This document shows, one piece after another, positions 1-64,000 of a DNA stretch of 64,000 bases; the first letter of the stretch is position 1, and each line of letters opens with the position of its first letter. A model generated the notes under the pieces. It had not been told where the DNA came from. It saw only the letters and a program-made list of their open reading frames with translations, and did not search any database. The stretch spans positions 3,517,983 to 3,581,982 of the forward strand of contig NZ_FXXA01000002.1 of NCBI RefSeq assembly GCF_900184265.1. Direction: 5' to 3'. The position numbers were made by a program, and so were the translations under genes. This stretch comes from Eggerthella timonensis. Lineage in GTDB: Bacteria; Actinomycetota; Coriobacteriia; Coriobacteriales; Eggerthellaceae.

Positions 1-683
1 TACACCTCGGCGTTCACCACGCCCTTGTCGGCCAGGCTCTGCGCGAAGCCCTCGGTGAACCGACGCGCCACATCGTACAGCGCCGCGTTCAGGATGGTGG
101 CGTTCTCGCGCTCGATCAGGCCCATCGAGCCGATCTCGCTCGAGATGGACACGTGCACGTCCTCGCCCAGCACCTCGCGCGCGATCTCTGCGGCGCGCAG
201 CTCGTCGTCGTTGCGCACGGTGGAGAACACGCTGGACACGGCCACGGCTTCCACGCGCCCGCGCACGCCCTCGAAGAACGCGCGGCACGCGGCCTCGTCG
301 AACTCCGCCAGGCGCTTGCCGTCGTACTCGAAGCCGCCCTCGATGACGAGCGCGTCCACGCACACGGCCGCGATGTCGTCTGCCCAGTCCACCATCGGCG
401 GGATGCCCACCGTGGCCGGCGCGCCGATGCGCAGGATGGCGATGGGCGCGAGGCCCTTGCGCTCCACGATGGCGTTCGTGCACTGGGTGGTGCCCAGCAT
501 GGCCTGCCCGATGAGCGTGCGGTCGACGCCGCTCTCGTCGAGCACGGCGTCGACCGCACCCATGATGCCCGTGTAGATGTCGCCCGAGGTGGGGTTCTTT
601 ACCGCGGCCACCACCTGCAGGTTCTCGTCGATCAGGACGGCGTCGGTGTTCGTCCCGCCCACGTCGATGCCCAATTTGTACAT
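1..683 (-). CDS. Hydantoinase/oxoprolinase family subunit, N-terminal part (cut by window edge)
   Basis: The protein begins MYKLGIDVGGTNTDAVLID, the ASKHA-type phosphate-binding loop that opens the HyuA/oxoprolinase N-terminal domain. A second family motif, GTTQCTNAIVERKGL, follows near residue 65. Only about 227 residues are inside the window; the 3' end lies off the left edge. The ATG sits directly against the stop of the upstream DUF917 gene (TAAATG), so the two are translationally linked. Family members hydrolyse cyclic amides such as hydantoins or 5-oxoproline, usually with ATP. The substrate cannot be read from the sequence, but the adjacent NCS1-type permease suggests an imported hydantoin, purine or pyrimidine-like ring. 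The family call is firm; the substrate is inference. Confidence 0.85.
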   Translation of the reverse strand, partial: MYKLGIDVGGTNTDAVLIDENLQVVAAVKNPTSGDIYTGIMGAVDAVLDESGVDRTLIGQAMLGTTQCTNAIVERKGLAPIAILRIGAPATVGIPPMVDWADDIAAVCVDALVIEGGFEYDGKRLAEFDEAACRAFFEGVRGRVEAVAVSSVFSTVRNDDELRAAEIAREVLGEDVHVSISSEIGSMGLIERENATILNAALYDVARRFTEGFAQSLADKGVVNAEV

Positions 684-1787
684 TTACGCTCCCTTCCGCG
701 CCGAGCGCTCTTCCACGGGGATGTAGTCGGTGTCGATGCCGAAGTACCGCGGTCCCACGAGGTCGAGGCCCGCCGACGTGCGCCACATATCGAAGCACTC
801 GAGGCCCACCACCAACACGCGCTTGCCGTACTTGAGCGCATCGGTGGGCACGGGAATGAACGTGTCGGGGTCCACGAGGCAGATGAGGTCGGGCACCGTA
901 GCCACGATCTCGCCGTCCACCGTGCAGCTGAGATTCTCGTTCTGGAACTCGACGAACGCCTGGGATCCCTTGTCGTCGGCGATGCCCTCGAGCATCACCT
1001 TGCCGAAGTTGAACGCGCCGCGCGTCTCGCGCAGCACGTCGGAGATCTTGCCCTTGAACAGCTTGTGGCCGCCCGTGAACTTCAAGAAGAACTCTTCAGG
1101 GGAAAGACCGGCCGCAGCCGCCTCGTCCTTCGCCGTGCGGATGGCGCGACCCAGCTCTTCCGAGCGCGTCACGATGCCGTGCACACCGTAGTTCTTGCAC
1201 GTGTCAGCATCCATGCAGAACAGCGCGATGGTCAGCGTGCCGCCGCAGGTCATGGTGGCTGCGCGGGCGATGTCCTCGGTCCACTTGTTCGTGATGGTGT
1301 CAAGGATGCCCGAGTTGCCCTTCTCGTCGATGAACGCCATGGGCGTGGCCGACGCGCCGCCGATGGTGAACGTGACCATCTGCAGCTCGGGGAACGCGCG
1401 GCCCATGCCGTCGGCGTCCACCATGGGGATGCCGAGGCGCGCGGCCGCGGCGATGGGCAGCATGGAGTTCACGCCGCCGGCCTCCATGGGCATGGTGGCG
1501 TACACGGGCTTGCCGTAGTAGCGCGACACCATGTCGAACAGCTTGGCGAACTCGTTGGCGCCCACGCCCTTCTCGGCGAGGATGGTGGGGGCTCCCATGG
1601 AGGCCGCCGGCATGATGAACGCGCCCTCGGGCACCTCGTCGGCGCCGATGAGCTCCACTTCCCCGCACTCCTTCACGGCCCCGATGGCCGTGAGCTTGCC
1701 GATGTAGGGGTCGCCGCCCCCACCTGCGCCGAGAAGCGCCGCGCCCAGCGCGATGTCCTCGATTTCCTGGATGCCGATCTTCCTCAT
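684..1787 (-). CDS. DUF917 family protein (hydantoinase-associated)
   Basis: A 367-residue protein starting MRKIGIQEIEDIALGAALLG, followed by the glycine-rich GAGGGGDPYIG segment typical of the DUF917 family. DUF917 proteins are usually encoded beside hydantoinase/oxoprolinase subunits and permeases, as here, and are thought to take part in the same ring-opening catabolism; no reaction is assigned. The start was chosen because its ATG overlaps the permease stop by four bases (ATGA), the usual sign of coupling, although an open frame runs much further upstream through the permease gene in another frame. No signal peptide or membrane segment is visible, so it is probably cytoplasmic. Confidence 0.85.
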   Translation of the reverse strand: MRKIGIQEIEDIALGAALLGAGGGGDPYIGKLTAIGAVKECGEVELIGADEVPEGAFIMPAASMGAPTILAEKGVGANEFAKLFDMVSRYYGKPVYATMPMEAGGVNSMLPIAAAARLGIPMVDADGMGRAFPELQMVTFTIGGASATPMAFIDEKGNSGILDTITNKWTEDIARAATMTCGGTLTIALFCMDADTCKNYGVHGIVTRSEELGRAIRTAKDEAAAAGLSPEEFFLKFTGGHKLFKGKISDVLRETRGAFNFGKVMLEGIADDKGSQAFVEFQNENLSCTVDGEIVATVPDLICLVDPDTFIPVPTDALKYGKRVLVVGLECFDMWRTSAGLDLVGPRYFGIDTDYIPVEERSARKGA

Positions 1788-3196
1788 GCTCGTCCTTCCT
1801 GTATACCGTCCGTCGCATCGGGTGCGACCTGGTTCATGATAGTCGATTCTGCGGGCCGCTTGAACGCGATGGGCCCCGTGAACCGCATCCCGCCCGCCAA
1901 ACGGTAGGCCGCCATGTATGCCGCCATCGCCACGACGATGCCGTTGACCGGCCCGACGAAGAACGGCACGTCGAGCGCCTCGAGCCCCGGCACGAGCGCG
2001 AACGTGCCGCCCGTGACGAGCGCCATCGCGATGCCGCACACGAGCCCCGCCACGCCCGCTGCGGACACGCCGTCCATCACGCGGATGTTCGCCGGACGGC
2101 CTTTCCGCACCAGCCAGTAGTCCGACACCATCACGCCGGCCAACGCGGGGCCGCAGGCGGACAGCACGGTGAGGAACGCCTCGAACTGCCCGAGGATGCC
2201 GCCCACCGCCAGCGCGATGCCCGCGATGCCGGAGACGGCCGTGGTCCATTTGGATCCTCCCTCGTCGCGGCCCAGCATGACGGCGAAGCCGAGGCCTGCG
2301 GAGTACACGTTGCTCGCGTTCACCGTCCACGCCGACAGCACGAGCGCGACGAGGCCGACCGCCGGCAGCCCGATGGAGTTCATGATGACGGCGATGTCGC
2401 CTTGGCCGGTGACGATGGCCAGCGCCGCCCCCGCCACCAGCGCCACGAGCGCCGCGGGGATGACGCCGACCACGCACGACAGCACGGCGTCCTTGCGCGT
2501 GCGCGCAAAGCGGGCGAAGTCGCCGGCCGTGGCGCCCGCGAACGCGAACAGGCCCACCGCCATGTTCACGCCGGCGATGAGGCCGATGGCATCGGCCGGC
2601 AGCGGCACGTAGCCCAAGAGCGCGTCGAGGCTGCCCGTTTGCGCCACCGACGCGCCCACGCCGTACAGGCAGATGGCGACGAGCAGCGGCGCGGCGACGG
2701 AGCTCACCCATTTGAGGCCGTCGAACCCGATGAGCGCCGTGGCCAGCATAAGCGCGCCGAGCGCCACCGAGCATGCCCACACGGGCACGGCCAGGCCGAA
2801 CACGTCGGCCAACATGAGCGCGAGCGACGCCCCGCACACGGCCGTCTGCACGCCGAACCAGCCGATGGTCACGATGCCCACGATGAGCGACACGACGTAG
2901 CGCGCCCCGGCGCGCCCGAGCGCGGGGGCCGCGAGCGATGCCGTGGGCAGCCCCAGGTCGGAGGCTTGCATGGACACGAAGCACATGTAGGCCACGATGA
3001 AGCCGAACCCCACGAGCGTGGCGAGCGCCGCGCCCGACAGCGCGAGACCCAGCCCCAGCGCCGCGCCCACCATGAGCGTCGGCGCGCTGAACATGCCGCC
3101 CGCGCGGATGAACGCGATGCTCGCCCAGCTCTTGCGCTCGGATTCGTCGATGCGCAGGTTGTCGCCGCCGCGCTCCGCTTCTTGATGCCCCGCCAT
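1784..3196 (-). CDS. NCS1-type cytosine/purine/hydantoin permease (CodB-like)
   Basis: A 470-residue polytopic membrane protein with about twelve hydrophobic segments. The N-terminal part (RKSWASIAFIRAGGMFSAP) and a later segment (SDYWLVRKGRPANIRV) match the cytosine permease/CodB branch of the NCS1 family. The cytoplasmic N terminus is hydrophilic. It is the first gene of a three-gene minus-strand operon and overlaps the DUF917 start by four bases. Its role is probably uptake of the nitrogenous ring compound degraded by the two following gene products. The exact substrate cannot be determined. The gene is divergent from the hydrolase at 3308, with about 110 bases between them for both promoters. 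Confidence 0.85.
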   Translation of the reverse strand: MAGHQEAERGGDNLRIDESERKSWASIAFIRAGGMFSAPTLMVGAALGLGLALSGAALATLVGFGFIVAYMCFVSMQASDLGLPTASLAAPALGRAGARYVVSLIVGIVTIGWFGVQTAVCGASLALMLADVFGLAVPVWACSVALGALMLATALIGFDGLKWVSSVAAPLLVAICLYGVGASVAQTGSLDALLGYVPLPADAIGLIAGVNMAVGLFAFAGATAGDFARFARTRKDAVLSCVVGVIPAALVALVAGAALAIVTGQGDIAVIMNSIGLPAVGLVALVLSAWTVNASNVYSAGLGFAVMLGRDEGGSKWTTAVSGIAGIALAVGGILGQFEAFLTVLSACGPALAGVMVSDYWLVRKGRPANIRVMDGVSAAGVAGLVCGIAMALVTGGTFALVPGLEALDVPFFVGPVNGIVVAMAAYMAAYRLAGGMRFTGPIAFKRPAESTIMNQVAPDATDGIQEGRA

Positions 3197-3260
3197 GGCC
3201 CCGCTTTCTCGTTTGTCGTTTTCAGGTGGTAACGGCTCGAAAGTGTAGCATAACGGCGCA

Positions 3261-3269
3261 TGCTATCAT
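3261..3269 (+). promoter_or_regulatory. Candidate extended -10 promoter for the alpha/beta hydrolase
   Basis: The string TGCTATCAT is an extended -10 element (TGN before TATCAT) about 39 bases before the hydrolase ATG. It overlaps a short palindrome, TAGCAT/ATGCTA, at 3246-3265 that could be an operator. No good -35 hexamer is visible. The same TGCTATNAT form is seen before the capsule operon. Confidence 0.4.
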
Positions 3270-3307
3270 GGAGCGCGATTCAATACGACACGGGACGAAG
3301 GGCGACG

Positions 3308-3994
3308 ATGGACGTCGAACTGCACTATCGCGAGCAGGGATCGGGCGAGACGCTCATCCTGCTGCACGGCAACGGCGAGGACGGCTCGTACTTCGAGCAC
3401 CAGATGGATGCGTTCGCATCGCGCTTCCGCGTGATCGCGCTCGACACGCGCGGGCACGGGAAGTCGCCGCGTGGGGAGGCGCCCTTCACCATCCGCCAGT
3501 TCGCCGACGACCTGCTGGCCTTCATGGACGAGCACGGCATCGAGCGCGCGCACCTCCTGGGCTTCTCGGACGGCGGCAACATCGCCCTCGTGTTCGCGCT
3601 CGCGCATCCCGAGCGCGTGGGCAAGCTCGTGCTGAATGGGGCGAACTTGGACGGCAGCGGCGTGAAGCCGTCAGTGCAGCTGCCTATCGTCGTGGGCTAT
3701 CGGATAGCGTCGCTCTTCGGGAGGTGGAGCGAGCAGGCGCGCCGCAACGCCGAGATGCTCGGCCTCATGGTGAACGACCCGAACATCGCCCCAGATGAGC
3801 TAGCCGCGCTGAGCGCGCCGACGCTAGTGGTGGCCGGCACGAAGGACATGATCAAGGAGGAGCATACCCGCTTGGTAGCAGGTAGCATCCCAAATGCGAA
3901 GCTAGCATTCGTAGAGGGCGACCACTTTGTGGCAAGCAAGAACCCGTGGGCGTTCAACAAGGTTGTGAAGGGGTTTTGCTTAGCAACTAAGTAA
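3308..3994 (+). CDS. Alpha/beta hydrolase
   Basis: A 228-residue protein with the alpha/beta-hydrolase fold signature: the oxyanion strand LILLHGNGEDG near residue 15, DTRGHGKS near 55, and the nucleophile elbow GFSDGGN near 95, in which the usual Ser is embedded (G-F-S-D-G-G). A late aspartate (AGTKDMIKEE) and histidine (EGDHFVA) complete a plausible catalytic triad. The ATG at 3308 starts the conserved fold; a longer open frame from 3260 adds only unconserved residues. It is a lone gene, convergent with the decayed 3' end of the capsule operon. The substrate is unknown. Confidence 0.85.
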   Translation: MDVELHYREQGSGETLILLHGNGEDGSYFEHQMDAFASRFRVIALDTRGHGKSPRGEAPFTIRQFADDLLAFMDEHGIERAHLLGFSDGGNIALVFALAHPERVGKLVLNGANLDGSGVKPSVQLPIVVGYRIASLFGRWSEQARRNAEMLGLMVNDPNIAPDELAALSAPTLVVAGTKDMIKEEHTRLVAGSIPNAKLAFVEGDHFVASKNPWAFNKVVKGFCLATK

Positions 3995-4033
3995 AATACA
4001 TGCTATTTACATGCATAATACCTGCTTTAGTCC

Positions 4034-4433
4034 TCAGTCCCGCCTGAACAGGTCTCGGGTGTACACCTTGCTCGCGACGTCATCGAGCTCGGGACTCCAG
4101 CGGTTCGCCACGATGAGGTCGCAGCTATCCTTGAACGCAGCGAGGTCGCGCTCTACCTCGCTGCCGAAGAAGTCGCTCGCATCCAGCGTCGGCTCGTACA
4201 CCAGCACGCTTACGCCCTTGGCCTTCACGCGCTTCATGACCCCCTGCACCGACGAGGCGCGGAAGTTGTCCGAGCCGGTCTTCATGGTGAGGCGGTAGAC
4301 CCCCACGACCGGGTCTTCGGCGCCCGCCACCCGCGCCAGCACCTCGTCGGCCACGAAGTCCTTGCGGGTGCGGTTCGCATCCACGATGGCCCCGACCAGG
4401 TTCTGCGACGCGCGCAGTACGCAGATGGCTCGG
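4034..4433 (-). pseudogene. ugd: 3' stub of UDP-glucose 6-dehydrogenase
   Basis: About 125 codons match only the C-terminal domain of bacterial UDP-glucose dehydrogenases: [17 protein letters not shown], then [19 protein letters not shown], then the [11 protein letters not shown] tail. The N-terminal NAD-binding domain and catalytic cysteine are absent, and the open frame runs upstream into the decayed flippase in a different frame. It therefore lacks its own start and cannot be a working enzyme. It marks the distal boundary of the capsule operon and probably records replacement or deletion of an earlier sugar-pathway gene. The exact junction (about 4425-4440) is an estimate. Confidence 0.8.
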
Positions 4434-5713
4434 CTAATGCACCCTATACATCTTAACGAAAGGAACGAAGACGGCGACAGCCATGAATGAGTACGAGATG
4501 ATCGAAGTATAGGCCGCGCCATACATCCCGAAGAGAGGGATAAGAGCGAGATTCAAGAGTATTTGAGAAACCATGCCCCCGAACGAGACGATCATGTTAA
4601 CGCGTATCCTACCCATCGCTGCCAACAGATTCGCCGTCGTGTAGCGTAGCCCGTTGGTAATGAAGGCAGTCACCAATAGCAAGTTCATCAAGGGAATAAT
4701 ATTGAGGTACCGTTCGCCGTAGAAGCGTCCGATCACCGGTTCTGCAAACTCGGCAACGAACATCGCGGCCATTCCGACGAGCGCGGCAGTAGCCGCGAAG
4801 GTCTTCTTGTAATTGGATCATACCCAAGCCTTGTCGCCTTCCCTTTTGACGAAGTACGGAGCTACGAACATGCCGACGGACGAACTCAGTATCGCAATAG
4901 CGGCAGGTAAGGCGTAGGCGACCTTGCAATCGGCTAGCGGTCGCATCCCCGGTAAGCAGGCTTATCATCAACAGATCGTTTTGCAAGAACAAAGCCCATA
5001 GGCTGTTGGTGATCATATATTGGAAAGAATATGAACGGATCCCTTTCCGCTCCTCCTTCTCGGGAGCTATCACGGAAACGCTGGGGAATATCCCCCTTCG
5101 GAAGTAAAGAAGGAGGGAGAGCGCGACGGCACAGTACGCTATTGGCCACGAAGCCGCGGCTCCCTCCAAGCCGAGCAGAGACGCCCCCGCCGCTTTCGCG
5201 CCCCAGACCGTCGCCACCGTCAAGACGGCGGCGAGGGCAAAGGCCCGATTCCGGAACAAGGCCCTAAGCGAAAAGGAACACGTGTCCGCCAGGAATTGAA
5301 AAGGGAGGGCAAGCAGCATGAGCGGGAGTAGCAGATGGGCTGTGGAAAACTCCTCCGAATGGGGGAACAGGAAGGCCGAGGCGGCGAGGATGGCAATGAA
5401 AGCCAGGTTGAACCTCGTCCCCTGGGAGACAACGTAGTCGAAGATCCCTTTCTTCTCAGAAACGGTCTCTTTCAGGACGAGATACCTGAAAACGGCGTTG
5501 TTGAGGCCATAGCCCGCGAAAAGATAGGCATAAGTGTAGAGGTTCTCCATGCAACCCAGCACGCCGAACTCGGATTCCGACATGATCCGAACAAGGATCA
5601 ACGATCCAAGGAACGCGGCGATCTTCGTCAGGAAGGTTCCGAGAGGATTGCGAAGGCCCCTTGCTCTTCAAGGAAGCGAGAGCTTGCCTCGCTTTTACAA
5701 GAAGTCGAGACAT
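4434..5713 (-). pseudogene. Decayed polysaccharide flippase (Wzx-like)
   Basis: A MATE/PST-type flippase can be read across three frames. It starts MSRLLVKARQALASLKSKG at 5713, shifts frame near 5635-5645, and continues with IMSESEFGVLGCMENLYTY and several membrane helices. It shifts again near 4920-4935, meets an in-frame TGA at 4820-4818, and ends in the frame containing VIGRFYGERYLNIIPLMN and MYRVH. At least three independent lesions make function very unlikely. It starts just after the aminotransferase stop, so it was once part of the same operon. An intact second flippase lies at 11119-12369, which may have relaxed selection on this copy. Confidence 0.85.
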
Positions 5714-5717
5714 CGAG

Positions 5718-6845
5718 CTACAGCGAGCTCTTTAGAGTCTTCGCGGCGTCACTCGCGTCTAGACGCCGCAAATACGGCCCCATCGGCAGGCTCAGCACCG
5801 TCGCGCACAGGCGCTTCGTCGTCGGGCATCCGTCGGGGCACAGGTGCGCGCCCTCGAAAGCCCTCTGCTCGTGCATGGGCTTGGGGTAGTAGACCATGGT
5901 AGGGAAGTCCTGCTCTTTGAGCGCAGCCTGGAGGACGTCCCGGTCGCAGCCTTCCGGCAGCTGCACCGTATACTGGGCCCACGAGCTGCGGTAGCCTTCG
6001 GGCACCGTGGGCAGCGCGAGGCCGCTTCCGGCGAGGGCCGCGTCGTAGAACGCCGCAGCCTCGTTCACGGCGTCGAGTTCGTATCGCTCGAACGCCTCCA
6101 GCTTGACGAGCAGGATCGCGGCCTGGATCGCGTCGAGCCGGCTGTTGACGCCGACGCGCACGTTGTCGTACTTCATCGACCCCTTTCCGTGAACGGCGTA
6201 GCTGCGGATCAGCTTCGCCCATTCGTCCGAGTCGGTGAACACTGCCCCGCCGTCGCCGTAGCAGCCGAGCGGCTTGGCCGGGAAGAAGCTCGTCGTCGAG
6301 ACGTCGCCGAACGAGCACGCCGCCTTCCCGTCGATGGAGCCGCCGAAGCCCTGCGCGCCGTCCTCGAGGAGCAGCATGCCGTGACGGTCGCAGACCTCGC
6401 GGATGGCCGGGTAGTCCGCCGGCAGGCCGAACAGGTCGACGGCCACGACGGCCTTTGGGACGAGATCGGTCTCGTCCTCCACGAACCGCACGGCCTCCTC
6501 CAGCTTGGCGGCGTCGAGATTGAAGGTCCGTTCGTGCACGTCGACGAACACGGGCGTCGCGCCCAGGAGCGCGGGCGCCTCCCCGCTCGCGAAGAACGTG
6601 AAGTCGGGCACGAACACCGCGTCGCCCCGCCCGACGCCCCACGCCATGAGCGCGAGCTGCAGCGCGTCGGTGCCGTTGGCGCAGGTGATACAGTGCTTGG
6701 AGCCGACATATACCGCCAGGCGTCCCTCGAGCTCGGCGACCTCCGGACCTCCGACGTAGCGGCCGTGCTCCATGACGCGGGCGATGCCCGCGTCGACGTC
6801 CTCCTTGAGCGCGGAGTACTGCGCACTAAGATCCCTGAACTGCAT
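5718..6845 (-). CDS. DegT/DnrJ/EryC1-type sugar aminotransferase (WbpE-like)
   Basis: A 375-residue PLP-dependent nucleotide-sugar aminotransferase. Visible motifs are the cofactor-phosphate loop NGTDALQLAL near residue 57, the aspartate-containing LLLEDGAQGFGG near 158-169, and the Schiff-base lysine K191 in SFFPAKPLGCYGDGG. Placed after WbpA- and WbpB-type genes, it most likely transfers an amino group to C3 of the 3-keto-UDP-GlcNAc uronate, giving UDP-GlcNAc3NA. It overlaps the 3' end of the formyltransferase gene by 20 bases, which suggests that the product is passed straight to N-formylation. The family is certain; the substrate is inferred from the gene set. Confidence 0.87.
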   Translation of the reverse strand: MQFRDLSAQYSALKEDVDAGIARVMEHGRYVGGPEVAELEGRLAVYVGSKHCITCANGTDALQLALMAWGVGRGDAVFVPDFTFFASGEAPALLGATPVFVDVHERTFNLDAAKLEEAVRFVEDETDLVPKAVVAVDLFGLPADYPAIREVCDRHGMLLLEDGAQGFGGSIDGKAACSFGDVSTTSFFPAKPLGCYGDGGAVFTDSDEWAKLIRSYAVHGKGSMKYDNVRVGVNSRLDAIQAAILLVKLEAFERYELDAVNEAAAFYDAALAGSGLALPTVPEGYRSSWAQYTVQLPEGCDRDVLQAALKEQDFPTMVYYPKPMHEQRAFEGAHLCPDGCPTTKRLCATVLSLPMGPYLRRLDASDAAKTLKSSL

Positions 6846-7515
6846 GCTGTTCCTCCAAATCCAGAAGTGCGGCCTCGTATCTCCGCAGCATCTCGCGCTC
6901 CAGCTCCCTCGGCATCCGCCTATGCTGGACGGTGCTTCCCGCCGGAACGTACTCGTGTGGCTCGTCGAGCTTCTCCAGCGCGTTCACCAGCATGGAGACC
7001 TCGGTGCGGTAGACCCTCGTCCCCAGCTCGAAGAAGGACTCTTCCGCGCGGAGCTCCAGCTCTCTGCGCTCGATGACCTCCCCGGCATCGACCTCGCCTC
7101 CGAGGAAGTGAGTCGTCGCGCCCACCGGCGCGCCTTCGAGGACGGCCCACTTGAGGGCGTCGAGCCCCCGCGCGAAGGGAATGTAACCGGGGTGGGCGTT
7201 CACGATACGGTGAGCGTCCACGAACCCCTGGGGAATGATGCCGGCCCCGCAGACAAGGTAGACGTCCGCTCCGTCGGCCTCGCCGTAGCCCGATATCTCC
7301 CGATAGCCGTATCCGAACGCCCGACAGACGTTTTCCGTAGAGGGAACGAGGTAGCCCATGTCTGGGCGGTGCGCCACCGCGGGGCGCGCCTTCTTCGCGT
7401 ACGTCATGGGAGATGCGAGCACTTCGACGTCCTCATAGCCCTTCGTCTTCAGCAGACAAAGGGCGTCGTAGGTCTTCTTGTGAGGGACGGGGTAGGTCAG
7501 GATCGCTATCCTCAT
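6826..7515 (-). CDS. Sugar N-formyltransferase (Fmt/ArnA fold)
   Basis: A 229-residue protein with the formyltransferase catalytic triad: Asn106 and His108 in VNAHPGYIPFARG and Asp143 in GGEVDAGEVI. Methionyl-tRNA formyltransferase is about 310 residues and has a C-terminal tRNA-binding domain that is absent here, so a small-molecule acceptor is likely. The gene sits between WbpB- and WbpE-type genes, where the related Pseudomonas pathway uses the acetyltransferase WbpD. The simplest reading is that it formylates the 3-amino group of UDP-GlcNAc3NA with N10-formyl-tetrahydrofolate. The catalytic assignment is strong; the exact acceptor is inference. Confidence 0.82.
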   Translation of the reverse strand: MRIAILTYPVPHKKTYDALCLLKTKGYEDVEVLASPMTYAKKARPAVAHRPDMGYLVPSTENVCRAFGYGYREISGYGEADGADVYLVCGAGIIPQGFVDAHRIVNAHPGYIPFARGLDALKWAVLEGAPVGATTHFLGGEVDAGEVIERRELELRAEESFFELGTRVYRTEVSMLVNALEKLDEPHEYVPAGSTVQHRRMPRELEREMLRRYEAALLDLEEQHAVQGS

Positions 7516-7518
7516 GCG

Positions 7519-8592
7519 CTAGAACTCCCCCTCCATGTCGGTGCTCGCGAAGCCCTCGAGCGGCAGCTCCACGGGCAGGCCCGTCCTCTGGCTCTTGTAG
7601 ATCGCGAGCACGACCTCGAGCGCGTCGCGCCCCGCCTTCGCGTCCACGTAGGGCGCGCGGTCGTCCCTGATCGCCTCGACGACGTCGGCGTAGAGCGCGG
7701 CGTGGCCGTTGCCGTAGACGTTGGAGGTGGGCTCCTCGAGGCCGGCGATCGCCTCGTCCCCCTCGCGCTCGTCGGCGAAGTCCCACACGTCGACGTTGTT
7801 GGTGGAGGTCCCGCCGATCTTCACAGTCCCCGCCTCGCCGAACAGGTAGAGCGTCTCCTCGAGGTTCCTGGGGAACACGTTGGACGTGCCTTCGACGGTG
7901 GCCACGGAGCCGTCGGCGAACGAGAGCACCGCCACGCCCACGTCCTCTGCCTCCAGGTAGTCGTGGAAGCGCCGGCGCGTCTGCGCGTACACGGAGACGA
8001 CCTCGCCGCCCATCATCCAGCGCAAGAGGTCGATGCCGTGGATGCACTGGTTCATGAGGCAGCCGCCGTCCTGCGCCCACGTCCCCCTCCAAGGCGCCTG
8101 GTCGTAGTAGCCCCTGCCGCGGTTCCACCTCACATGGACCGAGCCGTGGCTCATGCGCCCGAAGCGGCCCTCTTCCACGGCGCGGCGCGCATGCCGCACG
8201 GCGACGTTGAAGCGGTTCTGGTGGCAGGCGGACACCTTCACGCCACGCTCGCCGGCGCGGCGCACGATCTCGTCGGCGTCGGCCATGGAGAGGGCGATCG
8301 GCTTCTCGATTATCACGTTCTTGCCTGCATCGATGCAGTCCAGCGCGATGCGCGCGTGCTCGCCGCTCTCGGTGGCAATGGCGACGAGCCCTATCTCGGG
8401 AACCGCCGCGAGCATCTCGCGGTAGCCCTCGAAGATCTTGGGCGCAGGGCATGCCCACGCCGCGCGCTCGAGGAGGCCCTCGGCCTTGCCGGGGACGACG
8501 TCGCAGAGCGCCGCCAGCTCCAGCCCGTTCGCTTCGACGGCCTTGACGTGGTTGAGCGCTATGCGCCCGCAACCGATGATCGCTACTTTCAC
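7519..8592 (-). CDS. Gfo/Idh/MocA oxidoreductase (WbpB/WlbA-like 3-dehydrogenase)
   Basis: A 357-residue dinucleotide-binding oxidoreductase. The N terminus MKVAIIGCGRIALNHVKAV is a Rossmann loop, IIEKPIALS near residue 95 carries the family EKP motif, and a conserved catalytic-region histidine lies in NQCIHGIDLLRWMMGG near 183. WbpB/WlbA enzymes oxidise C3 of UDP-GlcNAc uronate to the 3-keto sugar. Here the gene starts one base after the stop of a WbpA-like gene and precedes an aminotransferase, the exact order of that pathway. No membrane segments are seen. Substrate assignment rests on context. Confidence 0.85.
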   Translation of the reverse strand: MKVAIIGCGRIALNHVKAVEANGLELAALCDVVPGKAEGLLERAAWACPAPKIFEGYREMLAAVPEIGLVAIATESGEHARIALDCIDAGKNVIIEKPIALSMADADEIVRRAGERGVKVSACHQNRFNVAVRHARRAVEEGRFGRMSHGSVHVRWNRGRGYYDQAPWRGTWAQDGGCLMNQCIHGIDLLRWMMGGEVVSVYAQTRRRFHDYLEAEDVGVAVLSFADGSVATVEGTSNVFPRNLEETLYLFGEAGTVKIGGTSTNNVDVWDFADEREGDEAIAGLEEPTSNVYGNGHAALYADVVEAIRDDRAPYVDAKAGRDALEVVLAIYKSQRTGLPVELPLEGFASTDMEGEF

Positions 8593-8593
8593 G

Positions 8594-9907
8594 CTACAGC
8601 ACCTCGATGTTCTCGCGGTCGGCCACGCCCTTCATGGCGTTCTTCGTGTCGAGGACAGCCTTCGCGTGCCTCTGAACGAACTCGTAGTCGACGTTCGTGT
8701 GCGCGCACGTCACCAGAACCAGGTCGGCCGAGGCGATCGCCTCGGCCGACAGGTCCGGGATGGATTCCTTCGCATCGCCTTTGTGGCAATAGCGCGGCAC
8801 CCAGGGGTCGTAGTAGGACACCTCCACGCCCCGTTCCTCCAGGCGCTCGATGACGCGCAGGGCAGGGCTCTCGCGGTAGTCGTCGATGTCCTGCTTGTAC
8901 GCCACGCCCAGCACGAGCACTCTCGAGCCCATCATCGCCTTGCCAGACTGGTTGAGGATGCGGGCGGCGCGGGAGGCGACCCATTCCGGCATCCCGTCGT
9001 TCACGGTCATGGACGCCTCGATCATGGAGGTGTGGAAGCCGTACTCGCGCGCCTTCCACGACAGGTAGTAGGGGTCGAGCGGGATGCAGTGGCCGCCGAG
9101 GCCCGGGCCGGGGTAGAAGGCCGTGAAGCCGTAGGGCTTGGTCTTGGCGGCGTCGATGACCTCCCACACGTCGATGCCCATGCGGTCGCAGAGCATCGCG
9201 AGCTCGTTCACGAGCCCGATGTTGACGTTGCGGTAGGTGTTCTCGAGGATCTTCTCCATCTCGGCCACGGCCGGGCTCGACACGCGCGTGACGCCGCCTT
9301 CGAGCACGGCCTCGTACACCGCGGAGATGCATTCGAGCGCGTCGGCGCCCACGGCCCCGACCACCTTCGGGGTGTTCTTCGTCTTGTAGAGGAGGTTGCC
9401 GGGGTCGACGCGCTCGGGCGAGAACCCGAGGTAGAAGCCCTCGCCGCACTTGAGGCCCGAGCCCTCCTCCAGGATGGGCAGGATGAGCTCCTCGGTGGTG
9501 CCGGGGTAGGTGGTGGACTCGAGCACCACCATGGCGCCCTCTTTCAGGTAGGGCGCTATCTCGCGGGCCGAGGACTCCATGTAGGAGGTGTCGGGCATCT
9601 GGTGGGCGTCGAGCGGGGTGGGCACGCAGATGGCGACGAAGCCGCACTCGGCGATGCGCGAGAAGTCGCACGTTGCCTCGAGCGTGCCGGCCCCGACGAG
9701 GGCCGTGAGGTCCTCCTGCACGACGTCGCCGATGTAGTTCTCCCCGCGGTTCACCATGTCCACCTTGTCGGCCTGCACGTCGAAGCCGATCGTCTTGAAG
9801 CCGGCCTTGGCCTTCTCGACGGCCAGGGGAAGCCCCACGTAGCCGAGGCCCATAACTCCAACGGAAATCTCTCGATCTCGAATTCTTTCGAGTACTATTT
9901 GCTTCAT
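8594..9907 (-). CDS. wbpA: UDP-N-acetylglucosamine 6-dehydrogenase (WbpA-like)
   Basis: A 437-residue UDP-sugar dehydrogenase. The NAD loop is GVMGLGYVGLPLAV near residue 17, and the catalytic cysteine is C274 in GLGGHCIPLDPYY, followed by the C-terminal UDP-binding domain. The GGHCIPLDP form, rather than the GGSCFPKD of UDP-glucose dehydrogenases, points to the UDP-GlcNAc/ManNAc branch. It should oxidise UDP-GlcNAc to the uronic acid, the first step of the WbpA-WbpB-WbpE route encoded by the next genes. An AGGAGG ribosome-binding site lies just upstream. The gene begins the GC-rich distal block after the AT-rich cassette, with a 70-base AT-rich gap before it. Confidence 0.87.
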   Translation of the reverse strand: MKQIVLERIRDREISVGVMGLGYVGLPLAVEKAKAGFKTIGFDVQADKVDMVNRGENYIGDVVQEDLTALVGAGTLEATCDFSRIAECGFVAICVPTPLDAHQMPDTSYMESSAREIAPYLKEGAMVVLESTTYPGTTEELILPILEEGSGLKCGEGFYLGFSPERVDPGNLLYKTKNTPKVVGAVGADALECISAVYEAVLEGGVTRVSSPAVAEMEKILENTYRNVNIGLVNELAMLCDRMGIDVWEVIDAAKTKPYGFTAFYPGPGLGGHCIPLDPYYLSWKAREYGFHTSMIEASMTVNDGMPEWVASRAARILNQSGKAMMGSRVLVLGVAYKQDIDDYRESPALRVIERLEERGVEVSYYDPWVPRYCHKGDAKESIPDLSAEAIASADLVLVTCAHTNVDYEFVQRHAKAVLDTKNAMKGVADRENIEVL

Positions 9908-9977
9908 TTGAAACTGCCTCCTGTTGGTTTCAGCTTATGCCCCTGCTAAGAAAGGCATTGCATAACTCCGACTTTTT

Positions 9978-11117
9978 TTATTCGTACAATCGTGCAGCCA
10001 ATTTTTCATAATCTAGTTTTTCGATTGCAACGTTGTATGAACGTCTGCTTAGCAGCTCGATATCCACATTTCCCTGTGCAATTTCGCATAGAATGTCGAT
10101 AATCTGCCCTTTGTTGCTGGCGTAAAGGCAGCTATCTTCGTATATCGCCTGATAGTCAGGATGTGGAAATAGAATCAAGGCGCAACGACAACAGGTGGCA
10201 GACTGGGCACTAACGGAAACACTACCAGGCTGCACATACACATCGCATGCGCAAAGGCATTCCAAGAGAGCAGAGCCCTCTACCCATCCGAGATAAACTA
10301 TCCTATTATCCCTTTTTACCGCTTCCACAATTGCCGTTTTGATTTGTTCGTCAGCCGATCCGGCAAGATATAAACGAAAGTTGGAAGCCTTGACCTGGCT
10401 AAACGCGATCAATACATCTTGCGTCTTTTTCAATGAGTCCAGTTTCCCAGAATGGAAGAAGATGATGTCCGAGCTTTTTACTCTCCAGTTTTTTCGGAGA
10501 CGCTCGCGAATCGGAAGGTATTCATTGTCAGGAATCAAACGTCCTCCAAGGGGAAACAACTCCATTTTATCGGAAGGGACGCCGTATATTTTGCTTGCGA
10601 AGTCCAAACAGCTGCAAGCGATCGGAAGCACTTTGGTGATATTCGGCAATGATCTTTGAACGATTTTTTTATAAAGAAACGCATGCAGGACTCTTTTTGA
10701 AACTGGCCCTCTTCCACTATTATTGAAATCAGCATGCGTGTCGACGAATAGCCGAATATCCGGATGCGATCCAACATATTCAGAGACTGCGAGCAGTTCA
10801 ACACCTGCAAGAGAGTGATACAGAATTACGTTCGGCGAGAAGGTGTCCAATATGTTTTTCAAACCTAGGGCTAACTGGATCTTTTCCGCAAGAAAGGCTG
10901 GCCATCCGGCGAATCGAAGCCTAATCAGCGTCGCACCACAGCTAAGAATTTGGATGCCCGGTGCAACACGAACAAGCCTTCCGTTGCTATAGCTCTGACA
11001 GTCGCTTACATACATAACGGTGTGTCCGTCACGAACATTTTGCTCAACCAGCATGTTGTCTTGGTATGTCATGCCATCAGTAAAATGAGAGGACAGCCCG
11101 ACATGCAATAAACGCAT
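9978..11117 (-). CDS. Glycosyltransferase family 4-like
   Basis: A 379-residue GT-B type glycosyltransferase: an N-terminal sugar-acceptor domain starting MRLLHVGLSSHF, and a C-terminal part with FFHSGKLDSLKKTQDVLIAF and a nucleotide-sugar region VYVQPGSVSVSAQ. The canonical E-x7-E motif of GT4 is weak. The ATG at 11117 was preferred because it lies directly after the flippase stop and starts the family's first strand; an open frame extends to 11156. The codon use is clearly AT-rich compared with the flanking pathway genes. It should add one sugar of the repeat unit; donor unknown. Confidence 0.75.
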   Translation of the reverse strand: MRLLHVGLSSHFTDGMTYQDNMLVEQNVRDGHTVMYVSDCQSYSNGRLVRVAPGIQILSCGATLIRLRFAGWPAFLAEKIQLALGLKNILDTFSPNVILYHSLAGVELLAVSEYVGSHPDIRLFVDTHADFNNSGRGPVSKRVLHAFLYKKIVQRSLPNITKVLPIACSCLDFASKIYGVPSDKMELFPLGGRLIPDNEYLPIRERLRKNWRVKSSDIIFFHSGKLDSLKKTQDVLIAFSQVKASNFRLYLAGSADEQIKTAIVEAVKRDNRIVYLGWVEGSALLECLCACDVYVQPGSVSVSAQSATCCRCALILFPHPDYQAIYEDSCLYASNKGQIIDILCEIAQGNVDIELLSRRSYNVAIEKLDYEKLAARLYE

Positions 11118-11118
11118 T

Positions 11119-12369
11119 CTAGTATTCCTTACTATCGACATTTGGCGTCGGCTCATATTCTGCTAGCATTGATTGCTTATTGGCGTAACATGCCCCAACA
11201 GAAAGTAGGAGTTTCAACGAAGCAGCAATTAGTGCCCCAATGCAAAACCCCAGCAGACCGAACGCATAGAATAACGAAAAAGAAGCAAGTACATACGTCG
11301 CAACATTTATGGCGTTCAAACCAAGTTGCCACCTGAGATTACAAAATCTGAGAACAATAGGATTCACGCAACCGCAAGCTGAATTAATCGCAGCCACCGC
11401 TGACAGGATCGGAACATATTGCATGGCGTCTCCAACAAGGTCGGGATACAAAACTGATAGCATAGGGCGACTCACAAGTATACAAAGCAGAAGGAGGATG
11501 ACAGTGATAAGAAAAAGGATCAAGGCGCACTTTCTCAAAACTGCTCGTCTTAACCGGCCGCCTTTTACCAGATAGCTCAAGATCACGCCTGATATAGGCC
11601 CGGTCGCCATAGAAAGCATCTTTCCAGCGAGTGAAGCCACAAAGTAGAGCGAGACGGCAGTTCCACCAAGTAATGGATAGAGCAGCATCCTGTCCGCATA
11701 GAGCATAAGACTTCCTAGCAAAGAGCTAGCAACCAGAATGGTTTCGATCTTACATAGCTTCAAAAAGTGAGGAGTGATACGGAATGGGTCATCAAGCAAT
11801 CCGCCATTCCTAAAAACGTAGATAAAGCTTAGCCCGTAACCTAAAATATATGCCATCCACCAGAGTTTTAATAAATTGAAAACCGCCAAACCGAGAAGTA
11901 AGCCTATTGCTAAAAAAATACTACTGACTAGTATTTTTTTATACTCAATACTAAGACGAAAAGCGACCAAATAGTAACTATTCAGAAACATGAGAACAGC
12001 TGCGCTCGCTATGCCGACAATATCTAGAGAGCCGAGAGAACCATCTGAGTAAATACTCGAAACGATAGCAACACAGACAAATGTGAACATGCCTAAAATG
12101 CAAGTCAGAAAAAGAAAATTTTCCTGGTACTTGCTTGCATCGTCTTTGCTTTGGACGATAAGCCGCGCATTGTTCAAAGTGTTGCCGAAAACAGCTGCAA
12201 AAAGGGAAAGGATACTTATTAGCGTAATTATTAAGCCGTATTCTTTAGATCCTAGAATATGATTTATGGATGGAAGAATTATCAATTGTATGATGATGAC
12301 TGGCAACATTGATGAAACGATATTTGTAGCCATGTCTTCAACTATTTGCTTATTTTTCAAATTGAACAT
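11119..12369 (-). CDS. Lipid-linked oligosaccharide flippase (Wzx-like)
   Basis: A 416-residue integral membrane protein with about twelve hydrophobic segments and the pattern of the polysaccharide transporter (PST/Wzx) family: an amphipathic N terminus, paired helices such as NIVSSMLPVIIIQLIILP, and short charged loops. It should flip the undecaprenyl-linked repeat unit across the membrane for polymerisation by the Wzy-like protein encoded just upstream. It is one base from the next glycosyltransferase gene. Its AT-rich composition marks it as part of the serotype-specific cassette. It is the only intact flippase in the locus; the copy at 4434-5713 is broken. Confidence 0.8.
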   Translation of the reverse strand: MFNLKNKQIVEDMATNIVSSMLPVIIIQLIILPSINHILGSKEYGLIITLISILSLFAAVFGNTLNNARLIVQSKDDASKYQENFLFLTCILGMFTFVCVAIVSSIYSDGSLGSLDIVGIASAAVLMFLNSYYLVAFRLSIEYKKILVSSIFLAIGLLLGLAVFNLLKLWWMAYILGYGLSFIYVFRNGGLLDDPFRITPHFLKLCKIETILVASSLLGSLMLYADRMLLYPLLGGTAVSLYFVASLAGKMLSMATGPISGVILSYLVKGGRLRRAVLRKCALILFLITVILLLLCILVSRPMLSVLYPDLVGDAMQYVPILSAVAAINSACGCVNPIVLRFCNLRWQLGLNAINVATYVLASFSLFYAFGLLGFCIGALIAASLKLLLSVGACYANKQSMLAEYEPTPNVDSKEY

Positions 12370-12404
12370 TAGAAGGATTAATGCCTCGATTTTATTGAAT
12401 AACT

Positions 12405-13742
12405 CTATGTTATATTTCCCAAAGACCTGTTCAGTACTCGACTCATGTTTTTATCGAGCCAAAGTAATATTGCGCAAACTGCCATACAAATCAAAAGACC
12501 ACGAGTGATTTGCGAAGGTGAGTATAAAAACCATCTTGGAACGGTGACAGCCACATAAAGGCAACATAATCTGCCGAAGTCCCCGGTTGTCCGATTCGTA
12601 CAACGAGCTCTTTGATCCGAGCTTTTGTTGATCCACGAGATCAATGTTGAAATCGATATCGCAATCAACGTAACCCCCAGTATTCCTAAATAGTAATCGA
12701 AATAAATTGGCAAAAAGCCTCCATAACTATGAAAGAAATACTGTATTGTCAAACTCGGGAGGTTTGATTCAGGAACAGCTGAGCTGCCGAGAACAATTGA
12801 AGCGAGCCATTCCCCAAATAAGCGCAAGGGCGAGTTACCTGCGGGGGTGTTCTCGAAACCATAGAAAGTAAGCGAAGTATGCCATGCGGAGTAAGCAGTA
12901 TCCCAAGCCAAGCCTCTGGTAAAATTGCTGGTCAGGCTGCTTAAGACATCCGAAAAATCACTGACAAAAAAGGATGTACGCATATTACCTACAGCTGTGA
13001 AAACAAACAAGGCAATGAAAGCTGAGATTATTAATGTTCTCGTATTCGTTGCATGCGAAACGAAAAAGAAAAACCAAACTAGCATCAATTGCAGCGCGAT
13101 GATACGTCCGCCATAAACAAGATTCTGCATTACGAACAACAGCAAAATGAAAGAAAGTATGCCCTTGGCTGACCTCGATTGCCCTGCGAAATAGAAAGCT
13201 ACAACAAATAAAATCGTCGAATACTCGTAAATAGGCGAAGATACACCTCGCGCGTTACCGATACTATCCGGCCGCTCAAATCCAAAAACCAGAATGGAGA
13301 TTAAGGCACAAGTTAGAACCGCAACTAGTAAAGTATTTGATTCAGAGCGACTGAATAGTTTGGATTTGTATCCAAAGTAGAATATTTTTCTCGGCAAAAA
13401 GAGAATAACTACTGACAAGAAAATCAGAAGTGCTTGCACTCCACGTTCGGCAAAATCTGTTTGCCATAATGTGGTGTAAACCGTATCAGGTATGCGATTG
13501 ATATAATTTGCGGAAGCAACGCTATAGCAAGCATAAGTGATAATGGCGGCGACTACCAAAATTTGCCGATTTTTTCTTACCTTGAATGCAAAATAGACGC
13601 TAAAAATGACCAGGCACCAAGCAAGGGCGTCGATAGGTAGTACACCAAGCTGAAAAAGCGCAGCTAAAAATAAACCGATGCATCCTACAAAAGAATTAGC
13701 CAGGCTAAAGAAGCTGTTGCTGAGCCTATCCACGCTAGACAC
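12405..13742 (-). CDS. Oligosaccharide repeat-unit polymerase (Wzy-like)
   Basis: A 445-residue protein with about ten to twelve transmembrane segments and a large extracytoplasmic loop in the second half (residues about 260-340), the usual topology of Wzy/EpsG polymerases. No conserved sequence motif is expected in this family, so the call rests on topology and position between a glycosyltransferase and a flippase. It overlaps the upstream glycosyltransferase gene by eight bases. The DNA is AT-rich. The product would join flipped repeat units into capsule polymer, with chain length set by the Wzz-like protein at 24403. Confidence 0.75.
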   Translation of the reverse strand: MSSVDRLSNSFFSLANSFVGCIGLFLAALFQLGVLPIDALAWCLVIFSVYFAFKVRKNRQILVVAAIITYACYSVASANYINRIPDTVYTTLWQTDFAERGVQALLIFLSVVILFLPRKIFYFGYKSKLFSRSESNTLLVAVLTCALISILVFGFERPDSIGNARGVSSPIYEYSTILFVVAFYFAGQSRSAKGILSFILLLFVMQNLVYGGRIIALQLMLVWFFFFVSHATNTRTLIISAFIALFVFTAVGNMRTSFFVSDFSDVLSSLTSNFTRGLAWDTAYSAWHTSLTFYGFENTPAGNSPLRLFGEWLASIVLGSSAVPESNLPSLTIQYFFHSYGGFLPIYFDYYLGILGVTLIAISISTLISWINKSSDQRARCTNRTTGDFGRLCCLYVAVTVPRWFLYSPSQITRGLLICMAVCAILLWLDKNMSRVLNRSLGNIT

Positions 13743-14835
13743 TACCTACGTATTTTTTTAGAACTCTCATAGCATCAGTAAGTCCTTGTACAATATGGGA
13801 ATCGTTGCTCTTTATCGTCTCCCCGCAGCCTCCTGTATCGTATGTGATTACTGAGGCTCCACACGCTTCTGCCTCAAGATTGACCGTTGGGTAGTTATCC
13901 TCATGCGTAGGGTTGAAGAAGACATCGGCAGTCGTATAAAAAGAAGCCAGGTCATTTTGCGTTTCCGTTCTTCCTAGCCCCAGAATTCCTTCAGGAAGAC
14001 GCATCCTCTGCTTCCATGAAAGCCCAATAAGGATTATGGCGAATGTTTCATCTAAACTCGATCTCAGTTCAATAAAGTCGTCCAGCCCTTTTCTCTCCGT
14101 CCAAGGAGACGCGACACCCAAGATGACGAACTTGTCCTCCAAACCGTAGCGTTCTCGGAAATCATTGGGGGTGGGCTTGAACACGGAACAGTCGATTTTG
14201 TTGTGCTTCACTATCGTGGAAAACTTCGAGAGGAAGGACCGGTTCGCAAGGTTGGCAAGCCAGCGAGAGGGGACGACTATCTCCATTCGCGTATCCGGAA
14301 TGAGATTGAATAGGCGCTTCTTGTCGCTGAAGTTCTTCTCGCTCGCATCGGCAAAAAACGATCTCGGATACTCTTTCTTCTGAGGGCAATCATGGCAGCC
14401 GTCCCGCCACCGTTCGCACCCAACGTATGTGAAATGCGAACAATGCCCTGTGAACGCCCAGCAGTCGTGCAGGGTCCATTTCACCTGGCAGCGATGATTC
14501 GCGAGCCACTCGAAGAGCATCTCGATATTGATGTAGTAGCCGTGGATGTTATGCAAGTGGACGACGTCGGGGTCTATCGCTTCGAGTCGTTCGAGCAGTC
14601 TTCGGGTGTCTCTTTTCGAGTAGAACCCGGCTCGATCAGTCAGTCTCGAGAGGGCGCCGTGAGCGTACACGCCGAGCTTCGAAGCGCAGCATATCTCATG
14701 ATCGGAGATGGTCTCGTGACGTCGCCCCCAGAAGATGTAGGAGTCGATTCCCTGCTCCTTCAGCTCCTTGTGCAGGTTGCGCATGATGGTGCCGGTCGAC
14801 CCGTTGTAGAAGCTGTTGATCTGGACGTACCTCAC
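13735..14835 (-). CDS. Glycosyltransferase family 4
   Basis: A 366-residue GT-B enzyme. It begins MRYVQINSFYNGSTGTIMRN, has the DPDVVHLHNIHGYYIN segment typical of WcaC/WcaL-like transferases, and has a cysteine-rich stretch (HDCWAFTGHCSHFTYVGC and DGCHDCPQKKEYP) that recurs in this subgroup and could bind metal. The C-terminal half holds GVASPWTERKGLDDFIEL and the donor-site region PTHEDNYPTVNLEAEACG with its E-x7-E-like spacing. It lies four bases after the fnlC-type gene. The likely job is adding a sugar to the lipid-linked repeat unit; donor unknown. Confidence 0.82.
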   Translation of the reverse strand: MRYVQINSFYNGSTGTIMRNLHKELKEQGIDSYIFWGRRHETISDHEICCASKLGVYAHGALSRLTDRAGFYSKRDTRRLLERLEAIDPDVVHLHNIHGYYINIEMLFEWLANHRCQVKWTLHDCWAFTGHCSHFTYVGCERWRDGCHDCPQKKEYPRSFFADASEKNFSDKKRLFNLIPDTRMEIVVPSRWLANLANRSFLSKFSTIVKHNKIDCSVFKPTPNDFRERYGLEDKFVILGVASPWTERKGLDDFIELRSSLDETFAIILIGLSWKQRMRLPEGILGLGRTETQNDLASFYTTADVFFNPTHEDNYPTVNLEAEACGASVITYDTGGCGETIKSNDSHIVQGLTDAMRVLKKYVGSV

Positions 14836-14838
14836 GTC

Positions 14839-15981
14839 CTATCCCTTTCTCCACACCATTTGGTCCACGATGCCGGCGTAGGACTGGATGATCCTGACCA
14901 CCTTCGTCGAGACGTTCTCGTCGACGTAGTCGGGCACGTCCGAGGCGACGTCTCCCGAGCGCACCGCCTCCACGGCCAGGTCGACGGCCTGCAGGACGCG
15001 CTCCGCGGTGATCGATCCGATGACGAACGCGCCGGCGTCGAGCGCCTCGGGGCGCTCGGTGGAGGTGCGCACGCACACGGCTGGGAAGGGAAGCCCCCTC
15101 GAGCTGAAGTAGGCGGCCTCCTCGGGCAGCGTGCCCGAGTCGCTCACCGTGCAGAACGAGCCCATCTGCAGACGGTTGTAGTCGGTGAAGCCCAAAGGGG
15201 TGTGCGTTCGCACGAGCGGGTGCAGCGCGGTCCCGGACTCCTCGAGCCGCTTGGCGCTGCGCGGGTGCATGCTGTAGAGCACCGGGAGGCCGTAGCGCTC
15301 CGCGACGCCGTTCACGGCCTCGAACAGCGTATCGAGGCTGCGCGGGTCGTCGACGTTCTCCTCGCGGTGGGCCGACAGCAGCACGTAGCCCCTGTCCTCC
15401 AGACCGAGCCGGCCGAGGACGTCGGACGCCTCGATGCGATCCCAGTGGGCGGAGAGCACCTCGGCCATGGGGGATCCGGTGACGAACGTCCTCTCCTTGG
15501 CCGTTCCCTCGGCGTTGAGGTAGCGCCTGGCGTGCTCGGAGTAGCACATGTTCACGTCGGCGATGTGGTCGACGATGCGGCGGTTCGTCTCCTCGGGAAG
15601 GCGCTCGTCGAAGCAGCGGTTGCCAGCCTCCATGTGGAAGATGGGGATGTGCAGGCGCTTCGCCGCGATGGCGGAGAGGCAGCTGTTCGTGTCGCCCAGG
15701 ATCAGGAGCGCGTCGGGCCGCACGCGGGCGAGGCATTCGTAGGAGCGCGCGATCACGTTGCCGATGGTCTCGCCGAGGCTGCCGCCGCCGACGTCGAGGT
15801 ATTCGTCGGGCTGGCGCAGCCCCAGGTCCTCGAAGAATATCTGGTTGAGCTCGTAGTCGTAGTTCTGGCCCGTGTGCACGAGCGTCTGCTGGAAGTAGCG
15901 GTCGCACTTCTTTATCGTCTCGGACAGGCGGATGATCTCGGGGCGGGTGCCCACGATGGTCATGAGCTTGAGCTTGCCCAC
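14839..15981 (-). CDS. fnlC: UDP-N-acetylglucosamine 2-epimerase family (FnlC/WbjD-like)
   Basis: A 380-residue 2-epimerase. Family motifs are TIVGTRPEIIRLSE near residue 8, LILGDTNSCLSA near 93, MEAGNRCFDERLPEETNRR near 115 and SAHREENVD near 202. It starts at GTG 15981, three bases before the stop of the fnlB gene. Beside FnlA and FnlB it most likely makes UDP-L-FucNAc by C2 epimerisation of UDP-L-PneNAc, the third step of that pathway. A role as plain UDP-GlcNAc to UDP-ManNAc epimerase is less likely, given the full fnlABC set. Confidence 0.85.
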   Translation of the reverse strand: MGKLKLMTIVGTRPEIIRLSETIKKCDRYFQQTLVHTGQNYDYELNQIFFEDLGLRQPDEYLDVGGGSLGETIGNVIARSYECLARVRPDALLILGDTNSCLSAIAAKRLHIPIFHMEAGNRCFDERLPEETNRRIVDHIADVNMCYSEHARRYLNAEGTAKERTFVTGSPMAEVLSAHWDRIEASDVLGRLGLEDRGYVLLSAHREENVDDPRSLDTLFEAVNGVAERYGLPVLYSMHPRSAKRLEESGTALHPLVRTHTPLGFTDYNRLQMGSFCTVSDSGTLPEEAAYFSSRGLPFPAVCVRTSTERPEALDAGAFVIGSITAERVLQAVDLAVEAVRSGDVASDVPDYVDENVSTKVVRIIQSYAGIVDQMVWRKG

Positions 15982-15983
15982 GG

Positions 15984-17174
15984 CTACACCTCCTCGTAGT
16001 ACGTGTCGGGGTTCTCGGGATCGAAGGGCTCGTTGGCCCACATGAGGGTGACGAGGTCCCGCTCGTCCGACAGGTTGGCGATGCTGTGCGTCCAGCCGGG
16101 TATCATCTCGACCACCTCCGGCTCCTCGCCGGACACCCGGTACTCGACGACCGGGTAAGGCTCGCCGCCCTCGTCGGCCCCTACGCGGCGCAGCCGGACG
16201 AGCCCCTCGCCCGAAACCACGCAGAATTTTTCCCATTTGGTATGGTGCCAGTGCTGGCCCTTCACGACGCCCGGCCGCGAGACGTTCACCGAGACCTGCC
16301 CGCGGTCGACCGTGCGCAGCACCTCGGTGAAGCTGCCGCGCCCGTCGCGGTTCGCCTTCAACGCGTAGGAGAAGTCCGACGGGTCGAGATAGCTCAGGTA
16401 CGTCGAGTAGAGCTTCTTGGAGAAGGAGCCAGCCGACACGTCGGGCACGTCGAGCGTCCCCCGCGCTTCGCGGAAGGAGCGGAGCAGCGCCACGATCTCC
16501 GCAAGCGTCGCGCGGTGGACGGGGCCGGCCCAGCAGAGCCCGCCGTCCCCGCGGCTCGCGTTGCCGAGGAGCGCCTCGAGCATCTCGGCCACCAGGTCGT
16601 CGACGTAGAGCAGCTCCAGCTCGGTCGCGGGGTCGTCCACGCGGACGGGCAGGCCCCTCGCCACGTTGTTGCAGAAGGTGGCCACCGCAGAGTTGTAGTT
16701 CGGGCGACACCATTTGCCGAAGACGTTCGGGAAGCGGTAGACGAGGACGTCGGCCCCGGTGCGCTCGGCGTAGTCCCGGAACAGCCGCTCGCCGGCGAGC
16801 TTGCTCTCGCCGTATGCGCTGCCCGCATAGCGGCCCTCGAGCGAGGCCTGGGCTGAGGAGGCCAGCATCACCGGGCAGCGGTTCCCGGCCCGCTCGAGCG
16901 CCCCCAGCAGCTCGGAGGCGAACCCGAAGTTGCCCTCCATGAACTCGGAGGAGTCCTTCGGCCGGTTCACGCCGGCCAGGTTGAACACAAAGTCCGCCTC
17001 CGCGCAGAACCTCTCGAGGTCGGCGGCGCTGGAATCGCGGTCGTACTCGAAGACCTCGAGCGGGAGAAGCGGGGCGTAGCGTCCGCGACGGTCCTTGCCG
17101 TCGCGGACGCATTTGAGGGTCTCGACGAGGTTGCGCCCGACGAAGCCCTTCGCGCCGGTCACCAGCACCTTCAT
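15984..17174 (-). CDS. fnlB: Bifunctional epimerase/reductase of UDP-L-FucNAc synthesis (FnlB/WbjC/CapF-like)
   Basis: A 396-residue two-domain protein. The N-terminal SDR domain opens VLVTGAKGFVGRNL and carries the YxxxK pair in SAYGESKLAGERL near residue 136. The C-terminal cupin domain (from about residue 265) shows VVKGQHWHHTKWEKFCV, with the metal-binding histidines of CapF. CapF enzymes epimerise C3 with the cupin and reduce the 4-keto group with the SDR domain. The ATG overlaps the fnlA stop by four bases. SDR-cupin fusion and gene order make this call firm. Confidence 0.9.
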   Translation of the reverse strand: MKVLVTGAKGFVGRNLVETLKCVRDGKDRRGRYAPLLPLEVFEYDRDSSAADLERFCAEADFVFNLAGVNRPKDSSEFMEGNFGFASELLGALERAGNRCPVMLASSAQASLEGRYAGSAYGESKLAGERLFRDYAERTGADVLVYRFPNVFGKWCRPNYNSAVATFCNNVARGLPVRVDDPATELELLYVDDLVAEMLEALLGNASRGDGGLCWAGPVHRATLAEIVALLRSFREARGTLDVPDVSAGSFSKKLYSTYLSYLDPSDFSYALKANRDGRGSFTEVLRTVDRGQVSVNVSRPGVVKGQHWHHTKWEKFCVVSGEGLVRLRRVGADEGGEPYPVVEYRVSGEEPEVVEMIPGWTHSIANLSDERDLVTLMWANEPFDPENPDTYYEEV

Positions 17175-18223
17175 CGCGCGCGCCCCTCGGCGAGGGCCTC
17201 CCGCACGTATTCGGCCGTCTTGATCTTCTCGACGGTCGCCGCCGCGTCGAGCCGCTCGGTGTTGTGCGAGGTGTAGGAGTCGTCGGCCTGGGTGCGGACC
17301 TCGCTGCCCACCGTGAACTTGTCGTAGTTGAGGTCGCGCGTGTCGGCGCGCACGCGCCAGTACCCGCCCATGTCCTCGGCGCGCAGCCGCTCCTCGCGCG
17401 TCATGAGCGTCTCGAAGAGCTTCTCGCCGTGCCGCGGGCCCACCACGTTCGTGCCGGTGCGGCCGAACAGCTCCTGCACCGCCTCGGCCAGGTCGCCTAT
17501 GGTCGACGCCGGCGCCTTCTGGATGAACAGGTCGCCGGGGTTGGCGTGCTCGAAGGCGAAGCAGACGAGGTCGACCGCCTCGTCGAGGTTCATGAGAAAG
17601 CGGGTCATGGACGGGTCGGTGACGGTGACGGGGTCGCCGCGGCGGATCTGGTCCATGAACAGCGGGATGACGCTGCCCCGCGAGCACATGACGTTGCCGT
17701 AGCGCGTGCAGCAGATGGTGGTGCGCCCGGCGCCGTTGCGGGCGTTGGCGTAGATGATCTTTTCCATCATCGCCTTCGACGTGCCCATGGCGTTGATCGG
17801 GTAGGCCGCCTTGTCGGTGGACAGGCACACAACCTTGCCCACCCCCTCATCGATGGCGGCGTGCAGCACGTTGTCGGTGCCGATCACGTTGGTGCGCACG
17901 GCCTCCATGGGGAAGAACTCGCAGGAGGGCACCTGCTTGAGAGCGGCGGCGTGGAACACGTAGTCGACGCCGCGCATGGCGTCGCGCACCGACTGGGGGT
18001 CGCGCACGTCGCCGATGTGGAAGCGCACGCGAGCGGCCTTGTCGGGGTGGCGCTCCTGGAGCGCGTGGCGCATGTCGTCCTGCTTCTTCTCGTCGCGGCT
18101 GAAGATGCGGATCTCCCCGACGTCGGAGTCCATGAAGTGCCGGAGCACCGTGGAGCCGAAGCTGCCCGTGCCTCCGGTGATCATGAGGGTTTTGCCTTCG
18201 AGCGCCTTAAGCTCGGTTGTCAT
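17171..18223 (-). CDS. fnlA: UDP-GlcNAc 4,6-dehydratase/5-epimerase (FnlA/WbjB/CapE-like)
   Basis: A 350-residue SDR enzyme. The nucleotide loop is MITGGTGSFGSTVLRHF near residue 14, and the active-site region is LSTDKAAYPINAMGTSKAMM. The usual catalytic tyrosine is replaced by methionine in AMGTSKA, as is normal for the FlaA1/CapE/PseB group, with the lysine retained. It performs the first step from UDP-GlcNAc towards UDP-L-FucNAc. It overlaps both neighbours: fnlB by four bases and the upstream WbuB-like glycosyltransferase by seventeen, so the block is tightly coupled. Confidence 0.9.
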   Translation of the reverse strand: MTTELKALEGKTLMITGGTGSFGSTVLRHFMDSDVGEIRIFSRDEKKQDDMRHALQERHPDKAARVRFHIGDVRDPQSVRDAMRGVDYVFHAAALKQVPSCEFFPMEAVRTNVIGTDNVLHAAIDEGVGKVVCLSTDKAAYPINAMGTSKAMMEKIIYANARNGAGRTTICCTRYGNVMCSRGSVIPLFMDQIRRGDPVTVTDPSMTRFLMNLDEAVDLVCFAFEHANPGDLFIQKAPASTIGDLAEAVQELFGRTGTNVVGPRHGEKLFETLMTREERLRAEDMGGYWRVRADTRDLNYDKFTVGSEVRTQADDSYTSHNTERLDAAATVEKIKTAEYVREALAEGRAR

Positions 18224-19457
18224 GCGCTATCCTCGTCAACGATTCCAACTCTTCTTCAAAGCGGCGAAAGAACTTCTCTTTCGAGAAAACATTGTGGTAG
18301 AGGGTTCTTGATCGGATTCCCATCTCATCTCTTTCTTTTTGATCTAGCGAAACGAACGATTTCATCGAAAGGGCAAGACCTTCGGGATCTTCGGCGGCGC
18401 AGCATATTCCGCATGCGGCATCTCGCACTATCCGTCTCGACGCCCCCGGCGCCGAGACGATCAAGGGTTTTCCGACAGCCAGGTAGGATTGGATTTTCCT
18501 CGGAATGGTGTATGAGGTGACAACGGAATCGTTCGCAGGACGCGATAGCGTCAGGATCATCGCATCCGCCATTCGATAAAAACTCGGCATCTTTTCGATC
18601 GGCTGCCTTCCGTAAAAGGCAACGTTCGTCGCTCCGAGTTCGGTCGCCAAGGACTTGCATTCCTCGTAACGAGAGCCCGAACCGACTACGTGGATTCTGA
18701 TTACAGGATCGTTTTTGAGCAGAGCGGCCGCACGAACAATGACGTCGACGGCCTGATTCTCTCCGATATTGCCCGCAAACACGAAATCGCAGGTTCCATC
18801 GTCTTTAAGGTGATTGCCAGGATCCATCTGCTCGAATCGCTCCTCGGCGTATTGCGGAAGCAAGCAAAAACGCCGATCAGCCAGTTCCAGGTATTCGCGA
18901 AAGTAGGTTTCGAAACCCGGGGATGTGACGGCTATCGTATCCGCTTTGCTATAAATTGCCTTTGACGCCATCTTTACAACCCGAAAAGGGATACCGTTTC
19001 GCCGCATGCCTCCAGCGAGCATGTCTTCCGGCCAAAGATCGAAGCAGTACAGCAGAAGCGGAACCCTCGCTCGTTTGGCGTATCGAATCCCGGGCAACGC
19101 CATGAAAACCGGCGAGAACTGGAAAACCACCACAACATCGTACTCGTTTGAGATCTCGAGCGCTTTCAGGCTTCCGCTTATCGCATACGACAGATAGTTC
19201 GCGACCCTCGATACCGCCCCGCCCTTCCTCAGGTTGGCTCCGCGTGCGACGATGGGCGTTCTCACGATTCGCACGCCGTTACGACGCTGCTCGCGATTGC
19301 GGCCGTGTTTGTATTCGTTCGGAATGGATCCTTCGGGATAGTTCGGCAAACCCGTCAGCACCGTCACGGAATGCCCACGGCGAACGAGTTCTTCGCAGAC
19401 GTCGTCTATGCTGAACGGCTCAGGCCAATAGTATTGGCATACCGCCAATACCCTCAT
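18207..19457 (-). CDS. wbuB: WbuB-like glycosyltransferase (probable L-FucNAc transferase)
   Basis: A 416-residue GT4 enzyme beginning MRVLAVCQYYWPEPFSIDD, with TVLTGLPNYPEGSIP near residue 32 and FVFAGNIGENQAVD and the donor region YTIPRKIQSYLAVGKP in the C-terminal domain. These features match WbuB, which adds L-FucNAc in E. coli O26-type antigen and is commonly encoded beside fnlABC, as here. The N-terminal region has a hydrophobic patch (VVVFQFSPVFMALPG) suited to membrane association. The composition is less GC-rich than the flanking genes. Family call strong; L-FucNAc donor inferred. Confidence 0.82.
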   Translation of the reverse strand: MRVLAVCQYYWPEPFSIDDVCEELVRRGHSVTVLTGLPNYPEGSIPNEYKHGRNREQRRNGVRIVRTPIVARGANLRKGGAVSRVANYLSYAISGSLKALEISNEYDVVVVFQFSPVFMALPGIRYAKRARVPLLLYCFDLWPEDMLAGGMRRNGIPFRVVKMASKAIYSKADTIAVTSPGFETYFREYLELADRRFCLLPQYAEERFEQMDPGNHLKDDGTCDFVFAGNIGENQAVDVIVRAAALLKNDPVIRIHVVGSGSRYEECKSLATELGATNVAFYGRQPIEKMPSFYRMADAMILTLSRPANDSVVTSYTIPRKIQSYLAVGKPLIVSAPGASRRIVRDAACGICCAAEDPEGLALSMKSFVSLDQKERDEMGIRSRTLYHNVFSKEKFFRRFEEELESLTRIAHDNRA

Positions 19458-20329
19458 CGGCTATCACCTCCGACCGACGCCCTCACGGCTTCCTCGAGGG
19501 TCGCCACGCGGTAGCCGTAGCCGCATTCGCTGGCCTCGAGAGCGTAGCGGGCGTCGCCGAAGAGCTTGCCGAGGGTCGGGCTCGCGCTCGCAAGCGGGGC
19601 GGCGATCGCTCCGAGCGCGCGGCTCAGATGCACGCGGCGCCCCTGGGCCTCGGCCAGCAGACGCACCAGCTCGGAGGTGTTGACGTGGTCGGCGTCCTGG
19701 GGGAGGAAGAGCCCTCCTCTGCCGTCCTCAGCAAGGAGCCGGACGAGCTCGGCAAGGCTTCTCGAGTAGAGCATGGAGCGGACGTTGTCGACGTCGGGGA
19801 ACACGGGCACGACACGCGCGAGCTTGGCGAGACGGGGAAAATTGCCCTTCTCGCAGCCCGTGCCGTACACGAGCGGGGCGCGCACGACCGAGATCGCGAA
19901 GCCGTCGCCCGCGAGCGGCTCGAGCGCGCGCTCGGCAGCGAGCTTGCTCTTGCCGTAGAAGGTCGCGGGGCGCGGCTCCGTGGCGAGGCCGACCTCCTCC
20001 ACGCCTCCCTCCTCGGCGCCGTACACCGAGAACGAGCTCAGGAACACGAAGTGGGGCACGCCCTCGACCTTCGCCTTGAGGGCGGCTGACGAGGTCAGCG
20101 CCACGTTGACCTCGTCGTAAAGACCGCCCATGTCGCCCGCCTTCTCGCCCTCGTGCACGACGGCCGCCAGGTGCAGCACGGAGTCGAAGCCTTCCCAGGA
20201 GCGCTCCCTCCACGCGTCGCCGCGCAGGGAGACGCGCTCGACCACGTACCTGCCGGGGAAGGTGGCCAGGTGCGCCTCCACCTCCGATCCGATCCAGCTC
20301 GTCGCCCCGGTGATCAGGATGCGCTTCAT
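19454..20329 (-). CDS. NAD-dependent epimerase/dehydratase (SDR, nucleotide-sugar)
   Basis: A 291-residue extended SDR: ILITGATSWIGSEV at the N terminus, FLSSFSVYGAEE near residue 97, and the YxxxK catalytic pair in TFYGKSKLAAERALE near 118. Family relatives in this position (WbpV/WbpK type) reduce or epimerise the 4-position of UDP-sugars to make UDP-D-FucNAc or UDP-D-QuiNAc for the first sugar of a repeat unit. The neighbouring initiating transferase would use such a donor. Its ATG overlaps that gene's stop by four bases, and its own stop overlaps the wbuB start. Substrate not determinable. Confidence 0.8.
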   Translation of the reverse strand: MKRILITGATSWIGSEVEAHLATFPGRYVVERVSLRGDAWRERSWEGFDSVLHLAAVVHEGEKAGDMGGLYDEVNVALTSSAALKAKVEGVPHFVFLSSFSVYGAEEGGVEEVGLATEPRPATFYGKSKLAAERALEPLAGDGFAISVVRAPLVYGTGCEKGNFPRLAKLARVVPVFPDVDNVRSMLYSRSLAELVRLLAEDGRGGLFLPQDADHVNTSELVRLLAEAQGRRVHLSRALGAIAAPLASASPTLGKLFGDARYALEASECGYGYRVATLEEAVRASVGGDSR

Positions 20330-21264
20330 TCCGCAGCCCCCGCCTCGTCGTCGATCCCGAGGATCTCGCGGCGGTAGCACGCCGGGTCCTTCAGGCGCCC
20401 CAGGCTCATGGCGCACCCCTCGGAGTCGTAGCCGGCGAAGTGCGAGTCCGTGCCGGTCGAGTCCCCGCTGCCGCCGCGGCCGAGAACGACGCCCACCAGC
20501 CTGAAGGCCAGGCGCACGTCGGTGAGGAAGGACACGCTCTCCACGTAGCGGACGTCGTTCTCGAAGCGGACGTGGCTGTAGTCGGCGCCCGCCTCGGGCT
20601 CCTCGTCGCCCACGCGCGGGCACTCCAGGCCCGGGCGCACGGCGTAGCGCATCTTGTGGCGCTCGGTCATGTGCGGCGTGAACTCCACCGGAAGCGGCCT
20701 CGGGCCGATGAGCGACATGTCGCCCTTGAAGACGCTCCAGAAGTTCAGCAGCTCGTCGAGCGAGTGGCTCCGGACGAACAGGCCGAGCCTCGTGATGCGG
20801 TCCTCGGGGGGCAGGAGCTCGCCGTCCTCGTCGCGGTCCTCGGTCATGTTGCGGAACTTCACCATCTTGAAGCTCTTCAGGTCCCTGCCCGTGCGCTCCT
20901 GGACGTAGAAGATGGGCGAGCCGACGTCGCGGTAGGTGAGCACGGCGAGGACCGCGTTGACGGGCAGCGTGAGCAGCAGCGCGGCCCCCGAGAGGACGAC
21001 GTCGAGGACCCGTTTGCCGAAGCGCAGGTAGAGCGTCCTCCTCGGATGCACCGGCCCGGACACGGCGTTGGCGTGGGCGAGGTTGCGCGCGGCCAGCACG
21101 GCCGACGCTTCCGCGACCTCCCCGCGTATCCAGGCGTCGTTGCCGCCGTGCGCCTTCTCGCTGAGCACGTTGTCGGACTCCATGACCGCCTCGGCGAAGC
21201 CGTCGTCGCCGATCGCGAGCGTTCCGTCCGCCATGCCGTCGCCCATCGCGAACCCCTCCGTCAT
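20326..21264 (-). CDS. Initiating sugar-phosphate transferase (polyprenyl-phosphate glycosyl-1-P transferase)
   Basis: A 312-residue monotopic PGT of the bacterial sugar transferase family. After an unusual hydrophilic N-terminal stretch of about 70 residues comes the re-entrant membrane helix (RVLDVVLSGAALLLTLPVN), then KMVKFRNMTEDRDEDGE, the catalytic Asp-Glu in RSHSLDELLNFWSVFKGDMSLIGPRP, and a C-terminal tail of about 70 residues beyond the core. It loads the first sugar phosphate onto undecaprenyl phosphate. The start MTEGF at 21264 was chosen because its ATG overlaps the kinase stop by four bases; the open frame reaches 21363. Confidence 0.87.
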   Translation of the reverse strand: MTEGFAMGDGMADGTLAIGDDGFAEAVMESDNVLSEKAHGGNDAWIRGEVAEASAVLAARNLAHANAVSGPVHPRRTLYLRFGKRVLDVVLSGAALLLTLPVNAVLAVLTYRDVGSPIFYVQERTGRDLKSFKMVKFRNMTEDRDEDGELLPPEDRITRLGLFVRSHSLDELLNFWSVFKGDMSLIGPRPLPVEFTPHMTERHKMRYAVRPGLECPRVGDEEPEAGADYSHVRFENDVRYVESVSFLTDVRLAFRLVGVVLGRGGSGDSTGTDSHFAGYDSEGCAMSLGRLKDPACYRREILGIDDEAGAAE

Positions 21265-22142
21265 CGGGAGCCCCTTCCCTCGTCTTCCAGGAGCGCTTCG
21301 GCGAGACCCAGCACTTCCTCGTGCACGTCCTCGATCGCCCTCAGCTCGCCGTTCGGGGCGCATTCCACCCGGGCCCAGCTTCCGCGCCCGGCGCAGAACC
21401 CCGCGGCCTCGCGGCAGCGGGCCAGGTAGGCCGCGTCGGCCTCGTGGATGTCCTTCGCGACGCCCTCACGCTCGCAGCGCTCCTCCACGAGGCGCGCGCT
21501 GGCCTCGGGATCCATGTCCAGGTAGACCACGAGGTCGGGCTCGGGGACGCCGAGGAGCCGGTACTCGAAGTCGAACAGCCACTCCAGGTAGCCGTCCCAC
21601 TCGGCGCGGGGGAGCTTGGAGCACTGGTGGACGGCGTTGGAGGTGGTCCAGCGGTCGGCGAGCACGGTGCCGCCCGCCTCGTAGAACGCGCCCCAGTCCT
21701 CCTTGTAGGAGGCGTAGCGGTCCACGGCGTAGAAGGCGGAGGCGGCGTAGGCGCCGACGTCGTCGGGGCTCGGGCCGAACCGCCCGCCCAGGTACATGCG
21801 CACGAGGGCCGAGGAGGCGCTGTCGTAGCGGGGGAAGGACACCGAGCGGAGGTCGACGCCGCGCTCGATGAGGCTGGCCCGGAGCAGGTTCGCCTGGGTC
21901 TCCTTGCCGGAACCGTCGAGGCCCTCGACGACGATCAGGCGGCCCCGGGACGGGCGCCCGCCGGCCGTATCCCCGAGGGTTTCGCTCGACTTTACATAAC
22001 CGCGCTTATCAGACTTTGGGGGCGTGGAAATCTCCGGGGCGCTCGAGGCGCTCTCCCCCGCTGACGCGAAGTCGTCGTCTGCCAACGCGGCGGCTCCGCC
22101 GGCGGTTACATCTATACAGTTGTCAGGGTTTTTTTCGAACAA
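21261..22142 (-). CDS. tmk: Thymidylate kinase (dTMP kinase) within the capsule operon
   Basis: A 293-residue P-loop kinase. The nucleotide loop is VVEGLDGSGKETQANLL near residue 72, the dTMP-binding motif is VLADRWTTSNAVHQ near 158, and a charged lid follows (VEERCEREGVAKD). It should phosphorylate dTMP to dTDP. The first 65 residues are low-complexity and have no counterpart in the usual 210-residue enzyme; the start codon would be TTG at 22142, overlapping the upstream antiterminator gene by 20 bases, and no good in-frame alternative is visible. Why it sits between a NusG paralogue and the initiating transferase is unclear; supply of dTDP for sugar activation is one possibility. Confidence 0.85.
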   Translation of the reverse strand: MFEKNPDNCIDVTAGGAAALADDDFASAGESASSAPEISTPPKSDKRGYVKSSETLGDTAGGRPSRGRLIVVEGLDGSGKETQANLLRASLIERGVDLRSVSFPRYDSASSALVRMYLGGRFGPSPDDVGAYAASAFYAVDRYASYKEDWGAFYEAGGTVLADRWTTSNAVHQCSKLPRAEWDGYLEWLFDFEYRLLGVPEPDLVVYLDMDPEASARLVEERCEREGVAKDIHEADAAYLARCREAAGFCAGRGSWARVECAPNGELRAIEDVHEEVLGLAEALLEDEGRGSR

Positions 22143-22641
22143 TCTCTAATCCGACTTTGATGGTTTTCATACGGCCAAGAATCTCCATCTCCAGATACGC
22201 CAGGCGCTTGTGGCGATCGAGCTTCTTGATGAGGCCCGTCTGGTTCATGAGCGGGCCGTTGAGGATCACGATCTCGTCTCCTTCCATCACACCGTTCGAG
22301 AACTCGACCACGCGGTGGCCAGGTTGGGTGAACGCGTTGATGAAGGCGGCTTCTTGATCGTCAAGAGGCGTGAACACATCGTTGTTGCCGAGGAGTCTGG
22401 TGAACTTGGGCACGCTTCGCAGCGCTTCCCGCAGTTTCCCGGGTTGATCGGTGATGACGAAAATATAGCCAGGCAGCAGCACTTCGGTGCGCAGTTTCCA
22501 TACGCCCTGAATGCGCTTCTTGACTTCATATTGGGGGATGAAGGATTCTTGGATCAGCTCTTCGTCGACGAGCTTGTTGACCAGGTCAAGCACGTGCTTT
22601 TCCTGGCCGCCGACCGTTTGCACGACGTACCACAATGCCAT
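22123..22641 (-). CDS. loaP: LoaP/RfaH-like transcription antiterminator (NusG paralogue)
   Basis: A 172-residue two-domain NusG-family protein: an NGN domain starting ALWYVVQTVGGQEKHV, with VLLPGYIFVITDQP near residue 60, and a C-terminal KOW domain with VMEGDEIVILNGPLMNQTGLIKKLDRHKR. Specialised NusG paralogues of this kind (RfaH, LoaP, UpxY) bind RNA polymerase at particular operons and suppress termination; long polysaccharide operons are their typical targets. Here the operon is about 22 kb. The second methionine of an MM start was chosen. A strong RNA hairpin lies upstream at 22835-22881. Antitermination of this operon is inference from family and location. Confidence 0.85.
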   Translation of the reverse strand: MALWYVVQTVGGQEKHVLDLVNKLVDEELIQESFIPQYEVKKRIQGVWKLRTEVLLPGYIFVITDQPGKLREALRSVPKFTRLLGNNDVFTPLDDQEAAFINAFTQPGHRVVEFSNGVMEGDEIVILNGPLMNQTGLIKKLDRHKRLAYLEMEILGRMKTIKVGLEIVRKKP

Positions 22642-22834
22642 CACCTCCCTGGCAAGACGAAATGAAGATACGGCTTCGCCCTAGCCATTCGGCCAAAACG
22701 CAACAACGATATGCATCCTCTTGATCGATCCGGAACGCGCACCCAGCGACGATCCCGCTTTCCTCAAGATATGTACGCTGCCGTGCCTATTTAACACATA
22801 GCCCTGGTATATCCAGAACCGGCAGCGGTGCAGT

Positions 22835-22881
22835 TTCCTGCCGTTAGGCCACAGGCCGGACCTGTGGCCTAACGGCAGGAA
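22835..22881. repeat. Perfect 21-bp inverted repeat upstream of the antiterminator gene
   Basis: The arms 22835-22855 and 22861-22881 are perfectly complementary around the five-base loop 22856-22860. The core arm reads CCTGCCGTTAGGCCACAGG. No run of U follows on either strand, so it is not an ordinary intrinsic terminator. It lies in the 255-base gap between cpsB and the LoaP-like gene. Possible roles are an RNA recruitment element, an mRNA processing or stability structure, or a repeated palindromic element. Confidence 0.85.
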
Positions 22882-22896
22882 GCCGTCGAGCCGAAC

Positions 22897-23550
22897 TTAC
22901 AAGCGCGCGTGCGCCCCTCGCGTGCGATACGTCCGCTTTGCTTCCGCGAAGTAGTCGTAGTGCTCCACCCGGTGCGCGTCGCTCGCGATGTACGCGTACA
23001 AGTTCTCCTCGAACAGGCGCTTCGCCGGCTTGCGCTCGGCGCCCATACGCCCGCCGGCCACGAAGTCGGCCGACGCCTGCAGCTTGCATCCCATCTTGAC
23101 CAGGTTGCGCGCCACCTCGACATCCTCCTGGATGGCGCGATAGCGCTCGGGGTGGGCGATGATCACCTGATAGCCCCTCCCCTGCAACTCGAAGATGGTC
23201 CGCTCGTACACTTCGAAATCGGGTTTGCGGGCCCGCGTGGAAAGCTCAAGCAAAAACTCGTTCGTGCCGTCGTAGTGCAGATGCTCCGCCCATTCCATGC
23301 CCAGCTCCATGAGCTTCGCGTGGTTCACCTCGAAGCCCATCGTCAACGGAAACCCGTCGGCGTGCGCCACGAGCAGCTCGTAGGCGTCCCACATCGCATC
23401 GAAATCGAAGTAGGGATCGCGTACGTGCGGGGTGCACACGATGGACGTGATGCCCGCAGCCTTCGCGGCCTCCAGCATGGCCAGAGACTCGTCCAGGTTG
23501 CGCGCGCCGTCGTCGACGCCGGGGAGGATATGACAGTGCAGGTCTCTCAT
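22897..23550 (-). CDS. cpsB: CpsB/YwqE-type PHP-domain tyrosine-protein phosphatase
   Basis: A 217-residue PHP-fold phosphatase. Metal-binding motifs are MRDLHCHILPGVDDGA at the start, IVCTPHVRD near residue 38, IIAHPERY near 130 and a late IASDAHR near 190. In Gram-positive capsule systems CpsB dephosphorylates the tyrosine-rich tail of the CpsD kinase and so tunes polymerisation. The ATG overlaps the kinase stop by four bases (23547-23550). The call is firm on motifs and neighbourhood. Confidence 0.9.
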   Translation of the reverse strand: MRDLHCHILPGVDDGARNLDESLAMLEAAKAAGITSIVCTPHVRDPYFDFDAMWDAYELLVAHADGFPLTMGFEVNHAKLMELGMEWAEHLHYDGTNEFLLELSTRARKPDFEVYERTIFELQGRGYQVIIAHPERYRAIQEDVEVARNLVKMGCKLQASADFVAGGRMGAERKPAKRLFEENLYAYIASDAHRVEHYDYFAEAKRTYRTRGAHARL

Positions 23551-24389
23551 CGGGCGTTACGGCCCTTTCCAACCGGAAGCTCCGTCTTGGCGAATCCGCC
23601 GCGGCCGCCCGCAGGCACCGCGCTTCCCTGCGTTCCGCGACTCGCGCGACGACCCGCCGCGGGAGCCGGCACGCGACCCTCGGTTTGCAGGGCGGCAACG
23701 TCGCCGTCGTCTTTCACGCGACCGCCGTCCTTGGTGTAGTACGCGTAGTAGTACTCGGAGCCCGTGCCCTCGCAGAACGTCGCGCAGATGCCGAGGATGT
23801 TCGCGTCGGCCTTCTTCAGCTGATCGCAGGCATCCACGAGCTCGGTGCGCTTCGTCGAGCCGGGCTTCACCACGAGCACCGTGCCGTCCACCAACGTGGA
23901 CAGGATGGCGGCGTCGACGAACGTGCCGACCGGCGGCATGTCGAAGATCACGTAGTCGTAGCTGTCCTCAAGCGTGGCGACGAGCTTCTGGTAGCGCTTG
24001 GACGAGATGATGTCGGCCGGGTTGGGAATATTCGGCTCGACGTCGAGAAAGAACAGGTTGGGGGTCTGCGTCGGCGTGACGGCCGTCTTGAGCGGCGCCG
24101 CATCGGTGAGAACGGCGTACACGCCCGCCGCAGGACGCACGTTCAGCAAGCTGGCGAGCGTGCGGCGACGCATGTCGGCCTCCACAAGGAGCACGGTCTT
24201 GCCGGACGTCGCGATGGCGCGCGCCAGCTCCACGGAGCACGTGGACTTGCCCTCGTTCGGCACCGAGCTTGTCATGACGATGGAGCGGATGGGGTTGTCG
24301 GGCGACATGAAGCGGATGTTCGCGAACAGCGTCTTCGCCGCGTTCTGCACCTCGAGCTGGTTCGACGACTGCTTCTTTTTCTTAGCCAT
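23547..24389 (-). CDS. cpsD: Capsule regulatory tyrosine kinase (CpsD/CapB BY-kinase)
   Basis: A 280-residue BY-kinase: Walker A SSVPNEGKST near residue 42, Walker A' LLVEADMRRR near 72 and Walker B YVIFDMPPVG near 150. A tyrosine cluster, SEYYYAYYTKDGG near 211-224, is the autophosphorylation site. Unusually, another 55 residues rich in Ala, Gly, Pro and Arg follow the cluster, whereas in most CpsD proteins the tyrosines are at the very end. It needs the cytoplasmic tail of the Wzz-like partner at 24403 for activity. Confidence 0.9.
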   Translation of the reverse strand: MAKKKKQSSNQLEVQNAAKTLFANIRFMSPDNPIRSIVMTSSVPNEGKSTCSVELARAIATSGKTVLLVEADMRRRTLASLLNVRPAAGVYAVLTDAAPLKTAVTPTQTPNLFFLDVEPNIPNPADIISSKRYQKLVATLEDSYDYVIFDMPPVGTFVDAAILSTLVDGTVLVVKPGSTKRTELVDACDQLKKADANILGICATFCEGTGSEYYYAYYTKDGGRVKDDGDVAALQTEGRVPAPAAGRRASRGTQGSAVPAGGRGGFAKTELPVGKGRNAR

Positions 24390-24402
24390 GGCCTGCTCCC
24401 TC

Positions 24403-25059
24403 CTAACCCTTGATCGTGGGGATACGGCCGATAACCGGCACGCCCAGCAATTCTTCGGCTTCTTCAGGGTTGCGCACCCGCGTGTTCAGCATGTCCAGCA
24501 GCACCACGATGGCCACGGCCAGGAAGATGCCCGCGAGGAACGCGACCGCCGTGTACATGGTGCGCGGCGGACCCGACGGGTCGGTGGGCACCTGGGCCGC
24601 GTCTACCACGTTAACGCTCTCGACACCCATGACGTCCTGCGCGACCGTCGACAGCACGGTGGCGATCTCGTTGGCGACGATGGCAGCCGCATCGGGCTTG
24701 CCCGCCGTCACCGAGATGCTGATCACGCGCGTGGTAGTACCCGCCTCGACGGAGATCTTGTACCCGTCGAGCGACGACATGCCCAGCGATTCCGCCGTGC
24801 GCTTCTGCACCGTCTCGGACTTCGCCAGGGTGGCGATGTCGTTCGCCATGAGCTGGCTGGCGGTGAGGTCGTTGTACGCAGAGGTGCTGGCGTTCGGGTC
24901 GTCCTTCGCGGTCAGCACGTACACCGACACCGTGGCCGTGTACTGGTTCTGCATGAGGCCCCAGCTGAAGCCCGCCGTCGCGATCGCGAGCACGACGGGT
25001 AGCACGACCACCAAGGCCAGGTGCTTGCGCAGCAATTTGAATAGTTCGAGCAGTGTCAT
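24403..25059 (-). CDS. cpsC: Wzz/CpsC-type chain-length regulator and kinase activator
   Basis: A 218-residue membrane protein with two transmembrane segments: LALVVVLPVVLAIATAGFSW (residues about 14-33) and YTAVAFLAGIFLAVAIVVLL (about 169-188). They enclose an extracytoplasmic Wzz domain of about 130 residues. The short cytoplasmic tail RNPEEAEELLGVPVIGRIP is typical of CpsC/YveK and activates the adjacent BY-kinase. The protein sets polymer chain length. It lies 13 bases before the kinase gene and 36 after the LCP gene. Confidence 0.88.
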   Translation of the reverse strand: MTLLELFKLLRKHLALVVVLPVVLAIATAGFSWGLMQNQYTATVSVYVLTAKDDPNASTSAYNDLTASQLMANDIATLAKSETVQKRTAESLGMSSLDGYKISVEAGTTTRVISISVTAGKPDAAAIVANEIATVLSTVAQDVMGVESVNVVDAAQVPTDPSGPPRTMYTAVAFLAGIFLAVAIVVLLDMLNTRVRNPEEAEELLGVPVIGRIPTIKG

Positions 25060-25095
25060 TCGTTCGTCTTTCTCTTCAGCGTCGTACGCACGCTG

Positions 25096-26313
25096 TTACT
25101 TACCCTGCACGGTGGTCTCGGCAGCTTCGGGGTTCTCGCCGGAGTCGACCGCCTGCATCAGCGTAGCCCACCCCTCGGGATCCTCGTAGCACAGCCACAG
25201 CCCGTCGTACTCTTCCATGAAGTCGCCCTTGTACGGGCCGGTGCACGTGTAGATGGTGGGATTGCCCGCCTGCGCGAAATCGGTGGCGAGCGAGATCATC
25301 GTTTGCAGATCGATGCTCGTGGACACGCACTGGGACAGGTTCTGAACCAGGCCGGGGATCTCGACCGGCGGCGCCTGCAGGACGTTCTTCATGAGCGCGA
25401 CCGCCATGGCGCGCACGTTGGACTGGCGGATGGCCTCCTGGTCGTCTCCGTAGGCGGTGCGCATGCGGGCGAGCGCCACGCACTGCTCGCCGTTGAGCAG
25501 CTGGTTGCCGGCCTCGATGTGGATGGGAGCCTGATCCTGCGTATACACCTGGTAATCGACGGTATAGGGCACATCCACGTAGATGCCCCCCATCGAGTCG
25601 ACGAACTCGGCAAGGCCCGCGAACTCGATCTCGACGTAATCGGATATCTTCACGCCGGTGAGGTCTTGCACGGCCGTAACCGCTCCGGCCGCACCGTTCA
25701 CGGCGAACATCTGGTTGATCTTTTCGACCTTGCCGTTGTACTCGTACGGCGTATCGCGCGGCACCGACACCATAGTGATGACGTGGCCCACCGGATCAAC
25801 ACGCACGAGCACGAGAGCGTCCGAACGCTCTCCGTAGGTTTCCCAGTTGTCCGACCCCACGAGCAGCACGTAAAACGGCTCCATCTGGGAATCGGAAGGC
25901 GCGAGCACGGTGTTGAGCTCGTTCTGCTCCTGCGCGTCGAGCGCCATGTTGCTGGAGAGGCTGCTCGTGTACCAGGCGCCGTACGCGGCGACGCTGCCCA
26001 CGAGCACAACGATCACGGCCAGCGCGATGAGCGCGGCCCGCTTCAGCTTGGTGTGCTTCTTTCGCTTCTTGCGCACGCGGATGATCTCGTCGGCCTGAGA
26101 GGCATAGCCGTAGTTCGCGGGCTGCTGGCCAGGATACGGCTGCTGGCCGGTCGGCCGCGGCGCGTAGCCGCCCTGCGGATGGGGACGCTCGCCGCGCGGT
26201 GCCGCGTTGTACGCGCCCGCCGGAGGCTGCCCATATGAGCGAGAACCTCCGCGCGGGGCGGAGGAGCCATGACGACCCGAGGCCGCCCTTCTATTGTGAT
26301 CGTCGAGTCCCAT
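25096..26313 (-). CDS. LytR-CpsA-Psr (LCP) family capsule-to-peptidoglycan ligase
   Basis: A 405-residue protein with a cytoplasmic Pro/Gly/Gln-rich tail of about 75 residues, a basic stretch RVRKKRKKHTKLKR, one transmembrane helix and an extracellular LCP domain. Within the domain are YVLLVGSDNWETYGERSDAL, VSVPRDTPYEYNG, KINQMFAVNGAAGAV and the late arginine-containing ALARMRTAYGDDQEAIRQ. LCP enzymes transfer polymer from undecaprenyl pyrophosphate to the cell wall. It is the first gene of the capsule operon. ATG 26313 is preferred; TTG 26355 with a nearby GAAGA is an alternative that adds 14 residues. Confidence 0.88.
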   Translation of the reverse strand: MGLDDHNRRAASGRHGSSAPRGGSRSYGQPPAGAYNAAPRGERPHPQGGYAPRPTGQQPYPGQQPANYGYASQADEIIRVRKKRKKHTKLKRAALIALAVIVVLVGSVAAYGAWYTSSLSSNMALDAQEQNELNTVLAPSDSQMEPFYVLLVGSDNWETYGERSDALVLVRVDPVGHVITMVSVPRDTPYEYNGKVEKINQMFAVNGAAGAVTAVQDLTGVKISDYVEIEFAGLAEFVDSMGGIYVDVPYTVDYQVYTQDQAPIHIEAGNQLLNGEQCVALARMRTAYGDDQEAIRQSNVRAMAVALMKNVLQAPPVEIPGLVQNLSQCVSTSIDLQTMISLATDFAQAGNPTIYTCTGPYKGDFMEEYDGLWLCYEDPEGWATLMQAVDSGENPEAAETTVQGK

Positions 26314-26405
26314 AGGGAGAATACGTTTCCTTATCGTCCGTCTCGTCCGTCGCAAAAATCTTCAACCCCGATTTGAGCCGGAGCACTCGTTTTTCCTACC
26401 TCATG

Positions 26406-26414
26406 ATAATAGCA
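26406..26414 (-). promoter_or_regulatory. Candidate extended -10 promoter of the capsule operon
   Basis: On the minus strand the string TGCTATTAT gives TGN plus TATTAT, an extended -10. Transcription would start near 26399 and leave a leader of about 85 bases before the LCP gene. No convincing -35 is seen. A C13/G13 homopolymer (26456-26468) lies about 45 bases upstream, separated from the promoter by a small hairpin with a T6 run. Confidence 0.45.
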
Positions 26415-26455
26415 CGGTAGCGGTTTAGCAACAGAAAAAAGCTCCTTCGATGAAG

Positions 26456-26468
26456 CCCCCCCCCCCCC
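26456..26468. repeat. 13-base homopolymeric C tract (G13 on the capsule-operon strand)
   Basis: Thirteen consecutive C residues lie upstream of the capsule promoter. The 26356-26833 gap of 478 bases holds this tract, the capsule promoter and the leader of the divergent helicase gene; no gene was recognised in it. Tracts of this length are prone to slippage. Confidence 0.95.
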
Positions 26469-26833
26469 GAGTTTTTTCGTTTTCCCACGTCAAAGGTGAT
26501 GTAAGCCATCATAAATTCTTGATCAACGCCCGCGCGGTCACCAGAACCACACATCGTTCGTCGGTAGCCGGTAACCGGAAAAGTACACCGACAAATCCTT
26601 CCGATTTCATGGAGTTTGATACATAATCCCGATCATTTTTTACATTTTCCTTCCTTTTTCGAGTGCACAGTGGGAGAATAATCAGTCGCTTTACACGAAA
26701 TTCTTTCCTGTTTCTTTTCGCGCAATCGCTAACGAATCAGAAAGCGGCTCGAGTCAAGCGCAAGCACGCCGCAGGAGCGGGTGCGACCGAAAAACGCGCA
26801 TCGGGCGCGTACGAAGAGAAACGGAAAACCTAT

Positions 26834-28366
26834 ATGCAGAATTTCGCCGACCTCGGCCTGTCCGAGGCTGCCCTTGCCGCCGTCGAGCGCCTGGGCTACG
26901 AGAACCCCACCCCCGTGCAGCTGCAGGCCATCCCGCTGGTCCTGGAAGGCCGCGACCTCATCGCCGCAGCCAGCACCGGCACCGGCAAGACCGCCGCATT
27001 CCTGCTGCCCATCCTGAGCACGCTGCCGCGCGGCAAGAAGGGCAAGCGCGCCCCGCGCGTGCTCGTCGTCAGCCCCACGCGCGAGCTGGCTCAGCAAATT
27101 TCCACCACGTGCATGCAGATCACCCGCAAGACGGGCCATTACGTGACCACCGTGTTCGGCGGCACGCCCTACGGCCCCCAGATCAACGAGATCCGCCGCG
27201 GCACCGACGTGCTCATCGCCACGCCCGGCCGCTTGAACGACCTCATGAACAAGGGCGTCGTCGACCTCGGCAGCATCGAGGCTCTCGTCCTCGACGAGGC
27301 CGACCGCATGTTGGACATGGGCTTTCTGCCGGCTGTCACCACCATCGTCGAGGCCACGCCGGACGATCGCCAGACGCTGCTGTTCTCGGCCACTATCGAC
27401 CACTCCATCCAGAAGAACCTCGGCACGCTGCTGAACGATCCGGCCATCGTTGAGATCGCCCGCAACGGCGAGACGGCCAAGACGGTCGAGCAGTTCATGA
27501 TGCCCATCGCGAACTTCAAGAAGCCCGAGCTTTTGCGGGCCGTTCTCGAAGAGAAGGGCTCCGACCGCGTCATCGTGTTCGCGCGCACGAAGAACCGCAC
27601 CGAGGATTGCGCGGAGGCGCTGTGCGATGCCGGCTACCGCGCCGAGTCCATCCACTCGGACAAGTCGCAGGGCCAGCGCAAGCGCGCGCTCGACAACTTC
27701 CGCCGCGGGCGCACGTCCATCCTCGTGGCCACCGATGTGCTGGCGCGCGGCATCGACGTCCCCGACGTGGACCACGTCATCAACTTCGACCTGCCGGACA
27801 TGCCCGAGGACTACGTGCACCGCATCGGCCGCACGGGCCGCGCGGGCGAGCAGGGCTTCGCTATCTCGTTCGTCACCCGCGAATCGAGCCGCACGCTCAA
27901 GGACATCGAGAAGCTCATCGGCAAGGACATCGCCTTCATGGAGCTTGAGACCTACGAGCTGAACATGGCCGACATCGAAAAGGGTAAGAAGAGCGGCGGA
28001 GCGCGCAAGGGCGGCTACAAGGGCGCCAAGGGCTCCGGCTCCGGACGTCCCGCACGCAACGGCGATCGCCGCGACCGCCCGGCGGGCGCCAAGCACGAGG
28101 GCAAGCGAACCGGCGAGAAGCGCGAGTTCGAGCATCGCTCCGAGAACCGCTCCGACAATCGTCCCGGCCGCGCCAAGCGCGCCGAGGGCAAGCAGGACGG
28201 CCCGCGCAGCACCAACATGGACCACGCGAAGCGCCGCCTCGAGCTGAACGAGAAGAAGAAGCGGGCGAACCAGGGCGCCAAGGGCGCCCCGAAGCAGCAA
28301 GGCGCCAAGAAGAAGGCGAGTGCCGGCGGCTACAACTACAGCAAGTTCGCCAACAAGCACGACTAG
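26834..28366 (+). CDS. DEAD-box ATP-dependent RNA helicase
   Basis: A 510-residue DEAD-box helicase with all core motifs in order: Q motif region YENPTPVQLQAIP, motif I ASTGTGKTAAF, Ia PTRELAQQ, Ib ATPGRL, II LDEADRM, III LFSATI, and VI HRIGRTGRAGEQG. After residue about 375 comes a long basic tail rich in Lys, Arg and Gly (GGARKGGYKGAKGSGSG and similar), which probably binds RNA non-specifically. ATG 26834 starts the conserved Q-motif region; the open frame reaches 26663 but the extra residues look non-coding. The leader is long, as in cold-induced helicase genes such as deaD. Monocistronic, with a terminator at 28395. Confidence 0.92.
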   Translation: MQNFADLGLSEAALAAVERLGYENPTPVQLQAIPLVLEGRDLIAAASTGTGKTAAFLLPILSTLPRGKKGKRAPRVLVVSPTRELAQQISTTCMQITRKTGHYVTTVFGGTPYGPQINEIRRGTDVLIATPGRLNDLMNKGVVDLGSIEALVLDEADRMLDMGFLPAVTTIVEATPDDRQTLLFSATIDHSIQKNLGTLLNDPAIVEIARNGETAKTVEQFMMPIANFKKPELLRAVLEEKGSDRVIVFARTKNRTEDCAEALCDAGYRAESIHSDKSQGQRKRALDNFRRGRTSILVATDVLARGIDVPDVDHVINFDLPDMPEDYVHRIGRTGRAGEQGFAISFVTRESSRTLKDIEKLIGKDIAFMELETYELNMADIEKGKKSGGARKGGYKGAKGSGSGRPARNGDRRDRPAGAKHEGKRTGEKREFEHRSENRSDNRPGRAKRAEGKQDGPRSTNMDHAKRRLELNEKKKRANQGAKGAPKQQGAKKKASAGGYNYSKFANKHD

Positions 28367-28394
28367 CTCTCGAAACCGACCCCCATCGCCACTA

Positions 28395-28424
28395 CCGCGC
28401 ATCCCATCGGGTGCGCGGTTTTTT
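28395..28424 (+). terminator. Intrinsic terminator of the helicase gene
   Basis: A seven-base GC-rich stem, CCGCGCA/TGCGCGG, with a ten-base loop is followed by six T residues. It lies 28 bases after the helicase stop. Confidence 0.9.
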
Positions 28425-28463
28425 ATGCGATGCTAGGCACCGCCGCAACAACAGCCGCGCCGC

Positions 28464-28895
28464 CTAGCCGCTCGCCGTGAACCGATAGCCTACGCCCCGT
28501 ACCGTCTCGATGCACTCGAATCCCATCTTCCGACGGAGATTCATGACGTGCCCGTCGACCGCCCTATCGTAGCCCTCGTACTCGTATCCGCATACGCAGT
28601 CGAGCAGTTCGCGGCGCGTGAAGGTGCGCCCCCGATTGGCCATGAGCAGATGCAGGATGTCGAACTCGAGCCTGGTGAGGGGAACTTCGTCTTCCCCCAC
28701 GAAAGCATGCCGACCGACAGGGTCGAGCTTCATCAGCCCCCATGACAAAACGTTCGCAGGCGCGGAGGCGAGCGAAGCGTTCGATCCGACCGTTCTGCCA
28801 GATGCCGAGTTCGCGCGATCGAGAGCGTCGATCAGCTCGCTCAAGGGCATCGTCAGGTATTCCTCGCGTTCGATCGCTATGACGTACGCCCTCAT
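28464..28895 (-). CDS. Winged-helix DNA-binding protein (OmpR/PhoB effector-domain type)
   Basis: A 143-residue protein with a C-terminal Trans_reg_C winged helix: VPLTRLEFDILHLLMANRGR, FTRRELLDCVCGYEYEG, the recognition region DRAVDGHVMNLRRKMG and the wing CIETVRGVGYRF. The N-terminal half lacks the phospho-acceptor receiver domain of a true response regulator (no DD...D...K pattern) and is too short for one. The ATG overlaps the stop of the preceding small regulator by four bases. It probably controls the adjacent surface-protein cluster, either alone or together with its partner. Confidence 0.8.
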   Translation of the reverse strand: MRAYVIAIEREEYLTMPLSELIDALDRANSASGRTVGSNASLASAPANVLSWGLMKLDPVGRHAFVGEDEVPLTRLEFDILHLLMANRGRTFTRRELLDCVCGYEYEGYDRAVDGHVMNLRRKMGFECIETVRGVGYRFTASG

Positions 28896-29185
28896 GGAGA
28901 ATTCCTCCGCATCGATACGAGCAGCCGCCTGCCAGATGCCGTTAGATCGTACCCGTTGCCCAGCTGCCCACCAGCATCGTCGAACAGCCGGCGGCAGATG
29001 ATCAATCCCTCGGCTTCGAGCGTACGGCACGCATAGCGAACCCGCCCCTTGGATAATCCCAGATCTTGGGCGAGCGTCCTCCTCGAAAGAGGGCATGCGA
29101 GCGTATCGTCGAAGGAGCGCGCCTCCAGATAGCCTAGCACCCGATGTCGCGTCGCCTCGGCGTCGCATCTGCACGAACGGCCCAT
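28892..29185 (-). CDS. Small winged-helix regulator
   Basis: A 97-residue protein beginning MGRSCRCDAEATRHRVLGYL, with a helix-turn-helix in PLSRRTLAQDLGLSKGRVRYACRTLEAEGLI, followed by a wing (ICRRLFDDAGGQLGNGYDLTASG). This is the GntR/MarR-like winged-helix pattern without an effector domain. The start at 29185 is favoured over GTG 29194 because GGAAGG lies eight bases before the ATG but overlaps the GTG. It is translationally coupled to the OmpR-type gene by a four-base overlap. Confidence 0.72.
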   Translation of the reverse strand: MGRSCRCDAEATRHRVLGYLEARSFDDTLACPLSRRTLAQDLGLSKGRVRYACRTLEAEGLIICRRLFDDAGGQLGNGYDLTASGRRLLVSMRRNSP

Positions 29186-29339
29186 GCCAATCACCTTCCT
29201 TCCGTCTCGACGTCCTCACGAGCGAACCGCAACCGCAGCCGCAGCGCGAAGGCCGCGAAGATCGCGCCGGCTAGACCGCACATGCGCGTGCGTACAGGGC
29301 GCGATCCTCGTTCTTCTCTGCGATTCCAGCTCCTGCCCG

Positions 29340-29939
29340 CTACGCTGATTTCTCCGGAATAGCGGGCCCGATGGTGAACACGATGTCCATGACGGCTTCG
29401 GCGCTGTCCGACGTTACGTCTTTGAGCTGCGAGTTCTTGCCGGTCAACGCCAACCCCAGCGATCCGTTAACGCCGTCCGCTTTCGCCGGGACCTTCCAAT
29501 CGGCCGCCTGCGCAGAAGGGATGGACTGCTTGCCTTTGGACAAGTCCAGACCGTTGAGCAACGCCTGCACCTCGCCGTGGGAGGCCGAAGACGGGCCGTT
29601 CGCGCTTGGGTCGCTTCCAACGAGACCCCAGTTCGCTTTGGCTTTCGCCTCGACATCGGTCACGTAGATATCGAAGACCGACTTGTTCTCGATCTTGTAC
29701 GACTCCTTGGAAGGTGCCTCGAACGCGCCCCCCACCATAGGGGCGACGATGCCCACCTTGAGCGGGACCGTCGCCGCCAGCTGGCTGGCATCGGGAATGG
29801 CGGACACCTCCGTGGTGGCGTTGTTCTTCTCGAAGTCCCCCGCATCGCTGGCCGAAGGGGCGTTTTCGGCAAACGCGGGCTGCGCCGCTGCAACGGCGAG
29901 CGCCGCCGCCAAGGCGAGCGTGACAGTGGTTTTCCTCAT
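29340..29939 (-). CDS. Secreted protein of unknown function
   Basis: A 199-residue protein with a clear Sec signal peptide (MRKTTVTLALAAALAVAAAQPAFA, cleavage after AFA). The mature part holds two regions with a beta-sandwich look (PLKVGIVAPMVGGAF, ENKSVFDIYVTDVEAK) and ends without a sorting signal or membrane anchor. It follows the membrane-anchored protein gene by about 120 bases and is probably in the same operon as the large repeat protein. It was not recognised as a named family; a secreted adhesin or pilin-like partner of the surface protein is a guess. Confidence 0.7.
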   Translation of the reverse strand: MRKTTVTLALAAALAVAAAQPAFAENAPSASDAGDFEKNNATTEVSAIPDASQLAATVPLKVGIVAPMVGGAFEAPSKESYKIENKSVFDIYVTDVEAKAKANWGLVGSDPSANGPSSASHGEVQALLNGLDLSKGKQSIPSAQAADWKVPAKADGVNGSLGLALTGKNSQLKDVTSDSAEAVMDIVFTIGPAIPEKSA

Positions 29940-30058
29940 GATGCGTGCTCCTATCTCTGATTGCCTGATGCAAAAATTCGTTCCATGCCGAAGCGACGGC
30001 TACCCTCCCGGGCACCGCAACGTCGCCGACGCGCACTCCATGCCGTCCACGAGCCCAA

Positions 30059-30589
30059 TCACCCCCTTACCAGCAGCGTGACGCGCGCCGCCGCCACACC
30101 CGCTTCTTCATGGGTGTCCATATCGAACGCCGTGAACGTGGCCGTTGCCGCGTACTCGCCCGGTTCGAGGTCGCGGGCAAGCGCGATCTCCTCGATGTAG
30201 CTCCCCGGAGCGATGCCTCCCGACTCGTACACGGCCTCACCCCCGTCATCGAGCGTCAGCTTCACCCGCATCGCATACCGGTTGGCCGGGACGTTCTCGA
30301 TGTAGGCTTTGCCCGTCGAAGCGCCGTCCGCGAACTCGATGACCGAGGCGATGGAGATGTTGAACATGCCCTCCTCGATGATGCGGTCAAGCTCGGCCTG
30401 TATCTCGTCTTCGGTTTTGTACGGAGCCTGCCCGATCTTCGCGTTGGCGTCGAAAAAATCGGGAACATCGTTCGACGTGCAGCGCAGAAGCGCCGCGACG
30501 CACCAAAGCAGCACCATGATCAGCACCAAGACGATCACGATGCGCCGGACGCGATGCGCGCGCCGCGGCGTTGTTTCCTCTTCGGTCAT
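30059..30589 (-). CDS. Single-pass membrane protein with extracytoplasmic Ig-like domain
   Basis: A 176-residue protein: a short basic cytoplasmic N terminus (RRAHRVRR), one transmembrane helix (IVIVLVLIMVLLWCVAALL, residues about 17-35), then an extracellular domain of about 130 residues ending in strands such as GEYAATATFTAFDMDTHEE, with the alternating pattern of an immunoglobulin-like sandwich. It overlaps the stop of the large surface protein by four bases (ATGA), so the two are made together. No named family was recognised. Confidence 0.7.
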   Translation of the reverse strand: MTEEETTPRRAHRVRRIVIVLVLIMVLLWCVAALLRCTSNDVPDFFDANAKIGQAPYKTEDEIQAELDRIIEEGMFNISIASVIEFADGASTGKAYIENVPANRYAMRVKLTLDDGGEAVYESGGIAPGSYIEEIALARDLEPGEYAATATFTAFDMDTHEEAGVAAARVTLLVRG

Positions 30590-33500
30590 TTCCGCTCCTC
30601 ATCTGCGATTCCATAGGTGAATTCAACACGTGCGACCGGAGTGTTCGGCATCTCGGGAAGGTAAGCTGCAACGACGATGCCCTCTTCAAGCGACAAGCCG
30701 AACCTGACTACGAGCCGGCCGTCGGCGCTTGCAGAGGCGGCCGGGATCACGAACCCGTTCAGCTTTAGCGGCGGCCCGTCCAGCGGAATCGCCGCGCGGG
30801 CCGCAACCGTATCCGCAGCAAGCGTCACGTCGATGTCGCCCCATTGGGACGGATCGGGAAACAGGGCCGCCGTCCCTGCTTCTCCGACAACGGACGCGCA
30901 ATCTGCGGAGACGATCCCGACGGGCACCTTCGACTTCGAGGTGAACGACGCTTCGACGTCCTCGGCGGTCCCGTCGGCCTTGAGCTTTATCGCGGCGGTC
31001 AGCGGCGCCTCGACGGACACGATGGGCGTCCACTTGGCGTAGAGCGTCAGGTCGTATGCCGTCATCTGCCAGGTGGCGAAGTCCCACGGGCCCTGGCCCT
31101 CGGAGCACGCGGCGTCCTTGTACCAGCCGCCGAACGCGTAGCCCTCCCGCGTCGGGGCGGCAGGCTCGGAGACGAGGCCCTCGTAGGGGACCCGCTGCGA
31201 GGAGACCGCCGAGCCGCCCCGGGAGTCGAACGACGCCGTATAGGTGGCGCGCTCCCACTTCGCGTAGAGCATAGCCCAGTTGAGATCAGTCCCCGCGAGG
31301 TTCGGCCTGCTCGCCGTCTTGCCGGCCTCGTAGGTGGTGCCTGTGCCGTCCATCTTCGTGTTCCAGCCCTTGAACGTGTGTCCCTTGCGCGTGAAGGGGT
31401 TGACGGGCATCGGCACGTCCCCGTCGTAGACTGCGGAGAAGTTCGCCGGCGCGACGCCCGCTGTCGCGCCGTTGCCGCTGAATCCGACGGTGTAGGGGTT
31501 CGGCTTCCAGATTGGGAACAGCTGCACTTCGGAACCGTCGACGGACGAGAGGCTCTTCACCTTCTGGCCCGCGGCATACGACTTCCCAGGGTTGCTGGGC
31601 GATGCGTCGGCGTTGCGCACGGTACGCCAGCCGCCGAACGTGTAGCCCTTGCGCGATACGCTCCACTGGCCCTCGCTTATGGGCCAGCGCAGCTCGAACT
31701 CCTGTTCGTAGGAAACCGTCTGATCCCAGGGCCGCGTGCCCGTGCCGCCGTCAAGCCAGTAGGTCACCTTGTACTTGATGGGCGTCCACTTGGCGTAGAG
31801 CGTCAGGTCGTATGCCGTCATCTGCCAGGTGGCGAAGTCCCACGGGCCCTGGCCCTCGGAGCACGCGGCGTCCTTGTACCAGCCGCCGAACGCGTAGCCC
31901 TCCCGCGTCGGGGCGGCAGGCTCGGAGACGAGGCCCTCGTAGGGGACCCGCTGCGAGGAGACCGCCGAGCCGCCCCGGGAGTCGAACGACGCCGTATAGG
32001 TGGCGCGCTCCCACTTCGCGTAGAGCGTCAGGTCGTAGGCACCTACCGTGTCGTTGTCGAAATTCCACGCGGTCGTGCCGGCCGGCTCCTTATACCAGCC
32101 TTTGAATACGTAGCCTTTGCGGATCGGGTCGGTCGGCTTTGTCACCTTGTCGTAAATGCCGAGCTTCTGGTCGGCGACCGCGGATCCGCCTTGCGTGTTG
32201 AACTTCACCGTTTGCGTCATGAGGTACGCGTTGAAACCCCACCCCTTCCACACGCTCGAGCGCGTAGTATAGTCCGCCCCGTTAACCGTGCCGCCGCACA
32301 AGTCCACGCGTACCGCGGCCTTGTTCATGCCGTAAAAACAATCGTTTACAAGCTGGGAAGACGACGCGCCGGAAGTAAAATCGATGTTCTCAACGTATGC
32401 GTACGACACGATCCGGTTCACGTTAAGGCAGTTGAAGAACGCGTACCGGCCGAGCGTGAAGGTCCTCGCATCGTCGATGCGCGCGGTGGTGCCCTTGGCT
32501 TGAGGGTAGCGAACGAGCTCCGTCATGTTCTTCCTGAACAGCACGCCGTCGATCGAGCGGTACTCGCTGTTGTCGGGATCGACGTTGATCGCCGTCATCT
32601 GCTGGGCATCGTTGGCGAAGGCCTCGTCGACGGTCCTCACGGATTTCGGTATGAAGATGGAGGTCACGAGCGTGAGGTGAAACGCGTCCGAACCGATCCC
32701 GCGCAAGCTCGACGTCGGCGATATCTCGACGGTGCGCAGGCTGAAACAGTCGAAGAACGTGCGGTCGTTCAAGCGGTTCAAATTGTCGGGAACGGCCACC
32801 TTCGTCAAGCTCTTGCAACCCTCGAAAGCGCTGGAACCAAGCGCTTGCAGCGACGAGGGGAGACCGACGGAAGCAAGGTTCGTGCAGCCTGCGAACGCAC
32901 CGAGCCCTATCTCGTCTACGCCCTCCGGGATGACGATCGACGAAAGGCTGGCGCAATCTTTGAACGCTTCCTCTTCGATCAAGGTAAGGGTCGATGGAAG
33001 CGTGACCGATTCGAGGTTCGTGCAGCCCTTGAAGGCTCCCATGCCGATGGTGGTCACGCCCTCGGGGATGACGATCGACGTGAGGCCCGTGCAGCCGGCG
33101 AACGCTTCCGCCCCGATGGAGACGATCTCGCTGCCCTTTGCGTTGCCGAACCCAATCGAGGACAGCCCGGTGCAGTCGCGAAACGCTTTCGGCCCGACGC
33201 TTTCGACGAAGTAGTTGTAGATGCCCTGACCGGCGGCCCCGTTGAAGCTGCGATTGACCGATCGAGGGATGACGACGTTGCCGGCAACCGCATCGCCCGT
33301 GCCGCACACGTTCGTTCCGTCGCCCAGCTGCACGCCGCCCATGACGCTGGTCGAAGGAGCCTCCCTGGTCACCTTGTACTTGCGCTTGCCGAAGTTGAAC
33401 GTGTTGCCCACCGCACGCGGCTCGACCTCCGGCGTCTCAAAAGGCTCCGCTTCGTTTACGGTCGAGCGTTCCTCAGCCTGCTCAGCGATGGCCCCTTCGT

Positions 33501-33840
33501 CGGCCTCCTCGGGGCCGGCCTCCGCGAGGTCGGCTTCCGACTCGCCGCCGGTCGCTTCGTCGTCGGCACCGACAGGCTCTTTTTCCTGTTCGGCCTTCTC
33601 GACCGACTCGACCGACTCGGCGGGAACGGCGGGCTCTCCTTCCGGGTCCGCAGGTCCGGCAGGTTCGGCGCCCTCCGGTTCTTGGAAGACATCGGCGGCA
33701 TCGAGCGAAACCGCGTCCTCCGATTCGCTCGCGAGGGCGGGCGCGAGACCGTCCAGCAACGCTCCGGCGGCAAGCATGCATGCCAACGCAGCCGCAAGCA
33801 GGAACCTGCCGGAACCCCATCGAATACCGCCCCACCGCAT
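30586..33840 (-). CDS. Large surface protein with BspA-type leucine-rich repeats and InlB B-type repeats
   Basis: A 1084-residue secreted protein. Residues 1-37 form a signal peptide ending in APALAS. About 110 acidic residues (Glu, Ala, Pro rich) follow. From about 190 to 470 come BspA-like LRR_5 units (FAGCTGLTSIVIPEGVTTIG, FKGCTNLESVTLPSTLTLI and others). From about 530 to 960 come Listeria/Bacteroides-type repeats with GGSAV...GWYK...LYAKW. No LPXTG motif or C-terminal membrane helix is visible, so attachment must be non-covalent or through partners. An 84-residue block occurs twice without change (see the 250-base repeat). Adhesion to host or other cells is the usual role; this is inference. 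Confidence 0.85.
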   Translation of the reverse strand: MRWGGIRWGSGRFLLAAALACMLAAGALLDGLAPALASESEDAVSLDAADVFQEPEGAEPAGPADPEGEPAVPAESVESVEKAEQEKEPVGADDEATGGESEADLAEAGPEEADEGAIAEQAEERSTVNEAEPFETPEVEPRAVGNTFNFGKRKYKVTREAPSTSVMGGVQLGDGTNVCGTGDAVAGNVVIPRSVNRSFNGAAGQGIYNYFVESVGPKAFRDCTGLSSIGFGNAKGSEIVSIGAEAFAGCTGLTSIVIPEGVTTIGMGAFKGCTNLESVTLPSTLTLIEEEAFKDCASLSSIVIPEGVDEIGLGAFAGCTNLASVGLPSSLQALGSSAFEGCKSLTKVAVPDNLNRLNDRTFFDCFSLRTVEISPTSSLRGIGSDAFHLTLVTSIFIPKSVRTVDEAFANDAQQMTAINVDPDNSEYRSIDGVLFRKNMTELVRYPQAKGTTARIDDARTFTLGRYAFFNCLNVNRIVSYAYVENIDFTSGASSSQLVNDCFYGMNKAAVRVDLCGGTVNGADYTTRSSVWKGWGFNAYLMTQTVKFNTQGGSAVADQKLGIYDKVTKPTDPIRKGYVFKGWYKEPAGTTAWNFDNDTVGAYDLTLYAKWERATYTASFDSRGGSAVSSQRVPYEGLVSEPAAPTREGYAFGGWYKDAACSEGQGPWDFATWQMTAYDLTLYAKWTPIKYKVTYWLDGGTGTRPWDQTVSYEQEFELRWPISEGQWSVSRKGYTFGGWRTVRNADASPSNPGKSYAAGQKVKSLSSVDGSEVQLFPIWKPNPYTVGFSGNGATAGVAPANFSAVYDGDVPMPVNPFTRKGHTFKGWNTKMDGTGTTYEAGKTASRPNLAGTDLNWAMLYAKWERATYTASFDSRGGSAVSSQRVPYEGLVSEPAAPTREGYAFGGWYKDAACSEGQGPWDFATWQMTAYDLTLYAKWTPIVSVEAPLTAAIKLKADGTAEDVEASFTSKSKVPVGIVSADCASVVGEAGTAALFPDPSQWGDIDVTLAADTVAARAAIPLDGPPLKLNGFVIPAASASADGRLVVRFGLSLEEGIVVAAYLPEMPNTPVARVEFTYGIADEERK
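31021..31270. repeat. Direct repeat copy A inside the surface-protein gene
   Basis: These 250 bases are identical, by reading, to 31777-32026. The offset of 756 bases equals 252 codons, so recombination between the copies would delete or add 252 codons without shifting the frame. Confidence 0.9.
31777..32026. repeat. Direct repeat copy B inside the surface-protein gene
   Basis: The second copy of the 250-base direct repeat, encoding the same stretch around FGGWYKDAACSEGQGPW. Identity at the DNA level, including third codon positions, points to recent duplication or ongoing gene conversion. Confidence 0.9.
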
Positions 33841-33936
33841 ACGTCATCGCTTTCTCGTCTTGCCCGATACCGAGCCCCCTCGGTTTTCTTATGCATGCGA
33901 ACAAGTATGAGAGACGAGTATTCGATTCCGATTTCG

Positions 33937-33942
33937 ATTATA
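33937..33942 (-). promoter_or_regulatory. Candidate -10 element for the surface-protein operon
   Basis: A perfect TATAAT on the minus strand in a locally AT-rich patch, about 97 bases before the surface-protein ATG. No good -35 is seen at the expected distance, so an activator may be required. Confidence 0.35.
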
Positions 33943-33980
33943 TTTAGATTCGGTTTGAATGCGGTTGGGTCTGCCAAACA

Positions 33981-34013
33981 TGTCCCGAATGGGGACGGTC
34001 CCCATTCGGGACA
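33981..34013. repeat. 33-base palindrome with GGGGACGGTCCCC-type core (REP-like)
   Basis: Sixteen-base perfect arms flank a single central G; the arm reads TGTCCCGAATGGGGAC. A third, partial arm (CCCATTCGGGACAT) follows at 34014-34027. It lies between the XRE regulator's 3' end and the surface-protein promoter. There is no T run, so it is more like a repetitive extragenic palindrome than a terminator. Confidence 0.8.
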
Positions 34014-34030
34014 CCCATTCGGGACATTTC

Positions 34031-35185
34031 CTAGTGCGCGTCGACGTCGATGGGGGCGTCTTTGGCGGCCGCCTTGCGGCGCTTGCGGTCGCGCCACCAG
34101 TGGGACAGGCTGTGGACGAGCCACTCCACCACGGGGATGGTGAGGAACGCCACCCAGGCGGGATGAGGCTCGTTCATCACGAACGCCATCCAGCAGAACC
34201 AGGCCACCACGACGATGGGGTACGCGCCCGAGATCAGCGGCACGATGCGCTTGCGGCCGATGGCGTGCCCTACCATATAATAGAGCGGGATGGTGAGGAA
34301 CAGGAACAGCCCCATCGCCCAGGCGCCGTTGAGGATGCCCAGCAGCAGGTAGACGACGATCGCAACGAGCGGGTACGGAAACTTCACCCAGGACTTCTCG
34401 AAGTCGCGCAGGTAGTGCTTGCGCACGGGGATGGACTTCCCCACCTCGTCGCCGTACTTGGCGCGGGCATCGTCGAGATTGTCGAAGCGCTCGCCCTGGA
34501 CGCTGTAAGCGCAGGGCTCGTACCAACGCTCGTCCTCATCCCATCCGTGATGGTACTTCGCGTGGGCATCCTGCCAGCTGTCGAACTGCTCGCCGTTGAT
34601 GACCACCTTGGAGCCGTCGGCGAGCACCTCGTCGTCGCCCGCACCGCTGCCGGGGCTCTTCACGTGCACGCCGTCCCAGCCCACGTGCACTTCCTCGCCC
34701 TTCTTGCCGTCCCTCACGTGCACGCCGTCGCGCCACGACACGTGCACGTACTCGTCGCCGTCCACCACGTGGATGCCGCCGGGGCCGATGTGCACTTTTC
34801 CCTTCTTGTCCGACGACGAGACGCCGGGACCGCAGGGCGCCTCCCCCGCCGCCGACCCAGCGGCCGCATCGGCGGGCGCGGGCGGCGGGTCCGCCACGGA
34901 GGATGCCGCCGGGGCAGCCTGCTCGGCTTCGCGCTTGGCAGCGCGATCGGCCGCTTCGAACGTGACGTCGTCGCGGATCTCGTCGTCGACGTACAGCAGG
35001 TCGTCCAGCGACAAACCGTACAGCTGCGCCAACGCGATGAGGTTGTCGGTGTCGGGAGAGGACTCGGAGCGCTCCCACTTCGACACGGCCTGTCGCGATA
35101 CGCCCAGCCGCTCGGCGAGCGCTTCCTGCGAAAGCCCCGCCTGCTTGCGGCGGTCGGCCAGGCGTTGCGCGATCTCTACGTTCAT
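34031..35185 (-). CDS. Membrane-bound XRE-family regulator with internal His-Val repeats
   Basis: A 384-residue protein. Residues 1-60 are a XRE helix-turn-helix (RKQAGLSQEALAERLGVSRQAVSKWERSESSP). An Ala/Pro-rich linker follows, then four short beta-like repeats around residues 130-185 (KVHIGPGGIHVVDGDEYVHV, WRDGVHVRDG, EVHVGWDGVHVKS). The C-terminal third has about four hydrophobic segments, including YPLVAIVVYLLLGILNGAWA. The DNA-binding head would face the cytoplasm, tethered to the membrane. ATG 35185 is preceded by AAAGG and starts the HTH fold. Target genes are unknown; autoregulation is likely. Confidence 0.82.
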   Translation of the reverse strand: MNVEIAQRLADRRKQAGLSQEALAERLGVSRQAVSKWERSESSPDTDNLIALAQLYGLSLDDLLYVDDEIRDDVTFEAADRAAKREAEQAAPAASSVADPPPAPADAAAGSAAGEAPCGPGVSSSDKKGKVHIGPGGIHVVDGDEYVHVSWRDGVHVRDGKKGEEVHVGWDGVHVKSPGSGAGDDEVLADGSKVVINGEQFDSWQDAHAKYHHGWDEDERWYEPCAYSVQGERFDNLDDARAKYGDEVGKSIPVRKHYLRDFEKSWVKFPYPLVAIVVYLLLGILNGAWAMGLFLFLTIPLYYMVGHAIGRKRIVPLISGAYPIVVVAWFCWMAFVMNEPHPAWVAFLTIPVVEWLVHSLSHWWRDRKRRKAAAKDAPIDVDAH

Positions 35186-35331
35186 GGTGTGCTGCCTTTC
35201 TCGTTTCATCCATAGTAGCGTACCCAGAAGACTACGGTTGCGAGGAAACGAGCGCGACCTATTTCAGTTGGAATTTTCCGCAATTATTGGTTGCGGAACG
35301 TCTGAACTGGGGAAATCGCAGCGTTTCAGAG

Positions 35332-36987
35332 CTACAGTTTGCGCTTGCTGATGTCGAAGACCACCCATACCGACAGCACCGCGGCGCCGAGGTAGCCGAA
35401 GAACGCGAGCACCGGCACGCCCAGCAGGCGCGGTTCCATGGACGACAGCGACAGCATGCTCGAGCCGATGAACAGACCCGCGATGATGATGCCGATGGTC
35501 AGGCGGTTGATGATCTTGGCCAGCTTCGACAGCGGCGCCTCGCTGCCGAGCACCTCCATGTTCATCTTGAGCTGGCCGCGCGTGAGCATCTTGAGCGTCT
35601 CGCCAGAGTACTGCGCCGCATCGAGCGCTCCGCGCGACGACGAGCGCAGCGCCAGCGCGAGGTCCTGCATGGCCTGCACGAGCTCGTCGCCCTTGTTCTT
35701 CGACCGCTGGATATGGGCGTTGATGATGGACACGACGTTCTGGTTCGGAATGAACGGAGCGATGGTGCCCTCGAGCGTGACGATGCCGCGCGACACGCTC
35801 GTGATGGACGACGGCAGCGTCACCTTGCACGAGCGTGTGAGCATGAGGATGTCGTTGAGAAACGAGCCGATGTCGATGTCGGCCACGTCGCACGAGCCGT
35901 AGTCGCTGAGCAGCAGGTCGAGGTCGGCCAGGAAGCGCGTGTGGTCGATGGCCGAGTTGTCCTTCGCGATGGCGAAGGACATGAGCGCATCCTTGAGCTC
36001 CGACGAGCTTTCCATGCCCACCGCCTCGATGATGTTGCCGAACCCGGCGCGGTCGCGCGGCGAGAGGCGGCCCATGATGCCGAGGTCGATGTAGACGATC
36101 TTGCCGTTGCGGATGAGCAGGTTGCCCGGATGCGGATCGGCGTGGAAGAAGCCGTGGTCGAGAATCTGCGAAGCGTAGTTGTCGAGGATCTTCTCGCCGA
36201 TCTCCTCCAGGTCGTAGCCGGACGCGCGCAGGCGATCGACCGCGAGGATGGGGATGCCGTCGATGTACTCCATCACCAGCACGTACTCGCCGCACAGCTC
36301 GGTGTACACCTTCGGGCAGTCGATGAAGGCGACGTCGGCGTTGAGGCGCGCGAACTCCTCGAGGTTGGCGGCCTCGCGTTGGAAATCCGTCTCCTCCAAG
36401 AACGTCGCCCACAGCTCTTCCACCACGTCGCGCAGGTCGAGCATCTGCTCGTCCTTCATGAAGCGCGCGGCATGGCGCGCCACCATGCGCATGATGTCGA
36501 TATCCTGAGCCATGGTGGCCTTCACGCCGGGACGCTGGATCTTCACGGCCACGGTCTCGCCGCTGACGAGGCGCGCCTTGTGCACCTGCGCCAGCGACGC
36601 GCTGCCGAGCGGCGTGGGGTCGATGGCGTCGAACACGTCGCCCTGCGCGTCGCCGTAGATGTCGTCGAGGGCCGCGAGGATGGCGTCGAACGGCAGCGGG
36701 TCGCACTCCATCTGCAGCTTCGCCAGCTCGTCGCAGTACGCTTTCGGCAGGATCTCCGAACGCGTGGACAGCGTTTGGCCGATCTTCACGAAGCTGGGGC
36801 CCAAATCCTCCAGCATGGCGCGGAACTCCTCGGGCGAGAAGCCCTTGAGGAAGTGGTGCTTCCGCAGGATATCGGATATCTCCTTGAGGCGCCGCGTACG
36901 CGTCTTCCGGTTCAGATGGAACCGATCCTCGGGATCGACCTCCGAACCGGAACTGAAGAAGTAGCGCAGCAGCGTGTTCTCAGGCAT
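35332..36987 (-). CDS. ABC1/UbiB (AarF) family atypical kinase
   Basis: A 551-residue protein kinase-like fold protein. The family-specific KxGQ motif is in FVKIGQTLSTRSEILP near residue 66, the Ala-rich loop is TPLGSASLAQVHKA near 128, the lysine is in VAVKIQRPG, and the metal/catalytic motifs are HADPHPGNLLI and VYIDLGIMGRL near 286-305. Two hydrophobic helices close the C terminus. UbiB-like proteins act as ATPases linked to membrane quinone metabolism; anaerobic relatives may serve menaquinone. It lies directly after the phasin-like gene, a pairing that suggests a shared function. An 8-bp stem-loop at 35276-35298 follows the gene. Confidence 0.88.
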   Translation of the reverse strand: MPENTLLRYFFSSGSEVDPEDRFHLNRKTRTRRLKEISDILRKHHFLKGFSPEEFRAMLEDLGPSFVKIGQTLSTRSEILPKAYCDELAKLQMECDPLPFDAILAALDDIYGDAQGDVFDAIDPTPLGSASLAQVHKARLVSGETVAVKIQRPGVKATMAQDIDIMRMVARHAARFMKDEQMLDLRDVVEELWATFLEETDFQREAANLEEFARLNADVAFIDCPKVYTELCGEYVLVMEYIDGIPILAVDRLRASGYDLEEIGEKILDNYASQILDHGFFHADPHPGNLLIRNGKIVYIDLGIMGRLSPRDRAGFGNIIEAVGMESSSELKDALMSFAIAKDNSAIDHTRFLADLDLLLSDYGSCDVADIDIGSFLNDILMLTRSCKVTLPSSITSVSRGIVTLEGTIAPFIPNQNVVSIINAHIQRSKNKGDELVQAMQDLALALRSSSRGALDAAQYSGETLKMLTRGQLKMNMEVLGSEAPLSKLAKIINRLTIGIIIAGLFIGSSMLSLSSMEPRLLGVPVLAFFGYLGAAVLSVWVVFDISKRKL

Positions 36988-37011
36988 GGGCGGGCAGCCT
37001 GCAGCCGCGCG

Positions 37012-37389
37012 CTAGGCGCCCGGCGTCTGCGGCTCGGCCCCAGCCGCCTCGTCGTCCACGGCCACGGCGGACGCGTCGCCCACCTCGGCCTCGGGAGCCG
37101 GCTTCGCGTTCGCCTTCTCGGCGATCTCGGCAGCCTTGGCGGCGAACGCCGCCCGCTCCTCGGGCGTCATGGCGGCCATGCGCGCCTCCAGGACGTCGTA
37201 GCGCACCGATGCTGCCACGTCCTCGGCCTTGTGCTTCAATTCGGTGTTGATCTGCTTGCCCTGGTCCACCGTGAGCTCGCCCTTGGAGATGAGCTGGTCA
37301 ACCAAATCCTTGGTCTTTTCGCCGGTGATGGCCATCGCGCCGATGCCGGCCAGGAAGATGTCTTTGAATCCGTCGCTGAGGTTAGCCAT
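37012..37389 (-). CDS. Phasin-like coiled-coil protein
   Basis: A 125-residue protein. It opens MANLSDGFKDIFLAGIGAMA with the conserved TKDLVDQLISKGELTVDQGK segment of the PHA-granule regulator/phasin-like family. A helical region likely to form a coiled coil follows, then an acidic Ala/Pro tail from about residue 95. In other bacteria this family often lies beside ABC1 kinase genes, as here (22 bases apart). The granule role is not established for this group; a structural or membrane-surface partner of the kinase is as likely. Confidence 0.75.
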   Translation of the reverse strand: MANLSDGFKDIFLAGIGAMAITGEKTKDLVDQLISKGELTVDQGKQINTELKHKAEDVAASVRYDVLEARMAAMTPEERAAFAAKAAEIAEKANAKPAPEAEVGDASAVAVDDEAAGAEPQTPGA

Positions 37390-37589
37390 AAGAGCCTCCT
37401 ATGCTTGCGATTCGCCGTCCGCATCGCGGACGGCCTCTGCTATCCATGATGCACCAAATCGGCGAAAAGGGCAATGCTCGCAACGGACGAGTGCGGAGCC
37501 GTCAAGGGAAGGTTGCCGCTTCTCCGCTTTCCGCCTGCCCCGTCGCCCCCCTCGCGGGGCGACGGTCGTCGGTCGGGATCCTCGGGCCG

Positions 37590-37787
37590 TCAGCCGCGCG
37601 TCAGATGCGGCGGTCTGCGGCCGATGTCCGAGCGGTAGAGCTCGCTCAGCAGCTCGGCCACGCTCGCATCGCTCGACGAGCCCGCCTTCTTCGGAGCACG
37701 CTCCTCCTCGCGCGCAGATGCCTCGGCCATGCCGAGCTGCTTCATCAGATCCTTCGCTTCGTCATTGGACAAGGGCTTCGATGCCAT
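37590..37787 (-). CDS. Small hypothetical protein
   Basis: A 65-residue protein (MASKPLSNDEAKDLMKQLGM at the start) with a helical, charged N-terminal half and a basic tail. A strong GGGAGGAG lies about 12 bases before the ATG, which supports translation. No domain recognised. It is isolated: 200 bases from the phasin-like gene and about 250 from the transporter gene. Confidence 0.5.
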   Translation of the reverse strand: MASKPLSNDEAKDLMKQLGMAEASAREEERAPKKAGSSSDASVAELLSELYRSDIGRRPPHLTRG

Positions 37788-38034
37788 CAGACAAGCACGC
37801 TCCTCCCGTATAGCGACAAGCTGTCAAGGCGTTGATACCCTTGTACTATAGAGAAAGGATGCGCGATATTCGGCGAGCAACCAACAATCGGCCCAACGTG
37901 ACCAGACGAAAGGACGTTTCGGCCGCCCTTCCGCACATGGGCGGCAGAAACGAAGCGGCGAGCGGAAACGGGCCGCTCGCCGCTCGAAACGCGAAACGCG
38001 GTGGCCGCGAGGACGGCCGAAGACGAGAGGCGCG

Positions 38035-39078
38035 CTACGCAGCGCGCTCCGACGCGAAGGAGCGGCGTTCGGGAGGCACGAGGTGGGGCAGCTCCACCCC
38101 GGCAAGGGGAGCGGGAGCGCCGAACTCCGCACCTTCGAACCACCCTTCTTCGAGCGCGAAGCGCTGCTCGGCCTGCAGCGCCGGCGATGCAGCGGGCGCG
38201 GCCTGACGGCCTTCCACCCACGTGGCGGCCACGACGCTGGCCACGATGAGCGCGGCGCCGGCGAGGCCCGCCGCGGACAGCGTTTCACCCAACAGCACGA
38301 ACGAGAACGCCGCAGTGAACACCGGCTCGCCCGTGAGCAGCAGCGACACGGTGGAGGACGGCAGCTTCGTCAGCGACACGTTCTGCAGCATGAAGGTGAG
38401 GCACGTGCTGAGCAGCGCGAGGAAGGCGATGGTGGCCCACGCCACGGGCTGCACGGCCAGCACGTCCACAGGCGGTTCGAAGGCCAGCGCACACGCGAGG
38501 GCCACCACGAACGACGCGGCGATCTGCGTGCCGGCCACGGTGACGGCGTCGAGCTGCTCGAGGCCGCGCTCGCCGAACACGAGCGCGCCGGCAAGCGCCA
38601 CGGAGGACAGCAGCGCGAGGATCTCGCCCAGGCCGAACGAGGGCGCTCCCCCGTTGCTGCACAAGAGGTAGAGCCCGACGACGACCGCCGCCTGGAACGG
38701 CAGGAAGGCGAGCGGGTAGCGGCAACGGTTCACCACGCTCGAGAGCAGCGGCGCGAACACCACGGGTAGCGCCACGAGGAAGCCCACGTTGGTGGCCGTG
38801 GTGAGATCGAGCGCCACGTTGCAGGTGAGGTACGCGAGCGCCATGCACAGCGCCGCGGGCAGCCAGGCGCCGACGCGCGCGTCGCGCAGCTGGCGGGCGA
38901 TGCGCGGGCCGAAGAAGACCGCGAACACGAGCGTGGCCAGGCCGAATCGGATGGCGAGGCACCACATGGGCGTGATGCTCTCGTACGCCATCTTCGTAAT
39001 GGCGTTGCCCGAGCCGAAGATAACGGTTTGCAGCACGACGCACGCGACATAGGGCCAACGCTTGCTACGGGTTTCCAT
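38035..39078 (-). CDS. DMT-superfamily (EamA) transporter
   Basis: A 347-residue protein with ten predicted transmembrane segments in two EamA halves; the first opens VACVVLQTVIFGSGNAITKM and the second has STVSLLLTGEPVFTAAFSFVLLGE, the usual EamA signature region. A hydrophilic C-terminal tail of about 55 residues is longer than normal. ATG 39078 starts the first helix directly; the frame stays open to 39423 over non-coding sequence. It is divergent from the LysR gene, which is its probable regulator. Substrate unknown, probably an amino acid or metabolite exporter. Confidence 0.85.
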   Translation of the reverse strand: METRSKRWPYVACVVLQTVIFGSGNAITKMAYESITPMWCLAIRFGLATLVFAVFFGPRIARQLRDARVGAWLPAALCMALAYLTCNVALDLTTATNVGFLVALPVVFAPLLSSVVNRCRYPLAFLPFQAAVVVGLYLLCSNGGAPSFGLGEILALLSSVALAGALVFGERGLEQLDAVTVAGTQIAASFVVALACALAFEPPVDVLAVQPVAWATIAFLALLSTCLTFMLQNVSLTKLPSSTVSLLLTGEPVFTAAFSFVLLGETLSAAGLAGAALIVASVVAATWVEGRQAAPAASPALQAEQRFALEEGWFEGAEFGAPAPLAGVELPHLVPPERRSFASERAA

Positions 39079-39246
39079 GGGGTGCCTCCTTCCGGTTCGC
39101 GGCTTGCACGGCGCAGGGCAGCGCAAGACTTCCAAGCCCCGCCCTCGCGGAGCTTCTTGAACGATGTTCTTGGGTTGCTGGGATATGGTATGGTTTCGCC
39201 TGGTAAAAGTAAAATGAGATTTTCTTTTTAAGATTTCAAGGAATCC

Positions 39247-39275
39247 TTGTTTATCCACGTCGTGCTTCGTATAGT
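39247..39275 (+). promoter_or_regulatory. Candidate promoter of the LysR gene
   Basis: TTGTTT at 39247-39252 and TATAGT at 39270-39275 are separated by exactly 17 bases, about 54 bases before the LysR start. It lies in the 250-base divergent region shared with the transporter gene, where LysR operators are normally found. Confidence 0.5.
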
Positions 39276-39328
39276 TGAGGTTACCAATGCGGTTTATGGA
39301 GATCCAGTGAGCGGTGAGGGGCAAGCGC

Positions 39329-40213
39329 ATGAGCAACCAGAAATACGACGCGTTTCTCAAGGTGGCCGAGACGGGCAGCTTCAAGCAGGCCGCCCACGAC
39401 CTGGGGTACACGCAGGCCGGCATCAGCTACCTCGTGAGCACGCTCGAGCGCGAGCTGGACGTGCCGCTGTTCGTGCGCGATTACGGCGGCGCGCATCTCA
39501 CCGCGGAGGGCGCCGATTTGCTGCCCTGGGTGCAGAACGTGTGCAACAGCGAGCGGCAGCTGGAGATGCGCCTCGCCGAGCTCAAGCATCTCGAGAGCGG
39601 CATCGTGCGCGTGGCGGCGTTCACGAGCACGGCCATCCAGTGGTTCCCCGGCATCGCAAAGCGCTTCCTCGCGCAGCATCCCGGCATCGACTTGCAGCTG
39701 ATCTGCGTCGACGACGAGGACGAGCTGGAGGAGGCCGTGTGGCGCGGCGATGCCGACTGCGGGTTCTTCGTTTACCCCATCAAGCACGACCTGCACGCCG
39801 TGCCTTTGCGCAAGGATCCGCTGCTCGTGGTGCTGCCGCCCGACCATCCTCTGGCCGACGCGCCGTTCGTGCCGCGCGAGGCGTTGGCGGAGGAACCGTA
39901 TATCCGCCTGAAGAGCGGGACGTCGTCGGAGATGGAGACGCTGTTCCGCGCGAACGACGTAGAGCCCAACGTACGCTTCACCATCGACAGCGACTACGCG
40001 GTGATGAGCATGGTGAGCGCGGGCCTCGGGTTCAGCGTGCTGGCGGACCTCATCCTGCGCGACGCGCCGTTCCCTCTGGCCGTCAAGCAGCCCGAAGTGG
40101 AGACGAGCCGCGAGATCGCCATCGCGCTGCGCTCGCTGGAAACGGCCTCGACAGCAACGCGCGCGTTCCTCGACGTGACGCAGGACTGGATCGCCGACGC
40201 GTACGCCCGCTGA
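39329..40213 (+). CDS. LysR-family transcriptional regulator
   Basis: A 294-residue LTTR. The N-terminal helix-turn-helix is KVAETGSFKQAAHDLGYTQAGISYLVSTLE, followed by the linker helix and the periplasmic-binding-protein-like effector domain from about residue 90 (RVAAFTSTAIQWFPGIAKRF). ATG 39329 has GAGGGG nine bases upstream and is preferred to the GTG at 39314. The gene is divergent from the DMT transporter gene, the classical layout for a regulator and its target. Inducer unknown. Confidence 0.88.
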   Translation: MSNQKYDAFLKVAETGSFKQAAHDLGYTQAGISYLVSTLERELDVPLFVRDYGGAHLTAEGADLLPWVQNVCNSERQLEMRLAELKHLESGIVRVAAFTSTAIQWFPGIAKRFLAQHPGIDLQLICVDDEDELEEAVWRGDADCGFFVYPIKHDLHAVPLRKDPLLVVLPPDHPLADAPFVPREALAEEPYIRLKSGTSSEMETLFRANDVEPNVRFTIDSDYAVMSMVSAGLGFSVLADLILRDAPFPLAVKQPEVETSREIAIALRSLETASTATRAFLDVTQDWIADAYAR

Positions 40214-40223
40214 GGGAGGGACG

Positions 40224-40305
40224 GGGAGTGAGACAGAGGGACGGGGTAATTGTCTCATTTTGCGGGCAAAATGAGACAATTACCCCGTCCCTCTGTCTCA
40301 CTCCC
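40224..40305. repeat. 82-base perfect palindrome between convergent genes
   Basis: The forty-base arms 40224-40263 and 40266-40305 are exactly complementary around a two-base GG centre. The arm contains GAGACAGAGGGACGGGGTAA and an ATTGTCTCATTTTG stretch. Partial unit copies (GGGAGGGACGGGGAGTGAG) precede it. It sits between the LysR gene and the convergent HAD gene. No T run follows on either strand. A REP-like or satellite element is likely. Confidence 0.9.
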
Positions 40306-40337
40306 ATCTCCCTGCCTCACCCATCCCCTCCGGCTCG

Positions 40338-40991
40338 TCAGCAGCCGAGCAGCGAAGGGATCTCGACGCCGTCAGCGCACACGTACGTGGGACGCTCGGC
40401 CTCGAGAACGGCCTGGGGGAACATGCCCCACAGCGCCGCGGCGGTGGCGCAGCCCGCGCCGTTGCCCGCCTGCATGTCGAACGGGCTGTCACCCACGTAC
40501 AGGCACGTTTCGGGCGCGAGGCCCAAGCGGTCGCAGCCGTGCGCCACGGGGCCGGGATGCGGCTTGTGCTCCACGAAATCGTCGGCGCCGATGAGGAAAT
40601 CGAAGTAGCCTGCCAGATCGAAGCGGTCGAGGCCGCGCATGGCCACCTCGTGGCGCTTCGACGTGACCACGGCCAGCGGGTAGCCGGCCTCTTTGAGGCG
40701 CTCGAGCATGGGCACGGTGCCGTCGAACAACCTGATGAGGTCGTCGTGCACCGCCGCGTTGTACTCCCGGTACACCCGGCAGAGCTCCTCGTGCACGGCC
40801 GGATCGTCCGTGAAGTCCCACATCTGGGTGTTGAGCGGCTGGCCCACCTTCGCCATGAGGCGCTCGTCGGGGATCGGCTCGTCGAGCACGGCGCGAGCCG
40901 TGTACCGGAACGTGGTGAGCAGCAGGTCGTGCGTGTCGAGCAAGGTTCCGTCGAGGTCGAACAGGACGGCTTGCATGGTGCGAGTAGTCAT
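40338..40991 (-). CDS. HAD-superfamily phosphatase (phosphoglycolate phosphatase/PpaX type)
   Basis: A 217-residue HAD hydrolase: motif I FDLDGTLLDT near residue 12 (nucleophile and general-acid aspartates), motif II VVTSKRHE near 109, the lysine HKPHP near 144, and motif IV YVGDSPFDMQAG near 166. The four-helix cap lies between motifs I and II, as in Gph/PpaX. ATG 40991 has AAGGA six bases upstream; the frame is open to 41003. The likely substrate is a small phosphorylated metabolite such as phosphoglycolate or pyrophosphate. Monocistronic. Confidence 0.87.
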   Translation of the reverse strand: MTTRTMQAVLFDLDGTLLDTHDLLLTTFRYTARAVLDEPIPDERLMAKVGQPLNTQMWDFTDDPAVHEELCRVYREYNAAVHDDLIRLFDGTVPMLERLKEAGYPLAVVTSKRHEVAMRGLDRFDLAGYFDFLIGADDFVEHKPHPGPVAHGCDRLGLAPETCLYVGDSPFDMQAGNGAGCATAAALWGMFPQAVLEAERPTYVCADGVEIPSLLGC

Positions 40992-41181
40992 AGGTCCTTC
41001 CATCAGCGATCAATTCGCGCGAAGCGCGAAAAACAACTGCTCCGGCTGGCGCAGTAAGTCAGCGAGGGGCACTGCGGTGCCCGAGATCGTGGGGATGGCG
41101 AGGGCGAAGCGTACAACGGGTACGCGAGCCGTCGGCATCGCCGCGAGATCGGGTGCCGCAGCGCCCCGCAGCGTCGGCTGA

Positions 41182-41207
41182 TACCGCGTGCCGTCAGGCA
41201 CGCGGTA
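41182..41207. terminator. Stem-loop after proS
   Basis: An 11-base perfect stem, TACCGCGTGCC/GGCACGCGGTA, with a four-base loop, begins three bases after the proS stop. No T run follows, so termination is uncertain; it may act as a 3' end stabiliser. Confidence 0.5.
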
Positions 41208-41209
41208 CG

Positions 41210-42967
41210 CTACTCGAACAGCCCGCCGAACAGGGACAGTTCGGAGCCCCAGACCTTGGCGTTGCGCTGGGAGAACGCGAGCGCGTCAGTGAGGGCCGCC
41301 AACGGGATGTCGCGGCGGGCGCCCGTGCTGCGGCGCTTGATCTCAACCTTCTGCTCGGCCAAGCCGCGCTTGCCGACGATGACCTGCAACGGCCAGCCGA
41401 TGAGGTCGGCATCGGCGAATTTCACGCCGGCGCGCTCCTTGCGGTCGTCGATGACCACCTCGAGGCCCAGCTTCGCCAGATCGTTCGCCAGCTTCTCGGC
41501 TGCGGGCTGCACCTCGTCGTCGCCTACCGTCAGCGGGATGACGCACACGTGCGCCGGCGCAACCGTGAGCGGCCACATGATGCCGTTCTCGTCGTTGTGC
41601 TGCTCGACGATGGCGGCCATGGTGCGCGAGATGCCCACGCCGTAGCAGCCCATGAGGAACGGCTGCTCGGAGCCGTCTTCCGCCATGAACGTGGCGCCCA
41701 TGGCCTTCGAGTACTTGTCGCCCAGCTGGAACACCTGCGACACCTCGATGCCGCGCGCGCCCTCGAGCGGCAGCCCGCAGGACGGGCAGCTGTCGCCCGG
41801 CTGCACGATGCAGAGGTCGGCCCATTCGTCCACCTGGAAGTCCTCGCCCAGCTTGGCGCCCACGTAGTGGTAGCCGTCCTCGTTGGCGCCCACGACCCAC
41901 TTCGGCACGGCCTGCAGGCTGCGCGCGGCGATGACGTAGGCGGATTCGGGCAGGCCCACGGGGCCCATCGAGCCCTTGTGCAGGCCGAAGGCTTCCATGT
42001 CCTCGTCGGTGAGCAGCGTGAAGCCGCCGGCCACGCGCGCGGCCTTCAGCTCGTTGAGCTCGTGGTCGCCCGGCACGAACATGACGACGAGCTTGCCCTC
42101 GTCGTTCTTGCCGGACAGGGCCTTCACCGTGGACGATTCGGGGATGTCGAGGAACGTGGCCAGCTCGGCGATGGTGTGCACGTCGGGTGTGGCGATCTTC
42201 TCCATCTGCGGCACGTCGTACACGGTGGGGCGCGCCAGGCAGTCGCCGGCCTCGGTGTTGGCGGCGTACCCGCACGTGCAGTGCACGAGCTCGGCCTCGC
42301 CCGCATCGGCGAGCGCCATGAACTCGCAGGTCACGCTGCCGCCGATTTGGCCGGGGTCGGCCTCGACGGGACGGTAGTCCATGCCCATGCGGTCGCAGAT
42401 GCGGCCGTACGCCTCGCTCATGTCGTCGTAGGTCTTCTGCAGCGACTCCTGGTCGGCATGGAAGCTGTAGGCGTCCTTCATGATGAACTCGCGGCTGCGC
42501 AGCAGGCCGAAGCGCGGACGGATCTCGTCGCGGAACTTCACCTGGATCTGGTAGAGCGATAACGGCAGCTCCTTGTAGGAGCGCAGCTCGTTGCGCACGA
42601 GCGAGGTGATGAGCTCCTCATGGGTGGGCCCGAGGCAGAACTCGCGGTCGTGGCGGTCGACGAGGCGCATGAGCTCGGGGCCGTAGTCGTCCCAACGGCC
42701 GCTCTCGTGCCACAGCTCGCCCGGCTGCAACGCCGGCATCATGATCTCCTGCGCGCCGATGCCGTCCATCTCCTCGCGCACGATGTTCTCGACCTTGGCC
42801 AGCACGCGCTTGCCCAGGGGCAGGAACGTGTACACGCCCGACGCCGTCTTGCGGATGAAACCGGCGCGCAGCAGCAGCTTGTGGCTGGCGATTTCCGCGT
42901 CGGCGGGATCTTCCTTGAGCGTGGGCGCGTAGACCTGGCTCATGCGCATGATATTCGCGTTCGTCAT
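41210..42967 (-). CDS. proS: Prolyl-tRNA synthetase, bacterial type with editing domain
   Basis: A 585-residue class II synthetase. The N terminus (MRMSQVYAPTLKEDPADAEI) and motif 1 region are followed by motif 2 (FRDEIRPRFGLLRSREFIMKD split by conserved residues), the large INS editing domain between about residues 225 and 400, motif 3 (GCYGVGISRTMAAIVEQ) and the anticodon-binding domain. It charges tRNA-Pro, and the INS domain clears mischarged alanine. The ATG overlaps the ispG stop by four bases. Confidence 0.93.
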   Translation of the reverse strand: MTNANIMRMSQVYAPTLKEDPADAEIASHKLLLRAGFIRKTASGVYTFLPLGKRVLAKVENIVREEMDGIGAQEIMMPALQPGELWHESGRWDDYGPELMRLVDRHDREFCLGPTHEELITSLVRNELRSYKELPLSLYQIQVKFRDEIRPRFGLLRSREFIMKDAYSFHADQESLQKTYDDMSEAYGRICDRMGMDYRPVEADPGQIGGSVTCEFMALADAGEAELVHCTCGYAANTEAGDCLARPTVYDVPQMEKIATPDVHTIAELATFLDIPESSTVKALSGKNDEGKLVVMFVPGDHELNELKAARVAGGFTLLTDEDMEAFGLHKGSMGPVGLPESAYVIAARSLQAVPKWVVGANEDGYHYVGAKLGEDFQVDEWADLCIVQPGDSCPSCGLPLEGARGIEVSQVFQLGDKYSKAMGATFMAEDGSEQPFLMGCYGVGISRTMAAIVEQHNDENGIMWPLTVAPAHVCVIPLTVGDDEVQPAAEKLANDLAKLGLEVVIDDRKERAGVKFADADLIGWPLQVIVGKRGLAEQKVEIKRRSTGARRDIPLAALTDALAFSQRNAKVWGSELSLFGGLFE

Positions 42968-44031
42968 AGCTTTCCTATCTCCTCCATCAAAGCGTCCACG
43001 ATGGCACTCTCCTCCACCTTGCGGACGACGTTCCCGTGTGAAAACACCACGCCCGACCCCAAACCGCACGCTACGCCGATGTCGGCATCGGCGGCCTCGC
43101 CCGGGCCGTTCACCACGCAGCCCATGACGGCCACCTTGAGCGGCTTGTCCAGGTGCGCGATGCGCCCTTCCACCTCGCGCGCGAGCCCGATGAGATCCAC
43201 CTGGCAGCGCCCGCACGTGGGGCAGCTGATGAGCTCGGCGTTGCGTCGGCGCAGGTCGAGCGCAGCAAGCAGCGTCCAGCATGCGCGGACCTCCTGTACG
43301 GGATCGTCCGTGAGCGAGATGCGCAGCGTGTCGCCGATGCCCTCTTCCAGCAAGATGCCCAGGCCGCTGGCGCTTTTGATGACGCCTTGGAACGTCGTGC
43401 CGGCCTCGGTGACGCCGATATGCAGCGGACACGTCGGCAGCTCCTCGCTGAGCAGGCGGTACGTGCGCACCGTGGTCATGACGTCGTGGGCCTTCGCGCT
43501 GACCACGAGATCGGAAAAGCCGCGGCCCTCGCAGTAGCGCACGTAATCGGCGGCCGAGCGCGCCAGCTTCTCGGGCAGCGTGAGATCGTCGCGCGCCGCC
43601 AGCTCGTTGTCGAGCGAGCCCGCGTTCACCCCGATGCGGATGGGGATGCCCGCCTCCCCCGCCGCGTCGAGCACGGCGTCGGTTTTGGCGAGCCCGCCGA
43701 TGTTGCCGGGGTTGATGCGCAGCTTGGCCGCGCCGCGCCGAGCGGCCTCGATGGCGATGCTCGCATCGAAGTGGATGTCGGCGACCACCGGCAGGGGCGA
43801 CTGCTTGCACACGGCCTCGAACGTGTCGAGATTCGCATGGTGCGGGATGGCCATGCGCACGATCTCGCAGCCCGCGTTCGCGAGCGCCTCGATCTGCGCG
43901 AGGTTGGCGGCGGCATCGTCGGCCGGAGCGTTCAGCATGGACTGCACGACGACGGGCGCGCCGCCGCCGAGCGGCACGGAGCCCACCATCACGCGGCGGG
44001 TAGCCTCATTCGGTTTGGCATGCGTTGCCAC
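42964..44031 (-). CDS. ispG: 4-hydroxy-3-methylbut-2-enyl diphosphate synthase
   Basis: A 355-residue IspG/GcpE. The TIM-barrel part carries VQSMLNAPADD and LRINPGNIGG; the iron-sulfur part has SCPTCGRCQVDL with its cysteines and a third cysteine in MGCVVNGPGEAADADIG. It performs the penultimate step of the MEP isoprenoid pathway using a [4Fe-4S] cluster. It is co-transcribed with rseP upstream (111 bases) and proS downstream (four-base overlap); dxr of the same pathway lies at 45871. Confidence 0.93.
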   Translation of the reverse strand: MATHAKPNEATRRVMVGSVPLGGGAPVVVQSMLNAPADDAAANLAQIEALANAGCEIVRMAIPHHANLDTFEAVCKQSPLPVVADIHFDASIAIEAARRGAAKLRINPGNIGGLAKTDAVLDAAGEAGIPIRIGVNAGSLDNELAARDDLTLPEKLARSAADYVRYCEGRGFSDLVVSAKAHDVMTTVRTYRLLSEELPTCPLHIGVTEAGTTFQGVIKSASGLGILLEEGIGDTLRISLTDDPVQEVRACWTLLAALDLRRRNAELISCPTCGRCQVDLIGLAREVEGRIAHLDKPLKVAVMGCVVNGPGEAADADIGVACGLGSGVVFSHGNVVRKVEESAIVDALMEEIGKL

Positions 44032-44142
44032 AAGGGCCTCCGTTCAGGGTCGTAGTTGCCTGCGCTTGCGCGCATGGAGGATATTCTACCCCGTAATGGA
44101 AGCTTTCGGGCGCATCTGCACCGGGTTTCCGCGAAGCAGCGC

Positions 44143-45234
44143 CTACCCCCAGTTGCCGAACACGAACCTTTGGATGTCCTGGTTCGCCATGAACAGGAAG
44201 AAACCAATGAACAGGATCATCCCGGCGGCGCTCAGGTAGTTAAGCGCGCGCATGGACACCACCTTGCGCGAGACCTTCTGGAAGATCTCGATTACCAGAC
44301 GGCCGCCATCGAGCGGGGGGATAGGCAGCAGGTTCATGATGCCGAGCGACACCGAGATCATGACCACGAACATCATAGCGTAGCCGGCGCCCAGGTCGAA
44401 GTACGTCTTTGACATTGCTGCGATGCCGATGACCGACGACGAGTTCGACACCGTCTCGGCCGCGGTGGCCGGGTTGAACAGACCGACCACCATCTGCACC
44501 ACCATGCCGATGTAGTTGAACCCGAATTGCAGCGCCTGCAGCGGGGTGAGCACCACGTGCTGGATGGCGCCCGTGTCGGGATTGACCATATCGAGGCCGA
44601 TAACCGAGAAAACTACCACGAGCAGCAGCACGGCGAACAGCAGGTTCACGCCCACGCCGGCCACGAGGATGACGGAGCGCTTCCAGAACGGCAGGCTGCG
44701 GTACTGCTGCTTGTACTCGCTCTCGAACAGTGCGTGGGCGTCTTCGACTGGGCGCGCCTGGCCGAGCTCGTAGGCAACGGCGCCCGCGGCAAGCTGCTTC
44801 TTGCTCGGCTTGACCACGGGAGCTCGGTAGGTGTTGTACTTGTCCTGCTTGGCAGGACCGGCGATGCTGCCCCATTCGACGAGCTCGTCGAGCGCCTCGT
44901 ACGCCTCGTCATCGGTAATGCCGCAGTCGCGGGCGATGTCCTCCATGTTCGCGGTGCCGCGGCGGTAGAGCGCGGCGAGCACCGGCTCGAGGTGCGGGCT
45001 CATCTCGCCTGGCTCCATGCCGCACACCTTCGCGTAGCCGCCCAAGAGGAAGGGCGTCACGCCGAACTTCGTGCCCCATTTCGTGAAGCCGATGTTCGGG
45101 CCGGGAAGCCCCAGCATAAACTCGGTGACGCGCACGCCGAAGGCGCGTGAGGCCAGGTAGTGCCCACCCTCGTGGATGAACACGAGGAAGCCGAGCACGA
45201 GCGTTGTGTACACGATCATCAAAACGATATCCAT
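44143..45234 (-). CDS. rseP: Site-2 metalloprotease (RseP-like) with winged-helix-like insert and no PDZ domain
   Basis: A 363-residue M50 protease. The zinc motif is HEGGH at residues 21-25 in TM1, and the second metal site is NLLPIPPLDGGR at 301-312. A segment between TM1 and TM2 (about residues 83-137) reads like a winged helix: ALYRRGTANMEDIARDCG, then ITDDEAYEALDELVEWGSI. The PDZ domain normally found between TM2 and TM3 is missing; only about 35 residues join VNLLFAVLLLVVVFSVIG to the next helix. E. coli RseP is about 450 residues. It cleaves membrane-bound anti-sigma factors or signal-peptide remnants. Position in the dxr-rseP-ispG chain is standard. Confidence 0.88.
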   Translation of the reverse strand: MDIVLMIVYTTLVLGFLVFIHEGGHYLASRAFGVRVTEFMLGLPGPNIGFTKWGTKFGVTPFLLGGYAKVCGMEPGEMSPHLEPVLAALYRRGTANMEDIARDCGITDDEAYEALDELVEWGSIAGPAKQDKYNTYRAPVVKPSKKQLAAGAVAYELGQARPVEDAHALFESEYKQQYRSLPFWKRSVILVAGVGVNLLFAVLLLVVVFSVIGLDMVNPDTGAIQHVVLTPLQALQFGFNYIGMVVQMVVGLFNPATAAETVSNSSSVIGIAAMSKTYFDLGAGYAMMFVVMISVSLGIMNLLPIPPLDGGRLVIEIFQKVSRKVVSMRALNYLSAAGMILFIGFFLFMANQDIQRFVFGNWG

Positions 45235-45645
45235 AAACTCGTTTCCCTTTCGGTTGCGAGGAATGCTTCTTACGTGCTCCCATTATAGGGAGATGCGCCT
45301 GCAGCCGTAGGCGCTGCGAACCGATGTGCGGAAAAACTACAACCCGCGCACGAGGAAACCGCAGTGCGGTGTACGCGACACGAGGTACGGAGCGCGCGTG
45401 CAGGGATGCGCGACACGCGACGAGGGACGCTGGATCGACGTTGGATCCGCGAGAGAAGCGCGTGGAATCCGCGCTGGAAACGGGGGCACGGCGCGTGGAA
45501 AGCGCGTGCCATCGGCATAGAATGCGCGCTGGATCGAGAAGAATCCCTGCTGGATCTGCGCCATAGAAACGTAGAACCAGCTCACTATACTGAAAGAGCG
45601 GGCCCGCGCAACAAGACAACGACTGGAGGAGCCTTTGGAGAGGAT
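45235..45645. other. Intergenic stretch with degenerate GCTGGATC/GCGTGGAA motifs
   Basis: This part of the 636-base gap between dxr and rseP holds no recognisable gene. Short motifs such as GCGCGTGGAA, CGCTGGAAAC and GCTGGATCG recur irregularly at 45420-45560, without the regular period of a tandem repeat. A promoter for rseP-ispG-proS should lie at its left end. Confidence 0.5.
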
Positions 45646-45870
45646 CGCCATGCCGACAATTAGCCGATTCCCTGTATATCTCGCGCAAGCCCGCCGCACC
45701 CGACCGCGATGCGGTCATTTGGCCCGACGGCGAGCGCTTCGACGCGAAAACCCTCTGAGAACACTCGGCCATCGTGGAAGCCTGGCGCGGGCTCGGCGAG
45801 ATTCACGTTCGAAACCCTCGACGATCACCGGCTTCTTTTATGCAGCTTCGATCGGAGATGGTTCGATCGG
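45646..45870 (+). pseudogene. Possible decayed ORF
   Basis: A coding-like frame reads LADSLYISRKPAAPDRDAV then IWPDGERFDAKTL, ends at a TGA near 45757, and continues in the same frame as EHSAIVEAWRGLGEIH before drifting into another frame (FETLDDHRLLLCSFDRRW). The amino-acid composition and lack of stops around the lesion suggest a broken gene rather than chance. No family recognised and no start assigned. Confidence 0.35.
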
Positions 45871-47097
45871 CTAAACCCGCACGACGCGCTGGCGCGCTTC
45901 CTCGCGGGCCCAGGCGTCGAGCTCCTCGAGCTGGTCGAGGCTCTCCACGCGCTGGACGCCGTCGCGCTCGTGGGCGTCCATGACGGCCTCGACGCACTGG
46001 GCGATCCCCAAGTAGCTGCCCTCTTCGGCGAGGAACGCGGCCACGGCCACCTCGTTCGCGGCGTTCATGACGCAGGGCAGCGTGCCGCCGCGCTCGCCGG
46101 CCGCGCGGGCCAGCGCGAGGCAGCGGAACGTGTCGGTGTCGGGCGCGGCGAACTCGAGGCTGCCGAGCTTCGTGAAGTCGAGCGGCTCGACGGGCGCGTC
46201 CCAGCGCTCGGGATACGACAGCGCGAACTGGATGGGGATGCGCATATCGGTGGTGCCAAGGTGGGCTTTCACGCTGCCGTCGGAATACTCCACCATGGAG
46301 TGGATGGCGCTCTGCGGCTGCACGACCACGCTGATGCGATCGTAGGGCATGGCGAACAGGTGGTGCGCCTCGATGACCTCGAGCCCCTTGTTCATGAGCG
46401 TGGACGAGTCGATGGATATCTTCGCGCCCATGTTCCACGTGGGATGCGCGAGCGCAGCCGCGGGCGTGATGCTCTCCAGCTCGGCGCGCGCCCGTCCGCG
46501 GAACGGTCCTCCCGACGCCGTCACCCACAAACGCGACACCTCGCGCGGGTCCTCGCCCAGCAGGCATTGGTAGATGGCCCCGTGCTCCGAGTCGATGGGC
46601 ATGAGGCGCCCCGGTTCGGCGGCCAAGGGCATGATGAGGTCGCCGCCCACCACGAGGGACTCCTTGTTCGCCAACGCGAGCACCTTGCCCGCCGCGAGCG
46701 TCTCGTAGCTGGCGCGCAGGCCCGCAGCGCCCACGAGCGCGTTCACCACGATGTCGGCTTCGGGAAGGCGCACGAGGTCCACCACGGCGTCGGCGCCGAA
46801 CCCGAGCGACCCCTCGCCACGCTGCGCGAACGCCTCGGCAAGTGACGAGGCCGCACTCGCCGGCTTCGCACCCTCGACGTGCGCGGCCAGCTCGTCGGCT
46901 ATCGGCTCGCCCGCCAGGCGCCCGTCGCCCACCGCGAGGTGGCGCACGCCGAACGACCGCGCCTGCGCCAGCAGCTCGTCGGCCCGCGCGTTCACCGCGA
47001 GGCCCACCACTTCGAGCTTGTCGGCATGGCGGCGCGCCACGTCGAGCGTCTGCGTGCCGATGGAGCCCGTGGAACCCAACACAACGATGCGTCTCAT
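45871..47097 (-). CDS. dxr: 1-deoxy-D-xylulose 5-phosphate reductoisomerase
   Basis: A 408-residue Dxr. The NADPH loop is VVLGSTGSIGTQTLD at the start; LANKESLVVGG near residue 133, the metal-site region PIDSEHGAIYQCL near 154, and TASGGPFRG near 178 followed by TWNMGAKISIDSSTLMNKGLE are all present. It commits DXP to the MEP pathway. It starts nine bases after the cdsA stop, in the classical uppS-cdsA-dxr-rseP order. Confidence 0.94.
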   Translation of the reverse strand: MRRIVVLGSTGSIGTQTLDVARRHADKLEVVGLAVNARADELLAQARSFGVRHLAVGDGRLAGEPIADELAAHVEGAKPASAASSLAEAFAQRGEGSLGFGADAVVDLVRLPEADIVVNALVGAAGLRASYETLAAGKVLALANKESLVVGGDLIMPLAAEPGRLMPIDSEHGAIYQCLLGEDPREVSRLWVTASGGPFRGRARAELESITPAAALAHPTWNMGAKISIDSSTLMNKGLEVIEAHHLFAMPYDRISVVVQPQSAIHSMVEYSDGSVKAHLGTTDMRIPIQFALSYPERWDAPVEPLDFTKLGSLEFAAPDTDTFRCLALARAAGERGGTLPCVMNAANEVAVAAFLAEEGSYLGIAQCVEAVMDAHERDGVQRVESLDQLEELDAWAREEARQRVVRV

Positions 47098-47106
47098 GCG
47101 CGCCTC

Positions 47107-48039
47107 CTAGAGCAGCGGAACGGGAAACGGGATGCAGCCGAAGCCGAGCAGCAAGATGGCCGAGGTGACGGCCACCAAGAACAGCGAGTCGCAACGATCG
47201 AGCAGGCCGCCGTGACCCGGCATGATGGTTCCGGAGTCCTTGAAGCCCGAGTTGCGTTTGATGCGGCTCTCGGCCAGATCGCCGAGCACGCCCATAAGGC
47301 CGCTGAGCAGGCCGAACAGCAACGCCTGCGGAATGGACATCGTCACGCCCGGAATGAGCGTCATCAAGCACCAGAACGCCGCCGACCCGAGCAGCCCGGC
47401 AATGAAGCCCTCCCAGCTCTTCTTCGGGCTCGTGCGCGGCGCCAGCTTGTGCTTGCCGATCTTGCTTCCCACGAGGTAGGCGAACGAGTCGTTCGCCCAC
47501 ACGCTGAAGAAGACCCCGAGGGCCAGCACGCCGCCCCACGGCTGGGGCAGCGCCGTGCGGATGACCACGAGGCCCGACAGCAGCATACCGCAGTACGCGG
47601 CGCCGAAGAAGCTCACGCCCACGTCGGGCACGCGCGCCCGCATCCAGAACACGTACCATACGATCAGCGCCAGAAGGAGCGCGAGGCTCACGAACAGCGC
47701 GCCGTTCAAACCCAGCAAAAACACGCTGAGCGGGTACAGCATGGCCGCGATGATGCCAAGCATCTCGTTGGGCAGCTTCGCGTCCGACCGCAGCATGTAG
47801 TAGAACTCGCCAGCCGTGATGCCGGCCGTGACCACGAGGAACGCCACCGTGGTCCAATCGCTCACGAGAATGCACAGCACCGACAGCGCCACGTACACGA
47901 AGCCCGTGCGAAAGCGCACCTGCAAGTCGGTGGCGTTCTTCAGCTTCTTCGGCGTTTTCTCGTAGGCGAAATCCTTGATGCGCCCCGTGCGCTTGCGGTC
48001 GTCACCTGCTTCAACCTGTTCGTCGGGCCGCGGTGCCAC
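47107..48039 (-). CDS. cdsA: Phosphatidate cytidylyltransferase
   Basis: A 310-residue membrane protein with about eight transmembrane segments and the CDP-diglyceride synthetase signature near the C terminus: SRIKRNSGFKDSG followed by TIMPGHGGLLDRCDS. It makes CDP-diacylglycerol for phospholipid synthesis. A 40-residue hydrophilic N terminus precedes the first helix. The start is GTG 48039, directly after the uppS stop (TAGGTG), so translation is coupled. Confidence 0.92.
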   Translation of the reverse strand: MAPRPDEQVEAGDDRKRTGRIKDFAYEKTPKKLKNATDLQVRFRTGFVYVALSVLCILVSDWTTVAFLVVTAGITAGEFYYMLRSDAKLPNEMLGIIAAMLYPLSVFLLGLNGALFVSLALLLALIVWYVFWMRARVPDVGVSFFGAAYCGMLLSGLVVIRTALPQPWGGVLALGVFFSVWANDSFAYLVGSKIGKHKLAPRTSPKKSWEGFIAGLLGSAAFWCLMTLIPGVTMSIPQALLFGLLSGLMGVLGDLAESRIKRNSGFKDSGTIMPGHGGLLDRCDSLFLVAVTSAILLLGFGCIPFPVPLL

Positions 48040-48819
48040 CTACTTCACCGCCCCGAATCGGCGATCGCGCGACTGGAATTCCAGCAGCGCGCGCAGAAGC
48101 TCGTAGCGGTCGAAATCCGGCCACAGCGTTTCGGTGCACACGAATTCGGAATAGGCGATCTGCCACAGCAGGAAGTTCGACACGCGCATCTCGCCGCTCG
48201 TGCGGATGAGCAGGTCGGGATCGGGGATGTCCGCCGTGTACAGGTGGCGCGCCAGCCCTTCCTCGGTCAGCGGCTCGGGCGTGCGACCCTCGCGCAGCGC
48301 GGCATGCGCATCGTCCATGTAGGATCGCATAGCATCGAGCAGCTCGACGCGACCGCCGTAGTTCACGGCCACGACCAGCGTCATGCCGTCGTTGTCCTTG
48401 GTTTTCTCCCACGCCTTCGCGAACGCGTCGCGCGTCTTCTTCGGCAGCTCGTCGGTGCGGCCGATGGTCATGACGCGCACGTGCTCCTCATGCAGGCCGT
48501 CCACCTCGGCGAGCATCGTGGTGGCGAACAGGTTCATGAGGCCGATGACCTCGTCCTGCGGGCGCTTCCAGTTCTCGGACGAGAACGAGTAGATGGTGAG
48601 GTAGCGCACGCCCACGTCGGACGCGCACCGGATGGTCTCGCGCACCGCCTCGATGCCGGCCTTGTGGCCGAACAGGCGGTTCTTCCCCCGCTCCTTCGCC
48701 CAGCGGCCGTTGCCGTCCATGATGACGGCCACGTGGCTTGGCACCGCCGCCGGATCGAGACGCGTCGGATCGAGGTCCGCCGGGGGGTTCGGGAATATGT
48801 AATCGAGCGGCTTGTTCAA
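48040..48819 (-). CDS. uppS: Undecaprenyl diphosphate synthase (cis-prenyltransferase)
   Basis: A 259-residue protein. HVAVIMDGNGRWAKERG near residue 30 holds the catalytic aspartate, SFSSENWKRP near 75 follows, and the C-terminal region has LLIRTSGEMRVSNFLLWQ and YSEFVCTETLWPDF. It makes the C55 lipid carrier needed for peptidoglycan and for the capsule operon in this window. The start is assigned to TTG 48819 because GGAGG lies five bases upstream and a hairpin at 48841-48869 separates it from the upstream TTG at 48879. Confidence 0.92.
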   Translation of the reverse strand: MNKPLDYIFPNPPADLDPTRLDPAAVPSHVAVIMDGNGRWAKERGKNRLFGHKAGIEAVRETIRCASDVGVRYLTIYSFSSENWKRPQDEVIGLMNLFATTMLAEVDGLHEEHVRVMTIGRTDELPKKTRDAFAKAWEKTKDNDGMTLVVAVNYGGRVELLDAMRSYMDDAHAALREGRTPEPLTEEGLARHLYTADIPDPDLLIRTSGEMRVSNFLLWQIAYSEFVCTETLWPDFDRYELLRALLEFQSRDRRFGAVK

Positions 48820-48840
48820 GGCTACCTCCGCAAAAGACGA

Positions 48841-48869
48841 GAAACCGGCGACCGTCGGCCGCCGGTTTC
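48841..48869 (-). terminator. Hairpin with T-rich tail between frr and uppS
   Basis: A ten-base perfect stem, GAAACCGGCG/CGCCGGTTTC, is followed on the minus strand by TCGTCTTTTG, just before the uppS ribosome-binding site. A second near-perfect inverted repeat (48870-48903, arms like GGAGATTCAATTCGG) spans the frr stop. Partial termination or attenuation is plausible. Confidence 0.6.
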
Positions 48870-48894
48870 GGAGATTCAATTCGGCTGCGCCGAA

Positions 48895-49455
48895 TTAAAT
48901 CTCCATCACTTCGGCTTCTTTCTTCTTGAAGGCCTCGTCGATCTCGGCGATGTACTTGTCGGTGAGCTTCTGCACCTCGGCCTGCCCGCGACGCTCGTCG
49001 TCCTCGGGAAGGCTCTCTTCCTTGACGGCGCGCTCGATGGAGGCGTTCGCGTCGCGACGGGCGTTGCGCACGGCCACGCGGGCTTCCTCAGCGTACGTCT
49101 TGCACTGCTTCACCAGCTCGCGCCGGCGCTCCTCGGTGAGCGCAGGAAACGGCAGGCGGATGACGGAGCCGTCGTTCGACGGGGTCACGCCCAGATCGCT
49201 CTGCATGATCGCGTGCTCGATGGCGCCGAGCACGCCTTTGTCCCACGGCTCGATGACCAGCATGTGCGCATCGGGCGTCTTGACGCCCGCCATCTGGTTC
49301 ACCGGCGTCGGCACGCCGTAATAGTCCACCCTGATACGGTCGAGCACCATGGCGTTCGCACGCCCGGTGCGGACGGACGCGAACGCCTCGCCCAGCGAAG
49401 CCAGCGCCTTGTCCATGCGCTCCTCGGCTTGCAACATGCTGTCGTCTATACTCAT
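48895..49455 (-). CDS. frr: Ribosome recycling factor
   Basis: A 186-residue RRF: the domain I helix with ALASLGEAFASVRTGRANAMVLD, then VDYYGVPTPVNQMAGV and the C-terminal helix ending EAFKKKEAEVMEI. It splits post-termination ribosomes with EF-G. ATG 49455 has AAAGGA upstream at good spacing; GTG 49470 would place the start on top of that site. It is encoded 69 bases after pyrH, the usual order. Confidence 0.94.
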   Translation of the reverse strand: MSIDDSMLQAEERMDKALASLGEAFASVRTGRANAMVLDRIRVDYYGVPTPVNQMAGVKTPDAHMLVIEPWDKGVLGAIEHAIMQSDLGVTPSNDGSVIRLPFPALTEERRRELVKQCKTYAEEARVAVRNARRDANASIERAVKEESLPEDDERRGQAEVQKLTDKYIAEIDEAFKKKEAEVMEI

Positions 49456-49524
49456 CCCGGTTCCTTTCACCCTGCTCCTCGCATCGCGCCGACCATGTTA
49501 GGCGGCACGCGCGCTCATGTTATT

Positions 49525-50247
49525 CTACCGCGATTCTACCGTGGTTCCGACGTCTTCGCCCTTCAAAGCGCGCGAAATGTTGCCTTTGACCGTCAGGTCG
49601 AACACGATCATGGGCACGTCGTTGTCCATGCACAGCGACGTGGCCGTGGAGTCCATGACGTTGAGGCCGCGCGACAGCACGTCCATGTAGCTGATGCGGT
49701 CGAAGCGCTGGGCGTCGGGGTTCTTCTTGGGGTCGCTGTCGTACACGCCGTCCACCTTCGTGGCCTTCATCAGCACGTCCACGTCCAGCTCGCACGCGCG
49801 CAGCGCGGCCGTGGTGTCGGTGGTGAAGTAGGGGTTGCCCGTGCCGGCGGCCAGGATGACCACACGGCCCTTCTCCATGTGGCGGATGGCGCGACGGCGG
49901 ATGTAGGGCTCGGACACTTCCTGCATGTTGATGGCGCTCTGCACGCGGGAGAAGATGCCGTGGCGCTCGAAGGCGTCCTGGAGGGCGAGCGCGTTCATCA
50001 CCGTGGCCAGCATGCCGATGTAGTCGGCCTGCGCACGGTCCATGCCCTCGGCCGATCCGGCCAGCCCGCGGAAGATGTTGCCGCCGCCCACGACAACGGC
50101 CATCTGCACGCCGGCGCGCACGATTTCGGCGATCTGATCGGCGAGGTCGTCCACCACCTTCGGATCGATGCCGTAGCCGACGTCGCCCGCCAGCGCCTCG
50201 CCAGACAACTTGAGCAGCACGCGGTCGTATCGGTATCCTTCAGACAT
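49525..50247 (-). CDS. pyrH: UMP kinase
   Basis: A 240-residue amino-acid-kinase-fold UMP kinase: [15 protein letters not shown] at the start, [14 protein letters not shown] near residue 51, [16 protein letters not shown] near 137 and [20 protein letters not shown] near 160. It phosphorylates UMP and is the first gene of the pyrH-frr-uppS-cdsA-dxr chain. The promoter should lie in 50248-50310. Confidence 0.94.
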
Positions 50248-50310
50248 AAGCCCTATCCTCTCGGTGGTCGTTCATGTATGTTGTTCTAACCGCCCATCTT
50301 ACCTGAAAAT

Positions 50311-50343
50311 GAAAACGACCGCGTCAAGCTCGCGGCCGTTTTC
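50311..50343 (-). terminator. Terminator of the HtrA protease gene
   Basis: The thirteen-base arms GAAAACGACCGCG/CGCGGCCGTTTTC carry one G-U type mismatch around a seven-base loop; on the minus strand a T-rich tail (CATTTTCAGG) follows. A second GC-rich hairpin lies closer to the gene at 50385-50416. Confidence 0.6.
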
Positions 50344-50384
50344 GGGCATTTCACGCAAAGGACAGAGGAAAAGGGCCGTACGCA

Positions 50385-50416
50385 CGACGGCCCCCGCCGG
50401 GGAGCGGGGGCCGTCG
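50385..50416. terminator. GC-rich stem-loop downstream of the HtrA gene
   Basis: A thirteen-base perfect stem (CGACGGCCCCCGC and its complement) has a six-base loop, 26 bases after the protease stop. No T run; probably a 3' end structure acting with the hairpin at 50311. Confidence 0.5.
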
Positions 50417-50441
50417 AAGGAGAGGAGATGGCAGGGATCGG

Positions 50442-51902
50442 TTACGCCGCGTCCTGCTGGGAGCTGCTGGAGCCGCCGCCGAAGAGGCGCTCGAGCATGG
50501 ACTCCTGGGCGTTGTTCTGCTGGGTCGAAGCGCTCTGGCTGTTCTCGTCGGAGCCGAGCGTGACCTCGACCTGCTTGGTCTCGCCGTTGCGGTTCACGTC
50601 GAGGGTCACCTTGTCGCCGGGGTTCTTGGAGCGGACGTCCAGCATGAGGTCGCTGGCGGACGCGACATCCTGACCGTCGAACTTGGTGATGATGTCGCCT
50701 TCCTGCAGGCCGGCCTCGGCGGCGCCGGAGCCCTCGCTGACGGCCGCCACGTACGCGCCCTCGTCAACCGACAGGCCGTAGCGCTGCGCGTTCTGGGCGT
50801 TCACCGTGGACAGCGACACGCCGAGCTGCGCATGGGTCGGGGTCTTGCCGTCGATGATCTGCTGCGCGAGGTTCACCGCGTAGTTCACCGGGATGGCGAA
50901 GCCGACGCCGGAGTAGTTGCCCGAGTAGGACGTGATCAGCGTGTTGATGCCGATGAGCTTGCCGTCGGCGTCGACGAGCGCGCCGCCGGAGTTACCGGGG
51001 TTGATGGCGGCATCGGTCTGGATCATGTTCGGGTAGATGGTGGTCTCGCCGGAGCTCTGGCCGTACTGGTCGGTGCTGGCGTCCATGATCTGCGAGCGGC
51101 TCGTGGCCGACACGATGCCGGTGGCGACGGACTGCTCAAGGCCGAACGGGCTGCCGATGGTCATGACCCACTCGCCGATGATGAGGTCGTCGGAGTTGCC
51201 GATCTCGATGGGGGTGAGGCCGCTGGCATCCTTGGCCTTGATGACCGCGATGTCGGAGCTGGGATCGCTGCCCACGACCTCGGCATCGTAAGTCTCGCCC
51301 TCGACGGTCACCTTGTAGGCATCGCCGCCGGCGATGACGTGGTAGTTCGTGATGATGTAGCCGTCTTCGGTGAGCACGACGCCGCTGCCGAGCGACGCTT
51401 CGGTCAGCGTATCCGAGCTGGAACCGGAATTCGAGCCGAAACCGTACATGCCGCCGGCGTTGGACTGGTTCGCGTACACGTCGATGGCGGCCACGGAGGG
51501 CAGGGCCTTCTGCGCCACGGCCTCGGCCAGCGTCTGGTCGGACTCGGCGTCGGTGGCGTTGATGCTGCCGGAGTTCTGCGAGCCGAGCTGGGTCGACTGG
51601 CCTCCGTCGTTGCTCGAGGACGAGCCGCCGTTCATGGACTGCCAGATGCCGAAGCCGCCCAAGCCGATGGCGCACGCGACGGCCGCACCCAAGAAGGCGA
51701 GCAAAAACGTGCGGCCTCCGTGCGACTTCTTCTCGACGGTCACCGCCCCTGCCGGATGCTGGGGATGTTGCGGCTGCTGGTAGTACTGCTGTTGCTGCTG
51801 ATAGTACGGCTGCTGGCCCGTCGGGGCGGCATGCTGGGCATGCTCGTCGCCTTGCGTCGGCGGCACGGGGCCGTTGCCAGGGGTGCCATGGGTATCGGTC
51901 AT
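50442..51902 (-). CDS. HtrA/DegP-like membrane-anchored serine protease with PDZ domain
   Basis: A 486-residue S1C protease. A Gln/Pro/Tyr-rich cytoplasmic N terminus (residues 1-58) precedes one transmembrane helix (FLLAFLGAAVACAIGLGGFG). The trypsin-like domain has His188 (TNYHVIAGG), Asp217 (SSDIAVIKA) and Ser305 (NPGNSGGALVD), and a C-terminal PDZ domain (from about residue 385, EGSGAAEAGLQEGDIITKFD) follows. It degrades or senses misfolded extracytoplasmic proteins. ATG 51902 has AAAGGAG ten bases upstream; GTG 51911 would abut that site. Monocistronic and divergent from the dehydrogenase operon. Confidence 0.9.
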   Translation of the reverse strand: MTDTHGTPGNGPVPPTQGDEHAQHAAPTGQQPYYQQQQQYYQQPQHPQHPAGAVTVEKKSHGGRTFLLAFLGAAVACAIGLGGFGIWQSMNGGSSSSNDGGQSTQLGSQNSGSINATDAESDQTLAEAVAQKALPSVAAIDVYANQSNAGGMYGFGSNSGSSSDTLTEASLGSGVVLTEDGYIITNYHVIAGGDAYKVTVEGETYDAEVVGSDPSSDIAVIKAKDASGLTPIEIGNSDDLIIGEWVMTIGSPFGLEQSVATGIVSATSRSQIMDASTDQYGQSSGETTIYPNMIQTDAAINPGNSGGALVDADGKLIGINTLITSYSGNYSGVGFAIPVNYAVNLAQQIIDGKTPTHAQLGVSLSTVNAQNAQRYGLSVDEGAYVAAVSEGSGAAEAGLQEGDIITKFDGQDVASASDLMLDVRSKNPGDKVTLDVNRNGETKQVEVTLGSDENSQSASTQQNNAQESMLERLFGGGSSSSQQDAA

Positions 51903-52200
51903 GTGCTTCACGCTCCTTTAATTCGTGCTGGTCTATGATCGCCAAGCTTTTCATTTATTGAATGCCGTCACCTTATCACTCCCCTCCCCAGTTCAGAGAC
52001 GCTCGAAACCATTTGTCACCTTTGCGACACGGAATTACACCAAATGGTGTACGCAGCGAAACCGACCCGTACACCGCCCGGCGCACAAACCGGGGAGAGG
52101 AGGGGCCGCGAGCCTGTTTTTACAAAGAACCCGATCCTTCGTTTTGCGGAGCGGAGTATCATACGGGGCATCGAACAACGATGACGTCAGAGGAGCGCGT

Positions 52201-52740
52201 ATGGCCGAATCATCTTCCCCTCGCCGCACCATGAGACAGCGTTTCCAAGCGCTCTACGTCCGGGTGCTGTTGCGGTTGCTGCCGCATCTGATCAACGCGT
52301 TCAAACACGTCTCGCCGAAAATCCGCGCGGAGGTGGATTACCTGGAGCCGGGCTACACGTTCATGCTGTCCGTGAACGGGACGAGCCTGGCGTGCGCGTG
52401 CCGGCGCACGGCGTCCGGCGCGTTCAAGCGCGTGCCTCCCGACCGTCTGGCCACCGACGTGGAACCCGGCAGCGGCCTGGCCAGCGCCGACGCGCAGGCC
52501 GTCACCGTCGATTACGTCATCGCGTTCCGTTCGCTGGCCTACGCGTTCAGCTGCTTCTCGGGCGGCACGACGCTCAAAGCCGCTCTCGCCGAGCGCGCGT
52601 TCTCCACGCGCGGGCCCAACAACACGGGCGTCTCCCTCACCTATATGTTCACGGCGCTGCTGAAGCTGTTCTTCGGATGGCGGGCCGCGTACCGCGCGTC
52701 CGCCGCCCGCCCGTCGTCCCCGTCCGCCCCGCGCGCCTGA
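52201..52740 (+). CDS. Conserved hypothetical, possibly SCP2-like
   Basis: A 179-residue protein. After a basic helical N terminus (MRQRFQALYVRVLLRLLPHL) comes an alpha/beta region with FMLSVNGTSLACACR, then AVTVDYVIAFRSLAYAFSCFSGGTTLKAALAE split into strand and helix, resembling the SCP-2 sterol/lipid-binding domain pattern. That assignment is tentative. GAGGAG lies close before ATG 52201. It starts a three-gene plus-strand operon with two dehydrogenases, 29 bases before the next, so a role in binding or delivering their hydrophobic substrate is possible. Confidence 0.65.
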   Translation: MAESSSPRRTMRQRFQALYVRVLLRLLPHLINAFKHVSPKIRAEVDYLEPGYTFMLSVNGTSLACACRRTASGAFKRVPPDRLATDVEPGSGLASADAQAVTVDYVIAFRSLAYAFSCFSGGTTLKAALAERAFSTRGPNNTGVSLTYMFTALLKLFFGWRAAYRASAARPSSPSAPRA

Positions 52741-52769
52741 TCGCCGTCCCCGATCGCCAGGAGGAGCAC

Positions 52770-53957
52770 ATGCAAGGATTCGAGTTTTCCTGCCCCACGA
52801 AAATCGTAGCCGGCGCGCACGCGCTGGACAAGCTGCCCGACGAGGTGGCCGACCGCGGCATGAAGCACCCGCTGGTCATGACCGATGCCGGCCTCGTGAA
52901 GCTGGGCGTGGCCGCGAAGCTGACCGACGTGCTGGACGCCGCCGACGTAGCCTACGAGATATTCGACCAGGTGCCGCCCGACTCGTCGATGGACGTGGTG
53001 AACGAGGTAGCGCACCTGTTCACGGAGCGCGCCTGCGATGGGTTCGTGGCCATCGGCGGCGGCTCGGTCATCGACACGACGAAGGGCGCTGCCGCCTCGC
53101 TTGCCTGCGAGGGCGTCGATTTCGCCACGCTGCAGGGCTCCGAGATCCTGCACGCCGACCTGCCGCCGCTCATCGCCGTGCCCACGACGGCCGGCACCGG
53201 CAGCGAGGTGACGCTCGTGGCCGTGGTGGCCGACACGAAAAAGCACGCGAAGCTGTCGTTCACCTCCTACAAGCTCGTGCCGCACGTGGCCATCCTCGAC
53301 CCCGCGCTCACGTCCTCGCTGCCGCCCAAGCTGACGGCAACCACCGGCATGGACGCACTCACGCACGCCATCGAGGCGTACACGTCCATCCAGAAGAACC
53401 CCGTGTCAGACGCGTTCGCCATGAAAGCCATCGAGCTCATCGCCGACAACCTGCCGCTGGCCTGCCGCGACGGGGCGAACGCCGAAGCGCGCACGAGCCT
53501 GGCGCTGGCCTCGCTCATGGCAGGCGCGGCGTTCTCGAACGCGATGGTGGGCATCGTCCACGCCATCGGCCACTCGCTGGGCGGCCTCTGCCACATCCCG
53601 CACGGCCAGGCCATGATGATGCTGCTCCCCCACTGCGTGCGGTTCAACCTGGACCGCGGCATCCATGCCGGAGTTTACGGCCAGCTGCTGGGCGCCCTCG
53701 CCCCCGCGCGCGCCGCGGCCCTGGGCGCCGATGCCGCGCCGGGCGTGCGCGACGAGGCGTTCGCCGAGCACCTGTTCTCGCTCAACGAGCTGTACCGCGA
53801 CGGCTACGGCGTGCCCCTCAAGCTGTCCGATCTGGGCGTGTCGCGCGACGACCTGCCGGCCGTCGCCAAGCAGGCGCGCTACGACGGCGCCGCGCTGTAC
53901 AACGAAACCGAGATCACGCTGGAAGACGCGCTCGCCATCCTCGAAGCCGTCTACTAG
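52770..53957 (+). CDS. Iron-containing alcohol dehydrogenase
   Basis: A 395-residue group III alcohol dehydrogenase: VAIGGGSVIDTTKGAA near residue 94 binds NAD, PTTAGTGSEVT near 138 follows, and the iron ligands are in TTGMDALTHAIEAYTS near 192 (Asp, His) and GIVHAIGHSLGGLCHIPHGQ near 259 (His, His). It should interconvert an alcohol and aldehyde with NAD(P)H. An AGGAGG-type site precedes ATG 52770. The downstream gene, 19 bases away, encodes an aldehyde dehydrogenase, so the pair can link an alcohol to an acid through the aldehyde. Confidence 0.9.
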   Translation: MQGFEFSCPTKIVAGAHALDKLPDEVADRGMKHPLVMTDAGLVKLGVAAKLTDVLDAADVAYEIFDQVPPDSSMDVVNEVAHLFTERACDGFVAIGGGSVIDTTKGAAASLACEGVDFATLQGSEILHADLPPLIAVPTTAGTGSEVTLVAVVADTKKHAKLSFTSYKLVPHVAILDPALTSSLPPKLTATTGMDALTHAIEAYTSIQKNPVSDAFAMKAIELIADNLPLACRDGANAEARTSLALASLMAGAAFSNAMVGIVHAIGHSLGGLCHIPHGQAMMMLLPHCVRFNLDRGIHAGVYGQLLGALAPARAAALGADAAPGVRDEAFAEHLFSLNELYRDGYGVPLKLSDLGVSRDDLPAVAKQARYDGAALYNETEITLEDALAILEAVY

Positions 53958-53976
53958 AGCAAGCGAAGGAGTCCGC

Positions 53977-55395
53977 ATGACCGCCACCCCCGTGCACCCC
54001 GTATACGAAAGCGTCGCCGACGTCGAAGCCGCCGCGCAGGCCATGCGCGATTTCTACCTGACGGGCGCCACGCTCGACATCGACTTTCGCCGCCAGGCCC
54101 TCGTGAAGCTCAAGGCGTACCTCAAGGCGAACGAGGAACGCATCCTCGGCGCGCTGACCGCCGATTTGGGCAAGGCGCCGTTCGAGGGCTACGCCACCGA
54201 GCTGGGGCTCGTCTACGACGAGATAGCAACCTGCCTCAAGCACCTGAGCGGCTGGTCGAAGCCGCGCCGCGTGCCCACCCCCATCGTGCACTTCCATTCC
54301 ACGTCGAAGGTGTACCCGAGCCCTTTGGGCGTAGTGCTCGTGCTCAGTCCGTGGAACTACCCCGTGCAACTGGCGCTCGTGCCGATGGTGGACGCCATCG
54401 CCGCCGGCAACTGCGTGGCCCTCAAGCCCTCACGCACCTCGAAGCACACGAGCGAGCTTCTCATCGACATCCTGGCCAACGTGTTCCCGCCCGAGTTCGT
54501 GCGCGGGTTCCCCGGATCGGGCGCGATGAACGATTGGCTGCTCGAGGTGCGGTGGGACCAGATCTTCTTCACGGGCAGCCCGAACGTGGGCCATACCATC
54601 ATGGAAGCGGCGGCGAAGCACCTGACGCCCGTGGTGCTGGAACTGGGCGGCAAGAGTCCCTGCATCGTGGACGAAACGGCCGACGTGAAGCGTGCGGCAC
54701 AGCGTGTGGCCTGGGGAAAGGGCATCAACTGCGGACAGACCTGCGTCGCGCCCGACTACTTCCTCGTGCACGAGCGCGTGGCGGACAGCTTCGTCGGGCA
54801 GCTGGACGCGTGCTTTCACCGGTATTACGGCGAGAACGTCCTCGCCTGCGACGAATGGCCGCATATGATATCGCAGCGCCACTTCGAACGCGTGATGGGA
54901 CTCATCGAGCAGCGCAACCCGAACGCCACGGTGGCATTCGGCGGTCACGGCGATCCCGACACGCTGCGCATCGAGCCCACCTGTCTGCGCGGCGTGACGC
55001 TCGACGACCCCGTCATGAACGAGGAGATCTTCGGGCCCGTGCTGCCCATCCTCACCTACAAGACGCTCGACGAGGCTTTCAGCATCGTGCGCACATTCGA
55101 GAAACCCCTGGCCACATACGTGTTCTCGAACGATAAGCACGTGCAGCAGCGCGTGATACGCGAGCTGCCGTTCGGCGGCGCCACCGTCAACGACGTGGTC
55201 ATCCATCTCGCGAACAACCACATGGGCTTCGGCGGCGTAGGTAACTCAGGTATGGGCGCCTACCATGGCAAAGTGGGATTCGACTGCTTTACCCACTACA
55301 AGTCCACGCTCACGAAGGGCACCTGGATCGAGATGCCCATCCGCAATCCCCCGTTCGGCGACAAGATCAAGCTGCTGAGGATGCTGATGAGGTAA
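53977..55395 (+). CDS. Aldehyde dehydrogenase (class 3-like)
   Basis: A 472-residue NAD(P)-dependent aldehyde dehydrogenase. The oxyanion asparagine is in LSPWNYPVQLA near residue 120, the NAD loop is FFTGSPNVGHTIMEAA near 197, the general base is in VLELGGKSP near 220, and the catalytic cysteine is in NCGQTCVAPDY near 256. The C-terminal hydrophobic/basic tail (KIKLLRMLMR) is like that of class 3 fatty aldehyde enzymes and may touch the membrane. It probably oxidises the aldehyde made by the upstream alcohol dehydrogenase. Confidence 0.9.
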   Translation: MTATPVHPVYESVADVEAAAQAMRDFYLTGATLDIDFRRQALVKLKAYLKANEERILGALTADLGKAPFEGYATELGLVYDEIATCLKHLSGWSKPRRVPTPIVHFHSTSKVYPSPLGVVLVLSPWNYPVQLALVPMVDAIAAGNCVALKPSRTSKHTSELLIDILANVFPPEFVRGFPGSGAMNDWLLEVRWDQIFFTGSPNVGHTIMEAAAKHLTPVVLELGGKSPCIVDETADVKRAAQRVAWGKGINCGQTCVAPDYFLVHERVADSFVGQLDACFHRYYGENVLACDEWPHMISQRHFERVMGLIEQRNPNATVAFGGHGDPDTLRIEPTCLRGVTLDDPVMNEEIFGPVLPILTYKTLDEAFSIVRTFEKPLATYVFSNDKHVQQRVIRELPFGGATVNDVVIHLANNHMGFGGVGNSGMGAYHGKVGFDCFTHYKSTLTKGTWIEMPIRNPPFGDKIKLLRMLMR

Positions 55396-55434
55396 GGATG
55401 CCCGAGCGAGCCCGCGTGGCGCCGGGAATAGACC

Positions 55435-56157
55435 CTACGCCCGGAAGCGGGGAACGAGAGAGAGGTAGTCGGCAGCAAAGCGATCTTGGAACGAGCGGCA
55501 CGTGTCAAGAAGCCATCCCGGCTCTTCGGCATAGTTCGCCAGGCCGCGCAGGTAGAAGAGCTTTTCGCCATCGGCCACTATGAACGGCAGCACGTCGGAG
55601 ACAAGGCACGTACGGAACATGAGCACACGGCTGACGCGGCCATTGCCGTCCTGGAACGGATGAATACGCTCGAAACGATAGTGGAAATCGGCGATCTGCT
55701 CGAGGGTCGCGCACCGTTCATCGAACGAATCGAGGAGATCTCGCAACTCGCGCTCAACGGAATCAGGGGCAGCCGTCAACACGCCGCCTACTTCGTTCGG
55801 AAGGGTTTTCAAAACGCCCGGCGCAAAGACGGGATCCGATTCCGCTTGCATGGTTCCCGCCTTGAGCACCCGATGGAACGCGAGCAGCAGGTCGAGATCG
55901 AGAGGTTCGTCCGCCGTGTCCAGCATGAGGTCGAACAGCTTGAAATGATTTCCCGCTTCGACGATGTCATCGAAGCGGGCATCGCCGGACACGGTACGCG
56001 TCTCGAATATCTGACGGGTCTGATCGACCGATAGGCGGCTGCCCTCGATACGGTTCGAGTTGTACGCCATCTCCACCTGCGTCTTGTGATATAGGTTGCC
56101 CTCAAGCTTGATCCTCTTCTGGCGCAGGTACTCGCCGAGCAGCGCATGCGGTTCCAT
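55435..56157 (-). CDS. Fic-domain protein with N-terminal self-inhibitory motif
   Basis: A 240-residue Fic protein. The active-site loop is HPFQDGNGRVSR, a full match to HPFx(D/E)GNGRxxR, near residue 165. The inhibitory motif is SNRIEG near residue 35, matching (S/T)xxxE(G/N), placed N-terminally as in class II Fic enzymes. It should transfer AMP (or another nucleotide part) to a target hydroxyl and be held in check by its own glutamate. ATG 56157 has AAAGGAG seven bases upstream. No separate antitoxin gene is adjacent, in keeping with self-inhibition. Confidence 0.88.
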   Translation of the reverse strand: MEPHALLGEYLRQKRIKLEGNLYHKTQVEMAYNSNRIEGSRLSVDQTRQIFETRTVSGDARFDDIVEAGNHFKLFDLMLDTADEPLDLDLLLAFHRVLKAGTMQAESDPVFAPGVLKTLPNEVGGVLTAAPDSVERELRDLLDSFDERCATLEQIADFHYRFERIHPFQDGNGRVSRVLMFRTCLVSDVLPFIVADGEKLFYLRGLANYAEEPGWLLDTCRSFQDRFAADYLSLVPRFRA

Positions 56158-56189
56158 CAGCCGGCTCCTTTCGTTGGAGCACAGTATAC

Positions 56190-56219
56190 CAGTGCCGCCC
56201 GATCGACCGGGCGGCACTG
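56190..56219. terminator. Stem-loop between the MerR-type and Fic genes
   Basis: A twelve-base perfect stem, CAGTGCCGCCCG/CGGGCGGCACTG, with a six-base loop. On the minus strand it is followed at once by TATACT, a good -10 for the Fic gene, so the structure may both end the upstream transcript and overlap a promoter. Confidence 0.6.
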
Positions 56220-56244
56220 CGGAGTACCCGCCTTTCGGGATTCG

Positions 56245-57054
56245 CTACTTCTTCTCGATGGGCACCTGGATCTCGGTGAGCCACTCGGACTCGGGAGCGC
56301 CGCTCCAGATGCCGTCGATGTAGCTCTCGCGGGGCAGATCGACCATGCGGTAGCCGTTCTGCTCGACCCACTCCATCGCGAACGCGTAGGCGCGCGGCAG
56401 GTCGGCGTACGGCCCGCGGTGCATGACGGACACCACGGTCGCGGCGGGAACCTCCTCGAACACGATGCCGTCGCTCTCGACCCCGAACGACTCCACGGCC
56501 TCGCTGTACTTCATCGTGATGTCGCGCTCTTTATACTCGCCGTCGAGGTACGTGATGAAGCAGTATTCGGGCGTGGCGCACTTGAGATCGGGGTTCGACG
56601 CGCGCACGGCGCGCCCGATAGCGGGAATGACCTCGAAATATGCGGAATAATCGGGTACGGTCATCGTCTTGGAGAACACAATGCAGCTGGGAATGTCCTT
56701 GATGGTTGCCTGATAGTCCATGGTAAACCCCTTTTCTTCGTCTGAAAGCATGAATGCGATGCGCGCGAGGCGATCCTCGCACGCGATGAGCTCCCGCTCG
56801 ATCTCGTCGCGACGCTGCGTAAGTATGGGACGCGGGTCGGCGCCGCCGACGATGGAGGTCACCTCGTCGATGGCGAGTCCCGCCTGCCTGAGCGATTGGA
56901 TGCGGTGCAGGTCGGCAAGCTGCTGGGTGGTGTACAGGCGGTACCCTGTCACGCCGTCAACCGCCGCCGGGCGCAACAGGCCGATGCGATCGTAATGGTG
57001 TAGCGTCTTGATGGTGGTCTTGCCCATCTTCGAGAATTCTCCGATGTAGAACAC
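56245..57054 (-). CDS. MerR-family regulator with GyrI-like effector domain
   Basis: A 269-residue protein. It has an N-terminal MerR winged helix (FYIGEFSKMGKTTIKTLHHYDRIGLLRP, then VTGYRLYTTQQLADLHRI), a dimerisation coiled coil at about 75-120, and a C-terminal GyrI-like/AraC-effector domain (IPSCIVFSKTMTVPDYSAYF to the end) that binds small hydrophobic ligands, as in BmrR. Start GTG 57054 is supported by AAGGAGG eight bases upstream. A MerR-type promoter lies immediately upstream (57078-57108), so it probably activates its own gene on ligand binding. Confidence 0.88.
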   Translation of the reverse strand: MFYIGEFSKMGKTTIKTLHHYDRIGLLRPAAVDGVTGYRLYTTQQLADLHRIQSLRQAGLAIDEVTSIVGGADPRPILTQRRDEIERELIACEDRLARIAFMLSDEEKGFTMDYQATIKDIPSCIVFSKTMTVPDYSAYFEVIPAIGRAVRASNPDLKCATPEYCFITYLDGEYKERDITMKYSEAVESFGVESDGIVFEEVPAATVVSVMHRGPYADLPRAYAFAMEWVEQNGYRMVDLPRESYIDGIWSGAPESEWLTEIQVPIEKK

Positions 57055-57077
57055 GTGTCTCACCTCCTTCTCATCGC

Positions 57078-57108
57078 ATTCAACAGCCTCCTGCAACAGG
57101 AGGGTCAA
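57078..57108 (-). promoter_or_regulatory. MerR-type autoregulated promoter with 19-base spacer
   Basis: On the minus strand, TTGACC (57103-57108) and TTGAAT (57078-57083) are 19 bases apart. The spacer contains the dyad CTCCTGTTGCAGGAG (57088-57102). An over-long 19-base spacer with a dyad inside is the hallmark of promoters twisted into an active form by MerR/BmrR/TipA-type proteins. Confidence 0.75.
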
Positions 57109-57302
57109 GGGGTTTTCCAAACATAGTATCGCGCGCCGTGCGCATGCGCCTCGAGGAAATGAGGAGGTTTTGCGACGAGTGAAACAATTCGGCATCGGAT
57201 GGCGTGTTCGAGGTGAAGGGGTTGCTCACGAGCGTCTTTCAGGTTGTTTTCAACATCGACCGATAAGCTACAAGCAAGCCGACCCAAGAGAAAGGTGCGA
57301 GC

Positions 57303-58166
57303 ATGGCCATCGAACCGCCCCATAGGCGCACCTCGCGCACCCGCAGCACCTCATATCGCCGTCGGCTGCTCGCCCGGCAGCATCTTCCCCGCATGCGCCG
57401 CGAGCGCCCGATCTTCAGGCGACGCAATCGCTGGACCCCCACGCGCCTGTGCTTCTCGGCCGCGGCGGCGCTGCTCGTGGGAGCGATGTCGTTCTCGCTG
57501 CTGTCCTCCCCCTTCGCGGTTGCCGACATCGATGCCGAAAAACGCGCCGCGCAGGACGTGGCCGCCATGCAAGCGGATGTTTCCCAAGAGCAACGCGCCA
57601 TCTCCTTCGAGGTGCCCGCGATCGAGCAGTACCCCGAGCTTCCCACCGGCTGCGAGTCCGTGGCGTTGACGAACACGCTGCTGTCGCTCGGATTCGAGCT
57701 GGAGAAGACCGAGATCGCCGACGCGTGGCTGCCCCGCAGCGACAGCGACTTCGTGACGGCGTTCATGGGCGACCCGCACGCGACCGACGGCCACAGCTGC
57801 ATGGCGCCCGCCATCGCCCAAACGGCCGCCGCCTACCTGGCCACGCAGGGATCCTCCCTGGAGGCCGTCGACCTCACCGGCTCCTCGCTCGAAGAGGTGC
57901 TCGGCGAGGTTGCCGTTGGGAACCCCGTGATCGCCTGGTGCACGATAGGCCTTGCGGACCCGGGCACCGCCTACCAGGTGGAGCGCGCAGGCGACCGTAC
58001 GTACCGCCTGTACGCGAACAGCCATTGCGTCGTGGTGAGCGGCTACGATCTGGATTCAGGCGTGGTGCTGGTCAGCGACTCGCTCGCCGGCCAGGTGAGC
58101 TATGACCTGCAGCAGTTCGCAGCCCGCTACTACGAGCTGGGGGCGCAAGCGGTCGTCATCAAGTAG
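57303..58166 (+). CDS. Membrane-anchored C39-like cysteine peptidase
   Basis: A 287-residue protein. About 47 residues of very basic, Arg-rich cytoplasmic tail precede one transmembrane or signal-anchor helix (LCFSAAAALLVGAMSFSLL). The extracytoplasmic part matches the Peptidase_C39-like fold: the catalytic cysteine is in LPTGCESVALTNTLL near residue 118 and the histidine in NSHCVVVSGYDLDSG near 240. Family members cut or bind extracellular peptides. No bacteriocin gene or ABC exporter is adjacent, so it is not an obvious bacteriocin processor. Confidence 0.82.
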   Translation: MAIEPPHRRTSRTRSTSYRRRLLARQHLPRMRRERPIFRRRNRWTPTRLCFSAAAALLVGAMSFSLLSSPFAVADIDAEKRAAQDVAAMQADVSQEQRAISFEVPAIEQYPELPTGCESVALTNTLLSLGFELEKTEIADAWLPRSDSDFVTAFMGDPHATDGHSCMAPAIAQTAAAYLATQGSSLEAVDLTGSSLEEVLGEVAVGNPVIAWCTIGLADPGTAYQVERAGDRTYRLYANSHCVVVSGYDLDSGVVLVSDSLAGQVSYDLQQFAARYYELGAQAVVIK

Positions 58167-58220
58167 AGCTTGCGCCTATGCCCCTCGTGCAGCCGCAGGA
58201 TGCGGCGACGAGCGCTCACG

Positions 58221-58517
58221 CTACACGAACCTGATCTCGACCTTCTTGCCGAAGCCTCTCGCCAGCTTGCCGATGGTGCGCAGCGTCGGGTTGGCATTGC
58301 CGGTCTGGATGCGGCTGATCACACGCTGGTTCAGCCCCGACGCCTTCGCGAGCTGCTCCTGCGTCATCCCGGTTTCGTTGCGCGCATCGATGATGGCGAG
58401 CCGCAACTGGAACTCCGCCTCGTCCTCTTCCCAGCACTTCCGGAATTCGGGGTCTTTCAACTCTTCGGCCAAATGCCTCGTGAAATCGTCTTCATAGCGA
58501 TCTTCCACGTCAATCAC
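58221..58517 (-). CDS. higA: HigA-type XRE antitoxin
   Basis: A 98-residue protein with a C-terminal XRE helix-turn-helix (NETGMTQEQLAKASGLNQRVISRIQTG), preceded by an acidic helical stretch (EELKDPEFRKCWEEDEAEFQ). It starts at GTG 58517, overlapping the toxin stop (GTGA). Toxin-first order with a HTH antitoxin is typical of HigBA. It should neutralise the toxin and repress the operon, probably through the AT-rich palindrome at 58888-58909. Confidence 0.85.
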   Translation of the reverse strand: MIDVEDRYEDDFTRHLAEELKDPEFRKCWEEDEAEFQLRLAIIDARNETGMTQEQLAKASGLNQRVISRIQTGNANPTLRTIGKLARGFGKKVEIRFV

Positions 58518-58861
58518 CCTTTCGAGTCCTTAGCCCGATAGTCTTCACGATAGCGTTTCGCTCTTGCGATCTCCCTTCGGGGCGTGCGCTGGGTCTTCTT
58601 GACGAACCCGTGCGTCAAAACCACCACGTCGCCGACGCAGAAGAAGAACAGTATCCGACTGGTGTTGTTTCCCATCGTCGTTCGCAACTCGAATATGCCG
58701 TCTTCGAGGTGCTTCGATTCCGGCTCGCCTATCAGGTGCCCTTTCGTGCGCAACAGCTCAATCGAGCGCATCGTCTTGCTCCTCAGTTTGCCGTCAAGCG
58801 ATTTGATGTAGTCTTTCGCGGGTTGACGGCCGCTCGGGAGCGCGTAGTAATCGACGAACAT
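58514..58861 (-). CDS. higB: RelE/HigB-type mRNA interferase toxin
   Basis: A 115-residue RelE-superfamily toxin: GRQPAKDYIKSLDGKLRSK at the N terminus, then KHLEDGIFELRTTMGNNTSRILFFF and the C-terminal VVVLTHGFVKKTQRTPRREI with the basic residues that cut ribosome-bound mRNA. A GGGAGGCG site precedes ATG 58861. The ATG overlaps by one base the stop (TGATG) of a short upstream open frame at 58861-58950. Confidence 0.87.
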   Translation of the reverse strand: MFVDYYALPSGRQPAKDYIKSLDGKLRSKTMRSIELLRTKGHLIGEPESKHLEDGIFELRTTMGNNTSRILFFFCVGDVVVLTHGFVKKTQRTPRREIARAKRYREDYRAKDSKG

Positions 58862-58950
58862 CAGTCTCGCCTCCCGTGCGTATTCACTTTACTACATATA
58901 TATAGTAAAAAGCAAGCATCAGGGGTTTGAGAGTCAGAAAAAGCAGCCAT
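58861..58950 (-). CDS. Possible 29-residue leader ORF coupled to the toxin gene
   Basis: An open frame (MAAFSDSQTPDACFLLYICS at the start) is preceded by AGAAGGGATGG at good spacing and ends in TGA that overlaps the toxin ATG by one base. The peptide has no recognised family. The frame contains the AT-rich operator, so it is translated only if transcription begins further upstream, for example at 59047-59075. It may be chance; the ribosome-binding site and the exact overlap are the support. Confidence 0.35.
   Translation of the reverse strand: MAAFSDSQTPDACFLLYICSKVNTHGRRD
58888..58909. promoter_or_regulatory. AT-rich palindromic operator before higB
   Basis: Seven-base arms TTTACTA/TAGTAAA flank an eight-base AT centre, 27 bases before the toxin ATG, in otherwise GC-rich DNA. 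The stretch also contains TATATA/TACTAT -10-like strings. This is where a HigA-type antitoxin would bind to repress its own operon. Confidence 0.6.
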
Positions 58951-59046
58951 GCGTCCATCCCTTCTCTCAGCTGCCTACCGTTAAGGAAGGCGACTGTCCC
59001 GCAGGTTGCCCTGCGGTTAGGATGAACGTCCAGCCGCTATAGCATC

Positions 59047-59075
59047 AGTATACCGAACATCGGTTCGGTAGTCAA
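59047..59075 (-). promoter_or_regulatory. Strong sigma70-type promoter with palindromic operator in the spacer
   Basis: On the minus strand, TTGACT (59070-59075) and TATACT (59047-59052) are separated by exactly 17 bases. An 18-base palindrome with arms ACCGAAC/GTTCGGT (59052-59069) fills the spacer, the look of a TetR-family operator. It points towards higBA, about 190 bases away; a 7-bp hairpin (CCGCAGG/CCTGCGG) lies in between. No TetR gene is nearby. Confidence 0.6.
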
Positions 59076-59187
59076 GAACATTTGTACGATTTTTGTCGCC
59101 GATTCCACAGGGGTGCGGCGCGCGATCGGCGCGGCGTAAGATGCACGCATACCGGAGCCTCCGCCGCGCCATGAAGAACGGGGAAGG

Positions 59188-60024
59188 TTACCCCGTATGC
59201 GCTTCTCGAAGCGCGGCGATCTCCTCGGCAAAGCCGGACAGCTCGGGGTTGGGGGTTTCCAGGTAGAACGGCAGGTCCCGCAGCTTCGGGTGGTTCGTGA
59301 CGGCGGCGAGCGCGGCCAGGCCTATCTCTCCCTCGCCGATGCGCGCATGGCGATCCTTATGCGAGCCGCGCGCGTTCTGGGAGTCGTTGAGGTGGATGGC
59401 GCGCAAACGGTCGAGGCCGATGACGCGGTCGAACTCCTCCACCACGCCGTCGAGGTCGCCCACGATGTCGTAGCCCGCATCCCACACATGGCACGTGTCG
59501 AGGCACACGCCCACGTGGTTCTCGAGCTCCACCTGCGCGATGATGGCTGCCAGCTCCTCGAACGTGCCGCCGATCTCGCTGCCCTTCCCCGCCATCGTCT
59601 CGAGCAGCAGCGTGGTGGTCTGGTGCGGCAGAAGCGACTGGTTGAGCGCGTCGGCGATCTTCGCGATGGCCGCTTCGTGCGTCTGGCCGGTGGCGCTGCC
59701 CGGATGCATGTTGTACAGCTGGTGCGGCGTCTCCTCCATGCGGCCGAGGTCCTCGGCCAGCACCATGAGCGCGAAATCGCGCGTCTGCTGCTTGTCGGAC
59801 GCGGGGTTCAGCGTATAGGGCGCGTGCGCCAGGATGCGCGTGATGCCGTGCTCGGGCGCGTAGGCCGCGTATGCCGCCACGTCCTTCGGGTCGATGGCCT
59901 TCGCCCGCCCGCCGCGCGGGTTGCGCGTGAAGAACTGGAACGTGTTGGCGTCGATGGACACGGCCGCCTTCGCCATATGGAGGTAGCCCTTAGCGCTCGA
60001 AAGATGGCATCCGATGGTGAACAT
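59188..60024 (-). CDS. nfo: Endonuclease IV (AP endonuclease)
   Basis: A 278-residue TIM-barrel endonuclease IV. All nine trinuclear-zinc ligands of the family can be placed: H67 (LAHAPYT), H107 (MHPGS), E142 (LLETMAG), D176 and H179 (VCLDTCHVW), H211 (IHLND), D224 and H226 (KDRHARIG) and E256 (FYLETP). It incises DNA at abasic sites. ATG 60024 has GGAAAGGA upstream. A diverged tandem copy lies immediately upstream. Confidence 0.92.
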   Translation of the reverse strand: MFTIGCHLSSAKGYLHMAKAAVSIDANTFQFFTRNPRGGRAKAIDPKDVAAYAAYAPEHGITRILAHAPYTLNPASDKQQTRDFALMVLAEDLGRMEETPHQLYNMHPGSATGQTHEAAIAKIADALNQSLLPHQTTTLLLETMAGKGSEIGGTFEELAAIIAQVELENHVGVCLDTCHVWDAGYDIVGDLDGVVEEFDRVIGLDRLRAIHLNDSQNARGSHKDRHARIGEGEIGLAALAAVTNHPKLRDLPFYLETPNPELSGFAEEIAALREAHTG

Positions 60025-60076
60025 GCGCGGATCCTTTCCGGTGATTAAATCGTGACGCATATGGTAGCATATGCGC

Positions 60077-60916
60077 TTAGGAGTTCGCGCGAGCCTGGTG
60101 CAGCTTCTCGATAGCGGCGCCGTACTTCGCAAGCGTCGGATCCGGGGCCTCGAGGTAGAACGGCACGGCGCGCAGCTTCGGATGCTTCACCATCGCGGCG
60201 AGCGCCGGGAAGCCGATCTTGCCATCGCCGATGGGCGCATGGCGATCCTTGTGCGAACCGCGCCCGTCCATGCTGTCGTTGAGATGAACCGCCCCCAGCT
60301 TGTCGAGGCCGATCACGCGGTCGAACTCCTCCACCACGCCGTCTAGGTCGTCCACGATGTCGTAACCCGCGCCCCACACCCGACACGCGTCGAGGCACAC
60401 GCCCACGTGATCGCACAGATCGACCTTCTCGAGGATGGCGGCCAGCTGCTCGAAGGTGCCTCCCACTTCCGTCCCCGATCCGGCCATGGTCTCCAGCAGC
60501 ACACGCGTCGTCTGCGAAGGGGTCACCACGTCGTTGAGAGCCGCGGCCACCTTGTCGAGCGCGACGTTCTCCGGCTGCCCGAGGGCGCTTCCCGGCCGGA
60601 GGGTGTACAGAGCATGCGGCGTCTCCTCCATGCGCGCCAGATCCTCGGCGAGCACCATCATCGTGAAATCGCGCTCGCTCAGCTTGTCGCTGGCGGGGTT
60701 CACCGTGTAGGGCGCGTATCCCATGATGAGGTCGATGCCGTGCTCGGGCGCGTAGGCGCGGAACGCGGCGAGATCCTTCGGGTCGAGCGCCTTCTGCGCG
60801 CCGCCGCGCGGGTTGCGCGTGAAGAATTGGAACGTGTTGGCGTCGATGGACACGGCGTCCTTCGCCATGTGAAGGTATCCGTCTTTATCCGAGAGATGAC
60901 AGCCGATGGTGAACAT
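60077..60916 (-). CDS. Endonuclease IV paralogue with degenerate metal site
   Basis: A 279-residue tandem paralogue of the following nfo gene, alignable without gaps over most of its length. Three of the nine zinc ligands are replaced: H67 to Tyr (MGYAPYT), H107 to Arg (LRPGSALG) and H179 to Arg (VCLDACRVW); E142, D176, H211, D224, H226 and E256 remain. The first zinc site would lose both histidines, so normal AP-endonuclease activity is unlikely. The frame is intact with a good GGAAAGGA site, so the protein is probably made and may have a new role. Confidence 0.85.
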   Translation of the reverse strand: MFTIGCHLSDKDGYLHMAKDAVSIDANTFQFFTRNPRGGAQKALDPKDLAAFRAYAPEHGIDLIMGYAPYTVNPASDKLSERDFTMMVLAEDLARMEETPHALYTLRPGSALGQPENVALDKVAAALNDVVTPSQTTRVLLETMAGSGTEVGGTFEQLAAILEKVDLCDHVGVCLDACRVWGAGYDIVDDLDGVVEEFDRVIGLDKLGAVHLNDSMDGRGSHKDRHAPIGDGKIGFPALAAMVKHPKLRAVPFYLEAPDPTLAKYGAAIEKLHQARANS

Positions 60917-61040
60917 AGCGGCATCCTTTCCGATCGTGGGGATCCGAGGACAATGCCGCCTATCCTAGCGAACAGCGCGGGCGTGCGCGGCGGGCGCAGG
61001 TGCGATGCCGCACAGTTGTCAGCAGGTCGTTGCGGCGCGA

Positions 61041-61250
61041 TCATCCGACGCCGAAGAACACGGCAAGGCGCACGCCGTACACGATGACCACGAGGCCTCA
61101 CGCCACGTTGACGATGCGCGGCACGCGATCGTTGAAACGGCTGCCGAGAACCGACGCGAGGACTGTGGCGAACCCCCGCACCAGTAACCGAGCTTCCCAG
61201 ACAAGCGACCCGCGTTTCTGCTACCGTATCCGACGACGACCATCATACCC
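61041..61250 (-). pseudogene. Remnant of a LysE/RhtB-type exporter
   Basis: The frame reads FATVLASVLGSRFNDRVPRI then VNVA, an in-frame TGA (61100-61098), GLVVIVYGVRLAVFFGVG and a stop. This matches the last 45 or so residues of LysE/RhtB amino-acid exporters (GSRFNDRVxRIVN and GxxIIxYGVRL). The rest of the gene is missing or frame-shifted beyond recognition. It occupies most of the 378-base gap between the nfo paralogue and the acetyltransferase. Confidence 0.6.
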
Positions 61251-61294
61251 ATGTTACCGCGCCCGTGCGGCGCATGCCGAAAGAGAGGCTCCCC

Positions 61295-61744
61295 ATGATT
61301 CGCGAAGCGCAGCCGTCCGACCTGGAAGACGCAGCCCGGCTCGCCTCCTGCCTGTGGCCCGAGCATGCGCCCGCCGACCTGCAGCCGGAGTTCTCCGAGC
61401 TGATCGAGAGCGACGAGGCGGCGGTGTTCCTGCTGTTCGACGACGGATGCCGCAGCGAAGACGGCGCCTGCGGGTTCGCCCAGTGCCAGCTGCGCCGCGA
61501 CTACGTGGAGGGCACGTCCTCGAGCCCCGTCGGGTACTTGGAGGGCATCTACGTCGACGAGGCGTGCCGGCATCGAGGGCTGGCGCGCGAGCTGCTGCAC
61601 GCCTGCGAAACGTGGGCGAAGGAGCGCGGCTGCACCGAATTCGCCAGCGATTGCGAGTTGGACAACGCGGCCAGCCTGGCGTTTCATCTCCACGCGGGGT
61701 TCGAGGAAGCGAACCGCCTCATCTGCTTCGCGAAGCGATTGTAG
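61295..61744 (+). CDS. GNAT acetyltransferase, aminoglycoside 6'-N-acetyltransferase-like
   Basis: A 149-residue GNAT. It begins MIREAQPSDLEDAARLASCL and has GFAQCQLRRDYVEG, the core PVGYLEGIYVDEACRHRGLA that holds the acetyl-CoA loop, and ERGCTEFASDCELDNAASL followed by HAGFEEANRLICFAKRL. The GYLEGIYV, EFASDxxLDN and GFEExxRxxxF elements are those of the AAC(6')-I group. Whether it modifies aminoglycosides is unknown; anaerobes are naturally poorly susceptible. ATG 61295 has GAGAGG upstream; the frame is open to 61265. Confidence 0.8.
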   Translation: MIREAQPSDLEDAARLASCLWPEHAPADLQPEFSELIESDEAAVFLLFDDGCRSEDGACGFAQCQLRRDYVEGTSSSPVGYLEGIYVDEACRHRGLARELLHACETWAKERGCTEFASDCELDNAASLAFHLHAGFEEANRLICFAKRL

Positions 61745-61858
61745 CGCCGACGAACTCAAGAGCGACGTCCGCGAGCATCGCCTGCAAGCTCGGCCTCGCC
61801 GCCCTCGGCGAATTCGCCAGTTCACGCCGATTTCGCCAGCGTCGGTTTCGCTCTTGCC

Positions 61859-61927
61859 ATGATCTGGGAATTCATCGCGCTGTTCTTCGTGTTGGCCGCC
61901 GTCCAGCTCCGCAAGAAGCGCGCGTAG
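61859..61927 (+). pseudogene. Possible 3' remnant of a membrane-protein gene
   Basis: The short frame MIWEFIALFFVLAAVQLRKK ends RA-stop and looks like a final transmembrane helix with a basic cytoplasmic tail. No start region or upstream gene is recognisable. It lies just before the C11-tract promoter. Very tentative. Confidence 0.25.
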
Positions 61928-61947
61928 AGCCTCCCGGAAAGCCCGCA

Positions 61948-61978
61948 TTGACGCCCCCCCCCCCGGAAGTTTTATACT
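61948..61978 (+). promoter_or_regulatory. Promoter of the SdpI-like gene with a C11 tract in its spacer
   Basis: TTGACG (61948-61953) and TATACT (61973-61978) are 19 bases apart, and the first eleven spacer bases are a pure C run (61954-61964). Loss of two C would give the ideal 17-base spacer. The initiation point would be near 61985, with a leader of about 45 bases carrying GGAGC before ATG 62031. Confidence 0.7.
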
Positions 61979-62030
61979 GGAACGCGCGGGGACGGGTCGT
62001 CGTGTATGAACGGAGCCGAAGGAGCAGAAC

Positions 62031-62681
62031 ATGAAGAAGGGGTATCTCGCCGTCGGCGTCCTGTTCGCGATCGACGTGGTGGTCACGGCAGCGTTCGTGT
62101 CGATGATGCCCGACCAAGTGCCGGTTCACTTCTCAGGCGGCGAGGTCGATCGCATCGGCAGCCGCTACGAAACGTTCACGGTGGTGGCGCTCGCGTTCGT
62201 GTTCGGATTGTTCCTGATGCTGCTCGCGAAGTTCGGCGAGCAGGAGAACCGCGCCACCATGATGAAGCTCAACGTCGGCATACAGGCGATGTTCATCGCC
62301 GTATCGGTGTTCGTGTCGCTCAACACCCTGTCGTACGATCCCACCGCCGTCGCCGTGGGCGCGCCCGACGGCGCCATATCGAAGATCGGCATCCTCGTCA
62401 TCGGCGCCACGCTGCTGTTCCTCGGGAACCTCATGCCGAAGACGACGCGGAACGCCGCGTTCGGCATCCGCTTGCCGTGGACGCAAAAGAGCGACGAGGC
62501 GTGGCAGAAAGGCCAGCGGTTCGGCGCGTACGCGTCCATCCCCGCCGGCATCCTCATGATCGCCTGCGGCATCCTCTTCGACGGCGAAGTTGCGTTCGTC
62601 GTCGCCATCGTCATCTTCGTCGTCTGGACCCTCGTCAGTATCATCGGCTCGTACTTCGCCTGCAAGGATGTGCAGGGCTGA
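62031..62681 (+). CDS. SdpI-like / DUF1648 membrane protein
   Basis: A 216-residue protein with six or so transmembrane segments. The DUF1648 element PDQVPVHFSGGEVDRIGSRY follows the first helix, and the SdpI signature is GNLMPKTTRNAAFGIRLPW, then TQKSDEAWQKGQRFGAYAS. SdpI in Bacillus gives immunity to the SdpC toxin and signals to its repressor; most homologues elsewhere are of unknown role, perhaps protection against membrane-active peptides. It stands alone under a promoter with an unstable C tract, which would make its expression switchable. Confidence 0.85.
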   Translation: MKKGYLAVGVLFAIDVVVTAAFVSMMPDQVPVHFSGGEVDRIGSRYETFTVVALAFVFGLFLMLLAKFGEQENRATMMKLNVGIQAMFIAVSVFVSLNTLSYDPTAVAVGAPDGAISKIGILVIGATLLFLGNLMPKTTRNAAFGIRLPWTQKSDEAWQKGQRFGAYASIPAGILMIACGILFDGEVAFVVAIVIFVVWTLVSIIGSYFACKDVQG

Positions 62682-62991
62682 GGCGACGTCCGAAGCGGTG
62701 CGACGAAGCGCTGCCTCAATGGAACGGGTGCGTCGGCTCCATGCGACGTGCAAAGCTCGACCCTATCGGGAGCTACAGGTTTTCGTGCAGTACTTACTTT
62801 CATGTTGCAGATTGAAGGCTCCTGGAACAAACTCGTGCATGAGGCGAAGAACGCGACCTGGGCATACGACCTTCAGATGCCGTAGTCGGATGCTCGACAG
62901 CCCGCTGCCGCTTTCCAAGCGCAACATTTGGGTTATTACTGCACGTTTTCGGACCGTCCCCACGACGGAGTCAGGGGCCGTACGATGCCCG
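62682..62991. other. Gene-free stretch
   Basis: A 310-base gap between the SdpI-like gene and the convergent GNAT gene. No conserved frame, repeat or convincing terminator was seen in it. Confidence 0.5.
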
Positions 62992-63471
62992 CTATCCCCC
63001 CGGGCGAGGCTCAGCGCCCAGCTCTTTCTCCATGACGGCGTAGACGAGCACGGCTTCGTCTTCGACGGGGAACTGCTCGTGGTGCAGCGTGCGGTAGCCG
63101 CGGTGCTCGTAGAGGCTCGTCGCCGGCAGCGAGGCGTCGAGCAGGGCCGTCGCGTGATCGCGCGCGATCTCGTCCTCAAGGCGCTGCATGATGAAGCTGC
63201 CCACGCCGCGCCCCTGGAAGGCGGGCGCCACGTACACGCGCGTGATGTGGTTGCCGTCGCGGCAGCCTGTACCGACCACGCGGCCGTCCACGAGCACGAC
63301 GCCCTCGCGCTCCGCCGCCACGTCGGCCGCGATCGCGTCGCGGCTGTGCAGCCCGCAGAACGACTCCACCACCGCCTGCGGGTAGTAGCGCGGATACACC
63401 GCTCGTATCGTGCGCTGCACCAGCTCGTACAGCTCGTCGACCTGGCTTTCCGCAGCCGCCGCGTACTCCAT
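62992..63471 (-). CDS. GNAT-family N-acetyltransferase
   Basis: A 159-residue GNAT. The acetyl-CoA loop region is ITRVYVAPAFQGRGVGSFI near residue 76 (V-x-P-x-x-x-G-x-G-x-G), followed by LLDASLPATSLYEHRGYRTL, the usual beta5-alpha4 element. The N-terminal part (ELVQRTIRAVYPRYYPQAVVE) is as in many small-molecule acetyltransferases. AAGGAGG lies four bases before ATG 63471. Substrate unknown. It is divergent from the next GNAT gene. Confidence 0.87.
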   Translation of the reverse strand: MEYAAAAESQVDELYELVQRTIRAVYPRYYPQAVVESFCGLHSRDAIAADVAAEREGVVLVDGRVVGTGCRDGNHITRVYVAPAFQGRGVGSFIMQRLEDEIARDHATALLDASLPATSLYEHRGYRTLHHEQFPVEDEAVLVYAVMEKELGAEPRPGG

Positions 63472-63565
63472 CCGCCCTCCTTCTCCGCCATCGTGGCCGC
63501 TTATTATCTCACGAGCTTCGGGGTATACTACCCGCTAACGAATCGAAGCTGCGAAGGGATGGAGC

Positions 63566-64000
63566 ATGGGATATCGCATCGTCGAGGTGACCGCCGACAA
63601 GAAGCGGTACCTCGATCTGCTGTTGTTGGCAGACGAGCAGGAGGACATGATCGACCGCTACCTGGACGACGGCAGGCTCTTCGTCCTCGACGACGACGGG
63701 ACGAAGTGCGTTGCCGTGGTCGTCGCGCTGAACGAGAAGGAGTGCGAGCTCAAGAACATCGCCACGTACCCGCAGCACCAGGGAAAAGGGTACGGGAAGG
63801 CCATGGTCGACCACCTCTCCAACCTCTACCTCAAAGCGTTCGAAACCATGTATGTCGGCACGGGCGACGTACCGAAAACCTTGGGCTTCTACGAGCGATG
63901 CGGCTTCCGCATCTCGCACCGCAACGAGAACTTCTTCACCGACAACTACGACCATCCCATGTTCGAAGACGGCATCCAACTCCGAGACATGGTGTACCTC
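63566..64000 (+). CDS. GNAT-family N-acetyltransferase (3' end beyond the window)
   Basis: 145 codons are visible. It starts [20 protein letters not shown], has [20 protein letters not shown] (acetyl-CoA loop) near residue 68 and [19 protein letters not shown] near 98, a form found in the YjgM/ribosomal-type GNAT branch. The reading frame is open to the right edge. GGGATGGAGC just before ATG 63566 is the probable ribosome-binding region. Substrate unknown. Confidence 0.85.

What the first reader, a model, noticed from the sequence alone, without database searches (positions are those of the whole stretch)
61948..61978. C11 tract inside a near-consensus promoter spacer: phase-variation switch for an SdpI-like gene
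TTGACG and TATACT are 19 bases apart and eleven of the spacer bases are a pure C run. Slippage by two would bring the spacer to the optimal 17. This is the classical layout of promoter-strength phase switching known from Haemophilus and Neisseria, here before a membrane protein linked to toxin immunity in a gut-type actinobacterial relative.
Basis: partly seen in the sequence, partly recalled or inferred. Interest (0 to 1): 0.72.

Follow-up and report, generated by a model that had tools for sequence, protein, structure and literature searches.

The report
Slippery C-tract promoter of SdpI gene
In the gut bacterium Eggerthella, a gene for an SdpI-type membrane protein (a family that protects cells against a membrane-attacking peptide) has a run of cytosines inside its promoter; every species checked keeps the run but with a different length, which suggests that copying errors in the run turn the gene up and down.

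Summary
The window is Eggerthella timonensis. TTGACG, C11, GGAAGTTT and TATACT lie where stated, with a 19-bp spacer. The C11 and one C13 are the only G/C runs above 6 bases in the 64-kb window. All five orthologs of this SdpI/DUF1648 gene, in four Eggerthella species plus one other genus, keep TTGAC-Cn-(7-8 nt)-TA(T/C)ACT-GG. The tract length differs every time: C11, C18, C13, C12, C10, giving spacers of 19, 26, 21, 20 and 15. Seven SdpR-linked paralogs have no tract. Comparable promoters in the genus peak at 16-17 bp, so slippage could tune this one. The genus lacks MutS, so slippage errors should go largely unrepaired. The genome holds 35 C10+ tracts against about 2-7 expected, several at signal-peptide junctions of surface proteins.

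Best reading: a slipped-strand, promoter-spacer switch of the Neisseria opc/porA kind on an orphan SdpI. Switching within a clone and the effect on expression are inferred; no reads, strains or transcripts were available. The immunity role rests on family only, and no SdpC toxin was found in the genus. New member of a known kind, within an apparently undescribed Eggerthella set of G/C-tract loci.

The parts
61948..61953 (+). -35 hexamer TTGACG (TTGAC kept in 5/5 orthologs)
61954..61964 (+). C11 homopolymer in the promoter spacer (C18, C13, C12, C10 in the orthologs)
61965..61972 (+). 8-nt rest of the spacer, GGAAGTTT: length kept (7-8 nt), sequence diverged between species
61973..61978 (+). 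-10 hexamer TATACT (TACACT in one ortholog), followed by GG in 5/5
62019..62024 (+). Shine-Dalgarno AAGGAG
   Evidence: sequence
62031..62681 (+). orphan SdpI/DUF1648 membrane protein, 216 aa
61826..61927 (+). remnant of the 3' end of an ABC-2 permease gene; in G001 and G003 a TetR-ABC ATPase-permease cluster lies just upstream of sdpI, here lost

Best explanation
The element is the sigma-70-type promoter of an orphan sdpI gene whose spacer carries a slippage-prone C-tract. Replication slippage adds or removes Cs, which changes the distance between -35 and -10 and so the promoter strength in a heritable, reversible way (transcriptional phase variation or a rheostat). In Eggerthella the spacer is n+8, so C8-C9 gives the 16-17 bp usual for this hexamer pair; C11 (19 bp) is predicted weak and C18 (26 bp) off. 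Slippage should go largely unrepaired because the genus lacks MutS. Some cells would thus express an SdpI-type membrane protein, presumably protecting against membrane-active peptides of siblings or competitors, while others save its cost. Shown: anatomy, conservation, length variation between species, absence of MutS. Inferred: variation within a clone, effect on transcription, immunity function.
For: Anatomy. Orthologs: G000 C11/19 bp, G001 C18/26, G002 (E. lenta DSM 2243) C13/21, G003 C12/20, G043 (another genus, 59% protein identity) C10/15, all with TTGAC and TA(T/C)ACT-GG. Synteny: a convergent CbiQ-type gene follows sdpI in both G002 and G043. Tree: the orphans (tract 5/5, no SdpR) separate from SdpR-linked copies (tract 0/7) with 100/99 support. 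Spacers of other TTGAC..TATACT pairs in the genus: 24 of 36 are 16-17 bp. MutS_V absent from 4/4 genomes while the control rings in 11 of 14; the actinobacterial alternative NucS does not repair indels (PMC8228993). Only about 5 of 48 sampled E. timonensis tracts have a counterpart among the E. lenta C10+ tracts, and all five differ in length, so keeping a tract at all is unusual. Precedents: opc poly-C promoter and porA -10/-35 spacing (titles cited in PMC4081817 and PMC11898584); G-tract slippage in a gut actinobacterium, B. breve (PMC9187656).
Against: One genome per species: no variation inside a clone or between strains of one species was seen. No transcription start or expression data. 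None of the five spacers falls at 16-18 bp, and C18 would need nine to ten losses, so the ON state is hypothetical. Homopolymer lengths in assemblies can be wrong by a base or so. G043 is 86% complete in 250 contigs.
Confidence: 0.72

Rival explanations
1. The tract is a passive by-product of a MutS-less genome: slippage inflates C runs, the promoter tolerates it or is silent, and no adaptive switching occurs.
For: 51 C9+ tracts genome-wide, many in intergenic places; all five spacers lie away from the 16-17 bp optimum.
Against: The tract stays at the same place between two intact hexamers in 5/5 orthologs across two genera, while only about 5 of 48 sampled tracts are shared between E. timonensis and E. 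lenta. Both hexamers and the following GG are kept although the flanks have diverged.
Confidence: 0.17
2. The C-tract is a structural element rather than a switch: a G/C-rich, A-form-like spacer or a protein-binding site that sets the optimum spacing longer than 17 bp and works over a range of lengths.
For: All four Eggerthella spacers exceed 17 bp (19-26) with intact or nearly intact hexamers. In H. pylori sabA tract composition as well as length affects RNA polymerase binding (PMC4081817).
Against: Lengths from 15 to 26 bp are too spread for one fixed geometry. The tract is absent from all SdpR-linked paralogs.
Confidence: 0.08
3. Assembly or sequencing error in homopolymers, or promoter-like sequence by chance.
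For: Homopolymers are error-prone; the B. breve reference length did not match the main population (PMC9187656).
Against: Five separate genomes carry a tract of at least 10 Cs at the same place. The pattern is otherwise almost absent from 138 genomes and its reversed control is zero.
Confidence: 0.03

Closest known systems
Neisseria meningitidis opc (poly-C) and porA (variable -10/-35 spacing) promoters; fetA C10-14 intergenic tract
   Same: G/C homopolymer tract in the promoter region, slippage, variable strength; opc and fetA use poly-C as here
   Different: Gram-negative pathogen surface proteins with proven switching; here a Coriobacteriia gut commensal, an SdpI-family gene, switching not yet shown
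Bifidobacterium breve sortase-pilus G-tract slippage (PMC9187656)
   Same: gut actinobacterium, G10-G12 tract, slippage measured in culture and in mice
   Different: tract inside the coding sequence (frame switch), not in a promoter spacer
Mycobacterium tuberculosis espA/espR upstream homopolymers (PMC11898584)
   Same: actinobacterial transcriptional or UTR homopolymer variants
   Different: polyA near the RNA polymerase alpha-subunit contact site, or polyG in the 5'UTR; not a -35/-10 spacer
Bacillus subtilis SdpRI and the sigma-W-controlled SdpI homolog (YfhL)
   Same: SdpI-family membrane protein; YfhL is also an orphan copy under its own control (YfhL by recall; PMC6818787 mentions a sigma-W-regulated SdpI homolog)
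   Different: regulated by SdpR/Spo0A or sigma-W; no homopolymer known; SdpC toxin present in B. subtilis but not found in Eggerthella

Membership tests
Promoter-spacer phase variation by homopolymer (opc/porA kind) | homopolymer lies between -35 and -10 of a plausible promoter | tested here: met
   hexamers kept in 5/5 orthologs (one -10 is TACACT)
Promoter-spacer phase variation by homopolymer (opc/porA kind) | tract length varies between lineages | tested here: met
   C10, C11, C12, C13, C18 in five species
Promoter-spacer phase variation by homopolymer (opc/porA kind) | tract length varies within a clone or species | not testable with these tools
   one genome per species; no reads
Promoter-spacer phase variation by homopolymer (opc/porA kind) | expression depends on tract length | not testable with these tools
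   no transcript data; indirect only: spacer optimum 16-17 bp in the genus
Promoter-spacer phase variation by homopolymer (opc/porA kind) | slippage errors escape canonical mismatch repair (supportive, not defining) | tested here: met
   MutS_V absent from 4/4 genomes, control positive
SdpI family | DUF1648 plus SdpI domains in a membrane protein of about 210 aa | tested here: met
   PF07853 and PF13630 over cut-off
SdpI family, SdpRI operon type | ArsR-type SdpR encoded directly upstream | tested here: not met
   absent for the 5 orphans, present for 7/7 full-length paralogs
SdpI family, cognate SDP toxin | SdpC toxin in the same genome | tested here: not met
   TIGR04032: 0 of 4 genus genomes, none of 138 over cut-off, B. 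subtilis control positive
SdpI family | confers immunity to a peptide toxin | not testable with these tools
   needs an experiment

The most novel reading that the evidence does not exclude
Eggerthella, and relatives rich in long C-tracts, run a broad G/C-tract phasome in a MutS-less background. It would combine promoter-spacer switches (orphan sdpI; an ABC exporter operon), frame switches at the signal-peptide junction of BspA-type LRR surface proteins, GGDEF/EAL enzymes and a NusG-like antiterminator, so that surface and peptide-immunity states vary cell by cell in the gut.
Probability: 0.6. Interest if true: 0.75.

Novelty: new member of a known kind. Interest (0 to 1): 0.62.

Why it matters
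If true, it extends slipped-strand promoter switching to a human gut genus where phase variation has so far been reported as DNA inversions (PMC13174815), and ties it to a peptide-immunity-type gene. It would make bet-hedging against antimicrobial peptides testable in a cultured commensal and would mean that tract lengths, not only gene content, must be read when Eggerthella strains are compared.

Tried and rejected
A genome-contig scan gave only distant SdpI relatives. A viral-contig scan with the E. lenta promoter gave nothing, so no extra strains were reached. SdpC toxin in the genus: not found; two weak hits in other genera are below cut-off and were not followed. A looser C-tract promoter pattern in the genus found only sdpI. 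A first SdpI tree was wrong because minus-strand loci were mistranslated; it was redone. Folding the tract upstream of the LCP gene gave no structure beyond shuffles (z -0.45). Library searches found no paper on homopolymer phase variation in Eggerthella or on SdpI with phase variation. Structure prediction was skipped: it would not bear on the promoter.

Full report
Identity. The window lies in a 3,916,897-bp genome of two contigs, the size and scaffold number published for Eggerthella timonensis Marseille-P3135 (PMC6182555). G002 (3,632,260 bp) has the published size of the E. lenta type strain (PMC3035228).

Observation. TTGACG (61948-61953), C11 (61954-61964), GGAAGTTT and TATACT (61973-61978) are as described, with a 19-bp spacer. 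The downstream gene (62031-62681, Shine-Dalgarno AAGGAG) encodes 216 aa with DUF1648 and SdpI domains. In the 64-kb window no G or C run exceeds 6 bases except this C11 and a C13 at 26456-26468; the distribution is bimodal. Genome-wide there are 51 tracts of C9+ and 35 of C10+, against 10-26 and 2-7 expected from Markov models of the window.

Comparison. The gene has five orthologs in 138 family genomes: four Eggerthella species and G043 in another genus. Every one has TTGAC, a C-tract, 7-8 nt, TA(T/C)ACT and GG before the ATG: C11/19 bp, C18/26, C13/21, C12/20, C10/15. The stretch between tract and -10 keeps its length but not its sequence, and upstream flanks have diverged, so the hexamers and the tract are what is kept. 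A strict pattern search across the family gives five hits, four of them at this promoter, with a reversed control of zero. The fifth hit, in G062, lies before an ABC exporter operon whose E. timonensis and E. lenta counterparts also carry C9 and C11 before TCGCTGT-TATACT: probably a second promoter of the same kind.

Paralogs as control. Other SdpI copies in the family follow directly after an ArsR/SdpR-type gene and have no tract (7/7). The orphan copies have a tract (5/5) and no SdpR; the tree splits the two sets (100/99). Neighbouring genes show shared synteny (convergent CbiQ-type gene in G002 and G043).

Mechanism. For the same hexamer pair, 24 of 36 other occurrences in the genus have spacers of 16-17 bp. 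The sdpI spacers of 15, 19, 20, 21 and 26 are off this optimum, so losing two or three Cs would be expected to raise transcription in E. timonensis. MutS is absent from all four genus genomes while the control search works; NucS, whose presence here was not tested, does not correct indels (PMC8228993). Between E. timonensis and E. lenta five tracts are shared and all five differ in length (12/14, 10/11, 9/11, 13/14, 11/13). I therefore favour a slippage-tuned promoter. The steps not shown are within-clone variation, the effect on transcription, and the advantage.

Function of the gene. B. subtilis SdpI protects against the SDP peptide toxin (PMC6818787). Here no SdpC homolog passes the cut-off in any of 138 genomes and none at all is seen in the genus. 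A protective role against foreign membrane-active peptides is a family-based inference.

Known kinds. The layout matches Neisseria opc (poly-C promoter) and porA (-10/-35 spacing), cited in PMC4081817 and PMC11898584. In Actinobacteria, slippage is known in coding G-tracts of B. breve pili (PMC9187656) and in upstream homopolymers of M. tuberculosis and Gardnerella. For Eggerthella only inversion-based phase variation turned up (PMC13174815). I rate it a new member of a known kind.

Noticed in passing
L025, L035, L036, L037, L038, L039, L049 (G000 C2 about 0.56, 1.85-1.89 and 3.90 Mb): G10-G14 tracts immediately after predicted signal peptides; L035-L038 match BspA-type LRR_5 proteins, L025 matches no Pfam family. 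In L036 and L038 the signal peptide and the body are in the same frame; in L025, L035, L037 and L039 they are in different frames: apparent translational phase variation of surface proteins.
   Followed up: partly
L056:2001-2009 (own genome), L088:1001-1011 (E. lenta), L078:1505-1513 (G062): A second C-tract promoter, TTG(A)-Cn-(T)TCGCTGT-TATACT, before an ABC ATPase plus ABC-2 permease operon, with C9, C11 and C9 tracts in three species.
   Followed up: partly
window 26456-26468: C13 (G13 on the minus strand) about 110 nt upstream of a LytR_cpsA_psr gene (25096-26355, minus strand), lying between AAAAAAGCTC and GAGTTTTTT arms; E. lenta has C14 at the same place. The RNA fold is not better than shuffles.
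   Followed up: partly
L029:2001-2012 and L032 (three G11 tracts): G-tracts at the start, and in L032 also at the end, of GGDEF/EAL genes; the L029 tract is kept in E. lenta (12 against 14).
   Followed up: partly
L092:1001-1011 and L047:2001-2010: A G-tract at the 5' end of a NusG/KOW-type antiterminator reading frame in E. lenta, beside a sugar-transferase-like gene in what looks like a polysaccharide locus; a tract lies at the matching place in E. timonensis (11 against 10).
   Followed up: partly
window 61826-61927; L017, L019: TetR, ABC ATPase and ABC-2 permease genes stand directly before sdpI in G001 and G003; only the permease 3' end is left in E. timonensis.
   Followed up: partly
window 61265-61744: AAC(6')-type aminoglycoside acetyltransferase relative next to sdpI; passes the NCBIfam NF043067 cut-off.
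   Followed up: no
G040, G089, G130, G011 (family genomes): Very high counts of overlapping C11 matches (171 to 354) in some other family members, all in several contigs; some may be contig-end artefacts.
   Followed up: no
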